Source: an uncultured Dehalococcoidia bacterium
GTDB taxonomy: Bacteria > Chloroflexota > Dehalococcoidia > Lucifugimonadales > Lucifugimonadaceae
Assembly: GCA_958295935.1 (NCBI GenBank)
Contig: OY282385.1
Location: 1,302,001-1,366,000 of the forward strand
Reading direction: 5' to 3'
Length of the DNA: 64,000 nt
The notes below the pieces were generated by a model. It was not told where the DNA came from. It saw only the letters and a program-made list of their open reading frames with translations, and did no database searches. The position numbers were made by a program, and so were the translations under genes. Of this stretch, positions 1 through 64,000 are shown piece by piece. The number at the start of each line of letters is the position of its first letter. Positions within the stretch are counted from its first letter, which is position 1.

Positions 1-201
1 CCATATCCCATACTGCACCACCAAGGGACGATCCAGCCCCATCTTCTTGCCCCAAGCCTCATACTGCTCCAGCGACGTGTACTCATCGAGAAGCACGTTC
101 CGCGGGTCTCCGGTCAGACGGGACAACACAAAGACGAGAGCGGTCGTAGCAAACACGACGACCGCCATGTATATGAACCGCCGAATTGCGAAGTTCCGCA
201 A
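1..201 (-). CDS. DppB-like ABC transporter permease, N-terminal part (cut by window edge)
   Basis: Reading the minus strand from a TTG near 201 down to the window edge gives about 67 residues. They begin with a basic segment and a hydrophobic helix (RRFIYMAVVVFATTALVF), followed by LSRLTGDP and then KKMGLDRPLVVQYGIW. This matches the N-terminus of DppB/OppB permeases, which have TM1, a GDP motif and an LGLDRP..VQY segment. The protein would form half of the membrane channel for the solute-binding lipoprotein encoded just upstream. TTG codons at 210 and 201 are both possible starts, each with a GAGG close by, so the exact start is uncertain. The family is about 310-340 aa long, so most of the gene lies to the left of the window. 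Confidence 0.8.
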   Translation of the reverse strand, partial: MRNFAIRRFIYMAVVVFATTALVFVLSRLTGDPRNVLLDEYTSLEQYEAWGKKMGLDRPLVVQYGIW

Positions 202-340
202 TGGCCTCAATTACCTCGAACTGCCAAGGCTCTCAGGACGAGCGCCGCAGTTCAACGCCGTTCACGCGTTCCGATAAGCGCCCGCAGCGAATCTTTCCAA
301 CCGCTCACCCCGCGCCGAACGCCCGCGCAGGCGGCCCCAA

Positions 341-374
341 GCCGGTCGGCTGCGGCCTGTAGCAGCCGACCGGC
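341..374 (-). terminator. intercistronic hairpin between solute-binding protein and permease genes
   Basis: A perfect 12-bp inverted repeat (GCCGGTCGGCTG / CAGCCGACCGGC) with a 10-nt loop lies between the stop of the lipoprotein gene and the permease start. No T-run follows on the minus strand. It is therefore more likely a 3'-end-protecting or partial-termination hairpin than a full terminator. Such elements in ABC operons commonly keep binding protein above permease level; that role is inferred here. Confidence 0.6.
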
Positions 375-397
375 GATAATTCCTTCGCGTGTGTTCG

Positions 398-2257
398 CTA
401 GCGAATCACCACGGTCTCAGGTGAGTTGAACCCGCCGAAGTGAGGCGCCCATTCCGCCACTTCAGGCCGCACGGCCCAGTACAGCACCCGCTGCACTATC
501 GGCGCCACCAAGCGATTGTGCGAAAGCCAATTCTGCACCCGCGCATTGTTCGTTATGAGAGCCGTTTGGCTGATGATCTCGCGGTTCTCATACCACGGCG
601 ATGCCACGTCGTTGGGCAACTCGATCCCATAATTGAAACCCGCAGAAGGCACCATTGAGTGGAACTTCGACTGGTACAGGAAACCATACGATTCCGACTG
701 CATCAGCCAAGGGTTGTCCATCGAACGGTCAACCAGCCTGGGACGGTTGGCTGAGTAGGCAACGTTGGATATCTCAACGTTGCATCCCAGCGCGGTCCAC
801 ATCTGCGCCACCACGTTGCCCACGTCCGGCGTGATCAGCGACGGCAGGTCAGGCGCTATCTGGAAGGTGAATGGGAAGCAGTTCGGGTACCCCGCCTCGG
901 CCAGCATAGACCTCGCGCCGTCGGGGTCGTACGCGATGAGCCAGTCGTCACTCCAACCTGGGTCGCCAGGCAGGAAGCCGGCGTTCGTGTACGTGGGAAA
1001 GCCGCGCCCGTCAAGAGCCACGTCGTTCACGAGATCCCGGTCTATCGCCATGGAAAGCGCCCAACGCACCTGCCGCGCTTTCTCGTACTGTGCAGGGTCG
1101 CGAGGGTCGCCGATCCATGGGTGATCGTCATCCGGCTTGAAACCATCCCTAGGGAATATCGACTCGCCTGTGTCAGGCCAAACCTCGGCATAGTAGTTGC
1201 CGCTGAATATGGCCGACTGACCCGTGCCGCGGTCCGTTTGAACCGTGTAGGAGCCTGAAACCGATTCCAGGGTCGGCGTCAGGAACTTGAGCGAAGGCCG
1301 GATTATGTGCACGTCGCCCGTCTCGAACGCGGCCCGCTGGATCGACTCCTCAGGGAGCTCAACGTAGCGCACCGTGTCTATGTTCGGACGCTTGCGCCAA
1401 TGGTCCTTGACCGCATCGGCTACAAGCTCTTCGCCGCCAACCCACGACTGCACCTCGAACGGGCCGGTCGCAACCATCGAAGTCACTGACGCGGCCTGTC
1501 CGTTGTCGTCGAAGAACTTCTTGCTGACAAGCGGAACGTGGTTGCCGTTGGTCTGCGCCTGGGCCTGCCACCAGTTGGGGTCTATGACGTCCTTCAGGTA
1601 CAGCGTGACGGTGTTCTCGTCCACCACCTCCCACCGGTCCATGTACCGCTTCAGTTCACCCGCGCGTCCAAAGTTGCTCTCGTCCGAGATGGCGTCGTTG
1701 AAGCTGAACGCCACGTCCTCGGCAGTGAGCTCTCCATAGCCTTTGTGGAACATCACGCCGTCGCGAATCGTGTACGTGATGGTACCGCTTGGAACGTCGT
1801 ACACCCAGTCCGTAGCGATGCCCTGAGAACTCTGTTCCCCAAGATCCGGCGGCTCCACGTAGGTGTATCGGACCAGGCTCTCGAACACTCCGGATGATGC
1901 ATTGAACACCGCAGAGGAGAACGCCGACTGTGAAGGAAGGAATATCGGGGGGTCTACCTTGGCCAAACCTACGACCAGCGTGCCTCCCCCGCCCTCAGGT
2001 TCCATCATCATGCCAGACGTACCTGGTTGGGCCGTCGCAGCAGGCATCGCCGTCGCAGCAGGCATAGCAGGAGCGCCCGCCATAGCCGTAGCCGCAGGCA
2101 TCGCCGTCGCAGCAGGCATCGCTTGCTCCGCGGCTTTGGGAGCGTCCGGCTGACGAGGTTGTGCAGTAGCCACAGTTTCACCGCCGCCGCAGGCCGCGAC
2201 GAGAGATACCAGAGCGGCAAATACCAGCAGCCCTCCTATTTTCTTGATTAACGACAT
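398..2257 (-). CDS. ABC transporter solute-binding lipoprotein, family 5 (peptide/nickel type)
   Basis: A 619-aa exported binding protein. The N-terminus is a lipoprotein signal peptide (MSLIKKIGGLLVFAALVSLVAAC, lipobox LVAAC). A low-complexity linker of repeated AMPAAT units follows (about residues 45-80), and then an SBP_bac_5 domain starting near GGTLVVGLAKVDPP. The domain has typical family signatures: YTIRDGVMFHKGYGELTAEDVAFS, VALSMAIDRDLVN and AYDPDGARSMLAEAGYP. The start is supported by an AGGAGG ribosome site 7-8 nt before the ATG. It is the third gene of a minus-strand operon behind the grdB-like and grdE-like genes and ahead of a DppB-like permease. It probably captures the substrate, or a precursor of it, used by the reductase-like pair. 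The actual ligand cannot be read from sequence. Confidence 0.92.
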   Translation of the reverse strand: MSLIKKIGGLLVFAALVSLVAACGGGETVATAQPRQPDAPKAAEQAMPAATAMPAATAMAGAPAMPAATAMPAATAQPGTSGMMMEPEGGGGTLVVGLAKVDPPIFLPSQSAFSSAVFNASSGVFESLVRYTYVEPPDLGEQSSQGIATDWVYDVPSGTITYTIRDGVMFHKGYGELTAEDVAFSFNDAISDESNFGRAGELKRYMDRWEVVDENTVTLYLKDVIDPNWWQAQAQTNGNHVPLVSKKFFDDNGQAASVTSMVATGPFEVQSWVGGEELVADAVKDHWRKRPNIDTVRYVELPEESIQRAAFETGDVHIIRPSLKFLTPTLESVSGSYTVQTDRGTGQSAIFSGNYYAEVWPDTGESIFPRDGFKPDDDHPWIGDPRDPAQYEKARQVRWALSMAIDRDLVNDVALDGRGFPTYTNAGFLPGDPGWSDDWLIAYDPDGARSMLAEAGYPNCFPFTFQIAPDLPSLITPDVGNVVAQMWTALGCNVEISNVAYSANRPRLVDRSMDNPWLMQSESYGFLYQSKFHSMVPSAGFNYGIELPNDVASPWYENREIISQTALITNNARVQNWLSHNRLVAPIVQRVLYWAVRPEVAEWAPHFGGFNSPETVVIR

Positions 2258-2305
2258 TTATCTTCCTCCTGATTCTGAAATGCAGTTCGCAAGTTTACGC
2301 GATTC

Positions 2306-3607
2306 TCAGTGATCGATGCGCCCCTGTCGTCCGAAACCATATAGATCGTTGTAGTAAGCCTGACCGTATTGACCGTGAATCGGCGGCTGTTCCTTTTCCC
2401 AGTCACCCGATCCGCTGAAGTCCCCGATCACTCGTTCAACCGCGGGGAAGGGCTCTTCCTGCCCGCCTGTACCCGTGCTGACCACGGACACGACCTCCGG
2501 GGCTGAGATCAACAGGGGTGGAGCCGTTCCGTCCTCATTGTCCTCCTCCTGTGTAAGCAGCACAGTCGGAATACCCGCACGCTCGCACGCTCGCACTCCC
2601 AGCACCGTCTCCACAAAGCGTTGACCGCGTATATCCGTCGTGAGTACCGCGCCTTCAGCGCCCAAGCTCTTCGCCAGATGTGCCAGACGGTCGGCCATCA
2701 GGTCCTTCTCAGACTGCAGCGTCCAGTTAGTCCTCTGCACGATGGCCCCCGCGTAGCTACAGGTCGAGCCATGCTCACGAGCCATCTTCAATACCACTGG
2801 GTTGTTCGTCATCGCCCAGGTACTGCCGGAGTGGCCGGAGTGGTACACCGCGCCATCGAACAGTTCGGTCGCGCTGAGTACCCAAGGAGCCGAAAGCCGC
2901 GTCTGACCGTAGATAGAAGTCCCAAGCGCCGAACGAGCGCCACAGAACCACTCATCCGAGGCCAAGTTGAAGATGCTAACCACCTTGGGCAATCGCTTGC
3001 CCTGATCCCTTCCCATAGAAGAAGGAGAGGTTCCAAATTCCTCCACGTCATCGGGCGACGCCGTCAGAGTTACCTCGGCCAGTCTGTCCGCCACCCTCAG
3101 CGTGGCCCTTCCAAGCGCAGAGTGCCAGTCCTCACCCGATAGACCCCCTCCAGCCGCGACCTCCAGACATACGTTGTGGAGAGTTCCATATGGCGTAGCG
3201 CCTCCGGGTCCCGACATGTCGATGAACGATCCGGGCGGACGGAGCGGCGGCCACGTCTGCTCTTCAGATAGAAGGCCGGAGGTGTCAGCGCATTGCACCA
3301 CGGCGACGCCGCCCAATCGGTTGGTGCGGCCTTCGCCAACCTGCTCGACGGGCCTGCCAAAAACGCCTGGGTACACTGTCCCCGGTCCGTCAGCCTTCAC
3401 CGCGGGCTCCACTATGTCTCGCCAGTTGACTATGCGAACTGGATCCCCGGGCGACGCCAGATGGACGCGCGCGGAAACTACGTCGGGGTCTTCAAGCGCG
3501 AGCGACTCAAGCTCCGCGCGGTCCACGTGAAGAACCCCGTCGCGCAATTCCGTCTGACGGCCAAAGGCCACTCCCCTTACTGAAAAGGTCGCGCGCTCAT
3601 ACGCCAA
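2306..3607 (-). CDS. Glycine/sarcosine/betaine reductase component B, GrdE-like subunit
   Basis: A 433-aa protein of the GrdE/GrdG family (component B alpha/beta proprotein). Evidence is the segment FDGAVYHSGHSGSTWAMTNN followed by PVVLKMAREHG, then AEGAVLTTDIRG and a C-terminal part ending PAVERVIGDFSG. The TTG start at 3607 has a GGAGGAG ribosome site. It overlaps the end of the grdB-like gene by 11 nt, so the two are probably translationally coupled. Classical GrdE is cleaved at an Asn-Cys bond to form a pyruvoyl group that binds the amine. At the matching place I see SGHSGS and no cysteine, so the classical cofactor may be absent or formed from serine. No GrdA, GrdC or GrdD is present in the window. 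Family assignment is fairly secure; substrate and reaction are not. Confidence 0.75.
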   Translation of the reverse strand: MAYERATFSVRGVAFGRQTELRDGVLHVDRAELESLALEDPDVVSARVHLASPGDPVRIVNWRDIVEPAVKADGPGTVYPGVFGRPVEQVGEGRTNRLGGVAVVQCADTSGLLSEEQTWPPLRPPGSFIDMSGPGGATPYGTLHNVCLEVAAGGGLSGEDWHSALGRATLRVADRLAEVTLTASPDDVEEFGTSPSSMGRDQGKRLPKVVSIFNLASDEWFCGARSALGTSIYGQTRLSAPWVLSATELFDGAVYHSGHSGSTWAMTNNPVVLKMAREHGSTCSYAGAIVQRTNWTLQSEKDLMADRLAHLAKSLGAEGAVLTTDIRGQRFVETVLGVRACERAGIPTVLLTQEEDNEDGTAPPLLISAPEVVSVVSTGTGGQEEPFPAVERVIGDFSGSGDWEKEQPPIHGQYGQAYYNDLYGFGRQGRIDH

Positions 3608-4955
3608 GGCCGAGCTCCTCCATCAGCGGTTCGTCCGGCGGCACGAACCTCGTTGGCCCATCCACTTCGGTCTGCAGGGCCTCCAGCGCGGTTTCGACAA
3701 TGCGCCGCCCCAGCTTGCGGTCCACTTCCGGCGTCAGACGCGGATCTCCGCAAACGTGTTCTACGCGCACCCCTCTTACCACTCTGGCCGCGCCCACGGA
3801 AAGGGGGATGATCGGCAGCGCGGTCAACACCGCAACCGGTATACCCGTTTTCTCTATTTCCTTCGCCATCGTTGCGCCGCAACGATTGCAACTCCCTCAG
3901 GTGGCCACCAGCAACACGCCGTCTATCCCCGCGGCCCTGAGCTCGCTGCCGATCTCCGAGCCCATTCGACGAGCCGTCGTGACCGGTGTGCCGTTGCCGG
4001 TGGTCGAAAGAAAGTGGGAATAGACCCCCGCGATAACGCCCTCCCGTTCGATCTCCCGGACAATGGGCAGAGGCAGGACGTAGCTGGGGTCGCGAGTGTT
4101 GAGGTGCACAGTGCTGAAACCCATGTGCACAGACTCCCAGTCATCCGTGCCGAGACGGTCGAGCCCGTCTATGGAGTAACGGAAGAAGTCTCTGGCCCTC
4201 CCTCCGACCTGGTTGTCCGGGTTTCCCTTGGGCACCAGTCCGCCGCTGGTGACCAGCGCGATGTTTGCCTTCGAGACGTCTTTGATCGGAGGCGCCGGCG
4301 AAACGGTCTCGTAGCCGGGCGCCTGCACCTCTGACACGTACTCATCGCCGCTCACCCGCGCCATCATCATGCTATAGGCTCGCTCCGCGCCGGTTTGGGA
4401 GTGATCCACAGCCCGGCGAATGCCTCGGGGAACGTAGCCTTCCTCCATGGCAGGGCCGAGCTCCTCGCCGGCAGCTAGCCGCAGCCCAAGTCTTACCATG
4501 CGCTCCATGGCCGCTTGCATACCGGAAGCCTCCGCGCCGGTGGGAACGGCGGTAAGGTGCAGGCGATGGGTCAACACCCCGGTGTTCTCCGGGTGCATAC
4601 CGGTTATGGCAGGTATGCCCCTGGCGTTGGCCGCCATACACACGAGCGCGCACCCCAAGCCGTAGCGGCCTGCGTCGAAAGCAGGCCCGGCGACCACGAG
4701 GTTGGGCTTGTATCTGTCCAGCGCGGCTCCGACCTCTTCAAGAGCCTGCTGCTCGTTTTCGACAATGTAGTTGTCCCCGCATACGACGGTGGCGACCACC
4801 GATCCCGCGGACGAGGACCGCAGCGTTGCTTGCAGGAGTCTGCCAGGCCCTACCGGGCCTTCATGGCATTCCGGCGGAATGTTGGCCTTATCCTCGCTGC
4901 CAACACCTCCAAAGAACTGGTTGAGGTAGTGTAGAACTCGAACTTGGTTTGACAT
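3597..4955 (-). CDS. GrdB-like selenoprotein (component B gamma subunit), in-frame UGA read as selenocysteine
   Basis: Two adjacent minus-strand ORFs, 3897-4955 and 3597-3869, lie in the same frame and are separated by one TGA at 3897-3899. Reading through gives 452 aa. The N-terminus VLHYLNQFFGGVGSEDKA is typical of GrdB, and PPECHEGPVGPGRLLQ and VVCGDNYIVEN follow. The site reads VLLVAT-U-GSCNRCGATMAKEIEKTG, matching the known GrdB pattern UGxCxRCGATM. Sec is residue 353 if the ATG at 4955 is used (a GTG at 4964 adds three residues; the ATG fits the family N-terminus). The full length fits GrdB, about 435-440 aa. A SECIS-like hairpin follows the TGA directly. The gene heads an operon with the GrdE-like protein and a peptide-type importer. 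In classical glycine or betaine reductase this subunit's selenol attacks the substrate; the substrate here is unknown. Confidence 0.85.
3863..3891 (-). promoter_or_regulatory. SECIS-like hairpin downstream of the Sec UGA
   Basis: In mRNA sense, ten nucleotides after the UGA (3897-3899) there is a perfect 8-bp stem with a GGC loop: AUCGUUGCGGCGCAACGAU at 3886-3868. Beyond an A-G mismatch it extends with four more pairs (UUGC/GCGA-side, including one U-G). The loop lies about 19-21 nt after the UGA. That spacing resembles the bacterial SelB-binding element of E. coli fdhF, whose apical loop also contains exposed G residues. It lies inside the coding region, as bacterial SECIS elements do. Function is inferred from position and shape. 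Confidence 0.7.
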
Positions 4956-5459
4956 ATGCCACACACGCGCTTGAGGGGAGGCAGGGTTTTCAAACTCCCC
5001 GCGTCAACTTGTAAGAAGCGGACAAGGTTTCGGCGACTTTCGGAAGCTATCCGCGGCGGCTTCCTGCTCTGCCGTACAAGACCTTGAGCAACCTGACAGG
5101 CAGCTGAGAAGCCTCACCTTATCCTATTTGGAAGGCGTCCGATAAGTCCCTTCTACCCCCAACGGGGAAGAGTTGGGCATGAACCTCGGCGGGTAGACCT
5201 AAGGTGCCGACTTCCGGCGCGTCGGGATGCCTTTGCGTTATGACGTATTGTTGAGTACCGGGTGCGGGCAAGGGGCGCAGGAAGAACACAATTGCGGCGC
5301 CTGGAATGGTGGCCTACGCGTACTGCATTGCGAATTTGGTGCGTATTCCCAACATAGCTCACGCGTCGGGCTGTGGCGGTAAGGCCCTCGTCGACGCGAT
5401 CCACCTACAACCGTGGATAAGCAGGGTCGCGCCGCCTGACAGGGCGCTCCGACTCGGCG
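4956..5459. other. Intergenic region upstream of the grdB-like operon
   Basis: About 500 bp without a credible gene; the short ORFs here show no recognisable protein character. The minus-strand promoter of the grdB-like operon should lie here. A TTGACG occurs about 45 nt upstream of the start, but I see no convincing -10 at the right distance, so I do not call a promoter. Confidence 0.4.
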
Positions 5460-6275
5460 CTATGAAACTTCAATCGACAGACGGCAGTGGTCGCTTGGCC
5501 CCCACTGTTCCGGCTCGTTGAGGGCGCGTACGTAGACGGAGTCGACCATGCCCTCAGAAGCAAATACGAAGTCCAGTTGGCGGGTTGCCGGATACGGCTT
5601 CGGGTGGTGCGTGGGTACGTCCTTGCTCCCAAGGGGCAGCTCATCCGGCCATGGGTCTGCCTGCCGACCATCCGGGGCCTGCGGCCCCACGAATGGCAGC
5701 CCCAACGCCTCCATTCTTGCGAACACGGTGCCGAAACGTGAAGCCCAGTACGCGCTGCCCCCATCTCCATATCCATGGAGGATATTGAGGTCTCCGGCGG
5801 CCAGGATGCGGTGACCTTTCTGCTTACCGATGAACACAGAGAGGTCGGAGACGAGGCGGTGGGCCGAAGCGTCCGCGAAAATCCAACTGCTGCGCTCCTC
5901 GGCGTGAGGCGATTCCCATAGGGAGTACATCGAGACGACCACGTATGGATCAACCCCGGGGGCCGTCACACGCGCGGCTGTGAGGGCGCCTGGACGACTC
6001 ACGCCGAAATCTCCGGAAGCTGCGCAAGCGAGCGGCTTCGCCTCGATCCATTCTACATTTACGCGTTCCGACAGCCTCGCGATCGCCGTCCGGCGGGCCC
6101 AGTTAGTCCATCCGGCTGTACTCCAGGGCGCCGGATCGACCTGGATCGACTTAGCAAGGTCTTTCGGCGGCTCCACGGCCTCTTGGAGAAGCGCGACGTC
6201 CGCATCCATTTCCATCAGGCGATGCCAGGCATCTACCTTGCCGGCAATGTTCCAGGAGACGATTTTCACTGGCAA
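5460..6275 (-). CDS. Endonuclease/exonuclease/phosphatase (EEP) family protein
   Basis: About 271 aa with the ordered motifs of the Mg-dependent EEP fold: KIVSWNIAG (Asn 9), ALLQEA (catalytic Glu about 32), HRILAAGDLNILHG (the GDxN motif), RQLDFVFAS and, near the C-terminus, GPSDHCRL (the SDH motif with catalytic Asp/His). I chose the TTG at 6275 because GGAGG lies 7 nt upstream and the conserved core starts immediately. An upstream GTG at 6335 would add 20 residues that do not look like the family. No signal peptide is visible, so it is probably cytoplasmic. The family includes DNA-repair nucleases, phosphodiesterases and sugar-phosphate phosphatases; the substrate cannot be assigned. It stands alone on the minus strand. 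Confidence 0.8.
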   Translation of the reverse strand: MPVKIVSWNIAGKVDAWHRLMEMDADVALLQEAVEPPKDLAKSIQVDPAPWSTAGWTNWARRTAIARLSERVNVEWIEAKPLACAASGDFGVSRPGALTAARVTAPGVDPYVVVSMYSLWESPHAEERSSWIFADASAHRLVSDLSVFIGKQKGHRILAAGDLNILHGYGDGGSAYWASRFGTVFARMEALGLPFVGPQAPDGRQADPWPDELPLGSKDVPTHHPKPYPATRQLDFVFASEGMVDSVYVRALNEPEQWGPSDHCRLSIEVS

Positions 6276-6383
6276 AGGACTGACCTCCAAGATTCTTCCG
6301 GTTGCCGCGAATGCTCGATCCTCCACCCTGGCCACTCCCCTCTTAGCCGAGCCGAATCTTGCATCAGCGGGGCGCGGCCTGCG

Positions 6384-6822
6384 CTACCGTCCAACGAGTG
6401 TCAATTGGGTTGGGCTCTCCACACATTCGACCTCCGGCATTCTCCGCCAAGCCCCGCCCGCACCGGGCGCGATGCCTCGACCGGACAGGTCGAGCCGATC
6501 ATTGTAGAAATCGCCGACTATCACCTTGGCCAATCGGCCGGCAAGGGTGCTATCAACTCGCGACATCAGCTTCTCCAAATCCTCGGCCTGCCCAGAAATG
6601 TTTGCCCATGACGCAACCGCCGTGATGCGATCAACGGCTTCGCATTTGGGATGCGCCACAGGCAGGGTCGTTCGCCTTCCAGTTCAAGATCCTCGCAGCA
6701 CCATCAGGCCGTAGCCATCCACGCAGAACTACGCCGCCAGACTGAACCCCGGCACGAGAATTCCCAATTTGCATGCGCTTGGCGGCCCAGCGTGTATTCA
6801 AATCCCCCGCATACTTCTCCAC
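6384..6822 (-). other. Possible broken or unrecognised small gene(s) in a 600-bp gap
   Basis: Between the EEP gene and the giant gene there are two overlapping minus-strand ORFs in different frames, 6631-6822 (63 aa) and 6384-6659 (91 aa, GTG start). The second contains KVIVGDFYNDRLDL, which faintly recalls the GDxN motif of EEP enzymes, so the pair could be a frameshifted relic. I recognise neither, and neither has a strong ribosome site. Treat as non-coding unless homologs are found. Confidence 0.2.
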
Positions 6823-6887
6823 CCGCGCGGGAAACCCTTCTCATTCCCTTGAAGGCGGGAGGTTAGTTCGGGGAGGCTGTCCCGCTT

Positions 6888-9800
6888 CTAAAACGGCGTT
6901 GGCAGCGTTCCAATCCCGAGGCGCTCGCGGTTCTTGAAGACTAAGGCGGCCACCGCGGCGGCGATCAGCGCCGCCAACAGAATCCACCAGACCGGGCTAA
7001 CGCCTCTGTCCAGCGCGGACGGCAGGGTCGGCGTAGGGGCCAGCGCGGGAGTCGGCTCAGGCGTCGGAGGGGGCGCCTGGGTCGGCGTAGGGGCCGGAGG
7101 GGGCGCCTGGGTCGGCGCAGGGACCGGCGCGGGCGCCAGCGTCCGGGTCGGCGTCGGCGTCAATGTCGGCGTGGAGGTCGGCGTCGGCTCAGACGTGGGA
7201 GTCGGCACGCGGACCGGATCCCTCGCGCCATCATCCTCAACTGACACGCCAACGGCAAGCAGGCTCTCCGGCGTAGGCGTCAGCCCGGGTGTGCCCGGCT
7301 CCGGCGTAGGTGTCGGTGTCGGTGTCAGCGGCGCGGGTGTGCCCGGCTCAGGTGTCGGCGTCAGTCCGGGTGTGCGCGGCTCCGGCGTAGGCGTCAGCGC
7401 GCGCACGCGCGGCTCCGGCGTAGGCGTCGGCGCGGTCGTACGCGGCTCCGGCGTAGGTGTCGGCGTCGGCTCATCGCCGAGTTTCAGCACAGTTATGTAG
7501 AAGCTGATCGACGCCGCATCGCCGTCCGCGTCCGTCGCCGTCCACCTGTAGAGGGTTCGCTCCTTGGGCGCTTCCGGCACGCCGCTCACCCGGTCGCTGG
7601 AGTCCTTCGTTACACCGGCCGGCAGCGCAGGGCTCAGCGTGTACGTCAACGAGCCGTCACCGCCGCCCGCCATCGGCAGGGTGAACGCGGTTATAGCCTT
7701 GTCCTGCATCCACGTCTTGTTGCCTATCGTCGTCCAGAACGAAGGGGACAGGTTCTCGTCGTCGGCTGGTGTCCGCTCGTCTATGGTTATCGTGAAGGTC
7801 AGCTCCGCCGTATCCCCGTCCGCATCCGTAGCCGTCCACGTGTACTCCGTGCTCGCCTTCTTCACGCTCGGCGTGCCGCTCACGCGGTGGCTGGCGCTCT
7901 TCGATACGCCCGCGGGCAGCGCCGGGCTCAGCGTGTACGTCAACGAGCCGTCACCGCCGCCCGCCATCGGCAGGGTGAACTCGGATATAGCCTTGTCCTG
8001 CGTCCACCTCTTGTTGCCTATCGTCGTCGAGAACGAAGGGGACGGATCTCGGGCGATGGTTATCGTGAAGGTCAGCTGCGCCGCATCCCCGTCCGCGTCC
8101 GTAGCCGTCCACGTGTAGGTCGTCGCGGCCTGATACCCCGTCGGCGTGCCGCTCACCTCGCGGTCGGTGTTCCTCGATACGCCCGCGGGCAGCGCAGGGC
8201 TCAGCGTGTACGTCAGCGTGCCGTCCCCGCCGCTCGCCGTCGGAAGCGTGAACCCGGCTATAGCCTTGTTCTGCGTCCACCTCTTGTTGCCTATCGTCGT
8301 TGAGAACGAAGGGGACGGGTCTCGGGCGATGGTTATCGTGAAGGTCAGCTGCGCCGCATCCCCGTCCGCGTCCGTAGCCGTCCACGTGTAGGTCGTCGCG
8401 GCCTGATACCCCGTCGGCGTACCGCTCACCTCTTGGGTGGCGTTCTTGGATACGCCCGCGGGCAGCGCAGGGCTCAGCGTGTACGTCAACGAACCGTCTC
8501 CGCCGCCCGCCACCGGCAGCGTGAACGCCGTTATAGCCTCGTTCTGCGTCCACGCCTTGTTCGAGATGGTCATCGAGCCGAACGACGGCACCCCGTCAAC
8601 CGCGACGTCGAACGTCAGACTCGCCGTGTTCCCATCCTCGTCCGTCGCCGTCCACGTGTACTCCGTGGTCGCCAAATCCACGGTTGGCGTGCCGCTCACC
8701 TCGCGGGAGGCGCTCTTCGTCACGCCCGCGGGCAGCGCTGGGCTCAGCGTGTACGTCAGGCTGCCACTGCCGCCACTCGCCTGTGGAAGCCTGAACGCCG
8801 TTATAGCCTGACGCTGCGTCCAGGATTTGTCCGCTATCGTAGCGGAGAAGGACAGAGGCAAGTCCTCGTCCGGGGTAGGAGGTTCCGGCGGGCCGGGAGG
8901 ATCCGGGGGAGGCGGTGGCGGCGGATCCAGGATATTAGATGCGATCACCTCTATCGTGAAGGTCAGCTCCGCCGAGTCTCCGTCCACGTCCGTCGCCGTC
9001 CAAGTGTAGGTGGTCGAGATCTGTTGTACGGATGGCGTGCCGCTCACGGCGTACTGGGTAGTGGTGGCTACGCCGATGGGCAACGACGGGCTCAGCGTGT
9101 ACGTCAGCGTCCCATCCCCGCCGGTGGCGGTCGGCAGCGTGAACGAGGTTATCGCCTGGCGCTGCGTCCACGACTTGTCGGCGATGGTCTTGTCGCCGAA
9201 ACTGGGAATCGTACCGCGTATCGGCGTTTTCGGCGGGATCCCCACAACTGCCACTTCGATGTCGAACGTAAGCTCCGCCGCGTCGCCGTCGGCATCCGTC
9301 GCCTTCCACGTGTAGGTCGTCGCGGTCTGGTAAGCCGTCGGCGTGCCGCTCACCTGGTGGTTGTCATCCTTGCTCACGCCGGCGGGCAGCGCAGGGCTCA
9401 GCGTGTACGTCAGCGTCCCGTCCCCGCCGCTCGCAGCAGGAAGCGTGAACGAACTTATCGCCTGACGCTGCGTCCAGAACTGGTCGCCTATGGTCTGAGC
9501 TCCAAACGACGGCTCTAGGTCCTCGGCTATGGCTATCGTGAACGTCAGCTGCGCCGCGTCCCCGTCCCCGTCCGTAGCCGTCCACGTGTAGGTCGTCGCG
9601 GTCTGGTGCCCCGTCGGCGTGCCGCTCACCTGGTGGCTCGCGTTCTTGGTCACCCCCGCGGGCAGCGCCGGGCTGATGCTGTACGTCAGCGGAGTGTCCC
9701 CGCCGGTTGCCGTCGGCAGCGTGAACGCGGGTATAGCCTTGTTCTGCGTCCACGTCTTGTTGGCGATGGTCGCCAAGAACGACGGCGCCAGGTCCTCGGC

Positions 9801-12800
9801 TATCGTGATGGTGAACGTCAGCTCCACCGCGTCCCCGTCCCCGTCCGCCGCCTTCCACGTGTAGGTCGTCGCGGTCTGGTGGCCGGTCGGCGTACCGCTC
9901 ACTTCGTGGATGGCGTTCTTGGACACGCCGGCGGGCAATGAAGGGCTGAGCGTGTACGTCACCGGGGTGTCCCCGCCACTCGCCGTCGGCAGAGTGAACG
10001 CGGTTATCGCCTGGTTCTGCGTCCACGTCTTGTCCGATATGGTCGTCGAGCCGAACGACGGAATCCCGTCAACCGCTATGTCGAACGTCAGGCTTGCCGT
10101 GTCCCCGTCCGCGTCCTCCGCAGTCCACGTGTATTCCGTGCTCGCCAGCTTCACGCTTGGCGTGCCGCTCACGCGGTGGCTGGCGTTCTTCGTTACGCCC
10201 GCGGGCAGCGCCGGGCTCAGCGTGTACGTCAACGAGCCGTCCCCACCAGTTGCGGTCGGCAGCGTGAACGCCGTTATCGCCTGACGCTGCGTCCATGACT
10301 TGTCCGAGATGGTCGACGAGCCGAACGATGGCGCCAGGTCCTCGGCTATCGTGATCGTGAACGTCAGCTCCACCGCGTCCCCGTCCGCGTCCTCCGCCTT
10401 CCACGTGTAGGTCGTCGCGGTCTGGTGACCCGTCGGCGTGCCTGTCACCAAGTGGCTGGCGTTCTTCGTCACGCCCGCGGGCAGCGACGGGCTCAGTGTG
10501 TAGCTCAGCGAGCCGTCCCCGCCGCTCGCCGTCGGCAGCGTGAACGAACTTATCGCCTGACGCTGCGTCCACGTCTTATTCCCGATGGTCGTCGAGAATG
10601 ACGGCACGCCGTCAATCGCGATGTCGAACGTCAGGCTCGCCGTGTCCCCGTCCGCGTCCTCCGCAGTCCACGTGTATTCCGTGCTCGCCAGCTTCACGCT
10701 TGGCGTGCCGCTCACGCGGTGGCTCGCGTTCTTGCTCACGCCCGCCGGCAGCGCCGGGCTCAGCGTGTACGTCAACGAGCCGTCCCCGCCGGTTGCGGTA
10801 GGCAGCGTGAACGCGGTTATCGCCTGACGCTGCGTCCATGACTTGTCCGAGATGGTCGACGAACCGAACGTCGGCGCCAGGTCCTCGGCTATCGTGATGG
10901 TGAAGGTCAGCTGTGTCGTATCCCCGTCCGCGTCCTCCGCCTTCCACGTGTAGGTAGTCGCGGTCTGGTGACCCGTAGGCGTGCCGCTCACGCGGTGGCT
11001 GGCGTTCTTCGTCACGCCTGCGGGTAACGACGGGCTAAGCGTGTAGGTCAACGAGCCGTCCCCGCCGCTCGCCGTCGGCAGCGTGAATCCCGTGATCGCC
11101 TTGTTCTGCGTCCACGTCTTGTTCCCGATGGTCGTCGAGAATGACGGAACGCCGTCGATCGCGATGTCGAACGTCAGGCTTGCCGTGTCCCCGTCCGCGT
11201 CCTCCGCAGTCCACGTGTATTCCGTGCTCGCCAGCTTCACGCTTGGCGTGCCGCTAACTTGGCGCGTCGTGAGATTCAGCGTTACGCCCGCGGGCAGCGC
11301 CGGGCTGATGCTGTACCTCAGGGTCCCGTCGCCATCGGTGGCCGTGGGCAGGGTGAACGCGGTTATCGCCTGACGCTGCGTCCACGACTTGTCGGCGATG
11401 GTCTCGGAACCGAAGGTCGGCACGCCGTCAACTGTGATGTAGAAGAAGGTCCCCATACTGTTCTCTACGTCGGATGCGCTCCACGTGTATCGAGTCCGGG
11501 ACATCTTCCCGCTGGGAGTGCCGCTAATCTCGATCCTATCGTCGGAGGTGGTTGCCAACCTCACGCCCGCTGGCAGCGCCGGGCTCAACGTGTAGGTCAC
11601 CGAGCCCCTCCCGCCGGTTGCCAGCGGGAGATCGAACGCGGTTATCGCCTGACGCTGCGTCCAAGACTTGTCATCTATCGTGCCCGGGAAGTCCAGGGGT
11701 TCATTCGTATCCGGCGTCTTGCGCTTAGCCCTAGGATCAGGAAGCGTATCTGCGACCACGTCTATGTAGAACTGGAGGCTCGCGGTGTCGCCGTCCCCGT
11801 CCGTCGCCGTCCACGTGTACCGGAGCTTCAACCCGTAGTTGGCCGGCGTACCATTCACGCGGTGGGGAGTCGAGGTCGCGCCTAGGACTAAGTCGTCGGG
11901 CAGCGCCGGGCTGAGGGTGTACGTCAGCGACCCATCGCCGCCGAACGCATCCGGCAGGTCGAAGGGAGTTATTTCAACGCCCTTCCTCAAGTACCTGTTG
12001 GCTATGACCTGCGAGCCGAAGCTCGGTACGCCGTCAAACTCAACGTCGAACGTCAGGCTCGCCGTGTCACCGTCCGCGTCCTCCACAGTCCACGTGTACT
12101 CCGTGATGGCGTCCGCCAGCGCCCCGCTCGGCGTGCCGCTCACCGCGCTGACCGCGGGGGTCGTGGTCGCGCCGCGGACTACGCCAGTGGGCAGCGCCGG
12201 GCTGAGGGTGTACCTCAACTCGCCGTCCCCGCCGGTTGCCTTAGGCAGCGTGAACGCGGTTATCGGGTCGTACTGCCTCCAGGACTGGTCGGCTATCGTC
12301 TCCGCCCCGAACGTCGGCTCCAGGTCCTCCGCTATCGTTATCGTGAAGGTCAGCTCAGCCGCATCCCCGTCCCCGTCCGTAGCCTTCCACGTGTAGCTGG
12401 CCGCCGCCTGATACCCCGTCGGCGTGCCGCTCACGGCGTATGGGGTAGTGGTGGCTACGCCGTCGGGCAGCGACGGGCTCAGCGTGTACGTCAACGAACC
12501 GTCCCCGCCGCTCGCCGTCGGAAGCGTGAACGCCGCTATAGCCTTGTTCTGCGTCCACGTCTTGTCGGATATGGTCTGCGAGCCGAACGTCGGCACCCCG
12601 TCAACCGCGATGTCGAACGTCAGGCTTGCCGTGTCACCGTCACCGTCCGTAGCCGTCCACGTGTACTCCGTGCTCGCCTGCTTCACGCTCGGCGTGCCGC
12701 TCACCGCGAACGTGGAAGTGGCGGAGCGGGTTACGCCAGCGGGCAGAGCGGGGCTCAGCGTGTACGTCAACTCGCCGTCCCCGCCGTCTGCAGTCGGCAG

Positions 12801-15800
12801 CGTGAACGAAGTTATCGCCTGGCGCTGCGTCCACGTCTTGTCGGAGATGGTCGTCGAGCCAAAGGTCGGTACGCCGTCAACCGCGATGTCGAACGTCAGG
12901 CTTGCCGAGTCACCGTCAACGTCCGTAGCCGTCCACGTGTACTCCGTGCTTGCCAGCTTCACGCTAGGCGTACCGCTCACGCGGTAGGGGGTCGTGGTCG
13001 CGCGCGTCACCCCCGCCGGCAGCGCCGGGCTCAGCGTGTACGTCAACTCGCCGTCCCCGCCGCTCGCCTGTGGAAGCGTGAACGAAGTTATCGCCTGGCG
13101 CTGCGTCCACGTCTTGTCGGAAATGGTCGTAGAGAACGTCGGCGCCAGATCCTCGGCTATCGTGATCGTGAAGGTCAGCTCCGCCGCGTCCCCGTCCCCG
13201 TCCTCCGCCTTCCACGTGTAGGTCGTCGCGGTCTGGTGGCCGGTCGGCGTGCCGCTCACCTCGTGGCTGGCGTTCTTGCTCACACCCGCGGGCAGTGTGG
13301 GGCTGATGCTGTACGTCAGCGTCCCGTCCCCGCCGCTCGCCGTCGGCAGCGTGAACGAACTTATCGCCTGGCGCTGCGTCCACGTCTTGTTCCCGATGGT
13401 AGCCGCCCCGAACGTCGGCGCCAGATCCTCGGCTATCGTGATCGTGAAGGTCAGCTCCGCCGCGTCACCGTCCCCGTCCTCCGCCTTCCACGTGTAGGTC
13501 GTCGCGGACTGATACCCCGTAGGCGTGCCGCTCACCCGGTGGTTGTCATCCTTGCTCACACCCGCGGGCAACGACGGGCTGATGCTGTACGTCAGCGTCC
13601 CGTCCCCGCCGCTCGCCGTCGGCAGCGTGAAGCCCGTGATCGCCTGGCGCTGCGTCCACGACTTGTCCCCGATGGTCTGCGACCCGAACGACGGCGCCAG
13701 ATCCTCGGCTATCGTGATCGTGAACGTCAGCTCCGCCGCGTCCCCGTCGTCGTCCTCCGCCTTCCACGTGTAGGTCGTCGCGGTCTGGTGGCCGGTCGGC
13801 GTGCCGCTCACCTCGTGGCTGGCGTTCTTGCTCACACCCGCGGGCAACGACGGGCTGATGCTGTACGTCAGCGTCCCGTCCCCGCCGCTCGCGGTCGGAA
13901 GCGTGAACGCCGTTATCGCCTGGCGCTGCGTCCATGACTTGTCGGAAATGGTCGTAGAGAACGACGGCGCCAGATCCTCGGCTATCGTGATCGTGAAGGT
14001 CAGCTCCGCCGCGTCCCCGTCGTCGTCCTCCACCTTCCACGTGTAGGTCGTCGCGGTCTGGTGGCCCGTAGGCGTGCCGCTCACCCGGTGGCTCGCGTCC
14101 TTCGTCACACCCGCGGGCAGCGCCGGGCTGATGCTGTACGTCAACGAGCCGTCACCGCCGCTCGCCTGTGGAAGCGTGAACGCCGTTATCGCCTGGCGCT
14201 GCGTCCATGACTTGTCGGAAATGGTCGTAGAGAACGTCGGCGCCAGATCCTCGGCTATCGTGATCGCGAAGGTCAGCTCCGCCGCGTCCCCGTCCCCGTC
14301 CTCCGCCTTCCACGTGTAGGTCGTCGCGGTCTGGTGGCCGGTCGGCGTGCCGCTCACCTCGTGGCTGGCGTTCTTGCTCACACCCGCGGGCAGTGTGGGG
14401 CTGATGCTGTACGTCAGCGTCCCGTCTCCGCCGCTCGCCGTCGGCAGCGTGAACGCGGTTATCGGCTGATGCTGCGTCCATGACTTGTCGGAAATGGTCT
14501 GCGAGAACGTCGGCGCCAGGTCCGTCGCTATGGTGATCGTGAAGGTCAGCTCCGCCGCGTCCCCGTCGTCGTCCTCCGCCTTCCACGTGTAGGTCGTCGC
14601 GGACTGATACCCCGTCGGCGTGCCACTCACCCGGTGGTTGTCATCCTTGCTCACACCCGCGGGCAGCGCCGGGCTGAGCGTGTACGTCAGCGTCCCGTCC
14701 CCGCCGCTCGCCGTCGGCAGCGTGAACGAACTTATCGCCTGACGCTGCGTCCACGTCTTGTTCCCTATGGTCGCAGAGAACGACGGCGCCAGATCCTCGG
14801 CTATCGTGATCGTGAAGGTCAGCTCCGCCGCGTCCCCGTCGCCGTCCTCCGCCTTCCACGTGTAGGTAGTCGCGGTCTGGTGGCCCGTAGGCGTGCCACT
14901 CACCTCGTGGCTGGCGTTCTTGCTCACACCCGCGGGCAGCGCCGGGCTGATGCTGTACGTCAGCGGAGCGTCCCCGCCGTTCGCAGTCGGCAGTGTGAAC
15001 GAACTTATCGCCTGGCGCTGCGTCCATGACTTGTCGGAAATGGTCGTAGAGAACGTCGGCGCCAGATCCTCGGCTATCGTGATCGTGAAGGTCAGCTCCG
15101 CCGCGTCTCCGTCGTCGTCCTCCGCCTTCCACGTGTAGGTCGTCGCGGTCTGGTGGCCCGTAGGCGTGCCGCTCACCTCGTGACTCGCGTTCTTCGTCAC
15201 CCCCGCGGGCAGCGACGGGCTGATGCTGTACCTCAGCGTCCCGTCCCCGCCGCTCGCCGTCGGCAGCGTGAACGAACTTATCGCCTGACGCTGCGTCCAC
15301 GACTTGTCGGCGATGGTCTGCGAGAACGTCGGCGCCAGATCCTCGGCTATCGTGATCGTGAAGGTCAGCTGCGCCGTGTCACCGTCGTCGTCCTCCGCCT
15401 TCCACGTGTAGGTCGTCGCGGTCTGGTGGCCCGTTGGCGTGCCGCTCACCTCGTGGCTGGCGTTCTTGCTCACACCCGCGGGCAGTGTGGGGCTGATGCT
15501 GTACGTCAGCGTCCCATCCCCGCCGCTCGCAGTCGGCAGCGTGAACGCCGTTATCGCCTGGCGCTGCGTCCATGACTTGTCGGAAATGGTCTGCGAGAAC
15601 GTCGGCGCCAGGTCCTCGGCTATCGTGATCGTGAAGGTCAGCTCCGCCGTGTCCCCGTCGTCGTCCTCCGCCTTCCACGTGTAGGTCGTCGCGATCTGGT
15701 GGCCCGTAGGCGTGCCGCTCACCTCGTGGCTCGCGTTCTTCGTCACACCCGCGGGCAGCGCCGGGCTGATGCTGTACGTCAGCGTCCCGTCCCCGCCGTT

Positions 15801-18800
15801 CGCAGTCGGCAGCGTGAACGCCGTTATCGCCTGGCGCTGCGTCCACGTCTTGTCCGAGATGGTCTGCGAGAACGACGGCGCCAGATCCTCGGCTATCGTG
15901 ATCGTGAAGGTCAGCTCCGCCGCGTCACCGTCGTCGTCCTCCGCCTTCCACGTGTAGGTCGTCGCGGACTGGTGGCCCGTCGGCGTGCCGCTCACCTCGT
16001 GGCTCGCGTTCTTCGTCACCCCCGCCGGCAGCGCCGGGCTGATGCTGTACGTCAGCGTCCCGTCCCCGCCGCTCGCCGTCGGCAGCGTGAACGCCGTTAT
16101 CGCCTGGCGCTGCGTCCATGACTTGTCGGAAATGGTCTGCGAGAACGTCGGCGCCAGATCCTCGGCTATCGTGATCGTGAAGGTCAGCTCCGCCGCGTCC
16201 CCGTCCCCGTCCTCCGCCTTCCACGTGTAGGTCGTCGCGGACTGATACCCCGTAGGCGTGCCGCTCACCCGGTGGTTGTCATCCTTGCTCACACCCGCGG
16301 GCAGTGTGGGGCTGATGCTGTACGTCAGCGTCCCGTCCCCGCCATTCGCAGTCGGCAGCGTGAACGCGGTTATCGCCTGACGCTGCGTCCACGTCTTGTT
16401 CCCGATGGTCGCAGAGAACGTAGGCGCCAGATCCTCGGCTATCGTGATCGTGAAGGTCAGCTCCGCCGTGTCCCCGTCGTCGTCCTCCGCCTTCCACGTG
16501 TAGGTCGTCGCGGTCTGATGGCCGGTCGGCGTACCGTTCACCCGGTGGCTCGCGTTCTTCGTTACCCCCGCCGGCAGCGCCGGGCTGAGCGTGTAGGTCA
16601 GCGATCCGTCCCCGCCGGTCGCAGTAGGCAGCGTGAACGAACTTATCGCCTGGCGCTGCGTCCACGACTTGTCCCCGATGGTCTGCAACCCGAACGTCGG
16701 CGTTTTATCCGCCGTTATCGTTATCGTGAACGTCAGCTGCGCCGCGTCCCCGTCCCCGTCCGTCGCCTTCCAAGTGTAGGTAGTCGCGGCCTGATACTCC
16801 GTAGGCGTGCCTGTCACCCGGTGGCTCGCGTTCTTGCTCACCCCCGCGGGCAGCGACGGGCTGAGCGTGTACGTCAGCGTCCCGTCCCCGCCGCTCGCAG
16901 CAGGCAGCGTGAACGCGGTTATCGCCTGGCGCTGCGTCCACGTCCTGTCGGAAATGGTCGTAGAGAACGACGGCACCCCGTCAACCGCTATGTCGAACGT
17001 CAGGCTTGCCTTGTCTCCGTCCCCGTCCTCCGCGGTCCACGTGTACTCCGTGCTCGTCATCTTCACGCTCGGCGTGCCGCTCACCTCGTGGCTCGCGTTC
17101 TTGCTCACCCCCGCGGGCAGCGCCGGGCTGAGCGTGTACGTCAACGATCCGTCACCGCCGCTCGCAGTCGGAAGCGTGAAGCCCGTGATCGCCTGGCGCT
17201 GTGTCCATGACTTGTCCGAGATGGTCGCCGAGCCGAACGACGGGATGCCGTCAACCGCGATGTCGAACGTCAGGCTTGCCTTGTCCCCGTCCCCGTCCGT
17301 AGCGGTCCACGTGTACTCCGTGCTCGCCATCTTCACGCTCGGCGTGCCGCTCACCTCGTGGCTCGCGTTCTTAGTTACGCCGTTGGGCAGCGCCGGGCTG
17401 AGCGTGTAGGTCAACGATCCGTCCCCGCCGCTCGCCGTCGGAAGCGTGAAGCCCGTGATCGCCTGGCGCTGAGTCCAAGACTTGTCCGAAATGGTCGCCG
17501 AGCCGAAGGTCGGGATGCCGTCAACCGCGATGTCGAACGTCAGGCTTGCCGTATCTCCGTCCGCGTCCTCCGCGGTCCACGTGTACTCCGTGCTCGTCAG
17601 CTTCACGCTAGGCGTACCGCTCACCTCGTGGCTCGCGTTCTTCGTTACGCCGCTGGGCAGCGCGGGGCTGAGCGTGTACGTCAACGATCCGTCACCGCCG
17701 CTCGCGGTCGGTAGCGTGAACGAACTTATCGCCTGGCGCTGTGTCCAGGACTTGTCGGAGATGGTCGTTGCCCCGAAGGTCGGGATGCCGTCAACCGCGA
17801 TGTCGAACGTCAGGCTTGCCTTGTCCCCGTCCCCGTCCGTCGCCGTCCACGTGTAGGTCGTCGCTGTCTGGTGGCCCGTAGGCGTGCCGCTCACCTCGTG
17901 GCTCGCGTTCTTCGTTACCCCCGCCGGCAACGCCGGGCTGAGCGTGTACGTCAACGATCCGTCCCCGCCGCTCGCCGTCGGAAGCGTGAACGAACTTACC
18001 GCCTGGCGCTGTGTCCAAGACTTGTCGGAAATGGTCTGCGACCCGAACGTCGGGATGCCGTCAACCGCGATGTCGAACGTCAGGCTCGCCGTGTCCCCGT
18101 CCCCGTCCTCCGCGGTCCACGTGTACTCCGTGCTCGTCAGCTTCACGCTCGGCGTGCCGCTCACCACGCGCGTCGTGAGGTTCCGCGTTACCCCCGCCGG
18201 CAATGCCGGGCTGAGGCTGTAGGTCAACGAGCCGTCCCCGCCGCTCGCCGTGGGCAGCGTGAACGAACTTATCGCCTGGCGCTGCGTCCATGACTTGTCT
18301 GAAATGGTCGCCGAGCCGAATGTCGGTACGCCGTCAACCGCGATGTCGAACGTCAGGCTCGCCGTGTCCCCGTCCGCGTCCTCCGCCGTCCACGTGTACT
18401 CCGTGCTCGTCAGCTTCACGCTCGGCGTGCCGCTCACCTCGTGGCTCGCGTTCTTGCTCACCCCCGCCGGTAGCGACGGGCTGAGCGTGTAGGTCAACGA
18501 TCCGTCCCCGCCGTTCGCGGTCGGAAGCGTGAACGAACTTATCGCCTGGCGCTGTGTCCAAGACTTGTCCGATATGGTCTGCGAGCCGAACGTCGGGATG
18601 CCGTCAACCGCGATGTCGAACGTCAGGCTTGCCTTGTCCCCGTCCCCGTCCGTAGCGGTCCACGTGTACTCCGTGCTCGCCAGCTTCACGCTCGGCGTGC
18701 CGCTCACCACGCGCGTCGTGGAATCCCGCGTTACGCCGGTCGGCAGCGCCGGGCTGAGCGTGTAGGTCAGCGAGCCGTCCCCGCCGCTCGCGGTCGGAAG

Positions 18801-21800
18801 CGTGAACGAACTTATCGCCTGGCGCTGTGTCCAAGACTTGTCTGAGATGGTCGCCGAGCCGAACGTCGGCACCCCGTCAACCGCTATGTCGAACGTCAGG
18901 CTCGCCGTATCCCCGTCCGCGTCCTCCGCCGTCCACGTGTACTCCGTGCTCGCCATCTTCCCGCTCGGCGTGCCGCTCACCTCGTGGCTCGCGTTCTTCG
19001 TTACGCCGCTGGGCAGCGCCGGGCTGAGCGTGTACGTCAACGAGCCGTCCCCGCCGTTCGCCGTGGGCAGCGTGAACGAACTTATCGCCTGGCGCTGTGT
19101 CCATGACTTGTCCCCGATGGTCGTCGAGAACGACGGCGCGAGGTCCTCCGCTATCGTTATCGTGAAGGTCAGCTCCGCCTCGTCCCCGTCCCCGTCCGTC
19201 GCCTTCCACGTATAGATCGCCTCGGCCTGGTACCCCGTCGGCGTGCCGCTCGCCGCGAACGTCGTTGTCGTGGCTACGCCCGCGGGAAGCGCCGGGCTGA
19301 GCGTGTACTTCAGCGTCCCGTCGCCGCCGCTCGCCGACGGCAGCGTGAACGAACTTATCGCCTTGTTCTGCGTCCAAGACTTGTCCGAGATGGTCTGCGA
19401 GCCGAAGGTCGGGATGCCGTCAACGGCCACGTCGAACGTCAGGCTCGCCGTGTCCCCGTCCCCGTCCGTCGCGGTCCACGTGTACTCCGTGCTCGCCATC
19501 TTCCCGCTCGGCGTGCCGCTCACCACACGCGTCGCGGCATCCCGCGTCACCCCCGCCGGCAGCGCCGGGCTGAGCGCGTACGTCACTGATCCGTCCCCGC
19601 CGCTCGCAGTCGGAAGCGTGAACGAACTTATCGCCTGGCGCTGAGTCCAAGACTTGTCCGAGATGGTCTGCGAGCCGAACGACGGCACGCCGTCAATCGC
19701 GATGTCGAACGTCAGGCTCGCCGTGTCCCCGTCCGGGTCCCGTACGGTCCACGTGTACTCCGTGCTCGTCAGCTTCACGCTCGGCGTGCCGCTCACCTCA
19801 TGGTTGGCGTTCTTCGTCACCCCCGCGGGCAGCGCCGGGCTGAGCGTGTACGTCAGCGGAGTGTCCCCGCCGTCTGCCGCGGGCAGCGTGAAGCCCGTTA
19901 TCTGGTCATACTGCCGCCACGACTTGTCGGCGATGGTCGTCGAGCCGAACGTCGGGATGCCGTCAACCGTGATGTAGAACGTCAGGCTCGCCGTGTCTCC
20001 GTCGCTGTCCTCCACCTTCCACGTGTACTGCGTCCGCGCCATGGAGACGGTTGGCGTACCGATGATGGTTTTCTTGGCCTCGGGCAGTATTCCCATCAAG
20101 GCGGGTCTCGGAGGCGTGCTGGTTGCGCCGCTGGGAAGAGCCGGAGAGAGCGTGTAGGTGAGCTCACCGTCGCCGCCGTGAGCGCCGGGGAGAACGACCT
20201 CGCTTATCGCCTGGCGCTGCGTCCAAGACTGGTCGTGGACGCGGATGGTATGGAAGGCCGGCACTCCGTCAATCGCGATGGTGAAGGTCAGTCTTGCCGT
20301 ATCTCCGTCCGCGTCCCGCGCAATCCACGTGTAGGTCGTCGCGGCCAGCTTCACGCTCGGCGTACCGCTGACCTCGTGGCTGGCGTTCTTCGTCACGCCC
20401 GCGGGCAGCGCCGGTCTGATCCTGTACGTCAGCGGAGCGTCCCCGCCGCTCGCAGTCGGAAGCGTGAATCCGGTTATCTGGTCATATTGCTTCCACGCCT
20501 TGTCGGCGATGGTCTGCGCCCCGAACGACGGGAACAGGTCCTCCGCTATCGTTATCGTGAACGTCAGCTCCGCCGTGTCCCCGTCCCCGTCCGTCGCCTT
20601 CCACGTATAGATCGCCTCGGCCTGGTACCCGGTCGGCGTGCCGCTCACCACGCGCGTCGCGGCATCCCGCGTCACCCCCGCCGGCAATGCCGGGCTGATG
20701 CTGTAGGTCAGCGTACCGTCCCCGCCGTTCGCCGACGGCAGCGTGAACGCGGCTATCCCCTGCCGCTGCGTCCACGACTTGTCCGAGATGGTCGTCGAGC
20801 CGAACGTCGGGATGCCGTCAACCTCGACGTCGAACGTCAGGCTCGCCTTATCCCCGTCCCCGTCCGTCGCGGTCCACGTGTACTCCGTGCTCGTCAGCTT
20901 CACGCTCGGCGTGCCGCTCACCTCGCGCGTCGTGAGGTTCAGGGTTACGCCGTTGGGCAGCGCCGGGCTGAGCGCGTACGTCAGCGTACCGTCCCCGCCG
21001 CTCGCGGTCGGAAGCGTGAACGAACTTATCGCCTGCCGCTGCGTCCATGACTTGTCCGAGATGGTCGTCGAGCCGAACGTAGGCACCCCGTCAACCGCGA
21101 TGTCGAACGTCAGGCTCGCCGTGTCCCCGTCCCCGTCCGTCGCGGTCCACGTGTACTCCGTGCTCGCCATCTTCACGCTAGGCGTGCCGCTCACCTGGTG
21201 GCTGGCGTTCTTCGTCACCCCCGCGGGCAGCGCCGGGCTGAGCGCGTACGTTAGCGTCCCGTCCCCGCCGCTCGCCGTCGGCAGCGTGAACGAACTTATC
21301 GCCTGGCGCTGCGTCCATGACTTGTCCGAGATGGTCGTCGAGAACGACGGCACCCCGTCAATCGCGATGTCGAACGTCAGGCTCGCGGTGTCCCCGTCCG
21401 CGTCCGTCGCGGTCCACGTGTACTCCGTGCTCGCCAGCTTCACGCTAGGCGTACCGCTCACCTCGTGGCTCGCGTTCTTCGTCACCCCGGCCGGCAGCGC
21501 CGGGCTGATGCTGTACGTCAGCGAGCCGTCCCCGCCGGTCGCGGTCGGCAGCGTGAACCCGGCTATCCCGTCGTACTGCCGCCACGCCTTGTCCGATATG
21601 GTCTGCGACCCGAACGACGGCGCCAGGTCCTCGGCTATCGTTATCGTGAACGCCAGCTCCGCCGCGTCCCCGTCTGCGTCCGTAGCCGTCCACGTATAGA
21701 TCGCCTCGGCCTGATACCCGGTCGGCGTGCCGCTCACCGCGAACGTCGTAGTGGTCGCTACGCCCGCGGGAAGCGCCGGGCTAAGCGTGTACGTCAGCGT

Positions 21801-24800
21801 CCCGTCCCCGCCGGTCGCAGCAGGCAGCGTGAACCCGGTTATCGCCTGGCGCTGCGTCCACGTCTTGTCCGATATGGTCTGCGATCCGAACGACGGCGCC
21901 AGGTCCTCCGCTATCGCTATCGTGAACGTCAGCTCCGCCTCGTCCCCGTCCGCGTCCGTAGCCGTCCAAGTGTAGGTCGTCGCGCCCTGATACCCGGTCG
22001 GCGTGCCGCTCACCGCGAACGCCGTTGTGGTTGCCACGCCTGCGGGCAGCGCCGGGCTGAGGCTGTAGGTCAGGTCGCCGTTGCCGCTTGTGGCCTCCGG
22101 CAGCGTGAACCCGGTGATCGCCTGCCGCTGCGTCCACGTCTTGTCCGATATGGTCTGCGAGCCGAAGGTCGGCTCCACGTCCTCGTATATGGTCACGAAG
22201 AACCGGATTCTCGCCCTGTCGCCGTCCTCGTCCGTCACCATCCAATCGAACGGCCGTTTGGTTATGTGGAACGGCGACGCTCCGGTCACCCGGTGGCTGT
22301 CGCTAATATCCATTCCGGGGGGCAGCCCCGGTTCCATCATGTAGGTCAGCGTCCCGTTGCCGCCGGTGGCGCTGGGCAGGGTGAACGGGGTCACGTCCAC
22401 GTTCTGCGTCCAGAACTGCTCGGGGATGGTCTGGTCGCCGAAGCTCGGCTCGCTGTCCACGCTGATGGAGAACTGCAGCGACGCCGTGTCCCCGTACTCG
22501 TCGGTAACGGTCCAGGTGTACTGCGTGCTGGACATCGCGGGCGTCGGCGTCCCGCTCACCGCGAACGTGGACGTGGCGGTCACGCCGTCCGGCAGCGCGG
22601 GCGACAGCGTGTAGCTCAGCGTCCCGTAGCCGCCGGTCGCGGCCGGCAGGTCGAACGGCGATATCGGCAGGTTCTGCGCCCAGTCCTTGTTCGCTATGGT
22701 CTGGCTGCCGAAGCTGGGCGGCACGCCGACCGCGATGTCGAACGTGAGGCTGCCCGTGTCCCCGTCCGCGTCCGTCGCCGTCCAGGTATACAGCGTGCTC
22801 GTCGCGGCGGCGGTGGGCGTGCCGCTCACCGCGCGCGTGTCCGCGTCCAGCGTTACGCCCGCGGGCAGGGCGGGCGTCAGCGCGTAGGTCAGCGCCCCGT
22901 CGCCGCTGTTCGCCTCCGGCAGGGTGAACCCCGGTATCTGCTTGCCGCGAACCCAGCGCTTGTTCTCTATCAGCCCGCTGAAGTAGGGCATCAGGTCCGG
23001 GGCTACGGTGATGTAGAAGGACAGGACCGCGCTGTCCGCGTCTGGCGCGGCCGCCGTCCAGGTGTACAGGGTCCGCGGCATGGCTTCGGTGGGCGTGCCG
23101 CTGATTTGACCGGCGCCAATCTCGGGTAGGATTCTCAGCTGGTTGCGGGTAGTCGTTGCGAGGGTTAAGCCGGCGGGAAGGGCCGGGGAGAGCGTGTATT
23201 GGACCTTGCTATCGTAGTACCTGTCCGGGTCTCCACTATCGAATCCTGGGCCTTCCACAGTGGGGAGGAAGATACGGGTTTCGTACCAGATGTTCCCACT
23301 AAATATCTCGGGATTGGGTGTTTGCCAGTCCTCTGGCTGGGTGGGTAGTACCTGCTTGTTCTGCAACCAGCTCTGGTCGGCAATCGTCTTGGTGCCGAAG
23401 AAGGGCAAGTTGACGCCGGCGTGATCAGTGGTGACGTGGAAGGTCACCGATGCCGTCTCGCCGTCGGCGTCGGTGGCCGTCCAGGTGTACATGGTCCGCG
23501 CCCTGGCGCCGGTGGGAACGCCGCTCACGGTGTAGGGAGTCGTGGTTGCGATGGTTACGCCGCGCTGGAAAGGCGGGATGATGGTGTAGGTGAGCGCGCC
23601 GTCGCCGCTGGTGGCCGTGGGCAGCGTGAACTCGGTTATCGGCCCGGCCCTGAGCCAGGTCTGGTCGGCGACCGTTTGGGAGCCGAAGGTTGGGACCGCG
23701 CTTTGGCCTATGGTGATGCCGAAGCTGACGCTGCCCCGCACGCCGTGGGCGTCCCGGGCGGTCAGGGTGTAGACGGTCCGCGCCGCCACCGCCCTCGCCG
23801 TCCCCGATATGACCCGGCTGACGTTGTTGAAGGACATCCCCGCGGGCAGCGCCGGCGTCAGGGAGTAGGTGAGGCTGCCGCGCCCGCCCACGGCCTCCGG
23901 CAGCGTGTGGGATACCGCTCGGTTGACGTACCAGTTCTTGTCCGCAATGGGGGCGAAGGTGGGCACGGTGATGACGTGACCGTCCACCCGGTGGCCTGCG
24001 GCGTCGGTTATCGCGTGGCTGCCCAGCCCCAGGTTGGCGTTGACCCCGCTGCGGCTTTGGATTGTCCCGCCGTTGAGGTTCAGGGCGCCCGCGCCGACGG
24101 AGACGCCGTTCGGGTCACTGTCGCCCGTCCGCACCTGGTAGCGGAAGGTGATCGAGCGGTCGTCCGTCCGGTGGTACGCCGCGGTCGTCGTCGCGCCGTC
24201 CAGGGTGAGGGTCAGCTGCGGCGAGCCGGTTACGGCCATCCGCTTGTGGAACGACACCTCCACGTATATTGCCTCGCCCGCGCCGTAGGCGCCGGCCAAC
24301 GGGGTGGACGTGATGGCGGCCCCGGTAACGTTGGGGGGGCGGTTCTGCGCGCCGTCCACCTTGTGGGCGGCGAAGGGCGTCGTCGCGCCGTTGCCGACGT
24401 TGGCCGCCGTGTTGTTGCGCCGCGTCGTAATCCTCGCGCCGTTCAGAGACATGGCGTTGGCCGGAAGGCTAATCCCGTCCGTGTCCACGTCGCTCGACTG
24501 CACCAGGTACCGGAAGCTCAGGATAGTGCCGTTGCTGCCGACGTAGCTTGCGGTGCGGGTGTTGCCGCCGATTGTGAGCGACAGCCGCGGGCTGCCCGCA
24601 ACGTTGACCTGCTCGTCGAAGACGACCCCCACCCGGATATATTCGTCCGCGTCGTAGCCTGCGGCAGCGTTGGGTTGGCTCTGCACTGTGGCATACCGGG
24701 TGTAGGCCGGGGCCTGCCCTCTCTTGAGTATGGCGTGGCGGCTGTTTTCGGGCACCGCGGCGTGGGTGAGGACGACCGGGTTGCCGACCGCCCGGCTGCC

Positions 24801-27800
24801 GATCTCCCCCGACAGCGCGTTTCGGGAGATGCCGATGCCGTTGGGGTCCTGGTCGCTGCGCTGCACCGTGTAGCCAATCAGGACCTTCGAGTAGTTGTTG
24901 CTGGTGGGCTGATAGTAGGACCACGAGCTCGCCGTAACCGTCCCGTTCGCCAGCGTCAGCGGTACGCTCGCCGAGCTCACCCGCACCGGCCCGCTGAACG
25001 TAACCAGCGCGTTTATGGTCTCCCCCGCGAAGTAGCTGGGCGCGTCCAGCGCCCCCGGCGTCAAACTGCAGATGTAGCGGACCGTCGGACTCGGCGGCTG
25101 GTCCGGGTCGTTGCACCGCGTCAGGTTGGCCGGCTGCCCATGGATCTCAAGGCTCGTAACCCGCGGCTGCCGCCCGTCCACCTTGTGCTCCGACTCGTTG
25201 ACCAGGGAGTGGTTCATGGTGCGGTCGACCCACCGGGTCCCGTCCCAGACGCGTTCCGTCACGCGGGAGCGCAGCTGAGCCGCAAGGCCGCCGTCCGCCG
25301 CGCCCACGATGGTGGCGTCGGAGGGCAGCAGCACCAGGATCCATTCGTTTCTGACGGCGACGTTTATCTCATTGACGGTGATGCCGTCGGGGTCGTAGTC
25401 GTCCGCAATGTTGGCGTAGCTCTGGACCGTGTAGTCGAACTCCAGCCAGAAGTGGTGGGGTTGGGAGGGGCCCGGCGTCTCTTGGGCGCGGACGCTCCGG
25501 GCGTAGAGCGCGCCGCCGGAACCCATGCCGCTGGTCATCATAATGCCGAGTCTCGGCGCTCCGGTTACCGTTACCGGCTTGCTGAACCGCACCTGCACGG
25601 TGATGGTCTCGCCCAGCTTGTAGGTCGTCCCCTCCGCCGGAATCGAACTTATCCTGACGTCCCGGATGACCGCGGCGGGGTTGGAGTAGCCGTTGACGTT
25701 GCTGGAGGAAATGCTCTGCGCCGTGCTGAGAATCCCCTGCTGCGCGTTCGCGCCGGCCGCGTTGCGGATATGGGAACCCGACGGAACGGTCAGGGCGTTC
25801 ACGGTGGTTCGGAGCCCGTCGAGGGACGCGTCGGTCGCCTGCACCAGGTACCGGAAGTAGTGATAACGGGGGCTGACGCCGACTTGGCCGTAGGACGCTT
25901 GGCGGGTCGCGGTTCCGACGGTCAGGCCGAGGGTGGGAGAGCCCGTGACCGTGACGGCCCGGTCGAACTCCACCTCGACCTCTATCTCCTCGCCCAGGTT
26001 GTAGGCGGTTCCCCGGGCCGGCTGGGAGACCACGCGGACGCCGGTAACGCTCGGCGTGACGCTGGTCGCCCCGTTGACCTTGTGGGAAGAGGAGTCGGCG
26101 ACGGTGTGCACCCCCAGGTCGGTAACCGCGTCATGGCCGCCCGCTCTGCGAATGATCGCGCCGCCGCCCAGGGTGAGCGCGCCCGCCTCTACGCTGACGC
26201 CGTCAGCGTCCACGTCGGAAGCCTGCACGGTGTAGCGGAAGTAGAGCGTCCGCGTGCTCTGCGCGGTGTAGTAGTAGACGGCCTGCCGGGTATTGCTCCC
26301 TATCTTCAACGCCAGCTCGGGAACGCCCCCGACGATGATGTTCCCCGTTGCGTCGGAGTCGAAGGACACCCCGACGACGACCTCCTCGCCAGCGCCGTAG
26401 GTGTCGCCCGCCTGAGGCGCGCCGATGAAGCTCACCCCGGTAACCGCCGGCCGCGGCCCGCTGACCCGCATCCGGAACGCGGCGGCGGCGGTATCGCCGT
26501 TCCCTACGTCGTAGTAGCCCTGTCCGCCGGGCGGGACGCCGAGATAGTCCTGGACGGTAACCGTATATTGCTTCAGGGGGGTCTCCAGCGTGGGCGTTCC
26601 CGATATGGCGCCGGTTACCGCGTTCATGGAGAGGCCCGCGGGCAGCGCCGGGGAGACGCTCCAGGACAGCGGCTCGTCGCCGCCCGACCTGGGCAGGTTG
26701 ACCGCGGCCGGCGTATCCACCGCCGGGTTGGAGACCGTCAGGGTGGTGGTGGCGAACTCGGGCCAGAAGTTGGCTTTCGTTCCGTCGATCTTCGCGTCGG
26801 GCTTGTTGGTGAAGGTGAACCCCGTCAGGTCGATCTGCGCGTCCTCACCCTCGGCGTCCCGCAGCGTCCCGCCCATCAGGTCCAGCGCGTCCGCGGCCAG
26901 ACTGATCCCGTCGGTGTCCACGTCGTTATGCATCACGTTGTGCGCGAACGCGATGCGGTTGTTCATAGTCTGACTGTTCGACGGAACGAAGACCTGGTCG
27001 CCCGAGGCTATCCCTACCGTCAACCGCATCCCCGCCGTGCTGGTGGCCGTGGGCGGCCTGTACATTACCGGCTGGTTGTAATCTATGGCTATTGTCATGA
27101 GGTGCGGCCAAGTGTGGGTGCCGCTCTGCTGCGCCGGAGAGATGACGCTGACCGACGTAATCTTGGGCGGGGCAAGCACCCGGAAGTCCGCGTCGTCGAC
27201 GATTGCCTGCGTCCCCAGGTCCAGGACGGCGTCCCGGCCGCCGGAGTCCCGAATCGTCGCGCCGTTCAGCCTCACGGCGTGGGCCGTAACGTTCCCGTCG
27301 GAGTCCAGCGTGTCCGCGATGCTGATGCCGTCGGAGTCGGAGTCGGTGGTCAGGAAGGTGTAGGTGAACTTCAGCGTCGAGTACGGAGCGTTGGGGGCGG
27401 ACCCGTCCGGCCTCACTACGGAATGGAAGGCCGCCTGCCGGGTTTGGCTGCCCACTTGCAGCGCAATGGTCGGGCTGCCGGTCAGGGTGACGTGCTCGTC
27501 GAAGGTGAGTTGGATGGATAGGGTATCGCCCGCTTCGTAGCCGTCGGCGGGAGGGGTGGCTTGGGGGCCGGTAACGTCCAGGGCCGCCACCACCGGCGGC
27601 ACGTTCGACCCGCCGTCCACCTTGTGGCCGGGGTCGTTGGTGATGGCGTGGCTGCCCAGCGCCAGGGAGGCGTCGATCCCGTTGGTGGCCCGGTCTCGGA
27701 GAGTCACCTTATCCAGCGTCAACGCCCCCTCGGGGATGCTCAGCCCGTCCTGGTCCTCGTCGGTCCCCTGGACGTTGTAGATGAACTGCAGAGTCGTACG

Positions 27801-30800
27801 CTCCGGTGTGCAGACGGCGTCAATCATCCGGCTGTTGCCGACGCGTCGCTCGCCGCCGACCACGCAGCTGACGGCATAGCCGCCCCCCGGCGAGAGGTCC
27901 ACCTGAACCGTCTCGGCGCCTATCTCCAGCGCGAGTTGAGGGCCCCCGGTCCCGTCGCTCGGATAGTTCACTTTCACTTCTCGGTCGAACTCCACGTGCA
28001 CGACTATCGGGCGGCGGGTGTCTGCGTCATAGGTGTTGCCGGAACCGGCGCGGGGACTGCTATAGAACCGCACGTCGGTAATCATGGGCGCGTTGGACGC
28101 GGCTACCGCGATGCTGAACGCCGATTGGGCCGTGTCCCCGTCAACGTCCGTCACACTCCAGGTGTAGGCCGTCAAGGTGGTGGTAGCCGTGGGAGTCCCG
28201 GTTATGGTGGAGGTCGCCGTCGAAGAGACCGTCAGCGTCAGCCCGGCGGGAAGCGCCGCGGGGGACAGGCTGTAGGTCAGCGAGCCGTTGCCGCCGATTG
28301 CTTGGGGCAGGGCGAAGTCGACGGCCGTCCCCACGACGTAGTTCTGCGCTTCGATGCTGCCGAGCATCGGCGGGTAGTCCCGCACCGTGTGGGCCGAGTC
28401 GTTTTCGACGGCGCGGCTGCCCAGGGAAAGCTCTGCGTCTTCGAGGCCGAAGGTGGCGCGAATCGACGCCCCCGGCGGCAGAGTCAGCGCGTCCGCCCCA
28501 ATGCTGATGCCGTCGGTGTCCTCGTCGTTCGCGGTCACCGCGTACTGGTAGAGGTGCGTCCGCCCAAGGCCCGTGACGTCGCTGGTCAATACCGCCTGCC
28601 GCGTGTTCGCCCCGATGGTCAACGCAACCTGCGGTACGCCGCTCGTGAGGGTGGTCTCGCTGAAGGTGAGCTGCAACTCGATGGTCTCGCCCGCGTCGTA
28701 GGTGCCGTTCACCCCGGGGCCGGACAGTATGGATACGCCGGTCACGCGCGGCGGCGTGTAGACCTTGTGCGCCGATGCGTTGGTGATGGCGCTGGTCCCG
28801 AGCGCGCGGGGGGCGGCCGTCCCGCCCGAATCGTTGATGGTCCCGCCGTTCAGCGTCAGCGCGTGGGCCGTAACGTTCCCCTCGGAGTCGAGCGTGTCCG
28901 CGATGCTGATGCCGTCGGCGTCCTTGTCCTGCGTGGTCACCGTGTGGCTGAACACGAGATGGTCCCCGCCGGACTTGGCCGCCTGGTACGCCGCCTGCCG
29001 ATTGGTAGACCCGAGGGCCAGCGCCAACTGCGGAGACCCCGTAACGGTGGCCGGCTTGGAGAAGGTAACCCTGGCCTCGATGACCTCGCCTGCGTCGTAG
29101 CCGTCCGTGCTGGCCGGCGTGCTGATTATGGACACCGCCTCGACCGCCATGGGCGTGGCCACGGAGCCGTCCACCTTGTGCGAGGAGCTGTTGGACACGG
29201 CGAGCGTCCCCAGGTCCAGCCAAGCGTCGACCGAGGTCGAGGCGTCAGTGATGGCCGCGCCGTTCAGCTTCAGCGAATCCGCGCTGATGGTGATTCCGTC
29301 CGCGTCGCCGTCCGCCGGGAAGATGATGGTCTTATAGAAGAACCGGCCGCCTTCGTACACGTATCCCGACAAGTCTCGCTCCGGCTGCACCGTGTACTTA
29401 TAGACCAGCCTGCCGTCGGCGTCCGTGCTGTGATATGCGGCGTTGCGGGTATTCGCACCAACGTCGAGGGTCAGCGTCGACTGCGACAAGCTCGTCCCCG
29501 TAATGCCCCGGTCGAACCCCACCGCGACCTCTATCACCTCTCCCGCGCCGTAGGTGTCGTTGGCGTATGGACTGGACAGTATCTCGACCTCGTCCACCGC
29601 CGCCGAGTCCCCCGTAGTCAGGAGGAAGTAGCTCAAGAGCGTTTCGTCGCCGTCCCGGTCCAACGCGCGAAGCCAGAACTTCTTGCCCGTAACGATCTCG
29701 CTGGTCTGCCCCATCAGGCACGGCGTATTCGGGCTGAGGGTGCTCTCCGCGTCCGGCGTGCCTATGTACAAGCCCTCAGGCAGCTCCGGCGAGACGGTGA
29801 AGACGAACGGCGCATCCCCATACACCTGCCCCACCAAAGCGAGCTCGACCGGCTTATTCACCGATACCCTGACGTTGGTCACGTACGTGTTGTCGATGAA
29901 CGGTACGGTGTCTCTCACACGCATCCGCGAGCTATCGGGGCTGCCGCTCGCGATGGCGTGGGAGCCCAGATTGATCTTGACGTCCTGACCGTCCTGCGGG
30001 CCGCCCCGAACCCGGATCGAGCCGCCGTTCAGCAGCACAGCGTCCGGGGGAATCGCTATACCGTCCCCGTCCCAGTCATCAGACGTAATTTGATGGCTGA
30101 ATACCACGCCTCTCGACCAAGAGTGAAGGGCGTCGTAATTGGCCTTGACCCGCTTGTCTCCAATGATGAGCACAAGCTGGGGCGACCCGGTGACGGTCAC
30201 GGAGGTGGGACGATAATTAAGGGCCACGCGAAGGGTCTCGCCGACCGTGTAGTTGTCCTTATCCGCGTCGTCCTGATGCTCCGATTGCACCAGGTACCTA
30301 ATGACGTCGAAGACGGCCGGGCCGGTGGGATTCCGCACCTCGATGCTGAAGGTCAGGCTTGCCGTGTCGCCGTCCCCGTCCGTCGCTTTCCACGTGTAGG
30401 TCGTCGCGGTCGTAGTAGCCGTCGGCGTGCCCGCTATCGTGCGCGTCGAGGCCGTCCAGGTCATGCCGGCGGGCATCGTCGTCGGCGTCAGCGTGTACGT
30501 CAACATGCCGCCGCCGCCCCCGGCCTCGGGCAATACGAAGGGGGTGGTCGTGGCGTTGAGGTCATACACCCTGCTGGATATCGTCGCGCTCCCGAAGGTC
30601 GGCGGGACGTCGTTGACCTTCATCTTCACGCTCTTGCTGTCGCCGCTGACGACGGCGTGAGACCCCAGGTGCAGCTTGGCGTCCACGGGAGCGACCAGCG
30701 TGCGTATCTTCCCCCCGTTCAGGCGCAACGCGTCCCCGGGAATCGCTACCCCGTCGTCGTCGAAGTCTTCCATCCGGACGACGTACTGGAAGATGAGGTA

Positions 30801-33263
30801 GCCATAGGGGTTGAGATTTCCGGCGTTCTCGTTCTTGGTGTCGGATGCGTCGGTGTTGTAGAGGGCGCGGCGCGTCTTGTCCCCGATGACCAGGTCGAGG
30901 GACGGCGTCCCCGCGTTCGTATTGACGGACATCTTCCGGGGATACCGGACGGTTACGGTCAGGGTTTCCCCGGTCACGTAATTGGTCATGGTCGAGCCGA
31001 GGGTCAAGTCGTCCGGCGCCGGGCCCGTGGGGGCCGCCACGAGTATCCTGAAGGTCAGGCTCGCCGAGTCGCCGTCGGCGTCCGTGGCCGTCCACGTATA
31101 GGCCGGGGTCGTCGTGGCCGCCGCAGGCGTGCCGGCTATGGTGCGGGTGGATGCCGTCCAGGTCATGCCCCCCGGCAGCGTCGAGGGCGTTAGCGTGTAG
31201 GTAAGCGAGCCGTCGCCGCCGGTGGCCTCCGGCAGAACGACGGGGGTGATGGCGCCGCTCTTTTCGGCCGTCAAGTCTTCAATTGTCTCGCTGCCAAAGG
31301 ACGGAGAGGCGTCGTTGACCGAGTGGTCCGCGGAGTTGGAGACGGCATGAGTCCCAAGCCCCAGCAGCGCCGCCCTGCCGCCGGACGCCTCCGTTATGGA
31401 GCCGCCGTTCAGCGTAAGCGCGTCCGCCGCGATGCTGATGCCGTCCACGTCGACGTCATCGGCAACGACCTGGTACCGGAAGCTCAGCGTCGAGCCGGAC
31501 GCAGAGCGGTACGCGGCCTGCCGCGTGTTCGCTCCTATGCCGAGCGCAAGGCGGGGCGTTCCCGTAACGCTCACCGCACCGCTGAAGGTAACGTCCACGT
31601 CTATGTTCTCGTCCGTCGCGTAGTTGGACGCGCCGGCCGGTACGGACGTTATGCTCACGCCGCTGACCGAGGGCGGCGGAGCCAGTACCCGGATGGTGAA
31701 CGGGAGGGTGTCGCTGCCCGACTCGCTATTGGCGATGAGGGTGTAGGTCGTGGTCGCCATGGCGGCGGACGGCGTGCCCTCTATGGAGCGGGAGATTGGG
31801 ACGAAAGCCAGGCCGCTCGGCAGGCTCGGCGTGGGGGCGAGCGAGTATTCGTCCGTACAACGCATGACGCGCTCCAACGGGTTGAGACGGCAAACCCGCG
31901 CCGCGCCGTCGGCTTCCGGCAGCGTAATTATCGTGGACGCCCCTTCCTCGACGGTGTACGAGGGCGAGTCCACCCCGTCGAAGGATGCGCCGCCGCCGTT
32001 CACCCGGTGGTCAGACTGCGCCCCAAGAGCGCGGCTGCCGAGACCCAGGGCGACGTCCACCCCGCCCGACTGGATTCCGCCCCCGTTCAGGGTGAGCGCG
32101 TTCGCCGAGATGCTGATGCCGTCGCTATCCCGGTCCGCGCCGATGACGACGTAGCGGAAGCTGACCGTGGAAGAGCTGGCGGAGCGGTACGACGCCTGAC
32201 GGGTGCGAGAGCCGATAGAAAGGGCAAGCTGCGGCGATCCCGTGACCGTAACCGGGCCGCTGAAGGTCACGTCCACGTCGATGTTCGCATTGGCCGAGTA
32301 GGGCGCCGTCGACGTGATGGTCACGCCGGTAACCGTGGCCGCGGACTGTTGGACCGCAACCTCATACACCTCCACGAGGAACTGCAGGGATAGTGATTCG
32401 CCGCCCGCGTCCGTCACGGTCAGCTCGTAGACCGACGGGGGGCTGAACTCGGTCGGAACGCCGGATATCTCCAGAGCCGAGGGGTCGAAAGACAAACCGT
32501 CCGGCAGATCGGGTTCGAGCCGGTAGCTCAACGGCGCCGCACCGCCCGACGCAGAGGGCAGCGTGACGCTGACCGGCTGGCCCGCGGCGTAGCTCTGAGT
32601 CGCTATCCCCCGCCCGAACAGGAGCGGCAACGTACTGGTCGCAGTCCTCTCGTCAGGGTCGGGCGGCGGCAGCTCCGGCGGCGTGCTCGTCCCGGTCGTC
32701 TCGTCAGGATCCGGCGGCGGCAGCTCCGGCGGAGTGCTCGTCCCGGTCGTCTCGTCAGGATCCGATGGCGGCAGCTCCGGCGGAGTGCTCGTAGCGGCCT
32801 TCTCGTCAGGATCCGATGGCGGCAGCTCCGGCGGTGTGCTCGTAGCGGTCGTCTCGTCAGGATCCGGCGGCGGCAGCTCCGGCGGTGTGCTCGTAGCGGT
32901 CTTCTCATCAGGATCCGGCGGCGGCAGCCCCGGCGGAGTGCTCGTAGCGGTCCTCTCGTCAGGATCCGGCGGCGGCAGCTCCGGCGGTGTGTTCTCGTCA
33001 GGGTCGGACGGAGGCAGCGCGGGCGGAGTGCTGGTAGCAGTCCTCTCGTCAGGATCCGGCGGCGGAAGCTCCGGAGGCGTGCTCGTCCCAGTCTTCTCGT
33101 CAGGATCCGGCGGCTGTACCGGCGGAGTGCTCGTAGCCGACGCGCCGGAAGCGCCGGTCGACGCGCTGGTGGGCGACGGAAGCAAGTCGGCCAGCAGCGC
33201 AACCGCAAAGACGGCGACTCCCAGAACCCCCAGCCGCATCAGCCGGTTAGCGCTGACGCTCAT
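6888..33263 (-). CDS. Giant modular surface protein with Ig-like (He_PIG-type) repeats, 8,791 aa
   Basis: A single uninterrupted 26.4-kb reading frame. In order: a signal peptide (MSVSANRLMRLGVLGVAVFAVALLADLL); 10 Pro-rich repeats of about 17 residues (TSTPPELPPPDPDE type); a first Ig-like unit; 16 copies of a module of about 110 aa (core VTGSPQLALSIGSRTRQ, later LTLNGG) interspersed with Ig-like units; 59 tandem units of about 91 aa (FGSQTISDKSWTQRQAI, then LPAGV, SGTP, YTWTATDADGD); a PT-rich stalk (TPTPEP repeats); and a C-terminal helix (VWWILLAALIAAAVAALVF) with a short basic tail. The tandem units match the putative-Ig He_PIG class found in large adhesins. It should be a membrane-anchored surface fibre for adhesion or cell contact. 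No LPXTG or enzymatic domain is visible. An AGGGG lies 6 nt before the ATG and an in-frame TAG closes the upstream frame. Many units are nearly identical in DNA, so copy number may vary between strains or be affected by assembly. Confidence 0.9.
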   Translation of the reverse strand: MSVSANRLMRLGVLGVAVFAVALLADLLPSPTSASTGASGASATSTPPVQPPDPDEKTGTSTPPELPPPDPDERTATSTPPALPPSDPDENTPPELPPPDPDERTATSTPPGLPPPDPDEKTATSTPPELPPPDPDETTATSTPPELPPSDPDEKAATSTPPELPPSDPDETTGTSTPPELPPPDPDETTGTSTPPELPPPDPDERTATSTLPLLFGRGIATQSYAAGQPVSVTLPSASGGAAPLSYRLEPDLPDGLSFDPSALEISGVPTEFSPPSVYELTVTDAGGESLSLQFLVEVYEVAVQQSAATVTGVTITSTAPYSANANIDVDVTFSGPVTVTGSPQLALSIGSRTRQASYRSASSSTVSFRYVVIGADRDSDGISISANALTLNGGGIQSGGVDVALGLGSRALGAQSDHRVNGGGASFDGVDSPSYTVEEGASTIITLPEADGAARVCRLNPLERVMRCTDEYSLAPTPSLPSGLAFVPISRSIEGTPSAAMATTTYTLIANSESGSDTLPFTIRVLAPPPSVSGVSITSVPAGASNYATDENIDVDVTFSGAVSVTGTPRLALGIGANTRQAAYRSASGSTLSFRYQVVADDVDVDGISIAADALTLNGGSITEASGGRAALLGLGTHAVSNSADHSVNDASPSFGSETIEDLTAEKSGAITPVVLPEATGGDGSLTYTLTPSTLPGGMTWTASTRTIAGTPAAATTTPAYTWTATDADGDSASLTFRILVAAPTGPAPDDLTLGSTMTNYVTGETLTVTVRYPRKMSVNTNAGTPSLDLVIGDKTRRALYNTDASDTKNENAGNLNPYGYLIFQYVVRMEDFDDDGVAIPGDALRLNGGKIRTLVAPVDAKLHLGSHAVVSGDSKSVKMKVNDVPPTFGSATISSRVYDLNATTTPFVLPEAGGGGGMLTYTLTPTTMPAGMTWTASTRTIAGTPTATTTATTYTWKATDGDGDTASLTFSIEVRNPTGPAVFDVIRYLVQSEHQDDADKDNYTVGETLRVALNYRPTSVTVTGSPQLVLIIGDKRVKANYDALHSWSRGVVFSHQITSDDWDGDGIAIPPDAVLLNGGSIRVRGGPQDGQDVKINLGSHAIASGSPDSSRMRVRDTVPFIDNTYVTNVRVSVNKPVELALVGQVYGDAPFVFTVSPELPEGLYIGTPDAESTLSPNTPCLMGQTSEIVTGKKFWLRALDRDGDETLLSYFLLTTGDSAAVDEVEILSSPYANDTYGAGEVIEVAVGFDRGITGTSLSQSTLTLDVGANTRNAAYHSTDADGRLVYKYTVQPERDLSGYVYEGGRFFYKTIIFPADGDADGITISADSLKLNGAAITDASTSVDAWLDLGTLAVSNSSSHKVDGSVATPMAVEAVSIISTPASTDGYDAGEVIEARVTFSKPATVTGSPQLALALGSTNRQAAYQAAKSGGDHLVFSHTVTTQDKDADGISIADTLDSEGNVTAHALTLNGGTINDSGGTAAPRALGTSAITNASAHKVYTPPRVTGVSILSGPGVNGTYDAGETIELQLTFSETTLTSGVPQVALTIGANTRQAVLTSDVTGLGRTHLYQYAVTANDEDTDGISIGADALTLPPGASIRATFGLEDAELSLGSRAVENDSAHTVRDYPPMLGSIEAQNYVVGTAVDFALPQAIGGNGSLTYSLSPAALPAGLTLTVSSTATSTITGTPTATTTLTAYTWSVTDVDGDTAQSAFSIAVAASNAPMITDVRFYSSPRAGSGNTYDADTRRPIVVHVEFDREVKVNYPSDGTGGPQLALEIGAETVQVDLSPGGGYAVSCVVGGERRVGNSRMIDAVCTPERTTLQFIYNVQGTDEDQDGLSIPEGALTLDKVTLRDRATNGIDASLALGSHAITNDPGHKVDGGSNVPPVVAALDVTGPQATPPADGYEAGDTLSIQLTFDEHVTLTGSPTIALQVGSQTRQAAFHSVVRPDGSAPNAPYSTLKFTYTFLTTDSDSDGISIADTLDSDGNVTAHAVRLNGATIRDSGGRDAVLDLGTQAIVDDADFRVLAPPKITSVSVISPAQQSGTHTWPHLMTIAIDYNQPVMYRPPTATSTAGMRLTVGIASGDQVFVPSNSQTMNNRIAFAHNVMHNDVDTDGISLAADALDLMGGTLRDAEGEDAQIDLTGFTFTNKPDAKIDGTKANFWPEFATTTLTVSNPAVDTPAAVNLPRSGGDEPLSWSVSPALPAGLSMNAVTGAISGTPTLETPLKQYTVTVQDYLGVPPGGQGYYDVGNGDTAAAAFRMRVSGPRPAVTGVSFIGAPQAGDTYGAGEEVVVGVSFDSDATGNIIVGGVPELALKIGSNTRQAVYYYTAQSTRTLYFRYTVQASDVDADGVSVEAGALTLGGGAIIRRAGGHDAVTDLGVHTVADSSSHKVNGATSVTPSVTGVRVVSQPARGTAYNLGEEIEVEVEFDRAVTVTGSPTLGLTVGTATRQASYGQVGVSPRYHYFRYLVQATDASLDGLRTTVNALTVPSGSHIRNAAGANAQQGILSTAQSISSSNVNGYSNPAAVIRDVRISSIPAEGTTYKLGETITVQVRFSKPVTVTGAPRLGIMMTSGMGSGGALYARSVRAQETPGPSQPHHFWLEFDYTVQSYANIADDYDPDGITVNEINVAVRNEWILVLLPSDATIVGAADGGLAAQLRSRVTERVWDGTRWVDRTMNHSLVNESEHKVDGRQPRVTSLEIHGQPANLTRCNDPDQPPSPTVRYICSLTPGALDAPSYFAGETINALVTFSGPVRVSSASVPLTLANGTVTASSWSYYQPTSNNYSKVLIGYTVQRSDQDPNGIGISRNALSGEIGSRAVGNPVVLTHAAVPENSRHAILKRGQAPAYTRYATVQSQPNAAAGYDADEYIRVGVVFDEQVNVAGSPRLSLTIGGNTRTASYVGSNGTILSFRYLVQSSDVDTDGISLPANAMSLNGARITTRRNNTAANVGNGATTPFAAHKVDGAQNRPPNVTGAAITSTPLAGAYGAGEAIYVEVSFHKRMAVTGSPQLTLTLDGATTTAAYHRTDDRSITFRYQVRTGDSDPNGVSVGAGALNLNGGTIQSRSGVNANLGLGSHAITDAAGHRVDGHVITVPTFAPIADKNWYVNRAVSHTLPEAVGGRGSLTYSLTPALPAGMSFNNVSRVISGTARAVAARTVYTLTARDAHGVRGSVSFGITIGQSAVPTFGSQTVADQTWLRAGPITEFTLPTATSGDGALTYTIIPPFQRGVTIATTTPYTVSGVPTGARARTMYTWTATDADGETASVTFHVTTDHAGVNLPFFGTKTIADQSWLQNKQVLPTQPEDWQTPNPEIFSGNIWYETRIFLPTVEGPGFDSGDPDRYYDSKVQYTLSPALPAGLTLATTTRNQLRILPEIGAGQISGTPTEAMPRTLYTWTAAAPDADSAVLSFYITVAPDLMPYFSGLIENKRWVRGKQIPGFTLPEANSGDGALTYALTPALPAGVTLDADTRAVSGTPTAAATSTLYTWTATDADGDTGSLTFDIAVGVPPSFGSQTIANKDWAQNLPISPFDLPAATGGYGTLSYTLSPALPDGVTATSTFAVSGTPTPAMSSTQYTWTVTDEYGDTASLQFSISVDSEPSFGDQTIPEQFWTQNVDVTPFTLPSATGGNGTLTYMMEPGLPPGMDISDSHRVTGASPFHITKRPFDWMVTDEDGDRARIRFFVTIYEDVEPTFGSQTISDKTWTQRQAITGFTLPEATSGNGDLTYSLSPALPAGVATTTAFAVSGTPTGYQGATTYTWTATDADGDEAELTFTIAIAEDLAPSFGSQTISDKTWTQRQAITGFTLPAATGGDGTLTYTLSPALPAGVATTTTFAVSGTPTGYQAEAIYTWTATDADGDAAELAFTITIAEDLAPSFGSQTISDKAWRQYDGIAGFTLPTATGGDGSLTYSISPALPAGVTKNASHEVSGTPSVKLASTEYTWTATDADGDTASLTFDIAIDGVPSFSTTISDKSWTQRQAISSFTLPTASGGDGTLTYALSPALPAGVTKNASHQVSGTPSVKMASTEYTWTATDGDGDTASLTFDIAVDGVPTFGSTTISDKSWTQRQAISSFTLPTASGGDGTLTYALSPALPNGVTLNLTTREVSGTPSVKLTSTEYTWTATDGDGDKASLTFDVEVDGIPTFGSTTISDKSWTQRQGIAAFTLPSANGGDGTLTYSISPALPAGVTRDAATRVVSGTPTGYQAEAIYTWKATDGDGDTAELTFTITIAEDLFPSFGAQTIADKAWKQYDQITGFTLPTASGGDAPLTYRIRPALPAGVTKNASHEVSGTPSVKLAATTYTWIARDADGDTARLTFTIAIDGVPAFHTIRVHDQSWTQRQAISEVVLPGAHGGDGELTYTLSPALPSGATSTPPRPALMGILPEAKKTIIGTPTVSMARTQYTWKVEDSDGDTASLTFYITVDGIPTFGSTTIADKSWRQYDQITGFTLPAADGGDTPLTYTLSPALPAGVTKNANHEVSGTPSVKLTSTEYTWTVRDPDGDTASLTFDIAIDGVPSFGSQTISDKSWTQRQAISSFTLPTASGGDGSVTYALSPALPAGVTRDAATRVVSGTPSGKMASTEYTWTATDGDGDTASLTFDVAVDGIPTFGSQTISDKSWTQNKAISSFTLPSASGGDGTLKYTLSPALPAGVATTTTFAASGTPTGYQAEAIYTWKATDGDGDEAELTFTITIAEDLAPSFSTTIGDKSWTQRQAISSFTLPTANGGDGSLTYTLSPALPSGVTKNASHEVSGTPSGKMASTEYTWTAEDADGDTASLTFDIAVDGVPTFGSATISDKSWTQRQAISSFTLPTASGGDGSLTYTLSPALPTGVTRDSTTRVVSGTPSVKLASTEYTWTATDGDGDKASLTFDIAVDGIPTFGSQTISDKSWTQRQAISSFTLPTANGGDGSLTYTLSPSLPAGVSKNASHEVSGTPSVKLTSTEYTWTAEDADGDTASLTFDIAVDGVPTFGSATISDKSWTQRQAISSFTLPTASGGDGSLTYSLSPALPAGVTRNLTTRVVSGTPSVKLTSTEYTWTAEDGDGDTASLTFDIAVDGIPTFGSQTISDKSWTQRQAVSSFTLPTASGGDGSLTYTLSPALPAGVTKNASHEVSGTPTGHQTATTYTWTATDGDGDKASLTFDIAVDGIPTFGATTISDKSWTQRQAISSFTLPTASGGDGSLTYTLSPALPSGVTKNASHEVSGTPSVKLTSTEYTWTAEDADGDTASLTFDIAVDGIPTFGSATISDKSWTQRQAITGFTLPTASGGDGSLTYTLSPALPNGVTKNASHEVSGTPSVKMASTEYTWTATDGDGDKASLTFDIAVDGIPSFGSATISDKSWTQRQAITGFTLPTASGGDGSLTYTLSPALPAGVSKNASHEVSGTPSVKMTSTEYTWTAEDGDGDKASLTFDIAVDGVPSFSTTISDRTWTQRQAITAFTLPAASGGDGTLTYTLSPSLPAGVSKNASHRVTGTPTEYQAATTYTWKATDGDGDAAQLTFTITITADKTPTFGLQTIGDKSWTQRQAISSFTLPTATGGDGSLTYTLSPALPAGVTKNASHRVNGTPTGHQTATTYTWKAEDDDGDTAELTFTITIAEDLAPTFSATIGNKTWTQRQAITAFTLPTANGGDGTLTYSISPTLPAGVSKDDNHRVSGTPTGYQSATTYTWKAEDGDGDAAELTFTITIAEDLAPTFSQTISDKSWTQRQAITAFTLPTASGGDGTLTYSISPALPAGVTKNASHEVSGTPTGHQSATTYTWKAEDDDGDAAELTFTITIAEDLAPSFSQTISDKTWTQRQAITAFTLPTANGGDGTLTYSISPALPAGVTKNASHEVSGTPTGHQIATTYTWKAEDDDGDTAELTFTITIAEDLAPTFSQTISDKSWTQRQAITAFTLPTASGGDGTLTYSISPTLPAGVSKNASHEVSGTPTGHQTATTYTWKAEDDDGDTAQLTFTITIAEDLAPTFSQTIADKSWTQRQAISSFTLPTASGGDGTLRYSISPSLPAGVTKNASHEVSGTPTGHQTATTYTWKAEDDDGDAAELTFTITIAEDLAPTFSTTISDKSWTQRQAISSFTLPTANGGDAPLTYSISPALPAGVSKNASHEVSGTPTGHQTATTYTWKAEDGDGDAAELTFTITIAEDLAPSFSATIGNKTWTQRQAISSFTLPTASGGDGTLTYTLSPALPAGVSKDDNHRVSGTPTGYQSATTYTWKAEDDDGDAAELTFTITIATDLAPTFSQTISDKSWTQHQPITAFTLPTASGGDGTLTYSISPTLPAGVSKNASHEVSGTPTGHQTATTYTWKAEDGDGDAAELTFAITIAEDLAPTFSTTISDKSWTQRQAITAFTLPQASGGDGSLTYSISPALPAGVTKDASHRVSGTPTGHQTATTYTWKVEDDDGDAAELTFTITIAEDLAPSFSTTISDKSWTQRQAITAFTLPTASGGDGTLTYSISPSLPAGVSKNASHEVSGTPTGHQTATTYTWKAEDDDGDAAELTFTITIAEDLAPSFGSQTIGDKSWTQRQAITGFTLPTASGGDGTLTYSISPSLPAGVSKDDNHRVSGTPTGYQSATTYTWKAEDGDGDAAELTFTITIAEDLAPTFGAATIGNKTWTQRQAISSFTLPTASGGDGTLTYSISPTLPAGVSKNASHEVSGTPTGHQTATTYTWKAEDGDGDAAELTFTITIAEDLAPTFSTTISDKTWTQRQAITSFTLPQASGGDGELTYTLSPALPAGVTRATTTPYRVSGTPSVKLASTEYTWTATDVDGDSASLTFDIAVDGVPTFGSTTISDKTWTQRQAITSFTLPTADGGDGELTYTLSPALPAGVTRSATSTFAVSGTPSVKQASTEYTWTATDGDGDTASLTFDIAVDGVPTFGSQTISDKTWTQNKAIAAFTLPTASGGDGSLTYTLSPSLPDGVATTTPYAVSGTPTGYQAAASYTWKATDGDGDAAELTFTITIAEDLEPTFGAETIADQSWRQYDPITAFTLPKATGGDGELRYTLSPALPTGVVRGATTTPAVSAVSGTPSGALADAITEYTWTVEDADGDTASLTFDVEFDGVPSFGSQVIANRYLRKGVEITPFDLPDAFGGDGSLTYTLSPALPDDLVLGATSTPHRVNGTPANYGLKLRYTWTATDGDGDTASLQFYIDVVADTLPDPRAKRKTPDTNEPLDFPGTIDDKSWTQRQAITAFDLPLATGGRGSVTYTLSPALPAGVRLATTSDDRIEISGTPSGKMSRTRYTWSASDVENSMGTFFYITVDGVPTFGSETIADKSWTQRQAITAFTLPTATDGDGTLRYSISPALPAGVTLNLTTRQVSGTPSVKLASTEYTWTAEDADGDTASLTFDIAIDGVPSFSTTIGNKTWTQNKAITGFTLPTASGGDGSLTYTLSPSLPAGVTKNASHRVSGTPTGHQTATTYTWKAEDADGDTTQLTFTITIAEDLAPTFGSSTISDKSWTQRQAITAFTLPTATGGDGSLTYTLSPALPAGVSKNASHRVSGTPSVKLASTEYTWTAEDADGDTASLTFDIAIDGVPSFSTTIGNKTWTQRQAISSFTLPTASGGDGSLSYTLSPSLPAGVTKNASHLVTGTPTGHQTATTYTWKAEDADGDAVELTFTITIAEDLAPSFGSSTISDKSWTQRQAITAFTLPTATGGDGSLTYTLSPALPAGVTKNASHRVSGTPSVKLASTEYTWTAEDADGDTASLTFDIAVDGIPSFGSTTISDKTWTQNQAITAFTLPTASGGDTPVTYTLSPSLPAGVSKNAIHEVSGTPTGHQTATTYTWKAADGDGDAVELTFTITIAEDLAPSFLATIANKTWTQNKAIPAFTLPTATGGDTPLTYSISPALPAGVTKNASHQVSGTPTGHQTATTYTWTATDGDGDAAQLTFTIAIAEDLEPSFGAQTIGDQFWTQRQAISSFTLPAASGGDGTLTYTLSPALPAGVSKDDNHQVSGTPTAYQTATTYTWKATDADGDAAELTFDIEVAVVGIPPKTPIRGTIPSFGDKTIADKSWTQRQAITSFTLPTATGGDGTLTYTLSPSLPIGVATTTQYAVSGTPSVQQISTTYTWTATDVDGDSAELTFTIEVIASNILDPPPPPPPDPPGPPEPPTPDEDLPLSFSATIADKSWTQRQAITAFRLPQASGGSGSLTYTLSPALPAGVTKSASREVSGTPTVDLATTEYTWTATDEDGNTASLTFDVAVDGVPSFGSMTISNKAWTQNEAITAFTLPVAGGGDGSLTYTLSPALPAGVSKNATQEVSGTPTGYQAATTYTWTATDADGDAAQLTFTITIARDPSPSFSTTIGNKRWTQNKAIAGFTLPTASGGDGTLTYTLSPALPAGVSRNTDREVSGTPTGYQAATTYTWTATDADGDAAQLTFTITIARDPSPSFSTTIGNKRWTQDKAISEFTLPMAGGGDGSLTYTLSPALPAGVSKSASHRVSGTPSVKKASTEYTWTATDADGDTAELTFTITIDERTPADDENLSPSFWTTIGNKTWMQDKAITAFTLPMAGGGDGSLTYTLSPALPAGVTKDSSDRVSGVPEAPKERTLYRWTATDADGDAASISFYITVLKLGDEPTPTPTPEPRTTAPTPTPEPRVRALTPTPEPRTPGLTPTPEPGTPAPLTPTPTPTPEPGTPGLTPTPESLLAVGVSVEDDGARDPVRVPTPTSEPTPTSTPTLTPTPTRTLAPAPVPAPTQAPPPAPTPTQAPPPTPEPTPALAPTPTLPSALDRGVSPVWWILLAALIAAAVAALVFKNRERLGIGTLPTPF
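7480..23960 (-). repeat. 59 tandem coding repeats of about 273 bp (Ig-like units)
   Basis: I count 59 successive units, each starting near a (V/I/A)P(S/T)FG..TI.(D/N)K.W motif and ending in a (A/E)LTFTI or SLTFDI strand. The middle of the array is highly uniform even at wobble positions. Divergent units lie at the N-terminal side (left-hand units of the protein) and around units 43-45. Two alternating sub-classes can be seen, one ending IAEDLAP and one ending IAVDG. The uniformity suggests recent duplication or gene conversion. Confidence 0.85.
24000..32350 (-). repeat. 16 degenerate coding modules of about 110 aa in the giant protein
   Basis: Sixteen copies share a V(T/S)(G/D)V.I.S.P start, Y.AGE.I.V.V.F, TGSPQLAL.IG..TRQA.Y, F.Y.V...D.D.DGI, A(L)TLNGG and a final LGSHA(V/I)..S..HKV(D/N)G. 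They are much more diverged from each other than the Ig-like units, with Ig-like units interspersed between several of them. I do not recognise the module beyond resemblance to beta-rich adhesin domains. Confidence 0.75.
32640..33125 (-). repeat. 10 copies of a ~51-bp Pro-rich coding repeat
   Basis: The region encodes ten DPDE-containing units of about 17 residues (TSTPPELPPPDPDE plus two or three variable residues) directly after the signal peptide. One unit is shortened (DPDENTPPELPP). It probably forms an extended, rigid or wall-spanning segment. The DNA units are near-identical and likely to vary in number. Confidence 0.85.
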
Positions 33264-33966
33264 ACCACGCCCCTAACACCGGGCCTTGAGCGTTTCGCAG
33301 CGTCCATCACGAGAACCCAGCCCTGACTTTCGGGGGGGGGGGGGGGGGTAAGGTCAATCCCGCCATAACCAGGTAAGCCAGCTCGCAAAGACCGGCCTTC
33401 CCAAGAGTCAGAGTCCCTGTCTGCTGAGCGAGGGAAGGAGGCGGCAGAATAGGCAACGGGTGAATGAGATTTCGGAACGGGGTGTAGGTGTCTAGGGTAA
33501 AGCGACATAGCAGACTGGATACCCTGTGCCTGCGCTGCACTGTATAAGGGGGAAGGCGTGGCGGAAGCCACGCTCATACACCTGCACGTAAGAAACAATT
33601 CACGCCCCAAAGCGAGCCGGACCAATCTCCTCAACTGGAATCCCGAATTATAGAGGCCAAACATCCCTCAAAGCAACACCAAAACCAAAGACAGGCGCTG
33701 TAGAGGCACGGAACACTCCGCCAGTGTCAGAGGGTATCCAAGATACCCTCACGCATGGTACCGCCCAAGCACTTGGTTTGATACCTGTCAAAAGCCTGGT
33801 TTGACCCTACTCGATGGCGAACCCCTTAACCTCTTCAGCCCTCCCGTAGTATGAGATGCCGCCGCGGCCCAAACGATTCAGCCCGTGAAAAAGCCGCAGC
33901 CTGACCCCCCGTAGTCCGCTAAGAAAACCGGCCACAACGGCCCCGGTACTCTCTACCGCCGAGATA
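33264..33966. other. Intergenic region between the giant gene and tRNA-Val
   Basis: About 700 bp. It holds the poly(G)/poly(C) tract described separately and otherwise no gene I can support. The short minus-strand ORFs across the tract only gain a run of prolines from it and have no ribosome site or recognisable sequence. Confidence 0.5.
33326..33357 (-). promoter_or_regulatory. Poly(C) tract in a candidate phase-variable promoter of the giant gene
   Basis: On the plus strand 17 consecutive G occur at 33332-33348; on the transcribed strand this is C17. It lies 68 nt before the giant gene's ATG. A -35-like TTGACC (33357-33352) precedes it with only TTA between, and GAAAGT (33331-33326) follows. 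With 17 C the -35 to GAAAGT spacing is 20 nt; losing about three C would give 17. A homopolymer between -35 and -10 is the arrangement known from phase-variable neisserial opc and porA promoters. The -10 is poor, so the exact promoter is uncertain, but the tract itself is plain. Confidence 0.5.
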
Positions 33967-34043
33967 TGGTGGGCGATGGAGGACTCGAACCTCCGACCTT
34001 CTGTATGTAAGACAGACGCTCTAACCAGCTGAGCTAACCGCCC
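33967..34043 (-). tRNA. tRNA-Val (anticodon UAC)
   Basis: The minus strand folds as a full cloverleaf. The acceptor stem is GGGCGGT/ATCGCCC (one G-U), the D arm has AGCTCAGCTGGTTAGAGC, the anticodon stem TCTGT/ACAGA encloses the loop CTTACAT with anticodon TAC, and the T arm is GGAGGTTCGAGTCCTCC. The 3' CCA is encoded. With CCA it is 77 nt long. A UAC anticodon reads valine GUN codons. Confidence 0.96.
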
Positions 34044-34158
34044 TCAGCCACCCCCGCCATTGTGCCACATGGAACTCGCCGCAGCGTCAACGCCCAAGCC
34101 TCCCCAGCGCCCGCCGCAGTGACGGCCAACGCCCGGAAAACCTCTCAGCGCCGCTGCC

Positions 34159-35475
34159 CTAGCCCTCCGAAGACGAGACCCGCACCCCCGTACAACGAAC
34201 CGCCGGCAACCTAGCCGAACCAAACACCCACTCCGGCTCCGACGAAATACCCTCCACCCTGTTCAAAACCTCATACACGTTGCCCGCAATCATCGTGTCC
34301 TTGACCCGGCCAACGATCTGGCCGTTCTCAATCCGATACCCCAAAGCCACGTTGGCCTTGAAGTCGCCGCCCAGCTCATTCCCTTGACCCGCGCCCAGCA
34401 ACTGCTCCACGACCAACCCATCCTCTATTCCGGCAAACAGATCGTCATACCGAGTATCGCCGCCCGCCGCGTCGATCACCGAAGCGCCCGGCGACGGCGC
34501 AGATGCAAGACCCCGACGCGCAGATCCCGTGCTCGACGTCCCCGCCCTGCCAGCGCTCTGAAGATCGAACAGCCCCTCGCACACGACACCCCCCTTTATC
34601 AGCGCAACCTTGCGGCTAGGCGTCCCCTCAGCGTCGCATGGCCTGCTCCGGCTGGCGAAGGGAATCGTCGGATCATCAAACAACGAAACACCTTCGTCGA
34701 ACACCCTCTCGCCCGAACGACCCGTCAGCGGAGACGTGCCGGTCGATAGGTTCTTGCCATTGAACCCCGACATAAGAGGCCCAAGCAGCGTTCCATGCAC
34801 CCCGCGAGGAGTGAAGATCACCGGAACTTCGCCCGACGGCGCCGGCGCAAGCTCCCTGGAGAACTCCAACTGCCGCAGGATCTCCGAAAGAATTCGCTCG
34901 ATCTCCTCATCCCCAAAACTTCGGCGCGATCCGTGCCCTGCCCAGACGTTCAGAATATCCGTACCCCTGATCAGTTGGCCGCTAACGAACGCCTGGTAAG
35001 CGCTCTGATCATACGAATACTCCGACCCGGAAGAGTTGCCTATCCACGTCCTGCCCCACGTCTTGACAATCTCGGCATCGCATAGCAGCTCCGGCCAATC
35101 CTCCCGCAACCTGCCGATCATCTCCCGACCGGTCTCAACCATCCGCTCCGTAGTGACCTCCTGGACCTTCTCGTCGAAAACCGGCACGTCCAAGTAGTCG
35201 GCAGGCGAAGGAAACTCGAACGACGCCTCAGAACCGAACTCCGCCAGCCCCGCCGCTCTGTCCACCAACTCCGGCTCGATATCAGGGTTCGTCGTCGAGA
35301 CAAAACCGATCCGACCATCGCAAATCACCCGAAGAGCCGCCCCGGACTGCTCCGCCGACGAAATTTCCTTCAGACGGTTCGACTCGAAAGACACCGGACG
35401 GCTCTCCACCTCCAGCCGGTATACCTCCGCCTGACCAAGCCGCTTCGAGGCCTCTTCGAGCAGTGCGTCCGTCAT
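34159..35475 (-). CDS. pmbA: TldE/PmbA-family metalloprotease subunit
   Basis: A protein of about 438 aa of the TldD/PmbA family. The N-terminus (EVYRLEVESRPVSFESNRLKEI) and the C-terminal domain (LGAGQGNELGGDFKANVALGYRIENGQIVGRVKDTMIAGNVYEVL in pieces) are characteristic. It lacks the HExxxH motif, as expected for the TldE/PmbA partner, which pairs with TldD to degrade unfolded peptides or mature small peptides. The ATG at 35475 is preferred over a TTG at 35484. It begins about 20 nt after the tldD stop, so the two genes form an operon. Known systems use the TldD/E heterodimer for microcin B17 processing and CcdA turnover; the substrate here is unknown. Confidence 0.9.
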   Translation of the reverse strand: MTDALLEEASKRLGQAEVYRLEVESRPVSFESNRLKEISSAEQSGAALRVICDGRIGFVSTTNPDIEPELVDRAAGLAEFGSEASFEFPSPADYLDVPVFDEKVQEVTTERMVETGREMIGRLREDWPELLCDAEIVKTWGRTWIGNSSGSEYSYDQSAYQAFVSGQLIRGTDILNVWAGHGSRRSFGDEEIERILSEILRQLEFSRELAPAPSGEVPVIFTPRGVHGTLLGPLMSGFNGKNLSTGTSPLTGRSGERVFDEGVSLFDDPTIPFASRSRPCDAEGTPSRKVALIKGGVVCEGLFDLQSAGRAGTSSTGSARRGLASAPSPGASVIDAAGGDTRYDDLFAGIEDGLVVEQLLGAGQGNELGGDFKANVALGYRIENGQIVGRVKDTMIAGNVYEVLNRVEGISSEPEWVFGSARLPAVRCTGVRVSSSEG

Positions 35476-35493
35476 CTCTGGCAACCCCCGCTC

Positions 35494-36867
35494 TCAAGCC
35501 CCGGAAATGAGGCTTGAACGTATCCTTATGTGCGGGCTGCCGTTAGACACCGGCAAAGGCATCTGGCCCCCCTTGCCGCAGCCGCCCCCCTGGTTCATCG
35601 CCAAGTCGTTACCTATCGCATCGATATTGTGCAAAGTCGTAAAGACGTTCCCCGTCAGCATCACCGGCCTCACCGCCTCCTCCACCCGACCGTTACGGAT
35701 CATGTACGCCTCGCCCGAGGAAAAGGTGAACATCTCGTTCTGGGTCATACCGCCGTACCAGTTCTTCACGTAAAGACCCTTATCCACGCCCTCCAGCAAA
35801 TCCTCGAACGAAGCCTCCCCGTTCTCGATGATCGTGTTCGTCATTCGCACAATCGGAGGGTAGCCGTGAGATATGGCGCGCGCATTGCCCGTCGGAGACT
35901 CACACATACGGGCCGCCGTCTCACGCGAATGAAGACGCCCAACCAGCTCACCCTCCCTTATCAAGTCGGTTCGAGTAGCAGGCGTGCCTTCCTCGTCATA
36001 CGCGAAACTGCCCCGCAAACCCGGCATCGCCGCACCGTCCACGACGTTCAGGTGCCTGCCGCCGAACTTCTTGCCCAGAACCATGATCTCCTGAAGCTTC
36101 TCGTTCTCTGCCACGTTGTCCGACTCAGACAAATGCCCGAACGCCTCATGCACGAAAACGCCCGCAAGCACCGGGTCCAATATCGCCGTCCACTCGCCGC
36201 CGCTGATGGGCTTGGCATCCAGCAGGCTGACAGCACGATTCGCAGCAGCCAGAACCTCCTCGTCCAGCCCCTCTACAAGCGCATAATCCCCGGCCGATCC
36301 AATGCTGAACCCCGCCTGCTGCACGTCCCCATTGCGACGCGCTTGGGCCGAAATGCGCGCTATCACGTGAACACGCGTCTGCTCTATGTACGAACCATCC
36401 GAGTTGCACAGGAAAATCTTACGAGAAGTGTCGCCGTAGACCATGTCGGAACTCTGTACCCCGTCTACCGACCACACCAGATCGTTATAGTGGTCCATCT
36501 GCCGCTTCTTCTCGCCAAGAGAAACAGCCCCCGGATCCTTGATGAGCGTCGGCTCCACCACGTCGAGGTGAGCGTCAACCTCCGCAAAGTGGCTCCCGTC
36601 CCCCCCAACGGAACGAGCGTGGGAAACCGCCTCCGAGACGCGTTTCCTCAAACCCGTAAGATCGTTGAAGCACACGAAACCCCAGCCCCCTTCCACCAGC
36701 GCACGAACGTTCCCGCCTCTCACTGAAACGCGGGATATGTCCTCCAACGACTTCCCCCGGTAGGTGAGCCTCGTCGAGTCGGACTCCTCGATGCGAATCT
36801 CACAGTAGTCCGCCCCGTGGCCTCGGAGGGCATCCTCGATCAAGTCGCGAAATGACACCGCGTTCAT
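35494..36867 (-). CDS. tldD: TldD-family metalloprotease
   Basis: About 457 aa with the zinc-binding HEAFGH motif (HExxxH) in VFVHEAFGHLSESD near the middle of the protein, followed by the family signatures YDEEGTPATRTDLIREGELVG and NGRVEEAVRPVMLTGNVFTTL. It is the catalytic half of the TldD/TldE protease. I prefer the ATG at 36867, with AAAGGC upstream, over a GTG nine codons earlier. It is the first gene of the tldD-pmbA pair and diverges from folC across about 180 bp. Confidence 0.92.
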   Translation of the reverse strand: MNAVSFRDLIEDALRGHGADYCEIRIEESDSTRLTYRGKSLEDISRVSVRGGNVRALVEGGWGFVCFNDLTGLRKRVSEAVSHARSVGGDGSHFAEVDAHLDVVEPTLIKDPGAVSLGEKKRQMDHYNDLVWSVDGVQSSDMVYGDTSRKIFLCNSDGSYIEQTRVHVIARISAQARRNGDVQQAGFSIGSAGDYALVEGLDEEVLAAANRAVSLLDAKPISGGEWTAILDPVLAGVFVHEAFGHLSESDNVAENEKLQEIMVLGKKFGGRHLNVVDGAAMPGLRGSFAYDEEGTPATRTDLIREGELVGRLHSRETAARMCESPTGNARAISHGYPPIVRMTNTIIENGEASFEDLLEGVDKGLYVKNWYGGMTQNEMFTFSSGEAYMIRNGRVEEAVRPVMLTGNVFTTLHNIDAIGNDLAMNQGGGCGKGGQMPLPVSNGSPHIRIRSSLISGA

Positions 36868-37044
36868 ACTGCCTTTCAAAGTCCCGGACCGCACAGACCG
36901 TACTGTCAGCCCGTAGCCGGGAGACTACCCCATACTAGCAACGACACCCAGCCCGTAGAGACCTCGTGCCCCATAATCTTCACAGTACCACGCCCGCTCC
37001 CCCAAGGTCTGCCCCAAAGCTCAACCCTAATACCCTCAGATCCC

Positions 37045-38466
37045 ATGAGATACCAAGACGCGATAGACCGGCTGCTTACTCTGGCCGACTTCGAACGCAA
37101 GTCACGCGCCCATGAGCCGCCCGACTTCCACCTGCAGCGCATGGAACTGCTGCTCGCCAAACTGGGAGACCCACACCTCGCCGTTCCGGTTATTCACGTT
37201 GCCGGGTCGAAAGGCAAAGGAAGCGTCTGCGCCCTCATCGCCTCCGCACTATCCGCAAACGGTCTGCACACCGGCCTATACACCTCACCCCACCTGCACC
37301 GGTTCACAGAACGCATCCGCGTCGACGGCCTTCCAATGGACGAAAACGACTTCGCCGCACTCATCGAAAAGCTGTGGCCCGAAGTCGAGGCGATAGAGGC
37401 GAAGCGCAAAGTCGGGGTAGTCAGCGTTTTTGAGATGCTGACCGCCATGGCATTTGTACACTTCCGGGAGGTAGCCGCCGACTGCGCCGTCATCGAGGTC
37501 GGGCTGGGAGGACGCCTTGACGCCACCAACCTCGTTAAGCCCGAAGTGTCCGTCATCACCCCTGTCAGCCTGGACCACGTCGCAGTACTCGGAAACACCA
37601 TCGCCAAGATCGCAGCCGAAAAGGCCGGAATTGTCAAACCCGGAACACCTGTCGCATCAGCCCCGCAGCGCCCCGACGGCGAACGCGTGCTGCGAAACAA
37701 AGCCGAAGATCTCAAAGCCCCGTTCCTCTACGCCCCCCATGCCGTACGCCTGCTTGCATCCAACCACTCCGGAACAGCGCCCCAAAGTCTCCGTTTCAGC
37801 GGAAAGCGCGGGGAATACCACGTACGCCTCCCGCTGCTCGGCGAGCACCAGATAGAGAACGTGCGGACAGCCATAACCGCCCTTGAGGCCCTCGGCAAAG
37901 GATTCAAAGAACTCGATATCCGTACGAGCCGGATATCCGCCGGACTGTCCGCCGTTAGCTGGCCCGCTCGCACCGAGGTCATTCAACAGCGAGCGCCGAC
38001 CATCCTCGTCGACGGCGCCCACAACGAAGACTCAGGCCGAGCCCTCATGCACGCCATCCGCCGACACTTCGGAGACCACAAAGACGTCGTGCTCATACTC
38101 GGCGGAACCAAAGGCCACGATCAGACCGCCGTCGCCCGCCAACTCTCATCCCTGAATCCCAGAGTGGTCGTCACAAGATCCAGGCACCCAAAGGCCATAC
38201 GTCCCAATGAATTCGCCGACGTCCTGAAGCGCGATAATGTCCCTGTGCAGGCCGTATCCTTAGACACGGCCTCCGCGCTAGAAACCGCTCGAAGTATGTG
38301 CGGCCCAAAGACGCTTCTGGTAGCCGCAGGCTCTCTGTTCGTAGCCGCCGAAATCAGAGAAATCGTTCTCAAAATCGACCCGGAGACGTACCCGGACCTG
38401 AAAGGTCCCTTGACCCGGACATACGATTCAAGTGCCAACGTCTCATCGAAAATAGGTCCCGGGTAA
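37045..38466 (+). CDS. folC: Bifunctional folylpolyglutamate synthase/dihydrofolate synthase
   Basis: A 473-aa Mur-ligase-family enzyme that adds glutamate to dihydropteroate or folates in an ATP-dependent step of folate synthesis. The P-loop is GSKGKGS at residues 54-60. Other family features are YTSPHLHRFTERIRVDG, VIEVGLGGRLDATN, SLDHVAVLGNTIAKIAAEKAGI and VDGAHNEDS. Length is slightly above the usual 420-440 because of a C-terminal tail. The stop codon lies inside the ribosome site of the following fabF-like gene, so the two are coupled. Confidence 0.92.
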   Translation: MRYQDAIDRLLTLADFERKSRAHEPPDFHLQRMELLLAKLGDPHLAVPVIHVAGSKGKGSVCALIASALSANGLHTGLYTSPHLHRFTERIRVDGLPMDENDFAALIEKLWPEVEAIEAKRKVGVVSVFEMLTAMAFVHFREVAADCAVIEVGLGGRLDATNLVKPEVSVITPVSLDHVAVLGNTIAKIAAEKAGIVKPGTPVASAPQRPDGERVLRNKAEDLKAPFLYAPHAVRLLASNHSGTAPQSLRFSGKRGEYHVRLPLLGEHQIENVRTAITALEALGKGFKELDIRTSRISAGLSAVSWPARTEVIQQRAPTILVDGAHNEDSGRALMHAIRRHFGDHKDVVLILGGTKGHDQTAVARQLSSLNPRVVVTRSRHPKAIRPNEFADVLKRDNVPVQAVSLDTASALETARSMCGPKTLLVAAGSLFVAAEIREIVLKIDPETYPDLKGPLTRTYDSSANVSSKIGPG

Positions 38467-38477
38467 GGAGCAAAAAC

Positions 38478-39728
38478 ATGGATGAAAATGGTCGCCGCAC
38501 TCGCGCCGTCGTAACCGGCATGGGCGCGCTGACCTGTTTGGGATCCTCCGTAGAGGACTTCTGGGAGGGCCTCACGGACGGTCGGTCAGGCATCGCCCCA
38601 CTCACACTCACTGAGACCGAGGGATACACCTGCAAGATAGGCGGCGAAGTACGAGACTTCAACCCCACCAAGTACGTGGACCGCAAGGAGGCCCGCCGCC
38701 TGGGACGATTCTCGCAACTCGCCGTAGGCGCCACCGCGGAGGCGATCGCAAACGCCCAACTTGAAATGCCAGCCGAAGATCCGGACCGGGTCGCAGTACT
38801 GCTCGGATGCGGCGCCGGCGGGCTGCCCGAAACCGACAACCAGTCACGCATCATGGCCCGAAGGCACGGCATGAGAATGAGCCCCTTCTATATCCCCATG
38901 ATGCTAGCCAACATGGCAGCCGCAAACGTAAGCCGTCTCTTTGGCGCCACCGGATACACAAACACCTGCATCACCGCCTGCGCAGCGGGCACTCAGGCCA
39001 TCGGAGAGGCCGCCGAGGTCATACGCAGAGGCGCGGCAGACGTGGTCATCACAGGAGGCACCGAAGCAGGCATCTGTGAACTCGGGCTGGGCGGGTTCTG
39101 CACTATCCACGCTCTTACCACGCGCAATGACGACCCCGAAGCCGCAAGCCGACCTTTCGACAAAGACCGGGACGGATTCGCACCGGCCGAAGGCGCAGGA
39201 ATCGTAATCCTCGAGAGCGAGGCCCACGCACGAGCAAGAGGCGCACGATTCAACGTCGAAATCGCCGGATGGGGAGTAACCTCCGACGCTTATCACCTCG
39301 TCCAACCTCACGCACAGGGCACCGGGGCCGCTAAGGCGATCCGGCTAGCCCTCGACGACGCAGGAATAGAAGTCGAACAGGTCCAATACGTCAATGCGCA
39401 CGGCACGTCCACACCGGCAAACGACAAGTCAGAGACCCTCGCCATCAAGCAGGCCATGGGACAACACGCATACAACGTTCCCATCAGTTCCACCAAGTCC
39501 ATGATCGGCCATTCGCTTGGCGCCGCAGGCGCGCTCGAAGCCATAGCATCCATAAAGACCATTGAGGATGGCGTGATACACCCGACCATCAACTACGAAA
39601 CGCCCGATCCTGACTGCGACCTCGACTACGTACCAAACCTCAAGCGGGAACAAGCCGTTGACGTAGCCCTCTCCAACAGCTTCGGCTTCGGCGGTCAAAA
39701 TGCCTGCTTGATCATGCGGAGACGCTAA
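38478..39728 (+). CDS. fabF: Beta-ketoacyl-ACP synthase II
   Basis: 416 aa with the full thiolase-fold ketosynthase catalytic set: Cys 168 in NTCITACAAGTQ, His in NAHGTSTPAND, His in KSMIGHSLGAAGALE, and the C-terminal SNSFGFGGQNACL. It elongates acyl-ACP with malonyl-ACP in fatty-acid synthesis. I chose the ATG at 38478 because AAGGAG (38465-38470) is well placed and the core starts a few residues later; the same frame is open further upstream but overlaps folC. It follows folC by 11 nt. No acyl-carrier-protein or other fab gene adjoins it. Confidence 0.94.
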   Translation: MDENGRRTRAVVTGMGALTCLGSSVEDFWEGLTDGRSGIAPLTLTETEGYTCKIGGEVRDFNPTKYVDRKEARRLGRFSQLAVGATAEAIANAQLEMPAEDPDRVAVLLGCGAGGLPETDNQSRIMARRHGMRMSPFYIPMMLANMAAANVSRLFGATGYTNTCITACAAGTQAIGEAAEVIRRGAADVVITGGTEAGICELGLGGFCTIHALTTRNDDPEAASRPFDKDRDGFAPAEGAGIVILESEAHARARGARFNVEIAGWGVTSDAYHLVQPHAQGTGAAKAIRLALDDAGIEVEQVQYVNAHGTSTPANDKSETLAIKQAMGQHAYNVPISSTKSMIGHSLGAAGALEAIASIKTIEDGVIHPTINYETPDPDCDLDYVPNLKREQAVDVALSNSFGFGGQNACLIMRRR

Positions 39729-39989
39729 AGTGCAGGCCCGGACGGTTAGCGACTGTAAGAAGCCTTCAGCCAGGCGCTGAGACGCTCTGCCTTGGCGCCG
39801 CGCCGGCAGCCGGGCAGACCCATGCGGCTCTCGCAGTGAACTAGCTAGGAACGCGTTGGGGGGGTCGCAAAGCCCTAGACGCAGAGAAGAATCCTTGCGC
39901 GCTCTTCGGCTGAGAAAAAGAGCTTTGGCCTTGATTGTGGCGCGGTTTGATGATTAGATGGATTGAAGACTACTGATGGAGAAACAGTG
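39729..39989 (+). other. Intergenic region upstream of ferritin
   Basis: About 260 bp. A small hairpin (GCTCTT/AAGAGC, 39901-39923) may mark the end of the fabF transcript. A weak promoter candidate, TTGATT (39931-39936) and TTAGAT (39954-39959) 17 nt apart, lies 30 nt before the ferritin start. Nothing else is evident. Confidence 0.35.
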
Positions 39990-40484
39990 ATGCTAAGCCC
40001 AAAGATAGAAGCAGCCCTCAACGCACAGACCAACATGGAGTTCCAGGCGGCGTATCTGTACTTGGGCATGTCCCTGGACATGCGGCGCGCTGGATTCACC
40101 GGCGCGGCTGCATGGTTGCACGCTCAATATCGGGAGGAAGTCTCCCACGCCCACAAGATCATCGGCCACGTACAGGACCGCTTGGGCAACGTGCAGCTTC
40201 TCCCTCTTGATGCCCCATCCGTTACCTACGAACAGCCCATCGAGGTATTCCGAGCCACTCTGGAACACGAGAAGAAGGTCACAAGCGCCATTAACGACCT
40301 CGTGCGATTGGCGCAGGACGAAGGCGACTCCGCCGCCGAGAACCTACTCTCGTGGTTCGTGGACGAGCAGGTAGAAGAAGAAGCCACCGCAGCAGCCGTG
40401 GTTGCAAGGTTCGAAATGGCAGGCTCAAACAGCGCCGCCCTGCTAATGGTCGACTCGGAACTGTCTAGCCGGACGGAGAGCTAA
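39990..40484 (+). CDS. Ferritin-like iron-storage protein
   Basis: A 164-aa protein with the four-helix ferritin pattern: NAQTNMEFQAAYLYLGMSLDM (ferroxidase Glu and Tyr), EEVSHAHKIIGHVQDR (the ExxH ferroxidase pair), EHEKKVTSAINDL and SWFVDEQVEEEATAAAVV (FVxEQxEEE). It stores iron as a ferric mineral and limits Fenton chemistry. The ATG at 39990 has GGAG 8 nt upstream. An earlier in-frame ATG adds nine residues not typical of the family. Its stop codon shares bases with the stop of the convergent iron-ABC ATPase (CTAA), joining iron storage to iron uptake. Confidence 0.94.
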   Translation: MLSPKIEAALNAQTNMEFQAAYLYLGMSLDMRRAGFTGAAAWLHAQYREEVSHAHKIIGHVQDRLGNVQLLPLDAPSVTYEQPIEVFRATLEHEKKVTSAINDLVRLAQDEGDSAAENLLSWFVDEQVEEEATAAAVVARFEMAGSNSAALLMVDSELSSRTES

Positions 40485-41533
40485 CCGGGCCGAGGAAACA
40501 CCACTATCCTGTGACCGGGCCGCGCTTGTATCGCTACGCGGTCACCTTCGCTGAACACGTCAGCCGAGCGCTTTCGAACTCTTATAACCATCCCGGAAGG
40601 CAGATTCACACCGTACTCGGTGTACTCGCCTCGGAACTCCCGGTAGATGATTCGGGCATCCAGCCCTTCGTTCGAAGGTCCGATCTCTAATTCCGATGCG
40701 CGCAGCAGCGCCAGCGCCTCCGCGCCGTCGCCAAGCCCAGCCCCAGCGCCGTTCACCGGGAACGTCCCGGCCTCCGTCGTTACTTCCGACCCCCTGATCA
40801 CGCCCGGCGCCAACTTGCACGGGCCGATCAGAACGGCCACCTCCGGTGAAGCAGGGGACGCATAAACCTCGACAGGCGAACCCATCTGTTCCACGCGGCC
40901 GGCGCCCATCACCGCGATACGGTCCGCAAGCCCAAGAGCCTCTTCCCGGTCGTGCGTCACCAAAATAGTAGTCGCCCCAGCCTCCTTGACGATACGCCTG
41001 ACCTCCCGCCGAATCCCCGCCCGCAGCTCCCTGTCCAGGTTGCTGAAAGGCTCGTCCAGCAACAACGCCTCCGGCTCTGGAGCCAAAGCGCGAGCCAACG
41101 CCACACGCTGTTGCTGACCGCCCGACAATTCGTGCACGTAACGCTGCTCAAGCCCCATCAAACCCGTCAACTCCAGCATAGGCCCTATCCGTCGACGCTT
41201 ATCCGGCCCACTCGACGACCTGATACCAAAGGCAACGTTCTCCTCTACGGTAAGGTGCGGGAAAAGCGCATAGTCTTGGAAAACCATGCCCAGCCGGCGA
41301 TGGTTCGGAGGAACGTGTACGAACGAAGAAGCCACAAGCCGCTTGCCCAGCCGAACGTAGCCGGCCGACGCTCGCTCGAATCCCGCCAACACACGCAAGG
41401 CGGTCGTCTTTCCCGTGCCGCTCCGTCCCAGCACGCTCACGAATTCCCCCGACTGCGCCAGTAGAGAGAAGCCGTCCAGCACCGCATTAGACTCGCCAGG
41501 ATAAGTGCAGGCAACCCCGTCCATATGGATCAT
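40481..41533 (-). CDS. Ferric-iron-type ABC transporter ATPase
   Basis: About 350 aa with Walker A GRSGTGKTT, Q-loop VFQDYALFPH, signature LSGGQQQR, Walker B LLLDEPFSNLD and H-loop VTHDREEA, followed by a TOBE-type C-terminal domain, as in FbpC/CysA-class importers. I prefer the ATG at 41533 (AGGA 7 nt upstream; conserved core begins at once). An ATG at 41590 would add 19 residues. It is the last gene of the operon binding protein, permease, ATPase, and is convergent with ferritin. The ferric substrate is inferred from the binding protein and the context. Confidence 0.9.
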   Translation of the reverse strand: MIHMDGVACTYPGESNAVLDGFSLLAQSGEFVSVLGRSGTGKTTALRVLAGFERASAGYVRLGKRLVASSFVHVPPNHRRLGMVFQDYALFPHLTVEENVAFGIRSSSGPDKRRRIGPMLELTGLMGLEQRYVHELSGGQQQRVALARALAPEPEALLLDEPFSNLDRELRAGIRREVRRIVKEAGATTILVTHDREEALGLADRIAVMGAGRVEQMGSPVEVYASPASPEVAVLIGPCKLAPGVIRGSEVTTEAGTFPVNGAGAGLGDGAEALALLRASELEIGPSNEGLDARIIYREFRGEYTEYGVNLPSGMVIRVRKRSADVFSEGDRVAIQARPGHRIVVFPRPG

Positions 41534-41621
41534 ACCGGTTTCCTGCCGGCCGGTATCAAACGACGAGACTGCGTTTTTCCAAGGAAGCATTACGATGACT
41601 GTCCCATAAGGCAGGCGGTCA

Positions 41622-43253
41622 TTACGCAGAGTTTCTCATCCGACGATCTCTGAATACCAAAAAGGCAGTGGGAATCCCCGCCGCGATGATCAACAGAAGC
41701 GCCGGCGCCGCCGCACGCGCAAAGTAAGCCTCCGAGGCCGCAGCCCAGATCGAGGTCGCCAGCGTGCGCGTACCGATGGGGCTGAGTATCAGGCTCGCCG
41801 GAAGCTCCTTCATCGTCATCAGAAACACCAGCGCAGCGCCGGCAAGCGCGCCCGGAAGAGTCAGAGGAAGCGTTACCTGCAACGTTGCCTGCCAGCCTGA
41901 TTTCCCCAGACCCCGCGCCGCCTCCAAAATGCGCGGCCTGATCTGCAATAGCGATGACCTCACGCTGCCCACCGCCGCAGGAAGAAACAACACCGCATAC
42001 GCGAAAATTAGCAAGGCCGTCGTCTGATAGAGCGGGCGCACCGCGTTTAACCCGAAGAAAACCAGCGCCAGCGCAATCACTATACCCGGCAGACCGAAAC
42101 CAACATACGTAGAAAGCTCGATCACCCGGCTGAACGGGCCGCGATACCGGGCAGACAGAGTCGCCACGGGTACGGCGGCCAACACGCTAACGCCGGCAGC
42201 CAGCAGAGAGAAGTAGAGCGAGTTCCTGAGAGGTCCCCACAGCGGCGACAACTCCTCGCCGTTCGACAACCCTCTGACCAGCCACCAGCCCAGAATCATC
42301 ACCGGCGCGACAAGACCTGCCACCACCGGCAACAACGCCAACCCGAACGCGGGCCAGCGCCAGCCGCCCAGTTGCGTGAGACGGGGCGGCCGCGCAACTC
42401 CCGTGGAACTGCGGTAGACGCGACCGCGACTCCGGGTAAAACCCTCCAGGAAAAGCAACACCACGGCCAGAACAACCAGTACAAGAGATAGCGCCGCCGC
42501 GATGGAACGGTCAACCGAAGTCTCATATTGGGTGTATATCGCAGCCGTAAACGTCTCGTAGCGCATCAGCGCCACGCCCCCAAAGTCGCTTAGAGCGTAC
42601 AGAGCCGCAAGCAGAGCCCCGCCCGCTATCGCAGGCCGGAGAAGGGGAAGCGTGACCGACCAGAAGGTCCGGAAGGGCCCGTATCCCAGGCCGCGGGCAG
42701 CCTCCTGCATCGAAGGATCCAGGCGGCGAAGCGCCCCGCGAACGGTCAGGAACACGTAGGGATAGCTTATGAGGGTGATCACCATAACCGCACCAGGCAA
42801 CCCATAAATGCTAGGCATGCGGTCGAGTCCGAACGGTACCGCCAAAACCTGCTGCAAAAGCCCTGACGGTCCGAACATTTCTAGGGCCGTCATCGCCATG
42901 ATGTAGCTCGGAGTCACCAGCGGCAGCGCCGCCGCAACCGTTAGCACTCTCCTGTATGGCAGATCCGACCGGGTGACTAGCCAGGCCATGGGGACTGCCA
43001 GCAAGATTGAGAAACCCGTGACCATCACAACCAACAGGCCGGTACGCCCCAGGATCTGGGCCGTACGAGCACGGGCTATGATGTCCCAGGCCTCTGTTCC
43101 TCCGTCTAACGTCCTGATAATCAGGTAGAAGACAGGCAATACCGCCGCCAGCGCAACAAGCCCGGCAACCGCGACAAGACCCGTCGGAGGCATAAGCCGC
43201 CAACGGGTGGAAATATAAGGAACACGCGACAGAGCGGCCTGTGAAAGGGCCAC
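41622..43253 (-). CDS. Ferric-iron-type ABC transporter permease, fused double-domain (FbpB-like)
   Basis: 543 aa containing two BPD-type permease halves in tandem, each with about six membrane helices and an EAA-type cytoplasmic loop: EAARGLGYGPFRTFWSVTLPLL in the first half and EAARGLGKSGWQATLQVTLPLT in the second. Double-length permeases of this kind are typical of iron(III) importers (FbpB/SfuB/AfuB). The gene is 31-90 nt from its ATPase partner, depending on which ATPase start is used, and about 130 nt downstream of the binding-protein gene. Confidence 0.93.
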   Translation of the reverse strand: MALSQAALSRVPYISTRWRLMPPTGLVAVAGLVALAAVLPVFYLIIRTLDGGTEAWDIIARARTAQILGRTGLLVVMVTGFSILLAVPMAWLVTRSDLPYRRVLTVAAALPLVTPSYIMAMTALEMFGPSGLLQQVLAVPFGLDRMPSIYGLPGAVMVITLISYPYVFLTVRGALRRLDPSMQEAARGLGYGPFRTFWSVTLPLLRPAIAGGALLAALYALSDFGGVALMRYETFTAAIYTQYETSVDRSIAAALSLVLVVLAVVLLFLEGFTRSRGRVYRSSTGVARPPRLTQLGGWRWPAFGLALLPVVAGLVAPVMILGWWLVRGLSNGEELSPLWGPLRNSLYFSLLAAGVSVLAAVPVATLSARYRGPFSRVIELSTYVGFGLPGIVIALALVFFGLNAVRPLYQTTALLIFAYAVLFLPAAVGSVRSSLLQIRPRILEAARGLGKSGWQATLQVTLPLTLPGALAGAALVFLMTMKELPASLILSPIGTRTLATSIWAAASEAYFARAAAPALLLIIAAGIPTAFLVFRDRRMRNSA

Positions 43254-43383
43254 TGAAAATCTCTCTCCTGTTTTGTCAGGCTGAAGATCAAGCCCGATTC
43301 GGGACGGCTCAGCTACCCTTCACGACACCCCGCAAATTTCATGCCGTCACAACGGACAGCTTCGCTCCCACCAGGTCCGCAGT

Positions 43384-44475
43384 TCACGGAATCGCTCCCA
43401 CCTTTCTGAGCAGGGCCTGAGTCCCCGACACGTCCGACAGATCCCCCAGGTCCACGTCCGGCCTCGTAATCTCGCCAAGCGAGGGCAAAAGACGGTCCGC
43501 CTTTACCCCGTCGATCAGAGGGAACTCGTGCGTCTGGCTTGCAAAATACTGCTGCGCCGGAAGCGAAAGCAGGAACCTGAGAAAGGTCTCCGCGCTCTCG
43601 CGGTTCTTGGCTGTTTCAAGAATCCCTGCGCCCGCCACCAGAACCGTCGACCCGGGATCCGCAGCGCGGGTGAAATAGTTACGAGCCTTGAACCCCTCGC
43701 CTTCCTCTGCAAGGAAGCGGTGCAGGTAGTAGTGGTTGACGAAACCCACGTCGATTTCCCCGTCGGCAGCGGCCTGCACCGTGGGAGTGTTCTTCGGGAA
43801 TACCTCTGGCTCGTTTGCCATGATCCCGCGAAGCCAATCCTCGGTCCTCGACTCACCCCACAACACTCGCATCGCAGATACCATCGCCTGGAAAGATGCG
43901 TTGGTCGGAGGCCAGCCAATACGTCCTTTCCACTTCGCATCCGTGAAACCCTCGATGGAATCGGGAAGATCAGACTCGCTCAAAGCAGCGGTGTTGTAGA
44001 CCACGACCCTGGCCCGACCTGAAATACCCACCCATTTTGAATCCGGCGACCGGGCCCAGCCAGGCGCCAGGCCGAGCAACTCCGCCGACAGATCCCCAAG
44101 CAGCCCCTCAACAACCCCCAGACCGCCAGGATCCTGTGCAAAGAACACGTCCGCAGGCGACTTGTCACCCTCTTCCATGAGAGTCGCAACCAGCTCCCCT
44201 GTTGATGCATACTTCACGTTGACGTTTATACCGCTGACCTCCCGAAATTGCTGGATGATTGGCTCTACCAGAGACTCGCTGCGCCCCGAATACAACACCA
44301 ACTCCGCACTCTCAGAACCCCTCCCGCACGATACTGAAGCAAAGGCCAACAAAACCATCGCAACAACTATCGGAGACTTTGCCCAGCAGCCTCGCAGCAG
44401 AACCCCAAGCCGCGCCGACCCGCCGTCATTGCCATTCGTACAAGCGATGATGCTTTGTTCGCCCCCCCGATCCAT
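43384..44475 (-). CDS. Ferric-iron-binding lipoprotein (FbpA/FutA family)
   Basis: A 363-aa exported binding protein. A hydrophobic segment ends in a lipobox (AFASVSC), followed by LVLYSGRSESLVEPIIQQF, the usual start of the mature FbpA/FutA domain. The adjacent tyrosines in FVNHYYLHRF correspond to the paired Tyr ligands of ferric-binding proteins. SKWVGISGRARVVVYNT and the later NAS and FPKNTPTVQAAADGEIDVG segments also fit the family. The translated start may be further in; MVLLAFASVSC would give a standard signal peptide, though I keep the long ORF. It heads the iron-uptake operon and has its own candidate promoter upstream. Confidence 0.92.
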   Translation of the reverse strand: MDRGGEQSIIACTNGNDGGSARLGVLLRGCWAKSPIVVAMVLLAFASVSCGRGSESAELVLYSGRSESLVEPIIQQFREVSGINVNVKYASTGELVATLMEEGDKSPADVFFAQDPGGLGVVEGLLGDLSAELLGLAPGWARSPDSKWVGISGRARVVVYNTAALSESDLPDSIEGFTDAKWKGRIGWPPTNASFQAMVSAMRVLWGESRTEDWLRGIMANEPEVFPKNTPTVQAAADGEIDVGFVNHYYLHRFLAEEGEGFKARNYFTRAADPGSTVLVAGAGILETAKNRESAETFLRFLLSLPAQQYFASQTHEFPLIDGVKADRLLPSLGEITRPDVDLGDLSDVSGTQALLRKVGAIP

Positions 44476-44890
44476 CTATTTCGTTCTTGGAAAATCTGAC
44501 CGCAAGGGTAAGGAATTAATCCCTGGAATGTCAACACATCTCGCCGGAAGAATCCCGGACTGCCCTTTCACCTTGAACAGCAGCGTTATCACAAGAACCT
44601 AACGGGGTTAACATATACGTATATCCCAATTCGCTTACAAGAATTCAGATACCAGTGACCCTCTGCGCCGCCGCCGCCCAAGCGTCACGCTCCAACGCTC
44701 GGCCACGTCAAGCAGGCGAATTTACAGAAAACCGCGCCAGCAACCGACGCGATCGTTGCCGGGCGGCGAATAAAATAGATGCTCGACCTCTCGACCAACC
44801 GCGAAACGGTCTCCCCGCGTCTGACCATCAGCCGACACGACCACAGAGGATTGCTGAATTGAAAATCCCAAACTCCAAAGGGGCCACCGG
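44476..44890. other. Divergent intergenic region between iron uptake operon and PT-linker protein
   Basis: About 415 bp with no gene I can support. It contains the minus-strand promoter described separately and a perfect 12-bp AT-rich palindrome ATATACGTATAT at 44613-44624, a possible regulator site or -10 region. The rest is unremarkable. Confidence 0.4.
44505..44534 (-). promoter_or_regulatory. Candidate promoter of the iron-uptake operon with an overlapping imperfect palindrome
   Basis: Minus strand: -35 TTGACA (44534-44529), 18-nt spacer, -10 TACCCT (44510-44505), about 30 nt before the binding-protein start. The spacer contains GGGATTAATTCC (44523-44512), an imperfect palindrome in the place where an iron-responsive repressor could act. 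The regulator is unknown. Confidence 0.45.
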
Positions 44891-45796
44891 TTGACGAGAC
44901 GGATCCAACTGTTCCTGATCTCCGCGCTGGTCGCGATCATCCTCGCAGTTCTGGTCTTCACCCTGTGGATAGACCGTCCCACCCCTCCCGACCTACGGGT
45001 CGGCACAGCTATCGCACCCACCGCGACGACTGAATCCACGCAGGCCGTTCCCACGCCGACCCGCACCCCGGACCCCTCCCCCACTCCATACCCAACGCCA
45101 ACGCCCACTCAAACACCGGTCCCAACCCCCACCGTCACGCCAACGCCTCACCCACCAGATTCCGCCGCCATCGCAATGGCGACCCTCATAAGCGAGACAG
45201 GCGCAAACGCTTCAGACGTTCGCCTCCTCTCCTTCGAACAAGCCGAATGGACCTCTGGAGCCTTGGGATGCCCCGAACCCGGCGTCTTCTACACACAAGC
45301 CCTCGTCTCCGGTTGGAAGTACCTGATAGCCCTCGGCGACCAGGTCTACGAATTCCATGCCGACGACTCCGGAGACACACTCGTCAACTGCACCGCCCGC
45401 GCGCAAAGGGCGGAAGGCGCCATCAACCTGGTCGAAGGCGCAGGGCTGCGCCAGACCGCGAGCATCGTCATCTCCAGGCGAGACTTTACGACCGGACAGT
45501 ATCAGCAGATTGCACACATAGAGGACCCCGCGAAGATCGAAGCCTTCTTGGAAGTCCTCGACGTGGCGATCGAAGTCGGTCCGCGTACCGATTGCCCAGC
45601 CATCTTCATCATCAGGTTCGACCTGCCCGGAAGCAGCGAGGCGTTCGATTACATATGCCCAGGAAACAACACCCTGTTCAGAGGCGACCAACCCTTCTGG
45701 AACGGCGGCCAGGGCCAAGTTCCGATTGCCCTAGGCAACGTGGTCGGCCCCTACGCGTCCAACGACCCACTGCCCCCAATACCCGCAGGCCCCTGA
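44891..45796 (+). CDS. Membrane-anchored PT-linker protein of unknown function
   Basis: 301 aa. The TTG start has AAAGGGG about 9 nt upstream. An N-terminal helix (QLFLISALVAIILAVLVFTLWI) serves as anchor or uncleaved signal. A Pro/Thr-rich spacer follows (residues about 50-95, PTPTPTQTPVPTP type), then an extracytoplasmic domain with WTSGALGCPEPGVFYTQALV and YLIALGDQVYEFHAD. The LGCP.PG..YTQ..V.G motif is one I have seen repeatedly in Chloroflexota secreted proteins, but I know no function for it. Six cysteines or fewer and no enzyme motif are visible. It is followed 16 nt later by the AIR-synthase-like gene. Confidence 0.75.
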   Translation: MTRRIQLFLISALVAIILAVLVFTLWIDRPTPPDLRVGTAIAPTATTESTQAVPTPTRTPDPSPTPYPTPTPTQTPVPTPTVTPTPHPPDSAAIAMATLISETGANASDVRLLSFEQAEWTSGALGCPEPGVFYTQALVSGWKYLIALGDQVYEFHADDSGDTLVNCTARAQRAEGAINLVEGAGLRQTASIVISRRDFTTGQYQQIAHIEDPAKIEAFLEVLDVAIEVGPRTDCPAIFIIRFDLPGSSEAFDYICPGNNTLFRGDQPFWNGGQGQVPIALGNVVGPYASNDPLPPIPAGP

Positions 45797-45812
45797 CCCA
45801 GGAACAACCGAC

Positions 45813-46874
45813 ATGGTAACGGGTAACGATCACCCCATACCCGGAAGACTCAGGCCCGGCAAACTGCCCAATAGCCTGTTGCGCCGGATGCTGGCCCGGC
45901 TACCTGAAAGCAGCCCCAGAGTACTCGTAGGACCGGGAGTAGGCGAGGACGCAGCGCAAATATCCTTCGGAAGCGTCACTCTCATAGCAAAGGCAGACCC
46001 CGTCACCTTCGCCACAGACCTCATCGGATGGTACGCAGTACACGTAAACGCCAACGACGTCGCAGCATCCGGGGGAACACCCCGATGGTTTATGGCAACG
46101 GCCCTCCTACCGGAAGACTGCGAACTCACCGACGTCGAGGCTATATTCCACCAGGTGAAGCAGGCAGCCTCCGAACTTGACGTGGAGGTCATCGGAGGCC
46201 ACACTGAAGTCACCATCGGACTACCCCGGCCCATACTCTGCGGAGCCATGCTCGGCGAAGCTCCCGCAAGCACAGCCATCGCGACCGCCGGCGCACGCAC
46301 CGGAGACGCCCTCATCCTCACCAAGGGAATAGCCATCGAGGGCACCGCACTACTCGCCAGGGAGTTGCCTCACCGCCTGGCAGCAACAGGAAGCCAAATC
46401 AACAAGCCCCTGATAGACCGGGCAGCCAACTATCTGTTCGACCCGGGCATATCAGTCGTAGCCGACGCAAGAATTGCCATTCGAGCCGGCGGAGTAACCT
46501 CGATGCACGATCCCACCGAGGGCGGATTGGCCAACGCACTGGCCGAGGTCGCAAAAGCCTCGGGACTCGGTATGGACATATACTCCCAGGCTGTGCCAGT
46601 TCTTCCCGAAACACAAGCCATCTGCCAAACCCTGAACGTCGATCCGTGGGGCCTCATCGCCTCAGGCGCGCTCCTGATCACAGCCAGACCGGACCAAGCC
46701 CCGAATCTTCTCGAACGCCTCGACGAAGAAAACTCCGCACCAGCCGTGATAGGTCACGTCACCGAGCCAGACCAGGACGTCGTACTAATCGACCCATCAG
46801 GCCGCCGCAAACCGCTTCCTACATTTGAACGCGACGAGATCGCCAGAGTGTTCGAATCCCTGCAAGTAGAATAG
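45813..46874 (+). CDS. AIR-synthase-like (PurM/HypE-fold) ATP-binding protein
   Basis: 353 aa of the PurM/HypE/SelD/ThiL superfamily. It shows GPGVGEDAAQI (N-terminal ATP/Mg segment), NANDVAASGGTPRWFMATALLPE, VIGGHTEVT and MHDPTEGGLANALAEVAKASG, as in HypE and related AIR-synthase proteins. It lacks the C-terminal PRxC carbamoyl-acceptor cysteine of HypE and the N-terminal (C/U)GC of SelD, so it is neither. No hydrogenase genes are present. It is one of the stand-alone AIR-synthase-related proteins with unassigned reaction. AGGA lies 9 nt before the ATG. Confidence 0.8.
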   Translation: MVTGNDHPIPGRLRPGKLPNSLLRRMLARLPESSPRVLVGPGVGEDAAQISFGSVTLIAKADPVTFATDLIGWYAVHVNANDVAASGGTPRWFMATALLPEDCELTDVEAIFHQVKQAASELDVEVIGGHTEVTIGLPRPILCGAMLGEAPASTAIATAGARTGDALILTKGIAIEGTALLARELPHRLAATGSQINKPLIDRAANYLFDPGISVVADARIAIRAGGVTSMHDPTEGGLANALAEVAKASGLGMDIYSQAVPVLPETQAICQTLNVDPWGLIASGALLITARPDQAPNLLERLDEENSAPAVIGHVTEPDQDVVLIDPSGRRKPLPTFERDEIARVFESLQVE

Positions 46875-46979
46875 ACAACCACAAACCAGACGTTTGAGGG
46901 TCAACCCTGACGGCGGTATCATCAAACCATAACCCCTAGCCACGCCGCCAGCGCCGTTGCCGCGCCGAAACTCAAAGAC

Positions 46980-49166
46980 ATGCCGGGCACGCAACTCCTC
47001 AACACTGTCCAAACCTACCTGCCGCTTCAGAGAGTGCAGTTGGTAAGAGACGCCTTGGAGTTCGCATCCTCCGCCCATGAAGGCCAGAGCCGCATGTCCG
47101 GCGAACCCTTCATAGAACACCCCGTCGCAACCGCTGAACAACTCGCCGACATGAAGATGGACGCCACCACCATCTCCGCAGCCCTGCTGCACGACGTAAT
47201 AGAAGACTGCGGCGTAGAACTACAAACCCTCGAATCCGCCTTCGGACCGGAAGTCTCACGTCTCGTAGACAGCGTCACAAAGCTCAGCCGCATAGACACC
47301 CTCGCGGGCATAAACGTACTAGGCAAAGAAGAAACACGGGCCGCAAGCACACGCAAGATGCTCGTCGCTATGGCCGAGGACGTTCGTGTCGTCATGATCA
47401 AGCTGGCAGACCGATTGCACAACATGCGCACCCTCTCTCACCTGCCAGCAAGAAGGCGACTGAGAATCGCAAAGGAGACCCTCGACATATACGCACCTCT
47501 GGCCCACCGCCTCGGCATGTCCGACATCAAGTGGAAACTGGAGGACGAGGCCTTCAGATACATCCAACCCAATCAGTACAAGTCCATATCCCGACTCATC
47601 AGACGAAAACGCGTCGAACGAGAGGCATACGCACAGCAGGCCTCCAGGACCGTCACCAACGAGCTGAAGAAGAACGGCGTCAACGCCATAGTCCTAGGTC
47701 GCCCAAAGCACCTCTACTCAACCTACAACAAACTCAAACGCTATGAGGAACAGGGCCGGAACTTCGACGAAATATATGACCTCATCGCCCTGCGTATCGT
47801 CACCGACACCGTAGCCAACTGCTACGCTGCACTGGGCATAATCCACTCCATATGGCGCCCTGTACTAGGGCAATTCGACGACTACATCGCCACACCTAAG
47901 GAAAACCTCTACCAATCCCTGCATACCTCCGTCATAGGGCCGGAGGGCAACGCGCTGGAGGTGCAGATACGCACCAAGCAAATGCACCGAATTGCAGAGG
48001 ACGGAGTTGCCGCACACTGGGCATACAAAGAAAGCGACGAAAAACCCAACGGACAAGATGACCGGTTCGAGCAGAAACTGTCCTGGCTCAAGCAGCTCAT
48101 CGAATGGCAGCGGGAACTACAAGGAGACCAGGAATACCTGGACTCCGTAAAGACCGACGTACTGAGAGACCAGGTATTCGTTTACACACCCGCAGGGGAG
48201 GTCATGGACCTGCCCGCCGGTTCAACTCCGCTGGACTTCGCCTTTCGAATACACACCGAACTAGGACTGAACTGCGTCGGCGCATACGTCAACGGCAAGT
48301 CCGTTCCCTTGAGCAAGAAACTCGCCAACGGCGATACCGTACGCATTCGAAAGTCCAGAGTCGCACGAGGACCCAGCCTCGACTGGCTTAACGAAGACCT
48401 CGGATACCTCACCACAGCCGGCGCACGATCGAAGATAAGAGCCTGGTTCCGCAGACAGGAGAAAAGCGCAAACATAAAGCGCGGCAGAAAACAACTCCGC
48501 AACGCTATTGACAAACTCTACCTCGCAACCAGCGAAGCCGAGTTGGCAAAGCGTATGAGGTACGGATCAGTTGACGAACTCGCCGAGGCCATTGGCACCG
48601 GACAGGTATCCCCCTCCAGCGTCGCTGAGGCAGCCGCGCTCAGAGACCAACTGCTCATACACTCCCCCCTCCATGGACAGAGCCCCGACGGCCAAGAAGC
48701 ACACTCAGGGGTCGTAGCCATGGCCCCGGAGGACATCCCCACCCGTATAGCCATGTGCTGCAAACCCGCCTATGGAGACGACGCGATCGGATACCTCACA
48801 CAAAGGCGAGGCCTATCCGTACACCGAAGGAACTGCTCCAACCTACGAGGAGAGCACGAGCCGGAACGACAAGTGGCAGTGGCATGGGGGCACGCATCGA
48901 GCAGAATCCCGGACCGACTAAGGATGGACGCCGTAGACCGCGTTGGACTGCTCAGAGACATCACCGCCGTCGTCTCCAGTGAACAGATCAACATACACTC
49001 GATCACCTCCGACGAGGACCCACACACCCAACACTGCACCGTCTCCCTCACCGTGTACACTACCGGATTGGAACAGTTGAGCAGGCTGTTCGCAAAGCTC
49101 GAAGCCATACCGGGCGTCCGAACCGTCTCTAGAATGGCCGTAAACCGGCCCGACGTCACAACGTGA
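46980..49166 (+). CDS. Bifunctional (p)ppGpp synthetase/hydrolase, RelA/SpoT family
   Basis: 728 aa in standard long-RSH order: an HD hydrolase domain (His 33, His 47, HD 71-72 in ALLHDVIED, then KLADRLHNMRTL), a synthetase domain (RPKHLYSTYNKLKRYEEQGR, YDLIALRIVTD, LYQSLHTSVIGPEGN), a TGS domain (VFVYTPAGEVMDLPAGSTPLDFA) and a C-terminal ACT domain (VDRVGLLRDITAVVSSEQINIHS). The hydrolase HD motif is intact, so it probably both makes and degrades (p)ppGpp. It is followed by rpsT. Confidence 0.95.
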   Translation: MPGTQLLNTVQTYLPLQRVQLVRDALEFASSAHEGQSRMSGEPFIEHPVATAEQLADMKMDATTISAALLHDVIEDCGVELQTLESAFGPEVSRLVDSVTKLSRIDTLAGINVLGKEETRAASTRKMLVAMAEDVRVVMIKLADRLHNMRTLSHLPARRRLRIAKETLDIYAPLAHRLGMSDIKWKLEDEAFRYIQPNQYKSISRLIRRKRVEREAYAQQASRTVTNELKKNGVNAIVLGRPKHLYSTYNKLKRYEEQGRNFDEIYDLIALRIVTDTVANCYAALGIIHSIWRPVLGQFDDYIATPKENLYQSLHTSVIGPEGNALEVQIRTKQMHRIAEDGVAAHWAYKESDEKPNGQDDRFEQKLSWLKQLIEWQRELQGDQEYLDSVKTDVLRDQVFVYTPAGEVMDLPAGSTPLDFAFRIHTELGLNCVGAYVNGKSVPLSKKLANGDTVRIRKSRVARGPSLDWLNEDLGYLTTAGARSKIRAWFRRQEKSANIKRGRKQLRNAIDKLYLATSEAELAKRMRYGSVDELAEAIGTGQVSPSSVAEAAALRDQLLIHSPLHGQSPDGQEAHSGVVAMAPEDIPTRIAMCCKPAYGDDAIGYLTQRRGLSVHRRNCSNLRGEHEPERQVAVAWGHASSRIPDRLRMDAVDRVGLLRDITAVVSSEQINIHSITSDEDPHTQHCTVSLTVYTTGLEQLSRLFAKLEAIPGVRTVSRMAVNRPDVTT

Positions 49167-49185
49167 TTCACTCTCGCGATACAAT
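49157..49185 (+). promoter_or_regulatory. Candidate promoter upstream of rpsT
   Basis: CACAAC (49157-49162), 17-nt spacer, TACAAT (49180-49185), overlapping the end of the RelA/SpoT gene and 74 nt before the rpsT start. The 14-mer CTCGCGATACAATC around the -10 recurs exactly upstream of the hydroxyacid dehydrogenase at 54287-54300. Confidence 0.4.
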
Positions 49186-49258
49186 CAAAACTGCGCGACG
49201 AGGCGCACCCTAGCCCAGACCCTAGCCCAGAAGAGACCCCACCCACAAGGAAAAGAAA

Positions 49259-49525
49259 ATGCCAAGCGCAAAGAGCATGCGCACACAACGAAGGCAAGCC
49301 GCACGCAACCGGTCCGTCCGCACTCGCAGCAGGTCCGCAGTGGCATCAGCGCGCTCCGCCATAGAGAAAGACCCATCGAACTCCAATGCAGCAGCAGCCG
49401 TCAAGACCGCACTGAGCGAGCTCGACCGCGCAGCCACTAAGGGCGTTATCCACCGCAACAACGCCGCTCGACGCAAGTCCAGGCTGGCCAGACGCCTAAA
49501 CAAGGCCCGGGATAACCAGAACTGA
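49259..49525 (+). CDS. rpsT: Small ribosomal subunit protein bS20
   Basis: 88 aa, strongly basic. It has the bS20 pattern: an N-terminal [21 protein letters not shown], the middle [22 protein letters not shown] and the C-terminal [10 protein letters not shown]. It binds 16S rRNA early in 30S assembly. Length is normal for the family, and GGAAAAGAAA precedes the ATG. Confidence 0.95.
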
Positions 49526-49536
49526 GACCTGTACAG

Positions 49537-50070
49537 GTGGAAGGACAGTACAACCCCGCTCAGGGCAACCCTTCCGACCTCGGCCGCGAGCGCGCCCCGC
49601 ACGAACACGTACACCAACCGCCTGCCCAGGACGACCCGCGAACAACCTACAACTGGCGCATACACCACCCAATAGACGGCGTACCCAACCGCGTGGCCGT
49701 CGAGGTGTCCCCAAGGCGCGGACTCATACCGCGATGGAGGTTTGTAGCCCCAGGCGATTGGGAGTGCCTCAAAGCATGGGGCGTAGGACCGCCCGGCGGA
49801 GGCCCTGTAGATACCAACATCAAGAGGCCCGCCAGAGGAGGCCCCGTCGATCTGGTCAACGGGCCAAGAGTGGTGTGGTTCGGCGGCCACGAGGTCCTTT
49901 CCTCCAGGTTAAGCGCATATCTCATGTTCGAGGGGGAACCACCCCACTACCTCGCATTCGGACAGGCGGACGAGCCTGGCGGACCTCCGAAAAACCTCGA
50001 GGGCATCTCATTTGCCCACCACGCGACGCATCCACCCGCGCACGTCCACGGCAACCGCCAACACCGTTAG
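49537..50070 (+). CDS. Hypothetical protein
   Basis: 177 aa from a GTG start 11 nt after the rpsT stop. It is rich in Pro, Gly and His, with WRIHHPIDGVPNRVAVEVSP, WECLKAWGVGPPGGGPVD and HEVLSSRLSAYLMFEGEPPHYLAFG. No signal peptide, membrane helix or catalytic motif is apparent, and I do not recognise the family. The close spacing behind rpsT and the non-repetitive composition suggest a real gene, but the start is uncertain. Confidence 0.5.
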   Translation: MEGQYNPAQGNPSDLGRERAPHEHVHQPPAQDDPRTTYNWRIHHPIDGVPNRVAVEVSPRRGLIPRWRFVAPGDWECLKAWGVGPPGGGPVDTNIKRPARGGPVDLVNGPRVVWFGGHEVLSSRLSAYLMFEGEPPHYLAFGQADEPGGPPKNLEGISFAHHATHPPAHVHGNRQHR

Positions 50071-50080
50071 AACTAGAAGG

Positions 50081-51028
50081 TTGCGTTTACCGCAGACCAT
50101 CTACGCGCTCCCCGTACCAGCCAGCATACTCTTGGCGCTGGTCATAGTGTCCTGCCAAGTGGAGGGCCAAATCCTTGGAACCCCCTCCAAGCCTCATATA
50201 ACCATCCCTGCTCACTCTCCCACAATGAAAATTGATCTCTCCAACACACCCGCCGCCCCCAGATCGACGACCGCGCCCACGTCTACTCCTACTCCTCCGC
50301 CAACCTCATATTCCACGCCCTACCTGTCGCCGGAGACAACCGCGGCGACCGCGCCCACACCATACCTGTCGCCTGACCGCCCACCCACGTCTAACGCTAC
50401 CTCGACCCCCATACCCGCATACGTGCTCCTGCCAACTTCAACGCCCCCATTGGCTCTCGCATTGCCAACCACCATACCGTCCACAACCCCCGATCCAACA
50501 TTCACACCGTCCAAGGATCCCACTCCTACCCCTACGCTTACCTCCCCTCCAACGGCCACAACCAAGCCTGCCGACGCGCCCGCGCCCACGGCTACTCCTG
50601 CAATCACTCCAACAGCCACAGCCAAGCCTGCTGACGCGCCCGCGCCCACGGCTACTTCCGTAATCACTCCAACCCCCACCGCAGACATAAGAATCGTGTG
50701 CGTCTTCTTCGACGGCATCGTCTCGCCGCGAGAGCCGGACGAATACGTACAGATAGTCAACCTTGGGTCGGAAACCGTACAGATGAACGCCTGGACGCTG
50801 ACCGACCTCGACGACGCAGGCCCCACCTTCGTCTTTCCACAGAGCCTGCTTCGACCGAATGCCCAAATACGCGTATACACCAACGAGATACACCCCGCCT
50901 GGGGAGGCTTTTCATTTCAAAGGCGCAGCCCCATCTGGAACAACTCCAACCCGGACAGCGCCGCTCTGATAGACCCGGAGGGGCGTATCGCAAGCAAAAT
51001 GACCTATCCCCCAGGCTGCAAACCCTGA
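50081..51028 (+). CDS. Lipoprotein with PT-rich linker and lamin-tail-like domain
   Basis: About 315 aa. The signal region ends in a lipobox (ASILLALVIVSC), followed by about 150 residues of Pro/Thr/Ser-rich linker including duplicated KPADAPAPTAT units, and a C-terminal domain of about 110 aa. That domain (VCVFFDGIVSPREPDEYVQI, then VNLGSETVQMNAWTLTD, FPQSLLRPNAQIRVYTN, GFSFQRRSPIWNNSNPDSAAL) matches the Ig-fold lamin-tail domain of bacterial secreted proteins. It is probably a surface-anchored binding or structural protein. The TTG at 50081 avoids overlap with the preceding gene; the frame is open back to 50012. Confidence 0.75.
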   Translation: MRLPQTIYALPVPASILLALVIVSCQVEGQILGTPSKPHITIPAHSPTMKIDLSNTPAAPRSTTAPTSTPTPPPTSYSTPYLSPETTAATAPTPYLSPDRPPTSNATSTPIPAYVLLPTSTPPLALALPTTIPSTTPDPTFTPSKDPTPTPTLTSPPTATTKPADAPAPTATPAITPTATAKPADAPAPTATSVITPTPTADIRIVCVFFDGIVSPREPDEYVQIVNLGSETVQMNAWTLTDLDDAGPTFVFPQSLLRPNAQIRVYTNEIHPAWGGFSFQRRSPIWNNSNPDSAALIDPEGRIASKMTYPPGCKP

Positions 51029-51084
51029 CAAGGGCAGGTCCTTTTACACACCCCCCTCCCGGAGCCGCACGAGTGACGCGACGG

Positions 51085-51128
51085 TTGACACTGGGTTATG
51101 CTCATGTTAAGTTCCCGAACATTAGTGC
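51085..51128 (+). promoter_or_regulatory. lexA promoter with candidate SOS operator
   Basis: TTGACA (51085-51090), 17-nt spacer, -10 TAAGTT (51108-51113). Overlapping the -10 is the palindrome GTTCCCGAAC (51111-51120), whose GAAC half is followed by ATTAGTGC, giving GAAC-N4-GTGC. This resembles the Gram-positive CGAACN4GTTCG SOS box, and its place over the -10 fits LexA autorepression. Which pairing is bound is unknown. Confidence 0.5.
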
Positions 51129-51180
51129 TGACAAGCGGCTTCCTGTAAAAATGGTCGCCTGATCTGAGGAAAAAAAACAG

Positions 51181-51834
51181 ATGAACGTGAGGAACCTATC
51201 CGAGCGGCAGAAAGCCATACTCGACTTCTTTGGGGACTTCTTGGACGAGCACGGATACCCCCCCACCGTCAGAGACATACAGCACGGATGCGACATCAGC
51301 TCAACCTCCGTTGTCTCATACAACATTGAAGCCCTCAAGAAGGAGGGACTCATACGCAAGGACGACGGAATATCGCGAGGACTGGGCCTCGTCAATCGAA
51401 GAACCCCTCGGAGAGAGCCCGACACTGTCGCCGTACCCCTCGTGGGATCCATCGCAGCAGGTGAGCCCTTCCCACTCCCAAACGACGAGCCCTGGTCCGG
51501 AGTCGCAGGTATCGACACAGTGGACCTTCCCCAGTCGGTCATTCCCAGTGGTGAAGGTGTCTACGCCCTAAAGGTAAAGGGGGAGTCGATGATAGACGCG
51601 CTCATCGCAGACGGAGACCTCGTCATCATGCAGCAGACCGACTCCGTTCACAACGGGCAGACCGCAGCCGTCCGCATACTGCCCGACGAGGAAACCACCC
51701 TGAAAAAGTTCTATGCTGAGGGAGCAATGGTCAGGCTACAGCCCGAAAACAGCCAGATGGATCCCATACGACTGCCGGCCCACAACGTTAAGGTGTTGAG
51801 CAGGGTCGTCGCAGTCTGGCGACTCCGCGTGTGA
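51181..51834 (+). CDS. lexA: LexA repressor
   Basis: 217 aa. The N-terminal winged helix (LSERQKAILDFFGDFLDEHGYPPTVRDIQ in pieces, then SSTSVVSYNIEALKKEGLI) binds DNA. The S24 latent protease domain has the Ala93-Gly94 cleavage site in GSIAAGEP, nucleophile Ser 136 in VKGESMIDALI and general-base Lys about 175 in ETTLKKF. RecA-stimulated self-cleavage derepresses the SOS genes. The gene is preceded by its own promoter with a likely operator. AGGAAAAAAA precedes the ATG. Confidence 0.95.
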   Translation: MNVRNLSERQKAILDFFGDFLDEHGYPPTVRDIQHGCDISSTSVVSYNIEALKKEGLIRKDDGISRGLGLVNRRTPRREPDTVAVPLVGSIAAGEPFPLPNDEPWSGVAGIDTVDLPQSVIPSGEGVYALKVKGESMIDALIADGDLVIMQQTDSVHNGQTAAVRILPDEETTLKKFYAEGAMVRLQPENSQMDPIRLPAHNVKVLSRVVAVWRLRV

Positions 51835-51866
51835 CAACGCAACAGCCACTTTGCCCGCCGACCGGT

Positions 51867-51896
51867 TTGACACTACATAGGATTGCTTCGTATTCT
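51867..51896 (+). promoter_or_regulatory. Promoter upstream of tatA
   Basis: TTGACA (51867-51872), 18-nt spacer, TATTCT (51891-51896), 42 nt before the tatA start. The -35 is a consensus match and the -10 is good. Confidence 0.6.
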
Positions 51897-51938
51897 GTTA
51901 ACTGAACTTGGCCGAAAACTGGACTGAAGAGTACGACT

Positions 51939-52127
51939 ATGGGCTTTCTGCGGGGCATCGGGCCACTCGAAATCTTCCTCATTCTCGTCGCCGTCATGAT
52001 CATCTTCGGAGTCGGAAAATTGCCCGAAATCGGCTCCGGAATGGGCAAGGCGATCAGAGAATTCAAGAGCGCAATCCGGGGCAAAGACGAAACCCAATCC
52101 GGCGCAGAAGAAAGAAAGTCCGGATAA
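51939..52127 (+). CDS. tatA: Sec-independent protein translocase TatA
   Basis: 62 aa with the TatA plan: an N-terminal helix (GPLEIFLILVAVMIIFGVGKLPEIG) with the conserved F-G hinge, then an amphipathic helix (GMGKAIREFKSAIRG) and a charged tail. It forms the translocation pore of the twin-arginine pathway. It faces tatB-tatC in convergent orientation across a hairpin terminator. Confidence 0.92.
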   Translation: MGFLRGIGPLEIFLILVAVMIIFGVGKLPEIGSGMGKAIREFKSAIRGKDETQSGAEERKSG

Positions 52128-52158
52128 CTCCAGCGCCTCCCCCGGTACTGAACTCGAA

Positions 52159-52190
52159 AAGGCCCGATCGCGAACTGGGCCTTCCTTTCC
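52159..52190. terminator. Bidirectional terminator between tatA and tatC
   Basis: Inverted repeat AAGGCCC/GGGCCTT (52159-52165 and 52177-52183) with an 11-nt loop, followed on the plus strand by CCTTTCC and on the minus strand by a TTTTCGAG run. It sits between two convergent gene ends. Confidence 0.7.
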
Positions 52191-52217
52191 AAACGCAAAA
52201 CCCACCCCTACGGTCCG

Positions 52218-52997
52218 TCAGCCGGTTCCAACGGGAGGCATCGGCTCACTGGCCGCAGCCTCAGTACCACGCGTTCGTCCGCGCTCCCCAATTTTGCCGA
52301 GCCAGTAACCCGCCTCGAAAAGAACGATTATCGGCAAGGCTACCAACGACTGGTTGACTGGGTCGAAGGTCGGAGTGATGGCAGCCCCCAGCACGAACGC
52401 CAATAAAACCGCCCACCTGCGTTGACGACCAAGCCAGCGAGTGCTCACCACGCCGATGCGCGTAAGAAAGAATATGACGATAGGCAATTCGAATATCAGA
52501 CCCATCCAGAACAGAAGCGTTACCATCAGGTTGACGTAAGAGCCGATGCGTATCAGCGGCGTGGCAACGTCGCCGCCGAACGAGAGCAAAAAGTCGATGG
52601 CAGGCGGCAGCAGAACGTAGTACGAGAACGCTACGCCGGAGGCAAAGGCGATCAGACCACCCACGATGAGCAGGTACAGGTACCTGCGCTCTGTTCGCGT
52701 AAGGCCGGGACGCAGAAACATCACCGCCTGCCACAGCAGGAACGGTAACGAAAGAGCAAAGCCCGTCAGAACGGAAACCTTGGCAGTCGCGCCCCAAAAT
52801 TCTGTCAACTCAGTAAAGATAGGCTTGCCTGCAGTCGTGGGATTCAGAGCCTCGGCAGGTAGCAGCAGAAACCCCAGGATCCAACGGTGAAAGACGAACG
52901 CTATAATCGTCATCGCCACCAGCACGACCACCCAGCGAATCATGCGCGATTTGATCTCGCCCAAGTGGTCCGTGATCAACATGGGACTATCGTTCAT
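52218..52997 (-). CDS. tatC: Sec-independent protein translocase TatC
   Basis: 259 aa with six predicted membrane helices and TatC motifs: DHLGEIKSRMI (HLxELR-like), FLRPGLTRTERRYLY (the FxxPGLxxxE receptor loop), FELPIVIFFLTRIGVVS and TPTFDPVNQ. It recognises twin-arginine signal peptides together with TatB. The start overlaps the tatB stop by 4 nt (52994-52997), so the pair is translationally coupled. Confidence 0.95.
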   Translation of the reverse strand: MNDSPMLITDHLGEIKSRMIRWVVVLVAMTIIAFVFHRWILGFLLLPAEALNPTTAGKPIFTELTEFWGATAKVSVLTGFALSLPFLLWQAVMFLRPGLTRTERRYLYLLIVGGLIAFASGVAFSYYVLLPPAIDFLLSFGGDVATPLIRIGSYVNLMVTLLFWMGLIFELPIVIFFLTRIGVVSTRWLGRQRRWAVLLAFVLGAAITPTFDPVNQSLVALPIIVLFEAGYWLGKIGERGRTRGTEAAASEPMPPVGTG

Positions 52998-53326
52998 GTT
53001 TCGCGCTCCGAACGGCCTTCAAACGTTTGGTCAGAGGCCGGAGGACCGCTCACTCTCGAAGCGCGATCCCCGCCCGGTCGCGCTCGACTCGATACACGAC
53101 CCTCATCACCAAGCCCATCCGTCTGAACGCCCGCCGCCGAACCCACACCCTCCACGTCCACAGCCTCTTTAACCATTTCGGTTAGCTCGTCCCGCTGGCG
53201 CCGCAATTCGCCCAACGCCTTGGCAGTAGCGCGCGCGCCTTCTGTCAGACGCTTGGGGCCAAGCAACAGAAACCCCAGCAGCGCAATGACGATAACCTCA
53301 AGACCGCCTATGCCCAGGAAATTCAA
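52994..53326 (-). CDS. tatB: TatB-like translocase subunit
   Basis: 110 aa. It has an N-terminal helix (GIGGLEVIVIALLGFLLLGPKRL) with the E..x..LGP(K/R)LP-type hinge, an amphipathic helix (GARATAKALGELRRQRDELTEM) and a long polar tail. The Glu near the N-terminus, the longer amphipathic region and coupling to tatC favour TatB over a second TatA. Confidence 0.85.
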   Translation of the reverse strand: MNFLGIGGLEVIVIALLGFLLLGPKRLTEGARATAKALGELRRQRDELTEMVKEAVDVEGVGSAAGVQTDGLGDEGRVSSRARPGGDRASRVSGPPASDQTFEGRSERET

Positions 53327-53356
53327 GTTACAACCTTCAGATTCGCACCGCAGCCG

Positions 53357-53956
53357 TCAGCTCGCGTCTCTGTGCCCCGCGCAACGTGTAGACCCGGCCT
53401 CCGGCAGAATCCCTGCGCCTGATAAAAGACGGGACGCAACGCATAGAGGCAGACCCACTACGTTCAGATAGCAACCATCATACGAACTAACCGGCGCAAA
53501 TGTACGATCCTGAATCCCGTACGCACCAGCCTTGTCCAGTGGCAAACCCGATGACACGTAGGACTCGAGCTCTGACAAAGCATAACCGCGGAAATGCACC
53601 CGCGTGCTCTGATATCCGCTCCGCACAAGCCCCGCAGAGACTACGCACACACCGGTAATCACATTATGCTCGCGCCCCCGAAGCCTCAGAAGCATACGAC
53701 GCGCTTCCTCTGAACAACCCGGCTTGCCAAGCATCTCACCGTCCACCACGACCGACGTGTCCGCGGCGATAACCACCCGGCCCGGAAACCTTGCACTCAC
53801 ACACGTCGCCTTGGATTCTGCGATCCCAACCACAACTCCGACAGAATCTCCATCAAGCGCCCTCTGCTCATCAATTCCGGAAGCCGCCTGCATGAACCGG
53901 TACCCCGCTCTCTCCAAAATAGCTGCCCGCCGAGGAGACACCGAGGCCAGTACCAA
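53357..53956 (-). CDS. maf: Maf-family nucleotide pyrophosphatase
   Basis: About 199 aa. It begins VLASVSPRRAAILERAG (the family's S.SPRR motif), then VIAADTSVVVDGEMLGKP, LRGREHNVITGVCVV and DKAGAYGIQD. These enzymes hydrolyse dTTP/UTP or modified pyrimidine nucleotides. No ATG is available near the conserved start, so I use the TTG at 53956. The frame is open far upstream, but that part shows no family similarity. It lies about 30 nt upstream of tatB in the same direction. Confidence 0.82.
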   Translation of the reverse strand: MVLASVSPRRAAILERAGYRFMQAASGIDEQRALDGDSVGVVVGIAESKATCVSARFPGRVVIAADTSVVVDGEMLGKPGCSEEARRMLLRLRGREHNVITGVCVVSAGLVRSGYQSTRVHFRGYALSELESYVSSGLPLDKAGAYGIQDRTFAPVSSYDGCYLNVVGLPLCVASRLLSGAGILPEAGSTRCAGHRDAS

Positions 53957-54269
53957 ACGGGTGGTACTTTCATCATAATCCGAGCTTCCGGCGCCAAGAG
54001 ACGGCGCCGCCCAGCGGTCGTCGTCCCTGCGAAAGCTGGAATTACGTGGGAAAGAATGTGGAGCCGGTGCGCACAATGCGAAGAAAGTATAAGCCCACCG
54101 CCCAACTACAAAGAGGACATCCAATGAGCCCTCTCTCAACAGACGAAGGTTAGAGCCTGCCCTTGCGCAGTTCAAGGGATCTGGGTGAACCGAGCGACGC
54201 AGCCCAGTGACCGTCATTCCCATCAACTCGTCCCTCCCGCCAACACCATGAAAACCTCCACAGCGCCGG

Positions 54270-54300
54270 CCACAATTGATCGGCCCTCGCGATACAATCG
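54270..54300 (+). promoter_or_regulatory. Candidate promoter of the hydroxyacid dehydrogenase gene
   Basis: CCACAA (54270-54275), 17-nt spacer, TACAAT (54293-54298), about 95 nt before the TTG start. It shares the 14-mer CTCGCGATACAATC with the candidate rpsT promoter. Confidence 0.4.
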
Positions 54301-54392
54301 CCGCCACGCGACCCGGCGATACGCGGTCCCGCACCGCCAGATCAGGTCGCACACACTAGGACAACACGACCCAAAACCTAGGAACAAAACCA

Positions 54393-55361
54393 TTGACTGA
54401 CGACAAACCCGTTGTTGCCATACCTTCCGACGATCCCCCGCAGTGCCAGGGCTCGCCTTGGATCGACCGGCTCCGACAACGCGCAGAGGTACGGCTCTTT
54501 GCCGACCGACCCGAGGATTTCTCGGAGCAACTGGAACGCGTTCGAGACGCCGTAGCAATCATCAATTCACGAAGCTACGTACAGTGGCCGCGAGAAGCCA
54601 TAGAACAACTACCCAACCTTGGCATGATCACCGTCTGCGGAATTGGAACCGACTCCATAGACCTCGCAGCCACCAAGGAACGCGGAGTCGTCGTCTCCAA
54701 CATCCCGGGCAAGACCGCCCCAGTAGTCGCAGAGCACTCATTCGCAATGATGTGGGCAATAGCCAAACGCCTATCCTGGTACATGGACACCATGCGAGAA
54801 GGCATGTGGACCAAGATGGACGGCGTTCTTCTAGCTGGAAAGACAGTAGGAATCATCGGGACCGGAAACATCGGCGCAGAAATGGCTAGGCTTTGTAGGG
54901 CCGTAGGAATGAACGTCATCGCCTGGACCTTCCACCCCACAGATGAACGCGCCAACGCTATGGGCATAGAATTCGTCGAACTCGATGAACTCCTCGCCCG
55001 CTCCGACGTCGTCAGTATCCACCTGAGGCAGACTCCCGAGACTCATCACATGCTGGGCGAAAGAGAACTAGCCTTGATGAAACCCGGCGCGTTGCTCGTC
55101 AACGTTGCAAGGGGACCTATAGTAGACGAAATCGCCATGATCAGCGCTCTCAACTCCGGCCACCTAGGTGGCGCCGCACTCGACGTGTTCGAGGAGGAAC
55201 CCCTGCCCGCAGACCATCCCCTTCTGCTCTGCGAGCACGTGACCCTCACCCCTCACATAGCCGACATGACCCCGGAGGGGTTGGAACTGCTAAATCAGGG
55301 TGTGGTCGAAAACACACTGGCCTTCCTCGACGGCAAGCCGCAAAATATCGTAAATCCATAA
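54393..55361 (+). CDS. D-2-hydroxyacid dehydrogenase (phosphoglycerate dehydrogenase-like)
   Basis: 322 aa from a TTG start with AGGA upstream. The NAD-binding motif GTGNIG lies at 156-161. The catalytic triad is Arg 240 (VNVARGP), Glu 269 (FEEEP) and His 288 (TPHIADMT). These enzymes reduce 2-keto acids to D-2-hydroxy acids or the reverse. There is no C-terminal ACT domain, so it is not a typical SerA. The following Gfo/Idh/MocA gene suggests a small catabolic cluster, and the substrate is open. Confidence 0.88.
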   Translation: MTDDKPVVAIPSDDPPQCQGSPWIDRLRQRAEVRLFADRPEDFSEQLERVRDAVAIINSRSYVQWPREAIEQLPNLGMITVCGIGTDSIDLAATKERGVVVSNIPGKTAPVVAEHSFAMMWAIAKRLSWYMDTMREGMWTKMDGVLLAGKTVGIIGTGNIGAEMARLCRAVGMNVIAWTFHPTDERANAMGIEFVELDELLARSDVVSIHLRQTPETHHMLGERELALMKPGALLVNVARGPIVDEIAMISALNSGHLGGAALDVFEEEPLPADHPLLLCEHVTLTPHIADMTPEGLELLNQGVVENTLAFLDGKPQNIVNP

Positions 55362-55456
55362 CACCCTGACGGTCCTGAAGCACACGTAGAATCCCCGACA
55401 GAAACGATTGCACAGAGCAGCCGTAGAAACAGACCACAACTGAAAGGCAAACCTAA

Positions 55457-56470
55457 ATGACCCTGGGAGTCGCAGTCCTCGGAACCGGACGCCTCGGCGG
55501 AAGATACGTCGAGATAGTAAAGGAAACCCCCGGCACGACTATGAAGGTCGTGGCCGAACCCCGTGAGGAGCAGGTCGCTCCGCTCAAGATGAGCCACCCG
55601 GACGTGGACTTCGTGGCAGATTATCGCGAGATCCTGAACCGAGACGACGTACACGTGGTTATAGGCACGCTCCCACACTGGCTGCACAAGCAGGCAAGCA
55701 TAGACGCCGCTCAGAGCGGCAAACACGTTTACCTCGAAAAGCCCATGGCCGTCTACCTCTCCGAATGCGATGAGATGTTGGATGCCGCACGACGCAACGG
55801 CGTCAAACTAATGACAGCGCACACCCAACGATACTTCCCAACAGTGCGGAAGATGAAGGAAATAGCCGATTCCAAACGCTTGGGCGAACTCATCATGGCA
55901 CACGAAATGTGGCACAAGCCCCTAAATCCGGGCGCGAGACCGCCGTGGATGCTCGACCGCACTAAGGGCGGCGGAATGGGACAGATGGACGGAACCCACC
56001 TGATCGACCGACTGCTATGGATCTTCGGCAATGACGTAGCCACGGTCAGCGGCATCACCGACAACTTCTGCTTTCCTAACGTCCACGCCGACGACACAGG
56101 AATGTGCCTCATCCGATGGAAAAGTGGAAAAGCCGCGGTCATCAGCCGCATAGGATGGAAAACCGGCGTCACCCGGTACGGAGCAGAATACTTCTTCACC
56201 GCAGGTCAGGCGAAATACCGCAACGCCTACGGACCGCTGGACGAGCAGGAAACCTCGTTCTGGATAGGAACCGATGAGAAGTGGCGGCCCCAAACCATCG
56301 AGCAACACGACCCCATGACACTGGAATTCAGGGAGTTCGTGGACTCTGTACAGCGCAATGACCATGACACCCCCGTACCGCAACTGCACGGCAGAAACGT
56401 CATGGCAGTCCTAGACGCCTGGGAACGCTCCCATAAATCCGGCTTGGAAGAAACCCCGGACATACGGTAG
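55457..56470 (+). CDS. Gfo/Idh/MocA-family oxidoreductase
   Basis: 337 aa. An N-terminal Rossmann fold (GVAVLGTGRLGGRY) is followed by the family's EKP motif at residues 94-96 (YLEKPMAVYLSECDEML). The C-terminal alpha/beta domain carries RTKGGGMGQMDGTHLIDRLLW, the usual D..(T)H..D active-site segment. It should oxidise or reduce a sugar, inositol or similar polyol with NAD(P). It follows the hydroxyacid dehydrogenase by about 95 nt on the same strand. Confidence 0.88.
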   Translation: MTLGVAVLGTGRLGGRYVEIVKETPGTTMKVVAEPREEQVAPLKMSHPDVDFVADYREILNRDDVHVVIGTLPHWLHKQASIDAAQSGKHVYLEKPMAVYLSECDEMLDAARRNGVKLMTAHTQRYFPTVRKMKEIADSKRLGELIMAHEMWHKPLNPGARPPWMLDRTKGGGMGQMDGTHLIDRLLWIFGNDVATVSGITDNFCFPNVHADDTGMCLIRWKSGKAAVISRIGWKTGVTRYGAEYFFTAGQAKYRNAYGPLDEQETSFWIGTDEKWRPQTIEQHDPMTLEFREFVDSVQRNDHDTPVPQLHGRNVMAVLDAWERSHKSGLEETPDIR

Positions 56471-56490
56471 ACGGAATCCCCAGGTTTGTT

Positions 56491-57189
56491 TCAGTACCCG
56501 GCACCGTAGCCGTCCCGCTCGCGATTGACATCGCCGATCGACAGAGTGTGCGAAGCGTCGTTGATCGAGATTACGGACCAGGCCCCACTGTCGAACCGGA
56601 ACCTCGATATCGAGCAGTTATCGAGCCGCACTCTTCCAGTCAGCCGGTCGTTGAAGCCCATGACGTAGTGAAAAAGGCTCCGCATTGCGTCACCGTGAAA
56701 AACTACGCCGATAGTATGCCGGCCACCGGAGCCTAGCCAGACAGGATTGAACAAGAACTCGTCCTCGATCCAACCTGAGACCCTGCGCTCCACCGACCTG
56801 TAGGACTCACCGTCCGCCGGCTGGAACCACATCCCCTTCATGGCCGCCGACAAGACCACTTCAGGCGTCCACACCTCAGGCAAGCGCCGGCCGCGCCAGG
56901 CAGGAATCTGCCGCTCCATGATCTCATCTACCTGCTCGAACTCCCTGTCCGGCCGGCCCATGCCCCGCAAAATCCCCTCGACGGTTTGAAACGCCCGTAC
57001 CATCGAAGACGAATAGATCCGGTGGAACCGGACCCCATCCTGTGCAAGCCGCCTGCCAAGCGCCTCGGCCTGCCTGTGACCGCGCTCCGTCATCGGCGCG
57101 TCGAAATTTGCCCCTGCCGCCATACCCGAAGCGATGTTCGACTCCGACTCGCCATGCCTCATGAAGTAAAAGTCAAACTCAACAGCCAT
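56491..57189 (-). CDS. Histidine phosphatase family protein
   Basis: 232 aa beginning at the ATG at 57189 with MAVEFDFYFMRHGESESN, the RHGE phosphohistidine motif at residues 11-14. It continues with TERGHRQAEALGRRLA, the second Arg in IYSSSMVRAFQT, and VVFHGDAMRS with the second catalytic His. It belongs to the phosphoglycerate-mutase/phosphatase superfamily; substrate unknown. The frame is open 34 codons upstream, but the family pattern starts at this ATG. Confidence 0.9.
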   Translation of the reverse strand: MAVEFDFYFMRHGESESNIASGMAAGANFDAPMTERGHRQAEALGRRLAQDGVRFHRIYSSSMVRAFQTVEGILRGMGRPDREFEQVDEIMERQIPAWRGRRLPEVWTPEVVLSAAMKGMWFQPADGESYRSVERRVSGWIEDEFLFNPVWLGSGGRHTIGVVFHGDAMRSLFHYVMGFNDRLTGRVRLDNCSISRFRFDSGAWSVISINDASHTLSIGDVNRERDGYGAGY

Positions 57190-57336
57190 GTGAATCAACT
57201 CACCCTTCCTGTGTTCACCGATCGTATGTCCGGTCCATACGCAACCGGGGCGCATGTCGAAGTAACGGGTCCTTGGTAGCAAACGACCCAAATCTCCTGC
57301 TGTTCCATTGTCGGGTCGTCCGGTTAACGATAGTAT

Positions 57337-58338
57337 CGATCAGCCGAGCGCATTTCAGCATGGGGGGAGGAGGAAGCTGCACACACCGATTTCACCGTCG
57401 GGAGTAGATCCCCGCTGAGTAGCCAGACCTTTGATACGCTAACTGCCTGGAAGTCCAGCCCCACCCAAACTGGTCAAAGACAACCGGAATCATACGAATT
57501 CCTGGCGGACTTCAAACTCTTGGTTTTCGATGAGGCGCACCGCTCGGTAACGACCTCCTTCACTTCAGTTATGCAGGAACTTGGCTTGACACGATGGAGA
57601 AGGCAGGATGAATCGTTGCTGATCGGTCTCACCGCGACTCCGTATCGAGGTCATGACGAAGCAGAAACCGAGCGCCTCGTAAATCGGTACAGCAGTAACC
57701 GGCTGGATTCCGGAGCGTTTGCAAGTGATGACCCTGAAGACGTAGTTAGAGAACTACAGGGTATGAGAGTGCTCGCTGAAGCCGATCATGGCACTATCGA
57801 AGGTGGCAAGTTTTCCATGACCCCGGATGAGTTGCGACAGTCCAAACAGACTCCTTGGCTGCCTGAGAGTGTCGAAAACCGAATCGCCCTCGATCCTGGC
57901 CGCACGCAGCGCATCATCGATGCTTACAGGAAACGCGTAGACCCAGACTGGCCCACACTCATCTTCGCCACGTCTGTCGAACATGCGCAGACCATCGCGG
58001 CTTTGCTCACGTCAAAGGGGGTCAAGGCGCGAGCTGTAAGCGGATCCACCGCTCCCTCAGTTCGCCGCCGCATCGTCGAGGAATTTCGGACAGGAGAGGT
58101 AAAGGCGCTTGTAAATTACGGAGTTTTCCGGGAGGGTTTCGACGCGCCAAAGACGCGGGCCATCATCGTTGCACGCCCCGTATACAGCCCCAACCTCTAC
58201 TTCCAGATGATCGGAAGGGGATTGCGCGGTGTCAAGAACGGCGGCAACGACCGGTGCCTGATTCTCAGCGTCAGAGACAACATCGACAACTTCGAGGGGA
58301 AACTTGCGTTCTCTGATCTCGACTGGCTCTGGGCTTGA
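57337..58338 (+). pseudogene. 5'-truncated SF2 (DEAD/DEAH) helicase
   Basis: The frame is open from 57337 and reads LLVFDEAHRS (motif II), LIGLTATPYRG (motif III), PTLIFATSVEHAQTIAALL (motif IV), VNYGVFREGFDAP (motif V) and QMIGRGLRG (motif VI), ending LAFSDLDWLWA. The Walker A segment and everything before it are missing, and no good start codon or ribosome site lies upstream. About two-thirds of a defence- or restriction-type helicase therefore remains. A TTG at 57520 could start a 272-aa fragment that lacks ATP-binding motif I. I read it as a decayed gene. Confidence 0.7.
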
Positions 58339-58484
58339 ACAGCCTGATACTCCCGACGCGGATGCAGTTCAAACACCTCCCTGACGTCACCTCCCCCCAG
58401 CGCTGATTGGCAGCCCGAACCCCGTTATTCAGGCCCAAGCGTTCGCACGTTACGAGGCATCATACCGTGTATGGTTGCCTCACT

Positions 58485-59729
58485 ATGACGTCATTGCCAA
58501 CCTCTGAACTCCTGCCAGACTTCATCCGGCGAAGAGCCCGCGAGGTCGCTGACACGGTGCGCAAGATCAGGGAAGACCTGCACGCCCACCCCGAAATCAG
58601 GTTCCAGGAGCATCGAACCGCCGCACTCTGCGCAACTGAACTCCACCGACTCGGCATGGAAGTACGCACTGGCGTCGGAGGAACCGGAGTCATCGGCATC
58701 CTCCGAGGAAATGCCGGAGACAACCCCGCCGCCGTCGCCTTCAGGGCCGAGATGGACGCTCTCCCCATGGACGACGAGTGCGGACGCCCGTACCAGTCCG
58801 TGAACCCGGGAGCCGCCCACCTGTGCGGTCACGATGGGCACGTGGCCGCCTTGCTCGGCGCAGCGCAGATACTCTCCGAACTTCGGCACGCCATTCGAGG
58901 AAGCGTCAAATTCCTCTTCGAACCCGCCGAGGAGATGACCCCCGCAGGCGAAAAGAGCGGCGCACAAGCCATGATCGAAGACGGCGCCCTACAGGACCCC
59001 GAACCCATAGCCGTCTTCGGCTCCCACTTCTACCCGGAGTGGCCGGCCGGCTCCATCGCCCTGAGGGCCGGCCCCGCGTTCACTGGAAACGACACCGTCC
59101 GCTTGACCATCACCGGCCAAGAGTCGCACGTCGCCGCGCCGCACGCCGGTATCGACGCCATTAACGTCGCCGGACACGTCATCACCGCCCTCCAGGGGCT
59201 AGCCGCCGGCTTCAACATAGAAGAAGCGGTAACCATGCACTTCAGTAAGATCAGCGGAGGCCGTATGCCCAACCTGATCGCAGAGCGAGTAGATCTGGAA
59301 GGCACGTTCCGGATATCCGATGAGACGCTGCGCAACGAGATGCCCGACCGGTTCAACGCCATGGTACGAGGCGTATGCGCCGCCTTCGGCGCAAAGTGTG
59401 AGATCGACTACCGCTCGCGCAACCTGCCGCCCGTTATCTCAACACCGCGAGAAGTCAACATAATGCGCTCCGCCCTGCACGAAACGCTGGGGATCGATAA
59501 AACCATCGAAATGCGCCACCCGAGACTCGCAGCGGACACCATGTTCAACTGGCTCAACCGCAAGCCCGGAGTCTTCTACATGGTCGGCGTCGCCGGAGAG
59601 GACCCCGCAACCCATTATCCATCCCACCACCAACGATTCGACATAGCTCCGGAAACATGGCCCGCGTCCGTTTCCGCCATAGCGATTACCGCCATTCGCT
59701 ACCTGGAGCAGGCGGGCAGCAAGCCTTAA
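58485..59729 (+). CDS. M20-family amidohydrolase (hippurate/IAA-amino-acid hydrolase type)
   Basis: 414 aa. The N-terminus (VRKIREDLHAHPEIRFQEHRTA) and metal-binding motifs are typical of M20D peptidases: HLCGHDGHVA, FLFEPAEEMTPAGEKSGA (the EE pair), FGSHFYPEWPAGSIALRAGP, and the lid-domain His in ESHVAAPHAGIDAI. It cleaves N-acyl amino acids or related amides with two metal ions. I chose the ATG at 58485; the upstream extension has no similarity. The HpcH/HpaI aldolase gene follows by about 20 nt and is probably co-transcribed. Confidence 0.9.
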   Translation: MTSLPTSELLPDFIRRRAREVADTVRKIREDLHAHPEIRFQEHRTAALCATELHRLGMEVRTGVGGTGVIGILRGNAGDNPAAVAFRAEMDALPMDDECGRPYQSVNPGAAHLCGHDGHVAALLGAAQILSELRHAIRGSVKFLFEPAEEMTPAGEKSGAQAMIEDGALQDPEPIAVFGSHFYPEWPAGSIALRAGPAFTGNDTVRLTITGQESHVAAPHAGIDAINVAGHVITALQGLAAGFNIEEAVTMHFSKISGGRMPNLIAERVDLEGTFRISDETLRNEMPDRFNAMVRGVCAAFGAKCEIDYRSRNLPPVISTPREVNIMRSALHETLGIDKTIEMRHPRLAADTMFNWLNRKPGVFYMVGVAGEDPATHYPSHHQRFDIAPETWPASVSAIAITAIRYLEQAGSKP

Positions 59730-59749
59730 CATTCCCAAAGGACGGTCAG

Positions 59750-60580
59750 ATGGACTCAAGAGCGATCAAGAAACGGCTAGCCGACGGCGGCACCGTCTTC
59801 GGCACCATGTTCGACTTCATCATCAACCCCCAATGGGCCCAGGTCGTCGCCGCAAGCACGCTCGATTACGTCGTCATCGACACCGAGCACGGCTCACGCG
59901 ACCGCTCCCAAATGGCGTCGCTGGCCATCATGTGCAAGTTCGCCGAAGTAGCGCCGATCATTCGCATCGCATCGCCAGACCCGGTGCTGGTCGCAATGGC
60001 CCTGGACGCCGGCGCAGACGGAGTACTCGTCCCCTATTGCGAAAAGGTCGCAGACGTGCGGGCGTGCATAGCCGCCGCCAAACTGCACCCGCTCAAGGGA
60101 GAGTACCTGGACCGGGCGTTCGATACCGGCCTCTTTCCAAGCGAAAAATCCAAACGTTATCTCCAGAACCTGCACAAGGACCATCTCATAATCATCGGCA
60201 TCGAGAGCGAACCGGCCCTGAACCGACTTGATGAAATCCTGGACGTCGGAAATATCGACGGCCTATTCGTAGGCCCAAACGACCTGACCACCTCACTGGG
60301 CGTACCCGACGAGCTGGACCACGAGTCCTACGTCAACGCCCTGCGAACGATCGTCCGCAAGGCGGAGAGCCGGAAGGTGCCGGTCATGATCCACCACGAC
60401 CAACTGGAAGATTCCATCCGCGCCATAGAAATCGGTGCGCGTTTCGTCCTGCACACCTACGACGCAGGCATCATGGCCAGAGCCTACCAAACCGAGTTCG
60501 CAGAGCTGCGCAGAGTCGTTACCCATATCCGCGGCGAAACCTTCCGCACAGAAGGCGCAAGCCGTATCCAGACAGTGTGA
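59750..60580 (+). CDS. HpcH/HpaI aldolase family protein
   Basis: 276 aa from an ATG with AAAGGA 7 nt upstream. Class II pyruvate-aldolase features are present: VFGTMFDFIINPQWAQVVAA, DYVVIDTEHGSRDRSQM, GADGVLVPYCEKVADVRA, IIGIESEPALNRLDEIL (metal-binding Glu) and IDGLFVGPNDLTTSLGV (metal-binding Asp region). It should cleave a 2-keto-4-hydroxy acid into pyruvate and an aldehyde, or a citramalyl-type substrate. It pairs with the M20 hydrolase. Confidence 0.9.
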   Translation: MDSRAIKKRLADGGTVFGTMFDFIINPQWAQVVAASTLDYVVIDTEHGSRDRSQMASLAIMCKFAEVAPIIRIASPDPVLVAMALDAGADGVLVPYCEKVADVRACIAAAKLHPLKGEYLDRAFDTGLFPSEKSKRYLQNLHKDHLIIIGIESEPALNRLDEILDVGNIDGLFVGPNDLTTSLGVPDELDHESYVNALRTIVRKAESRKVPVMIHHDQLEDSIRAIEIGARFVLHTYDAGIMARAYQTEFAELRRVVTHIRGETFRTEGASRIQTV

Positions 60581-60655
60581 CCTTAACCAGGGCCCAGCCC
60601 TAATCTGCCTCTACAAACGCCGCTCCCCAGCCTCAGGCCGCCAGAAGTGTCTGCC

Positions 60656-63320
60656 ATTGCGGTTGGCCCCCGATCTCCCATCGGTTAAAATGCAAGGCAT
60701 AACTGCTCACGAACAGTTTGAGTTGCGGTTGGCCCCCGATCTCCCATCGGTTAAAATACGCGGGCTGTTCTGCCGCGTCGAGGCCGAGTTGCGGTTGGCC
60801 CCCGATCTCCCATCGGTTAAAATAGCGACAGGCCGGCGCATGGTTCCCAACGTGTTGCGGTTGGCCCCCGATCTCCCATCGGTTAAAATGACGGCGGGCA
60901 GCTGCCCGGTGATGGTCCAGTTGCGGTTGGCCCCCGATCTCCCATCGGTTAAAATTCACAGGTACCGCGCCCGCAGCGCAAAGGTGTTGCGGTTGGCCCC
61001 CGATCTCCCATCGGTTAAAATCTCACATTGCTACGCTCACGCTCGCCACAGTTGCGGTTGGCCCCCGATCTCCCATCGGTTAAAATCCGATGGGCTTCGT
61101 CAGCTCGTCATCATGGTTGCGGTTGGCCCCCGATCTCCCATCGGTTAAAATTCCCCGCGCATCTTCTACTCAGCCGGCTTGTTGCGGTTGGCCCCTGATC
61201 TCCCATCGGTTAAAATCGCCATCCCCGGCGGTGTGAGTGTGGATTGGTTGCGGTTGGCCCCCGATCTCCCATCGGTTAAAATCTGAACGTTCACCGCGCC
61301 CGCCGAGTCGCGTTGCGGTTGGCCCCCGATCTCCCATCGGTTAAAATCTTGAGTGTATCTTGAGCTGCCCGCTGTAGTTGCGGTTGGCCCCCGATCTCCC
61401 ATCGGTTAAAATAGAGCAGCCACTAGCTGCTAACCCGAGCCGTTGCGGTTGGCCCCCGATCTCCCATCGGTTAAAATAGAGCAGCCACTAGCTGCTAACC
61501 CGAGCCGTTGCGGTTGGCCCCCGATCTCCCATCGGTTAAAATACGCCTAGCCCAGGGCCACTTACCGATTGGGTTGCGGTTGGCCCCCGATCTCCCATCG
61601 GTTAAAATCTGCGGATGTGCGATCATACGTCACGCCAGTTGCGGTTGGCCCCCGATCTCCCATCGGTTAAAATGTGGTAATATGAGCGCATGACGTACTT
61701 GCAGTTGCGGTTGGCCCCCGATCTCCCATCGGTTAAAATCGTAGAACCGCGTGCCGCGCCACTCCACCTGTTGCGGTTGGCCCCCGATCTCCCATCGGTT
61801 AAAATCGGAGCGGCCGCGGTGAACGCAGTGGGCGCAGTTGCGGTTGGCCCCCGATCTCCCATCGGTTAAAATGGCCCGGTCATCGTCCGTCCGTCCGGCG
61901 GGTTGCGGTTGGCCCCCGATCTCCCATCGGTTAAAATCGAGCAGCCATCGCTATAGGGTCGACGCCGGTTGCGGTTGGCCCCCGATCTCCCATCGGTTAA
62001 AATTGCACCCGCTAGTGGAATGAGCCGCCGGGTGTTGCGGTTGGCCCCCGATCTCCCATCGGTTAAAATATCCGCCAGATGCCGCACCTCTCTGTCCGTG
62101 TTGCGGTTGGCCCCCGATCTCCCATCGGTTAAAATCGCGGTTCGTATGACCCGCAACGGCGCCCCGTTGCGGTTGGCCCCCGATCTCCCATCGGTTAAAA
62201 TCAAGATGACAGACGAAAAGTACCCCTTCTAGTTGCGGTTGGCCCCCGATCTCCCATCGGTTAAAATGCCCACGACGCTGGCGACGAAGGTCCGACTGTT
62301 GCGGTTGGCCCCCGATCTCCCATCGGTTAAAATCATCGGCTTGCGTGATGTACGCCGGCCTTGGTTGCGGTTGGCCCCCGATCTCCCATCGGTTAAAATA
62401 TCTCACGAACGCTATCTATTGCTCACGCAGTTGCGGTTGGCCCCCGATCTCCCATCGGTTAAAATGATTCACTGCACAGGGCAGTAGGGCCTACGGTTGC
62501 GGTTGGCCCCCGATCTCCCATCGGTTAAAATGGAAATCCGTATGACTCGTATCGAGTACTAGTTGCGGTTGGCCCCCGATCTCCCATCGGTTAAAATAAC
62601 GTCACTGCGGAAAGCTGTGCTGCCAAGTTGCGGTTGGCCCCCGATCTCCCATCGGTTAAAATCTTCGCGCGCTCTAGGGCTTGCACCGCGCGTTGCGGTT
62701 GGCCCCCGATCTCCCATCGGTTAAAATCATCGTCGAGGGCTTCGTCGAGCACGTGCAGTTGCGGTTGGCCCCCGATCTCCCATCGGTTAAAATCGCAGGC
62801 AAGCTTTACCATGTCTTGTGGAGTTGCGGTTGGCCCCCGATCTCCCATCGGTTAAAATCGACGGCGTAGGGCATCCCCTGCACGTGCAGTTGCGGTTGGC
62901 CCCCGATCTCCCATCGGTTAAAATTTAAGGCATCGAACACGTTCAAAGGTTGCGGTTGCGGTTGGCCCCCGATCTCCCATCGGTTAAAATCGAAGATTGC
63001 ATAGATCACTCCTTCTTTGTGTTGCGGTTGGCCCCCGATCTCCCATCGGTTAAAATCTGCACCCGTACACGTGCAGCGGCGCCCCTGTTGCGGTTGGCCC
63101 CCGATCTCCCATCGGTTAAAATCAGCCAACCCTTCTTGGTGTTCCCGCAAACGTTGCGGTTGGCCCCCGATCTCCCATCGGTTAAAATGTCACGCTTGCG
63201 CAGCCACCAGCGTAGGCCGTTGCGGTTGGCCCCCGATCTCCCATCGGTTAAAATTCGCCAGTTGACCTGTATCGACCTGGGACGGTTGCGGTTGGCCCCC
63301 GATCTCCCATCGGTTAAAAT
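60656..63320 (+). CRISPR. CRISPR array, 41 repeats of 36 bp, 40 spacers (type II-C-like)
   Basis: The repeat starts GTTGCGGTTGGCCCCCG and ends CATCGGTTAAAAT on the plus strand. Counting starts from 60656 to 63285 gives 41 repeats. Spacers are 29-31 nt, mostly 30. Only two repeats deviate: the first has A for the first G, and the ninth (61181) has T at 61196. The spacers at 61413-61441 and 61478-61506 are identical. The 36-nt GTTG...AAAAT form resembles the II-C repeat of Neisseria meningitidis (GTTG...ACAAT), and cas2 and cas1 of type II character lie at the right. TTAAAAT at the repeat end could act as a -10 element in each repeat, as reported for II-C arrays. Plus-strand transcription is inferred from this. 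Confidence 0.97.
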
Positions 63321-63330
63321 ACACCGACTG

Positions 63331-63361
63331 CCGGGCCGACTTGAAAACAAGTTCGGCCCGG
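63331..63361. terminator. Hairpin between CRISPR array and cas2
   Basis: Inverted repeat CCGGGCCGA/TCGGCCCGG (63331-63339 and 63353-63361), extended by CTT/AAG with one bulge, loop GAAAAC. It sits just after the last repeat. It could end plus-strand array transcription or minus-strand cas transcription; there is no T-run on either side. Confidence 0.4.
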
Positions 63362-63397
63362 TAGCCCGGATCCCGCAGAAAAACGGCGCGCCAGACA

Positions 63398-63703
63398 TCA
63401 GAACAGCGCAAACTGTTCCGGATTTTTGTTGGTCGGCTGCCGCCGAGGGCCGTCGAAACTGACGATATTCTCGTACTGCTTATCGGTGAAGTAGAGGATC
63501 TGTACGTTGCCGGAGTCCGGCAAAGCCCCCTGCACACGCCTCGTGTAGACCTCCGTCTGCTCCTTGCCCGCGCAGAACCGCATGTACACCGAAAGCTGGC
63601 ACATGCCAAAGCCCTGATCCAGCAGAAATTTGCGGAACTTCATAGCCGCCCGGCGCTCCTTCTTCGTGAGAACCGGGAGGTCGAATATGACCATCATCCA
63701 CAT
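63398..63703 (-). CDS. cas2: CRISPR-associated endoribonuclease Cas2 (type II-C-like)
   Basis: 101 aa from the ATG at 63703. MWMMVIFDLPVLTKKERRAA carries the conserved Asp 8 of the ferredoxin-like Cas2 fold. RFRKFLL-type, LSVYMRFCAGKEQTEVY and VQILYFTDKQYENIVSF segments and the C-terminal EQFALF resemble Cas2 of type II-C loci. With Cas1 it forms the spacer-integration complex. It follows cas1 by 31 nt, and its stop is 77 nt from the array. Confidence 0.92.
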   Translation of the reverse strand: MWMMVIFDLPVLTKKERRAAMKFRKFLLDQGFGMCQLSVYMRFCAGKEQTEVYTRRVQGALPDSGNVQILYFTDKQYENIVSFDGPRRQPTNKNPEQFALF

Positions 63704-63734
63704 CAACCTGTAGCCGGATAGCACAGGCCATCTC

Positions 63735-64000
63735 CTAATCCCCCACTTGGACAAAGCCCGTGAGCGGCCGTTCAGGGAAAACGTATGCCGGCTCGCCGCT
63801 CTCGAACGATTTTGCGATTGATTGCACAGCGCGCTCAATACACGTTTGAAACGGAGTTATGCCTCTATCGGTAGCCACGTCGCTTGTTAGAACCTGTGCG
63901 AGGGCGCGTTTCGCCTCCGGGCTAACCTCCGAGTGGCCCGCATTGACCAGCCGGACCACTACGTAGTCGACCATCGGCCTAAAGGGCTCCATGAGGTCGT
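63735..64000 (-). CDS. cas1: CRISPR-associated endonuclease Cas1, C-terminal part (cut by window edge)
   Basis: The visible 87 or so residues start DLMEPFRPMVDYVVVRLVNAG and end ERPLTGFVQVGD. (D)LMEPFRP.VD is the conserved C-terminal segment of Cas1, with the acidic residue of the metal site, in the form found with type II systems. The start lies beyond the right edge, where cas9 is also expected in the order cas9-cas1-cas2. Confidence 0.88.
   Translation of the reverse strand, partial: DLMEPFRPMVDYVVVRLVNAGHSEVSPEAKRALAQVLTSDVATDRGITPFQTCIERAVQSIAKSFESGEPAYVFPERPLTGFVQVGD

Follow-up and report, generated by a model that had tools for sequence, protein, structure and literature searches.

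A grdB-like gene divided by an in-frame TGA

Near one end of the window considered here (the whole stretch of DNA that was analyzed, 64,000 nucleotides), two open reading frames on the minus strand lie in the same frame, separated by a single TGA. Read through, they form one grdB-like selenoprotein gene (3597..4955, minus strand) that runs from an ATG at 4955, or alternatively a GTG at 4964, to a stop at 3597. The sole in-frame TGA (3899-3897) is codon 353, and with UGA read as selenocysteine (Sec) the product has 452 amino acids, one of them Sec. The end of the gene is overlapped by a gene for an E-type partner of the grdE/grdI/farE kind (PF09338; 2306..3607, minus strand; 239 bits against Pfam). 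Next on the same strand comes an ABC substrate-binding protein of family 5 (SBP_bac_5; 398..2257; Pfam 164 bits), and then the 5' end of an ABC permease gene (1..210), an open reading frame that runs out of the window (genome C1:1301284-1302210). The open reading frame of a second ABC permease lies to the left of the window (genome C1:1300372-1301280). Elsewhere, the minus strand carries a single open reading frame of 8791 amino acids (6888-33263) made of He_PIG (Ig-like) repeats of about 91 residues, with a tandem period of 273 bp over about 13 kb and a proline-rich, low-complexity N-terminal part.

In profile searches, the read-through product matches Pfam GRDB (PF07355) with 392 bits (cut-off 22) and NCBIfam TIGR01918 with 422 bits (cut-off 65), the latter match extending over residues 9-440, across the TGA, and taking both halves into one profile. 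Around residue 353 the motif is ATUGSCNRCGATM (AT-U-GSCNRCGATM), with UxxCxxC kept. The coordinates, residue number and motif that an earlier, sequence-only reading had given for the gene were all correct. One might suppose instead that two proteins are translated separately, the first ending at the TGA and the second restarting at the ATG at 3869, which is followed by a frame of 90 codons. A restart at that position, however, would lose the conserved UGSCNRCGAT, the NCBIfam profile is continuous over the TGA, and the AlphaFold model (pLDDT 91.6) places residue 353 inside one domain, where it opens a helix directly after a strand (mean pLDDT there about 89-98). Two separate proteins are thus very improbable.

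The protein following the TGA, compared with that of the closest relative (L046), gives a dN of 0.26 and a dS of 4.3, the latter near saturation; by this measure the sequence after the TGA, beyond the SECIS, is under purifying selection. Searches of known structures were not used in considering function. A PDB sequence search with both subunits gave no meaningful match, a fold search with the GrdB model gave generic Rossmann-type matches only (residues 1-176, Z up to 11.5), and one with the model of the E subunit (pLDDT 86.6) gave nothing below E 0.001.

The hairpin downstream of the TGA

The SECIS (3868..3886, minus strand) is a hairpin with an 8-bp stem, ATCGTTGC/GCAACGAT, and an apical loop of GGC (3878-3876), its first stem base 10 nt past the TGA. 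RNAfold assigns -14.3 kcal/mol to the 42 nt considered (z -2.37), and 4 of 200 shuffled sequences were equally stable. By themselves these fold statistics are weak evidence, and for this reason we rely for both Sec and SECIS on comparative data, which are decisive. Among 88 genes of the family, four codons within the hairpin were set against the counts expected from codon usage in the remainder of each same gene: CGT appears in 66 of 78 (12.6 expected), TGC in 80 of 80 (51 expected), GCA in 81 of 87 (16 expected) and ACG in 70 of 76 (19.7 expected). As judged from these counts, the synonymous positions of the hairpin are constrained far more strictly than the codon usage of each gene would predict. 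The stem also carries compensatory double changes from T-A to C-G, while two paralogs within the same genome (L022 and L023) have a C-A mismatch in the stem. The hairpin described from the window sequence alone is borne out.

Selenium machinery and conservation of the codon

The host genome, a single contig of 2.75 Mb that is 95% complete, was searched for selA, selB, selD and tRNA-Sec, as the sequence-only reading had suggested, the lack of SelB and tRNA-Sec being what would have told against it. All four are present: a tRNA-Sec with anticodon TCA (70 bits), SelB (337 bits, cut-off 242), SelA (516 bits, cut-off 268) and SelD (381 bits, cut-off 125). SelD (L016, genome C1:970798-971724) is itself a selenoprotein, with one in-frame TGA in the motif CGGUAGK. 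The genome has five GrdB genes, the other four about 50-55% identical to that of the window, and each carries a single TGA, in every case at the corresponding position and followed by a similar hairpin.

Beyond the genome, a GTDB scan supplied 79 loci for reading, spread over Chloroflexota, Rokuibacteriota, Bacillota, Myxococcota, Pseudomonadota and other groups. TGA occupies the position of residue 353 in nearly all of them, wherever the segment was recovered; the three exceptions (L051, L102, L123) have frames that end ahead of the motif. That the codon is kept in relatives also argues against halves that are separately expressed. Homologs with Cys in place of Sec, which the sequence-only reading had proposed looking for, were not seen among the loci retrieved, which agrees with their published rarity (PMC1794560). 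In some GrdB relatives UGTC is replaced by UGTS or UGTG, so that the first Cys of UxxCxxC is missing (L059:9875-11182, L068, L078, L084, L086, L087, L099, L106 and L114).

In a MAG-like genome, a stop within the frame might reflect a sequencing error or a decaying gene in which the TGA is a true stop, and nothing more than that stop speaks for this view. It is refuted by the conservation of TGA at the equivalent codon in five paralogs and nearly all of 79 loci from several phyla, and it fits neither the complete Sec machinery, nor the constraint on the hairpin, nor the selection on the protein beyond the stop; we give it almost no credence. We regard it as established at the level of sequence that codon 353 is decoded as Sec. 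The earlier claim holds at its core: the gene encodes a GrdB-like protein with Sec, and annotation would break it in two.

Relatives of the gene

In a tree of 88 rows, rooted only at its midpoint, the gene of the window is sister to a gene from groundwater Chloroflexi (support 100/99). The five paralogs fall within a clade of 34 rows comprising Chloroflexota/SAR202, Rokuibacteriota and a few others. Since they are scattered over its subclades, they are old paralogs and not recent copies. By these relatives the organism is of Chloroflexota type. The clade of the window GrdB conserves an extra cysteine, Cys402, and has Ala in place of the Ser of the STUG motif. Strong matches to GrdB are patchy within the class, found in 10 of 294 genomes and in none of the nine other genomes of the same family. 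A non-exhaustive search of the literature found no papers joining "grdB" and "SAR202".

The partner subunit and the importer genes

Every one of the five GrdB genes has an E gene as partner, and four of the five pairs stand beside genes for family-5 ABC import. Next to each of the paralogs L022, L023 and L025 lie SBP_bac_5, permeases and an E gene, while the paralog at C1:538061 has no adjoining importer genes. The relative L046 retains the order B-E-SBP. Family-5 binding proteins take a wide range of ligands.

Alignment with Bacillota GrdE of the glycine type, in which the pyruvoyl segment SGNCVSACDKNTTY is present, shows that this segment is absent from all six E proteins of the genome. In these and in Chloroflexota relatives, the corresponding segment lacks those cysteines and is mostly shorter. 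The pyruvoyl group of C. difficile GrdE forms from a Cys at residue 242 (PMC9908766), which from its position would be a Cys of SGNCVSACDKNTTY. FarE and GrdI are reported to be without these cysteines and not to be pro-proteins, and the Ser of STUG has been proposed as another source of the carbonyl (PMC10838667). Since that Ser is replaced by Ala in the clade considered here, no carbonyl source is visible. The partner E subunit is apparently uncleaved. Against NCBIfam this subunit matches only FarE and GrdG, far under the cut-offs (fluoroacetate FarE, NF053623: 125 bits, cut-off 675).

Relationship to glycine reductase

Membership of the GRDB family (PF07355, TIGR01918) is indicated by scores above cut-off over the full length, together with Sec in UxxCxxC, a SECIS and a complete Sec pathway. 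Scores on the specific models fall short of their cut-offs: glycine GrdB (TIGR01917) with 390 bits (equivalog cut-off 602), sarcosine GrdF (NF040794) with 437 (cut-off 800), betaine GrdH (NF040795) with 375 (cut-off 775) and D-proline PrdB (TIGR04483) with 71 (cut-off 300). A control, Caldanaerobacter GrdB (L072), scores 709 on the glycine model.

Of the rest of a glycine reductase complex, the genome offers GrdA, a selenoprotein with one TGA (genome C1:561208-561648; NF040748 190 bits, cut-off 130), and, directly upstream of it, GrdC (587 bits, cut-off 450). They lie about 8 kb from the GrdB paralog at C1:552094, the other B-E pairs being distant. The sequence-only reading had placed the gene outside a full glycine-reductase operon, which holds locally, but GrdA, GrdC and four more GrdB genes are found elsewhere in the genome. 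A pro-protein GrdE was not found, and component C (GrdC with GrdD) is represented by GrdC. GrdD, the acetyl-phosphate-forming subunit of classical glycine reductase, finds no match to sequence models in the genome and none above cut-off among the 294 class genomes searched, of which 12 have GrdA above cut-off. GrdC lies directly upstream, with no GrdD between, at all six GrdA loci inspected, and a GrdD query from Bacillota, run against the 79 loci, matches Bacillota alone. The absence is one of matches to sequence models, and an unrelated protein could replace GrdD. GrdC, mostly with GrdA, was also seen near GrdB with no GrdD match in the flanks read at 11 loci from several non-Bacillota phyla (L068, L078, L086, L096, L103, L108, L109, L111, L114, L115 and L116), and GrdD-less Grd systems may therefore extend more widely than Chloroflexota.

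The pair might be nothing other than component B of an ordinary glycine or sarcosine reductase, merely diverged, which yields acetyl-phosphate from glycine. The full-length match to GrdB/GrdF profiles and the presence of GrdA and GrdC would agree with this, but the shortfall on both specific models (compared with the control), the partner without pyruvoyl cysteines and the failure to find GrdD make it unlikely. The same three observations leave glycine unsupported as the substrate.

The cluster containing GrdA and GrdC has two further genes. One encodes a sixth GrdE-like protein with no GrdB beside it (L029:12728-14065, minus strand; genome C1:557727-559064). Between it and GrdA lies FtrB_double_U (L029:14069-14506, minus strand; genome C1:559068-559505; 224 bits, cut-off 160), a ferredoxin-thioredoxin-reductase-like protein with two TGA (Sec) codons at redox-active Cys positions. 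A double-Sec FTR has already been described (PMC2398784, PMC13188914). FtrB_double_U was considered as a dedicated electron donor to Grd and rejected as a general link: it is above cut-off in 20 of the 294 class genomes, two of which it shares with GrdA, and among six loci inspected a Grd gene is nearby in this locus only. Together with five GrdB, GrdA and SelD, it brings to at least eight the selenoprotein genes of this genome that a standard gene caller would break up.

Aerobic respiration

Selenoenzymes of the Grd type are usually viewed as markers of anaerobes. The genome encodes CtaD with HPEVY and, adjacent to it, CtaC, which carries a CuA motif and is fused to cytochrome c domains (motifs identified by eye), together a caa3-type oxidase. 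Aerobic respiration is supported by these genes, in agreement with the description of the organism as probably aerobic in the sequence-only reading. Use of Grd in periods of low oxygen may remain compatible with such an oxidase.

Proposed function

We consider it probable that the gene encodes the Sec-bearing beta subunit of a substrate-specific component B, part of a selenoreductase that shares GrdA and GrdC, lacks GrdD and acts on an imported compound other than glycine. By analogy with the known Grd mechanism, the neighboring family-5 ABC importer would deliver a small substrate to the B/E pair, and GrdB with its apparently uncleaved E subunit would bind it. The selenolate of Sec353 would attack the carbon bearing the leaving group to form a carboxyalkyl-selenoether, the carboxyalkyl group would be handed to the Sec of the shared GrdA, GrdC would release an acyl product, and a donor of the thioredoxin type would regenerate the enzyme. 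Both substrate and product are suggested by what the system lacks. With both proposed carbonyl sources missing, the substrate may be one that needs no Schiff base, as in the reduction of betaine or fluoroacetate, hence probably betaine-like or with another leaving group, unlike glycine or sarcosine, amines that do form one. With no GrdD, either another protein forms acetyl-phosphate or the acyl group would leave as something else, perhaps acetyl-CoA.

Dependence on the distant GrdA and GrdC is assumed from co-occurrence only. Perhaps the B-E pair acts independently of them, for example as a detoxifying reductase that frees its reduced product after reduction by a thiol. The distance of the B-E pairs from GrdA/GrdC (except at C1:552094) would suit such an enzyme, and Cys402, conserved in the clade, could serve as its resolving thiol. 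However, GrdA is found in 9 of the 10 class genomes with strong GrdB (about 0.4 expected by chance), and GrdB, GrdC and GrdA occur together in several Chloroflexota loci. Independence is accordingly rather unlikely, though a little less so than an ordinary glycine or sarcosine reductase.

Five GrdB genes in an oxygen-respiring genome, each with an E gene and four beside importers, point to a reductive breakdown of small compounds that is as yet unexplored, and to release of the acyl group in a step that dispenses with the known subunit forming acetyl-phosphate. More tentatively, there may be a branch of the superfamily, GrdD-less and pyruvoyl-free, in oxygen-respiring Chloroflexota and related lineages, whose members are importer-linked selenoreductases for dissolved organic compounds and whose common GrdA/GrdC module leads to acetyl-CoA or another acyl product, not acetyl-phosphate. 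GrdB selenoproteins, multiple B components and pyruvoyl-free E subunits are already known singly. Their combination with importer linkage, an oxygen-respiring host and no GrdD found was not met in the literature searched, coverage of which was partial.

Comparison with known systems

The pair shares with component B of Bacillota glycine reductase (GrdB/GrdE) the full-length GrdB family, the Sec codon, a near-identical SECIS, UGxCxRCGAT and an E-type partner. It differs in having no pyruvoyl segment, in gene order (B-E here, E-A-B in Bacillota), in scoring below cut-off, in the lack of a GrdD match and in the motif itself (ATUGSCN rather than STUGTCT). The E proteins here resemble GrdI of betaine reductase (GrdH/GrdI), known to us by description rather than by alignment, in that GrdI is reported to be uncleaved and cysteine-free (PMC10838667), but the GrdB is set apart from GrdH by its score (375 against a cut-off of 775). 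In FarB/FarE, the fluoroacetate system of Synergistota, a GrdB paralog has been repurposed for another leaving group, GrdA/C are shared and FarE is reported to be without pyruvoyl cysteines; FarB, however, is reported to lack CxxC, whereas the GrdB considered here retains UxxCxxC and its partner reaches only 125 of the 675 bits set for FarE. A genome with many substrate-specific B components has a counterpart in Cloacibacillus porcorum MFA1, which has eight grdB genes (PMC10838667), although that organism is an anaerobic member of Synergistota and the present host is an oxygen-respiring organism of Chloroflexota type in which GrdD was not found. Grd genes are also known from the Dehalococcoidia of serpentinite environments, the same class of Chloroflexota, in which catabolic glycine reductases have been described along with hydrogenases or formate dehydrogenases (PMC9751293); the host considered here differs from them in its five B paralogs, four of which stand beside importers.
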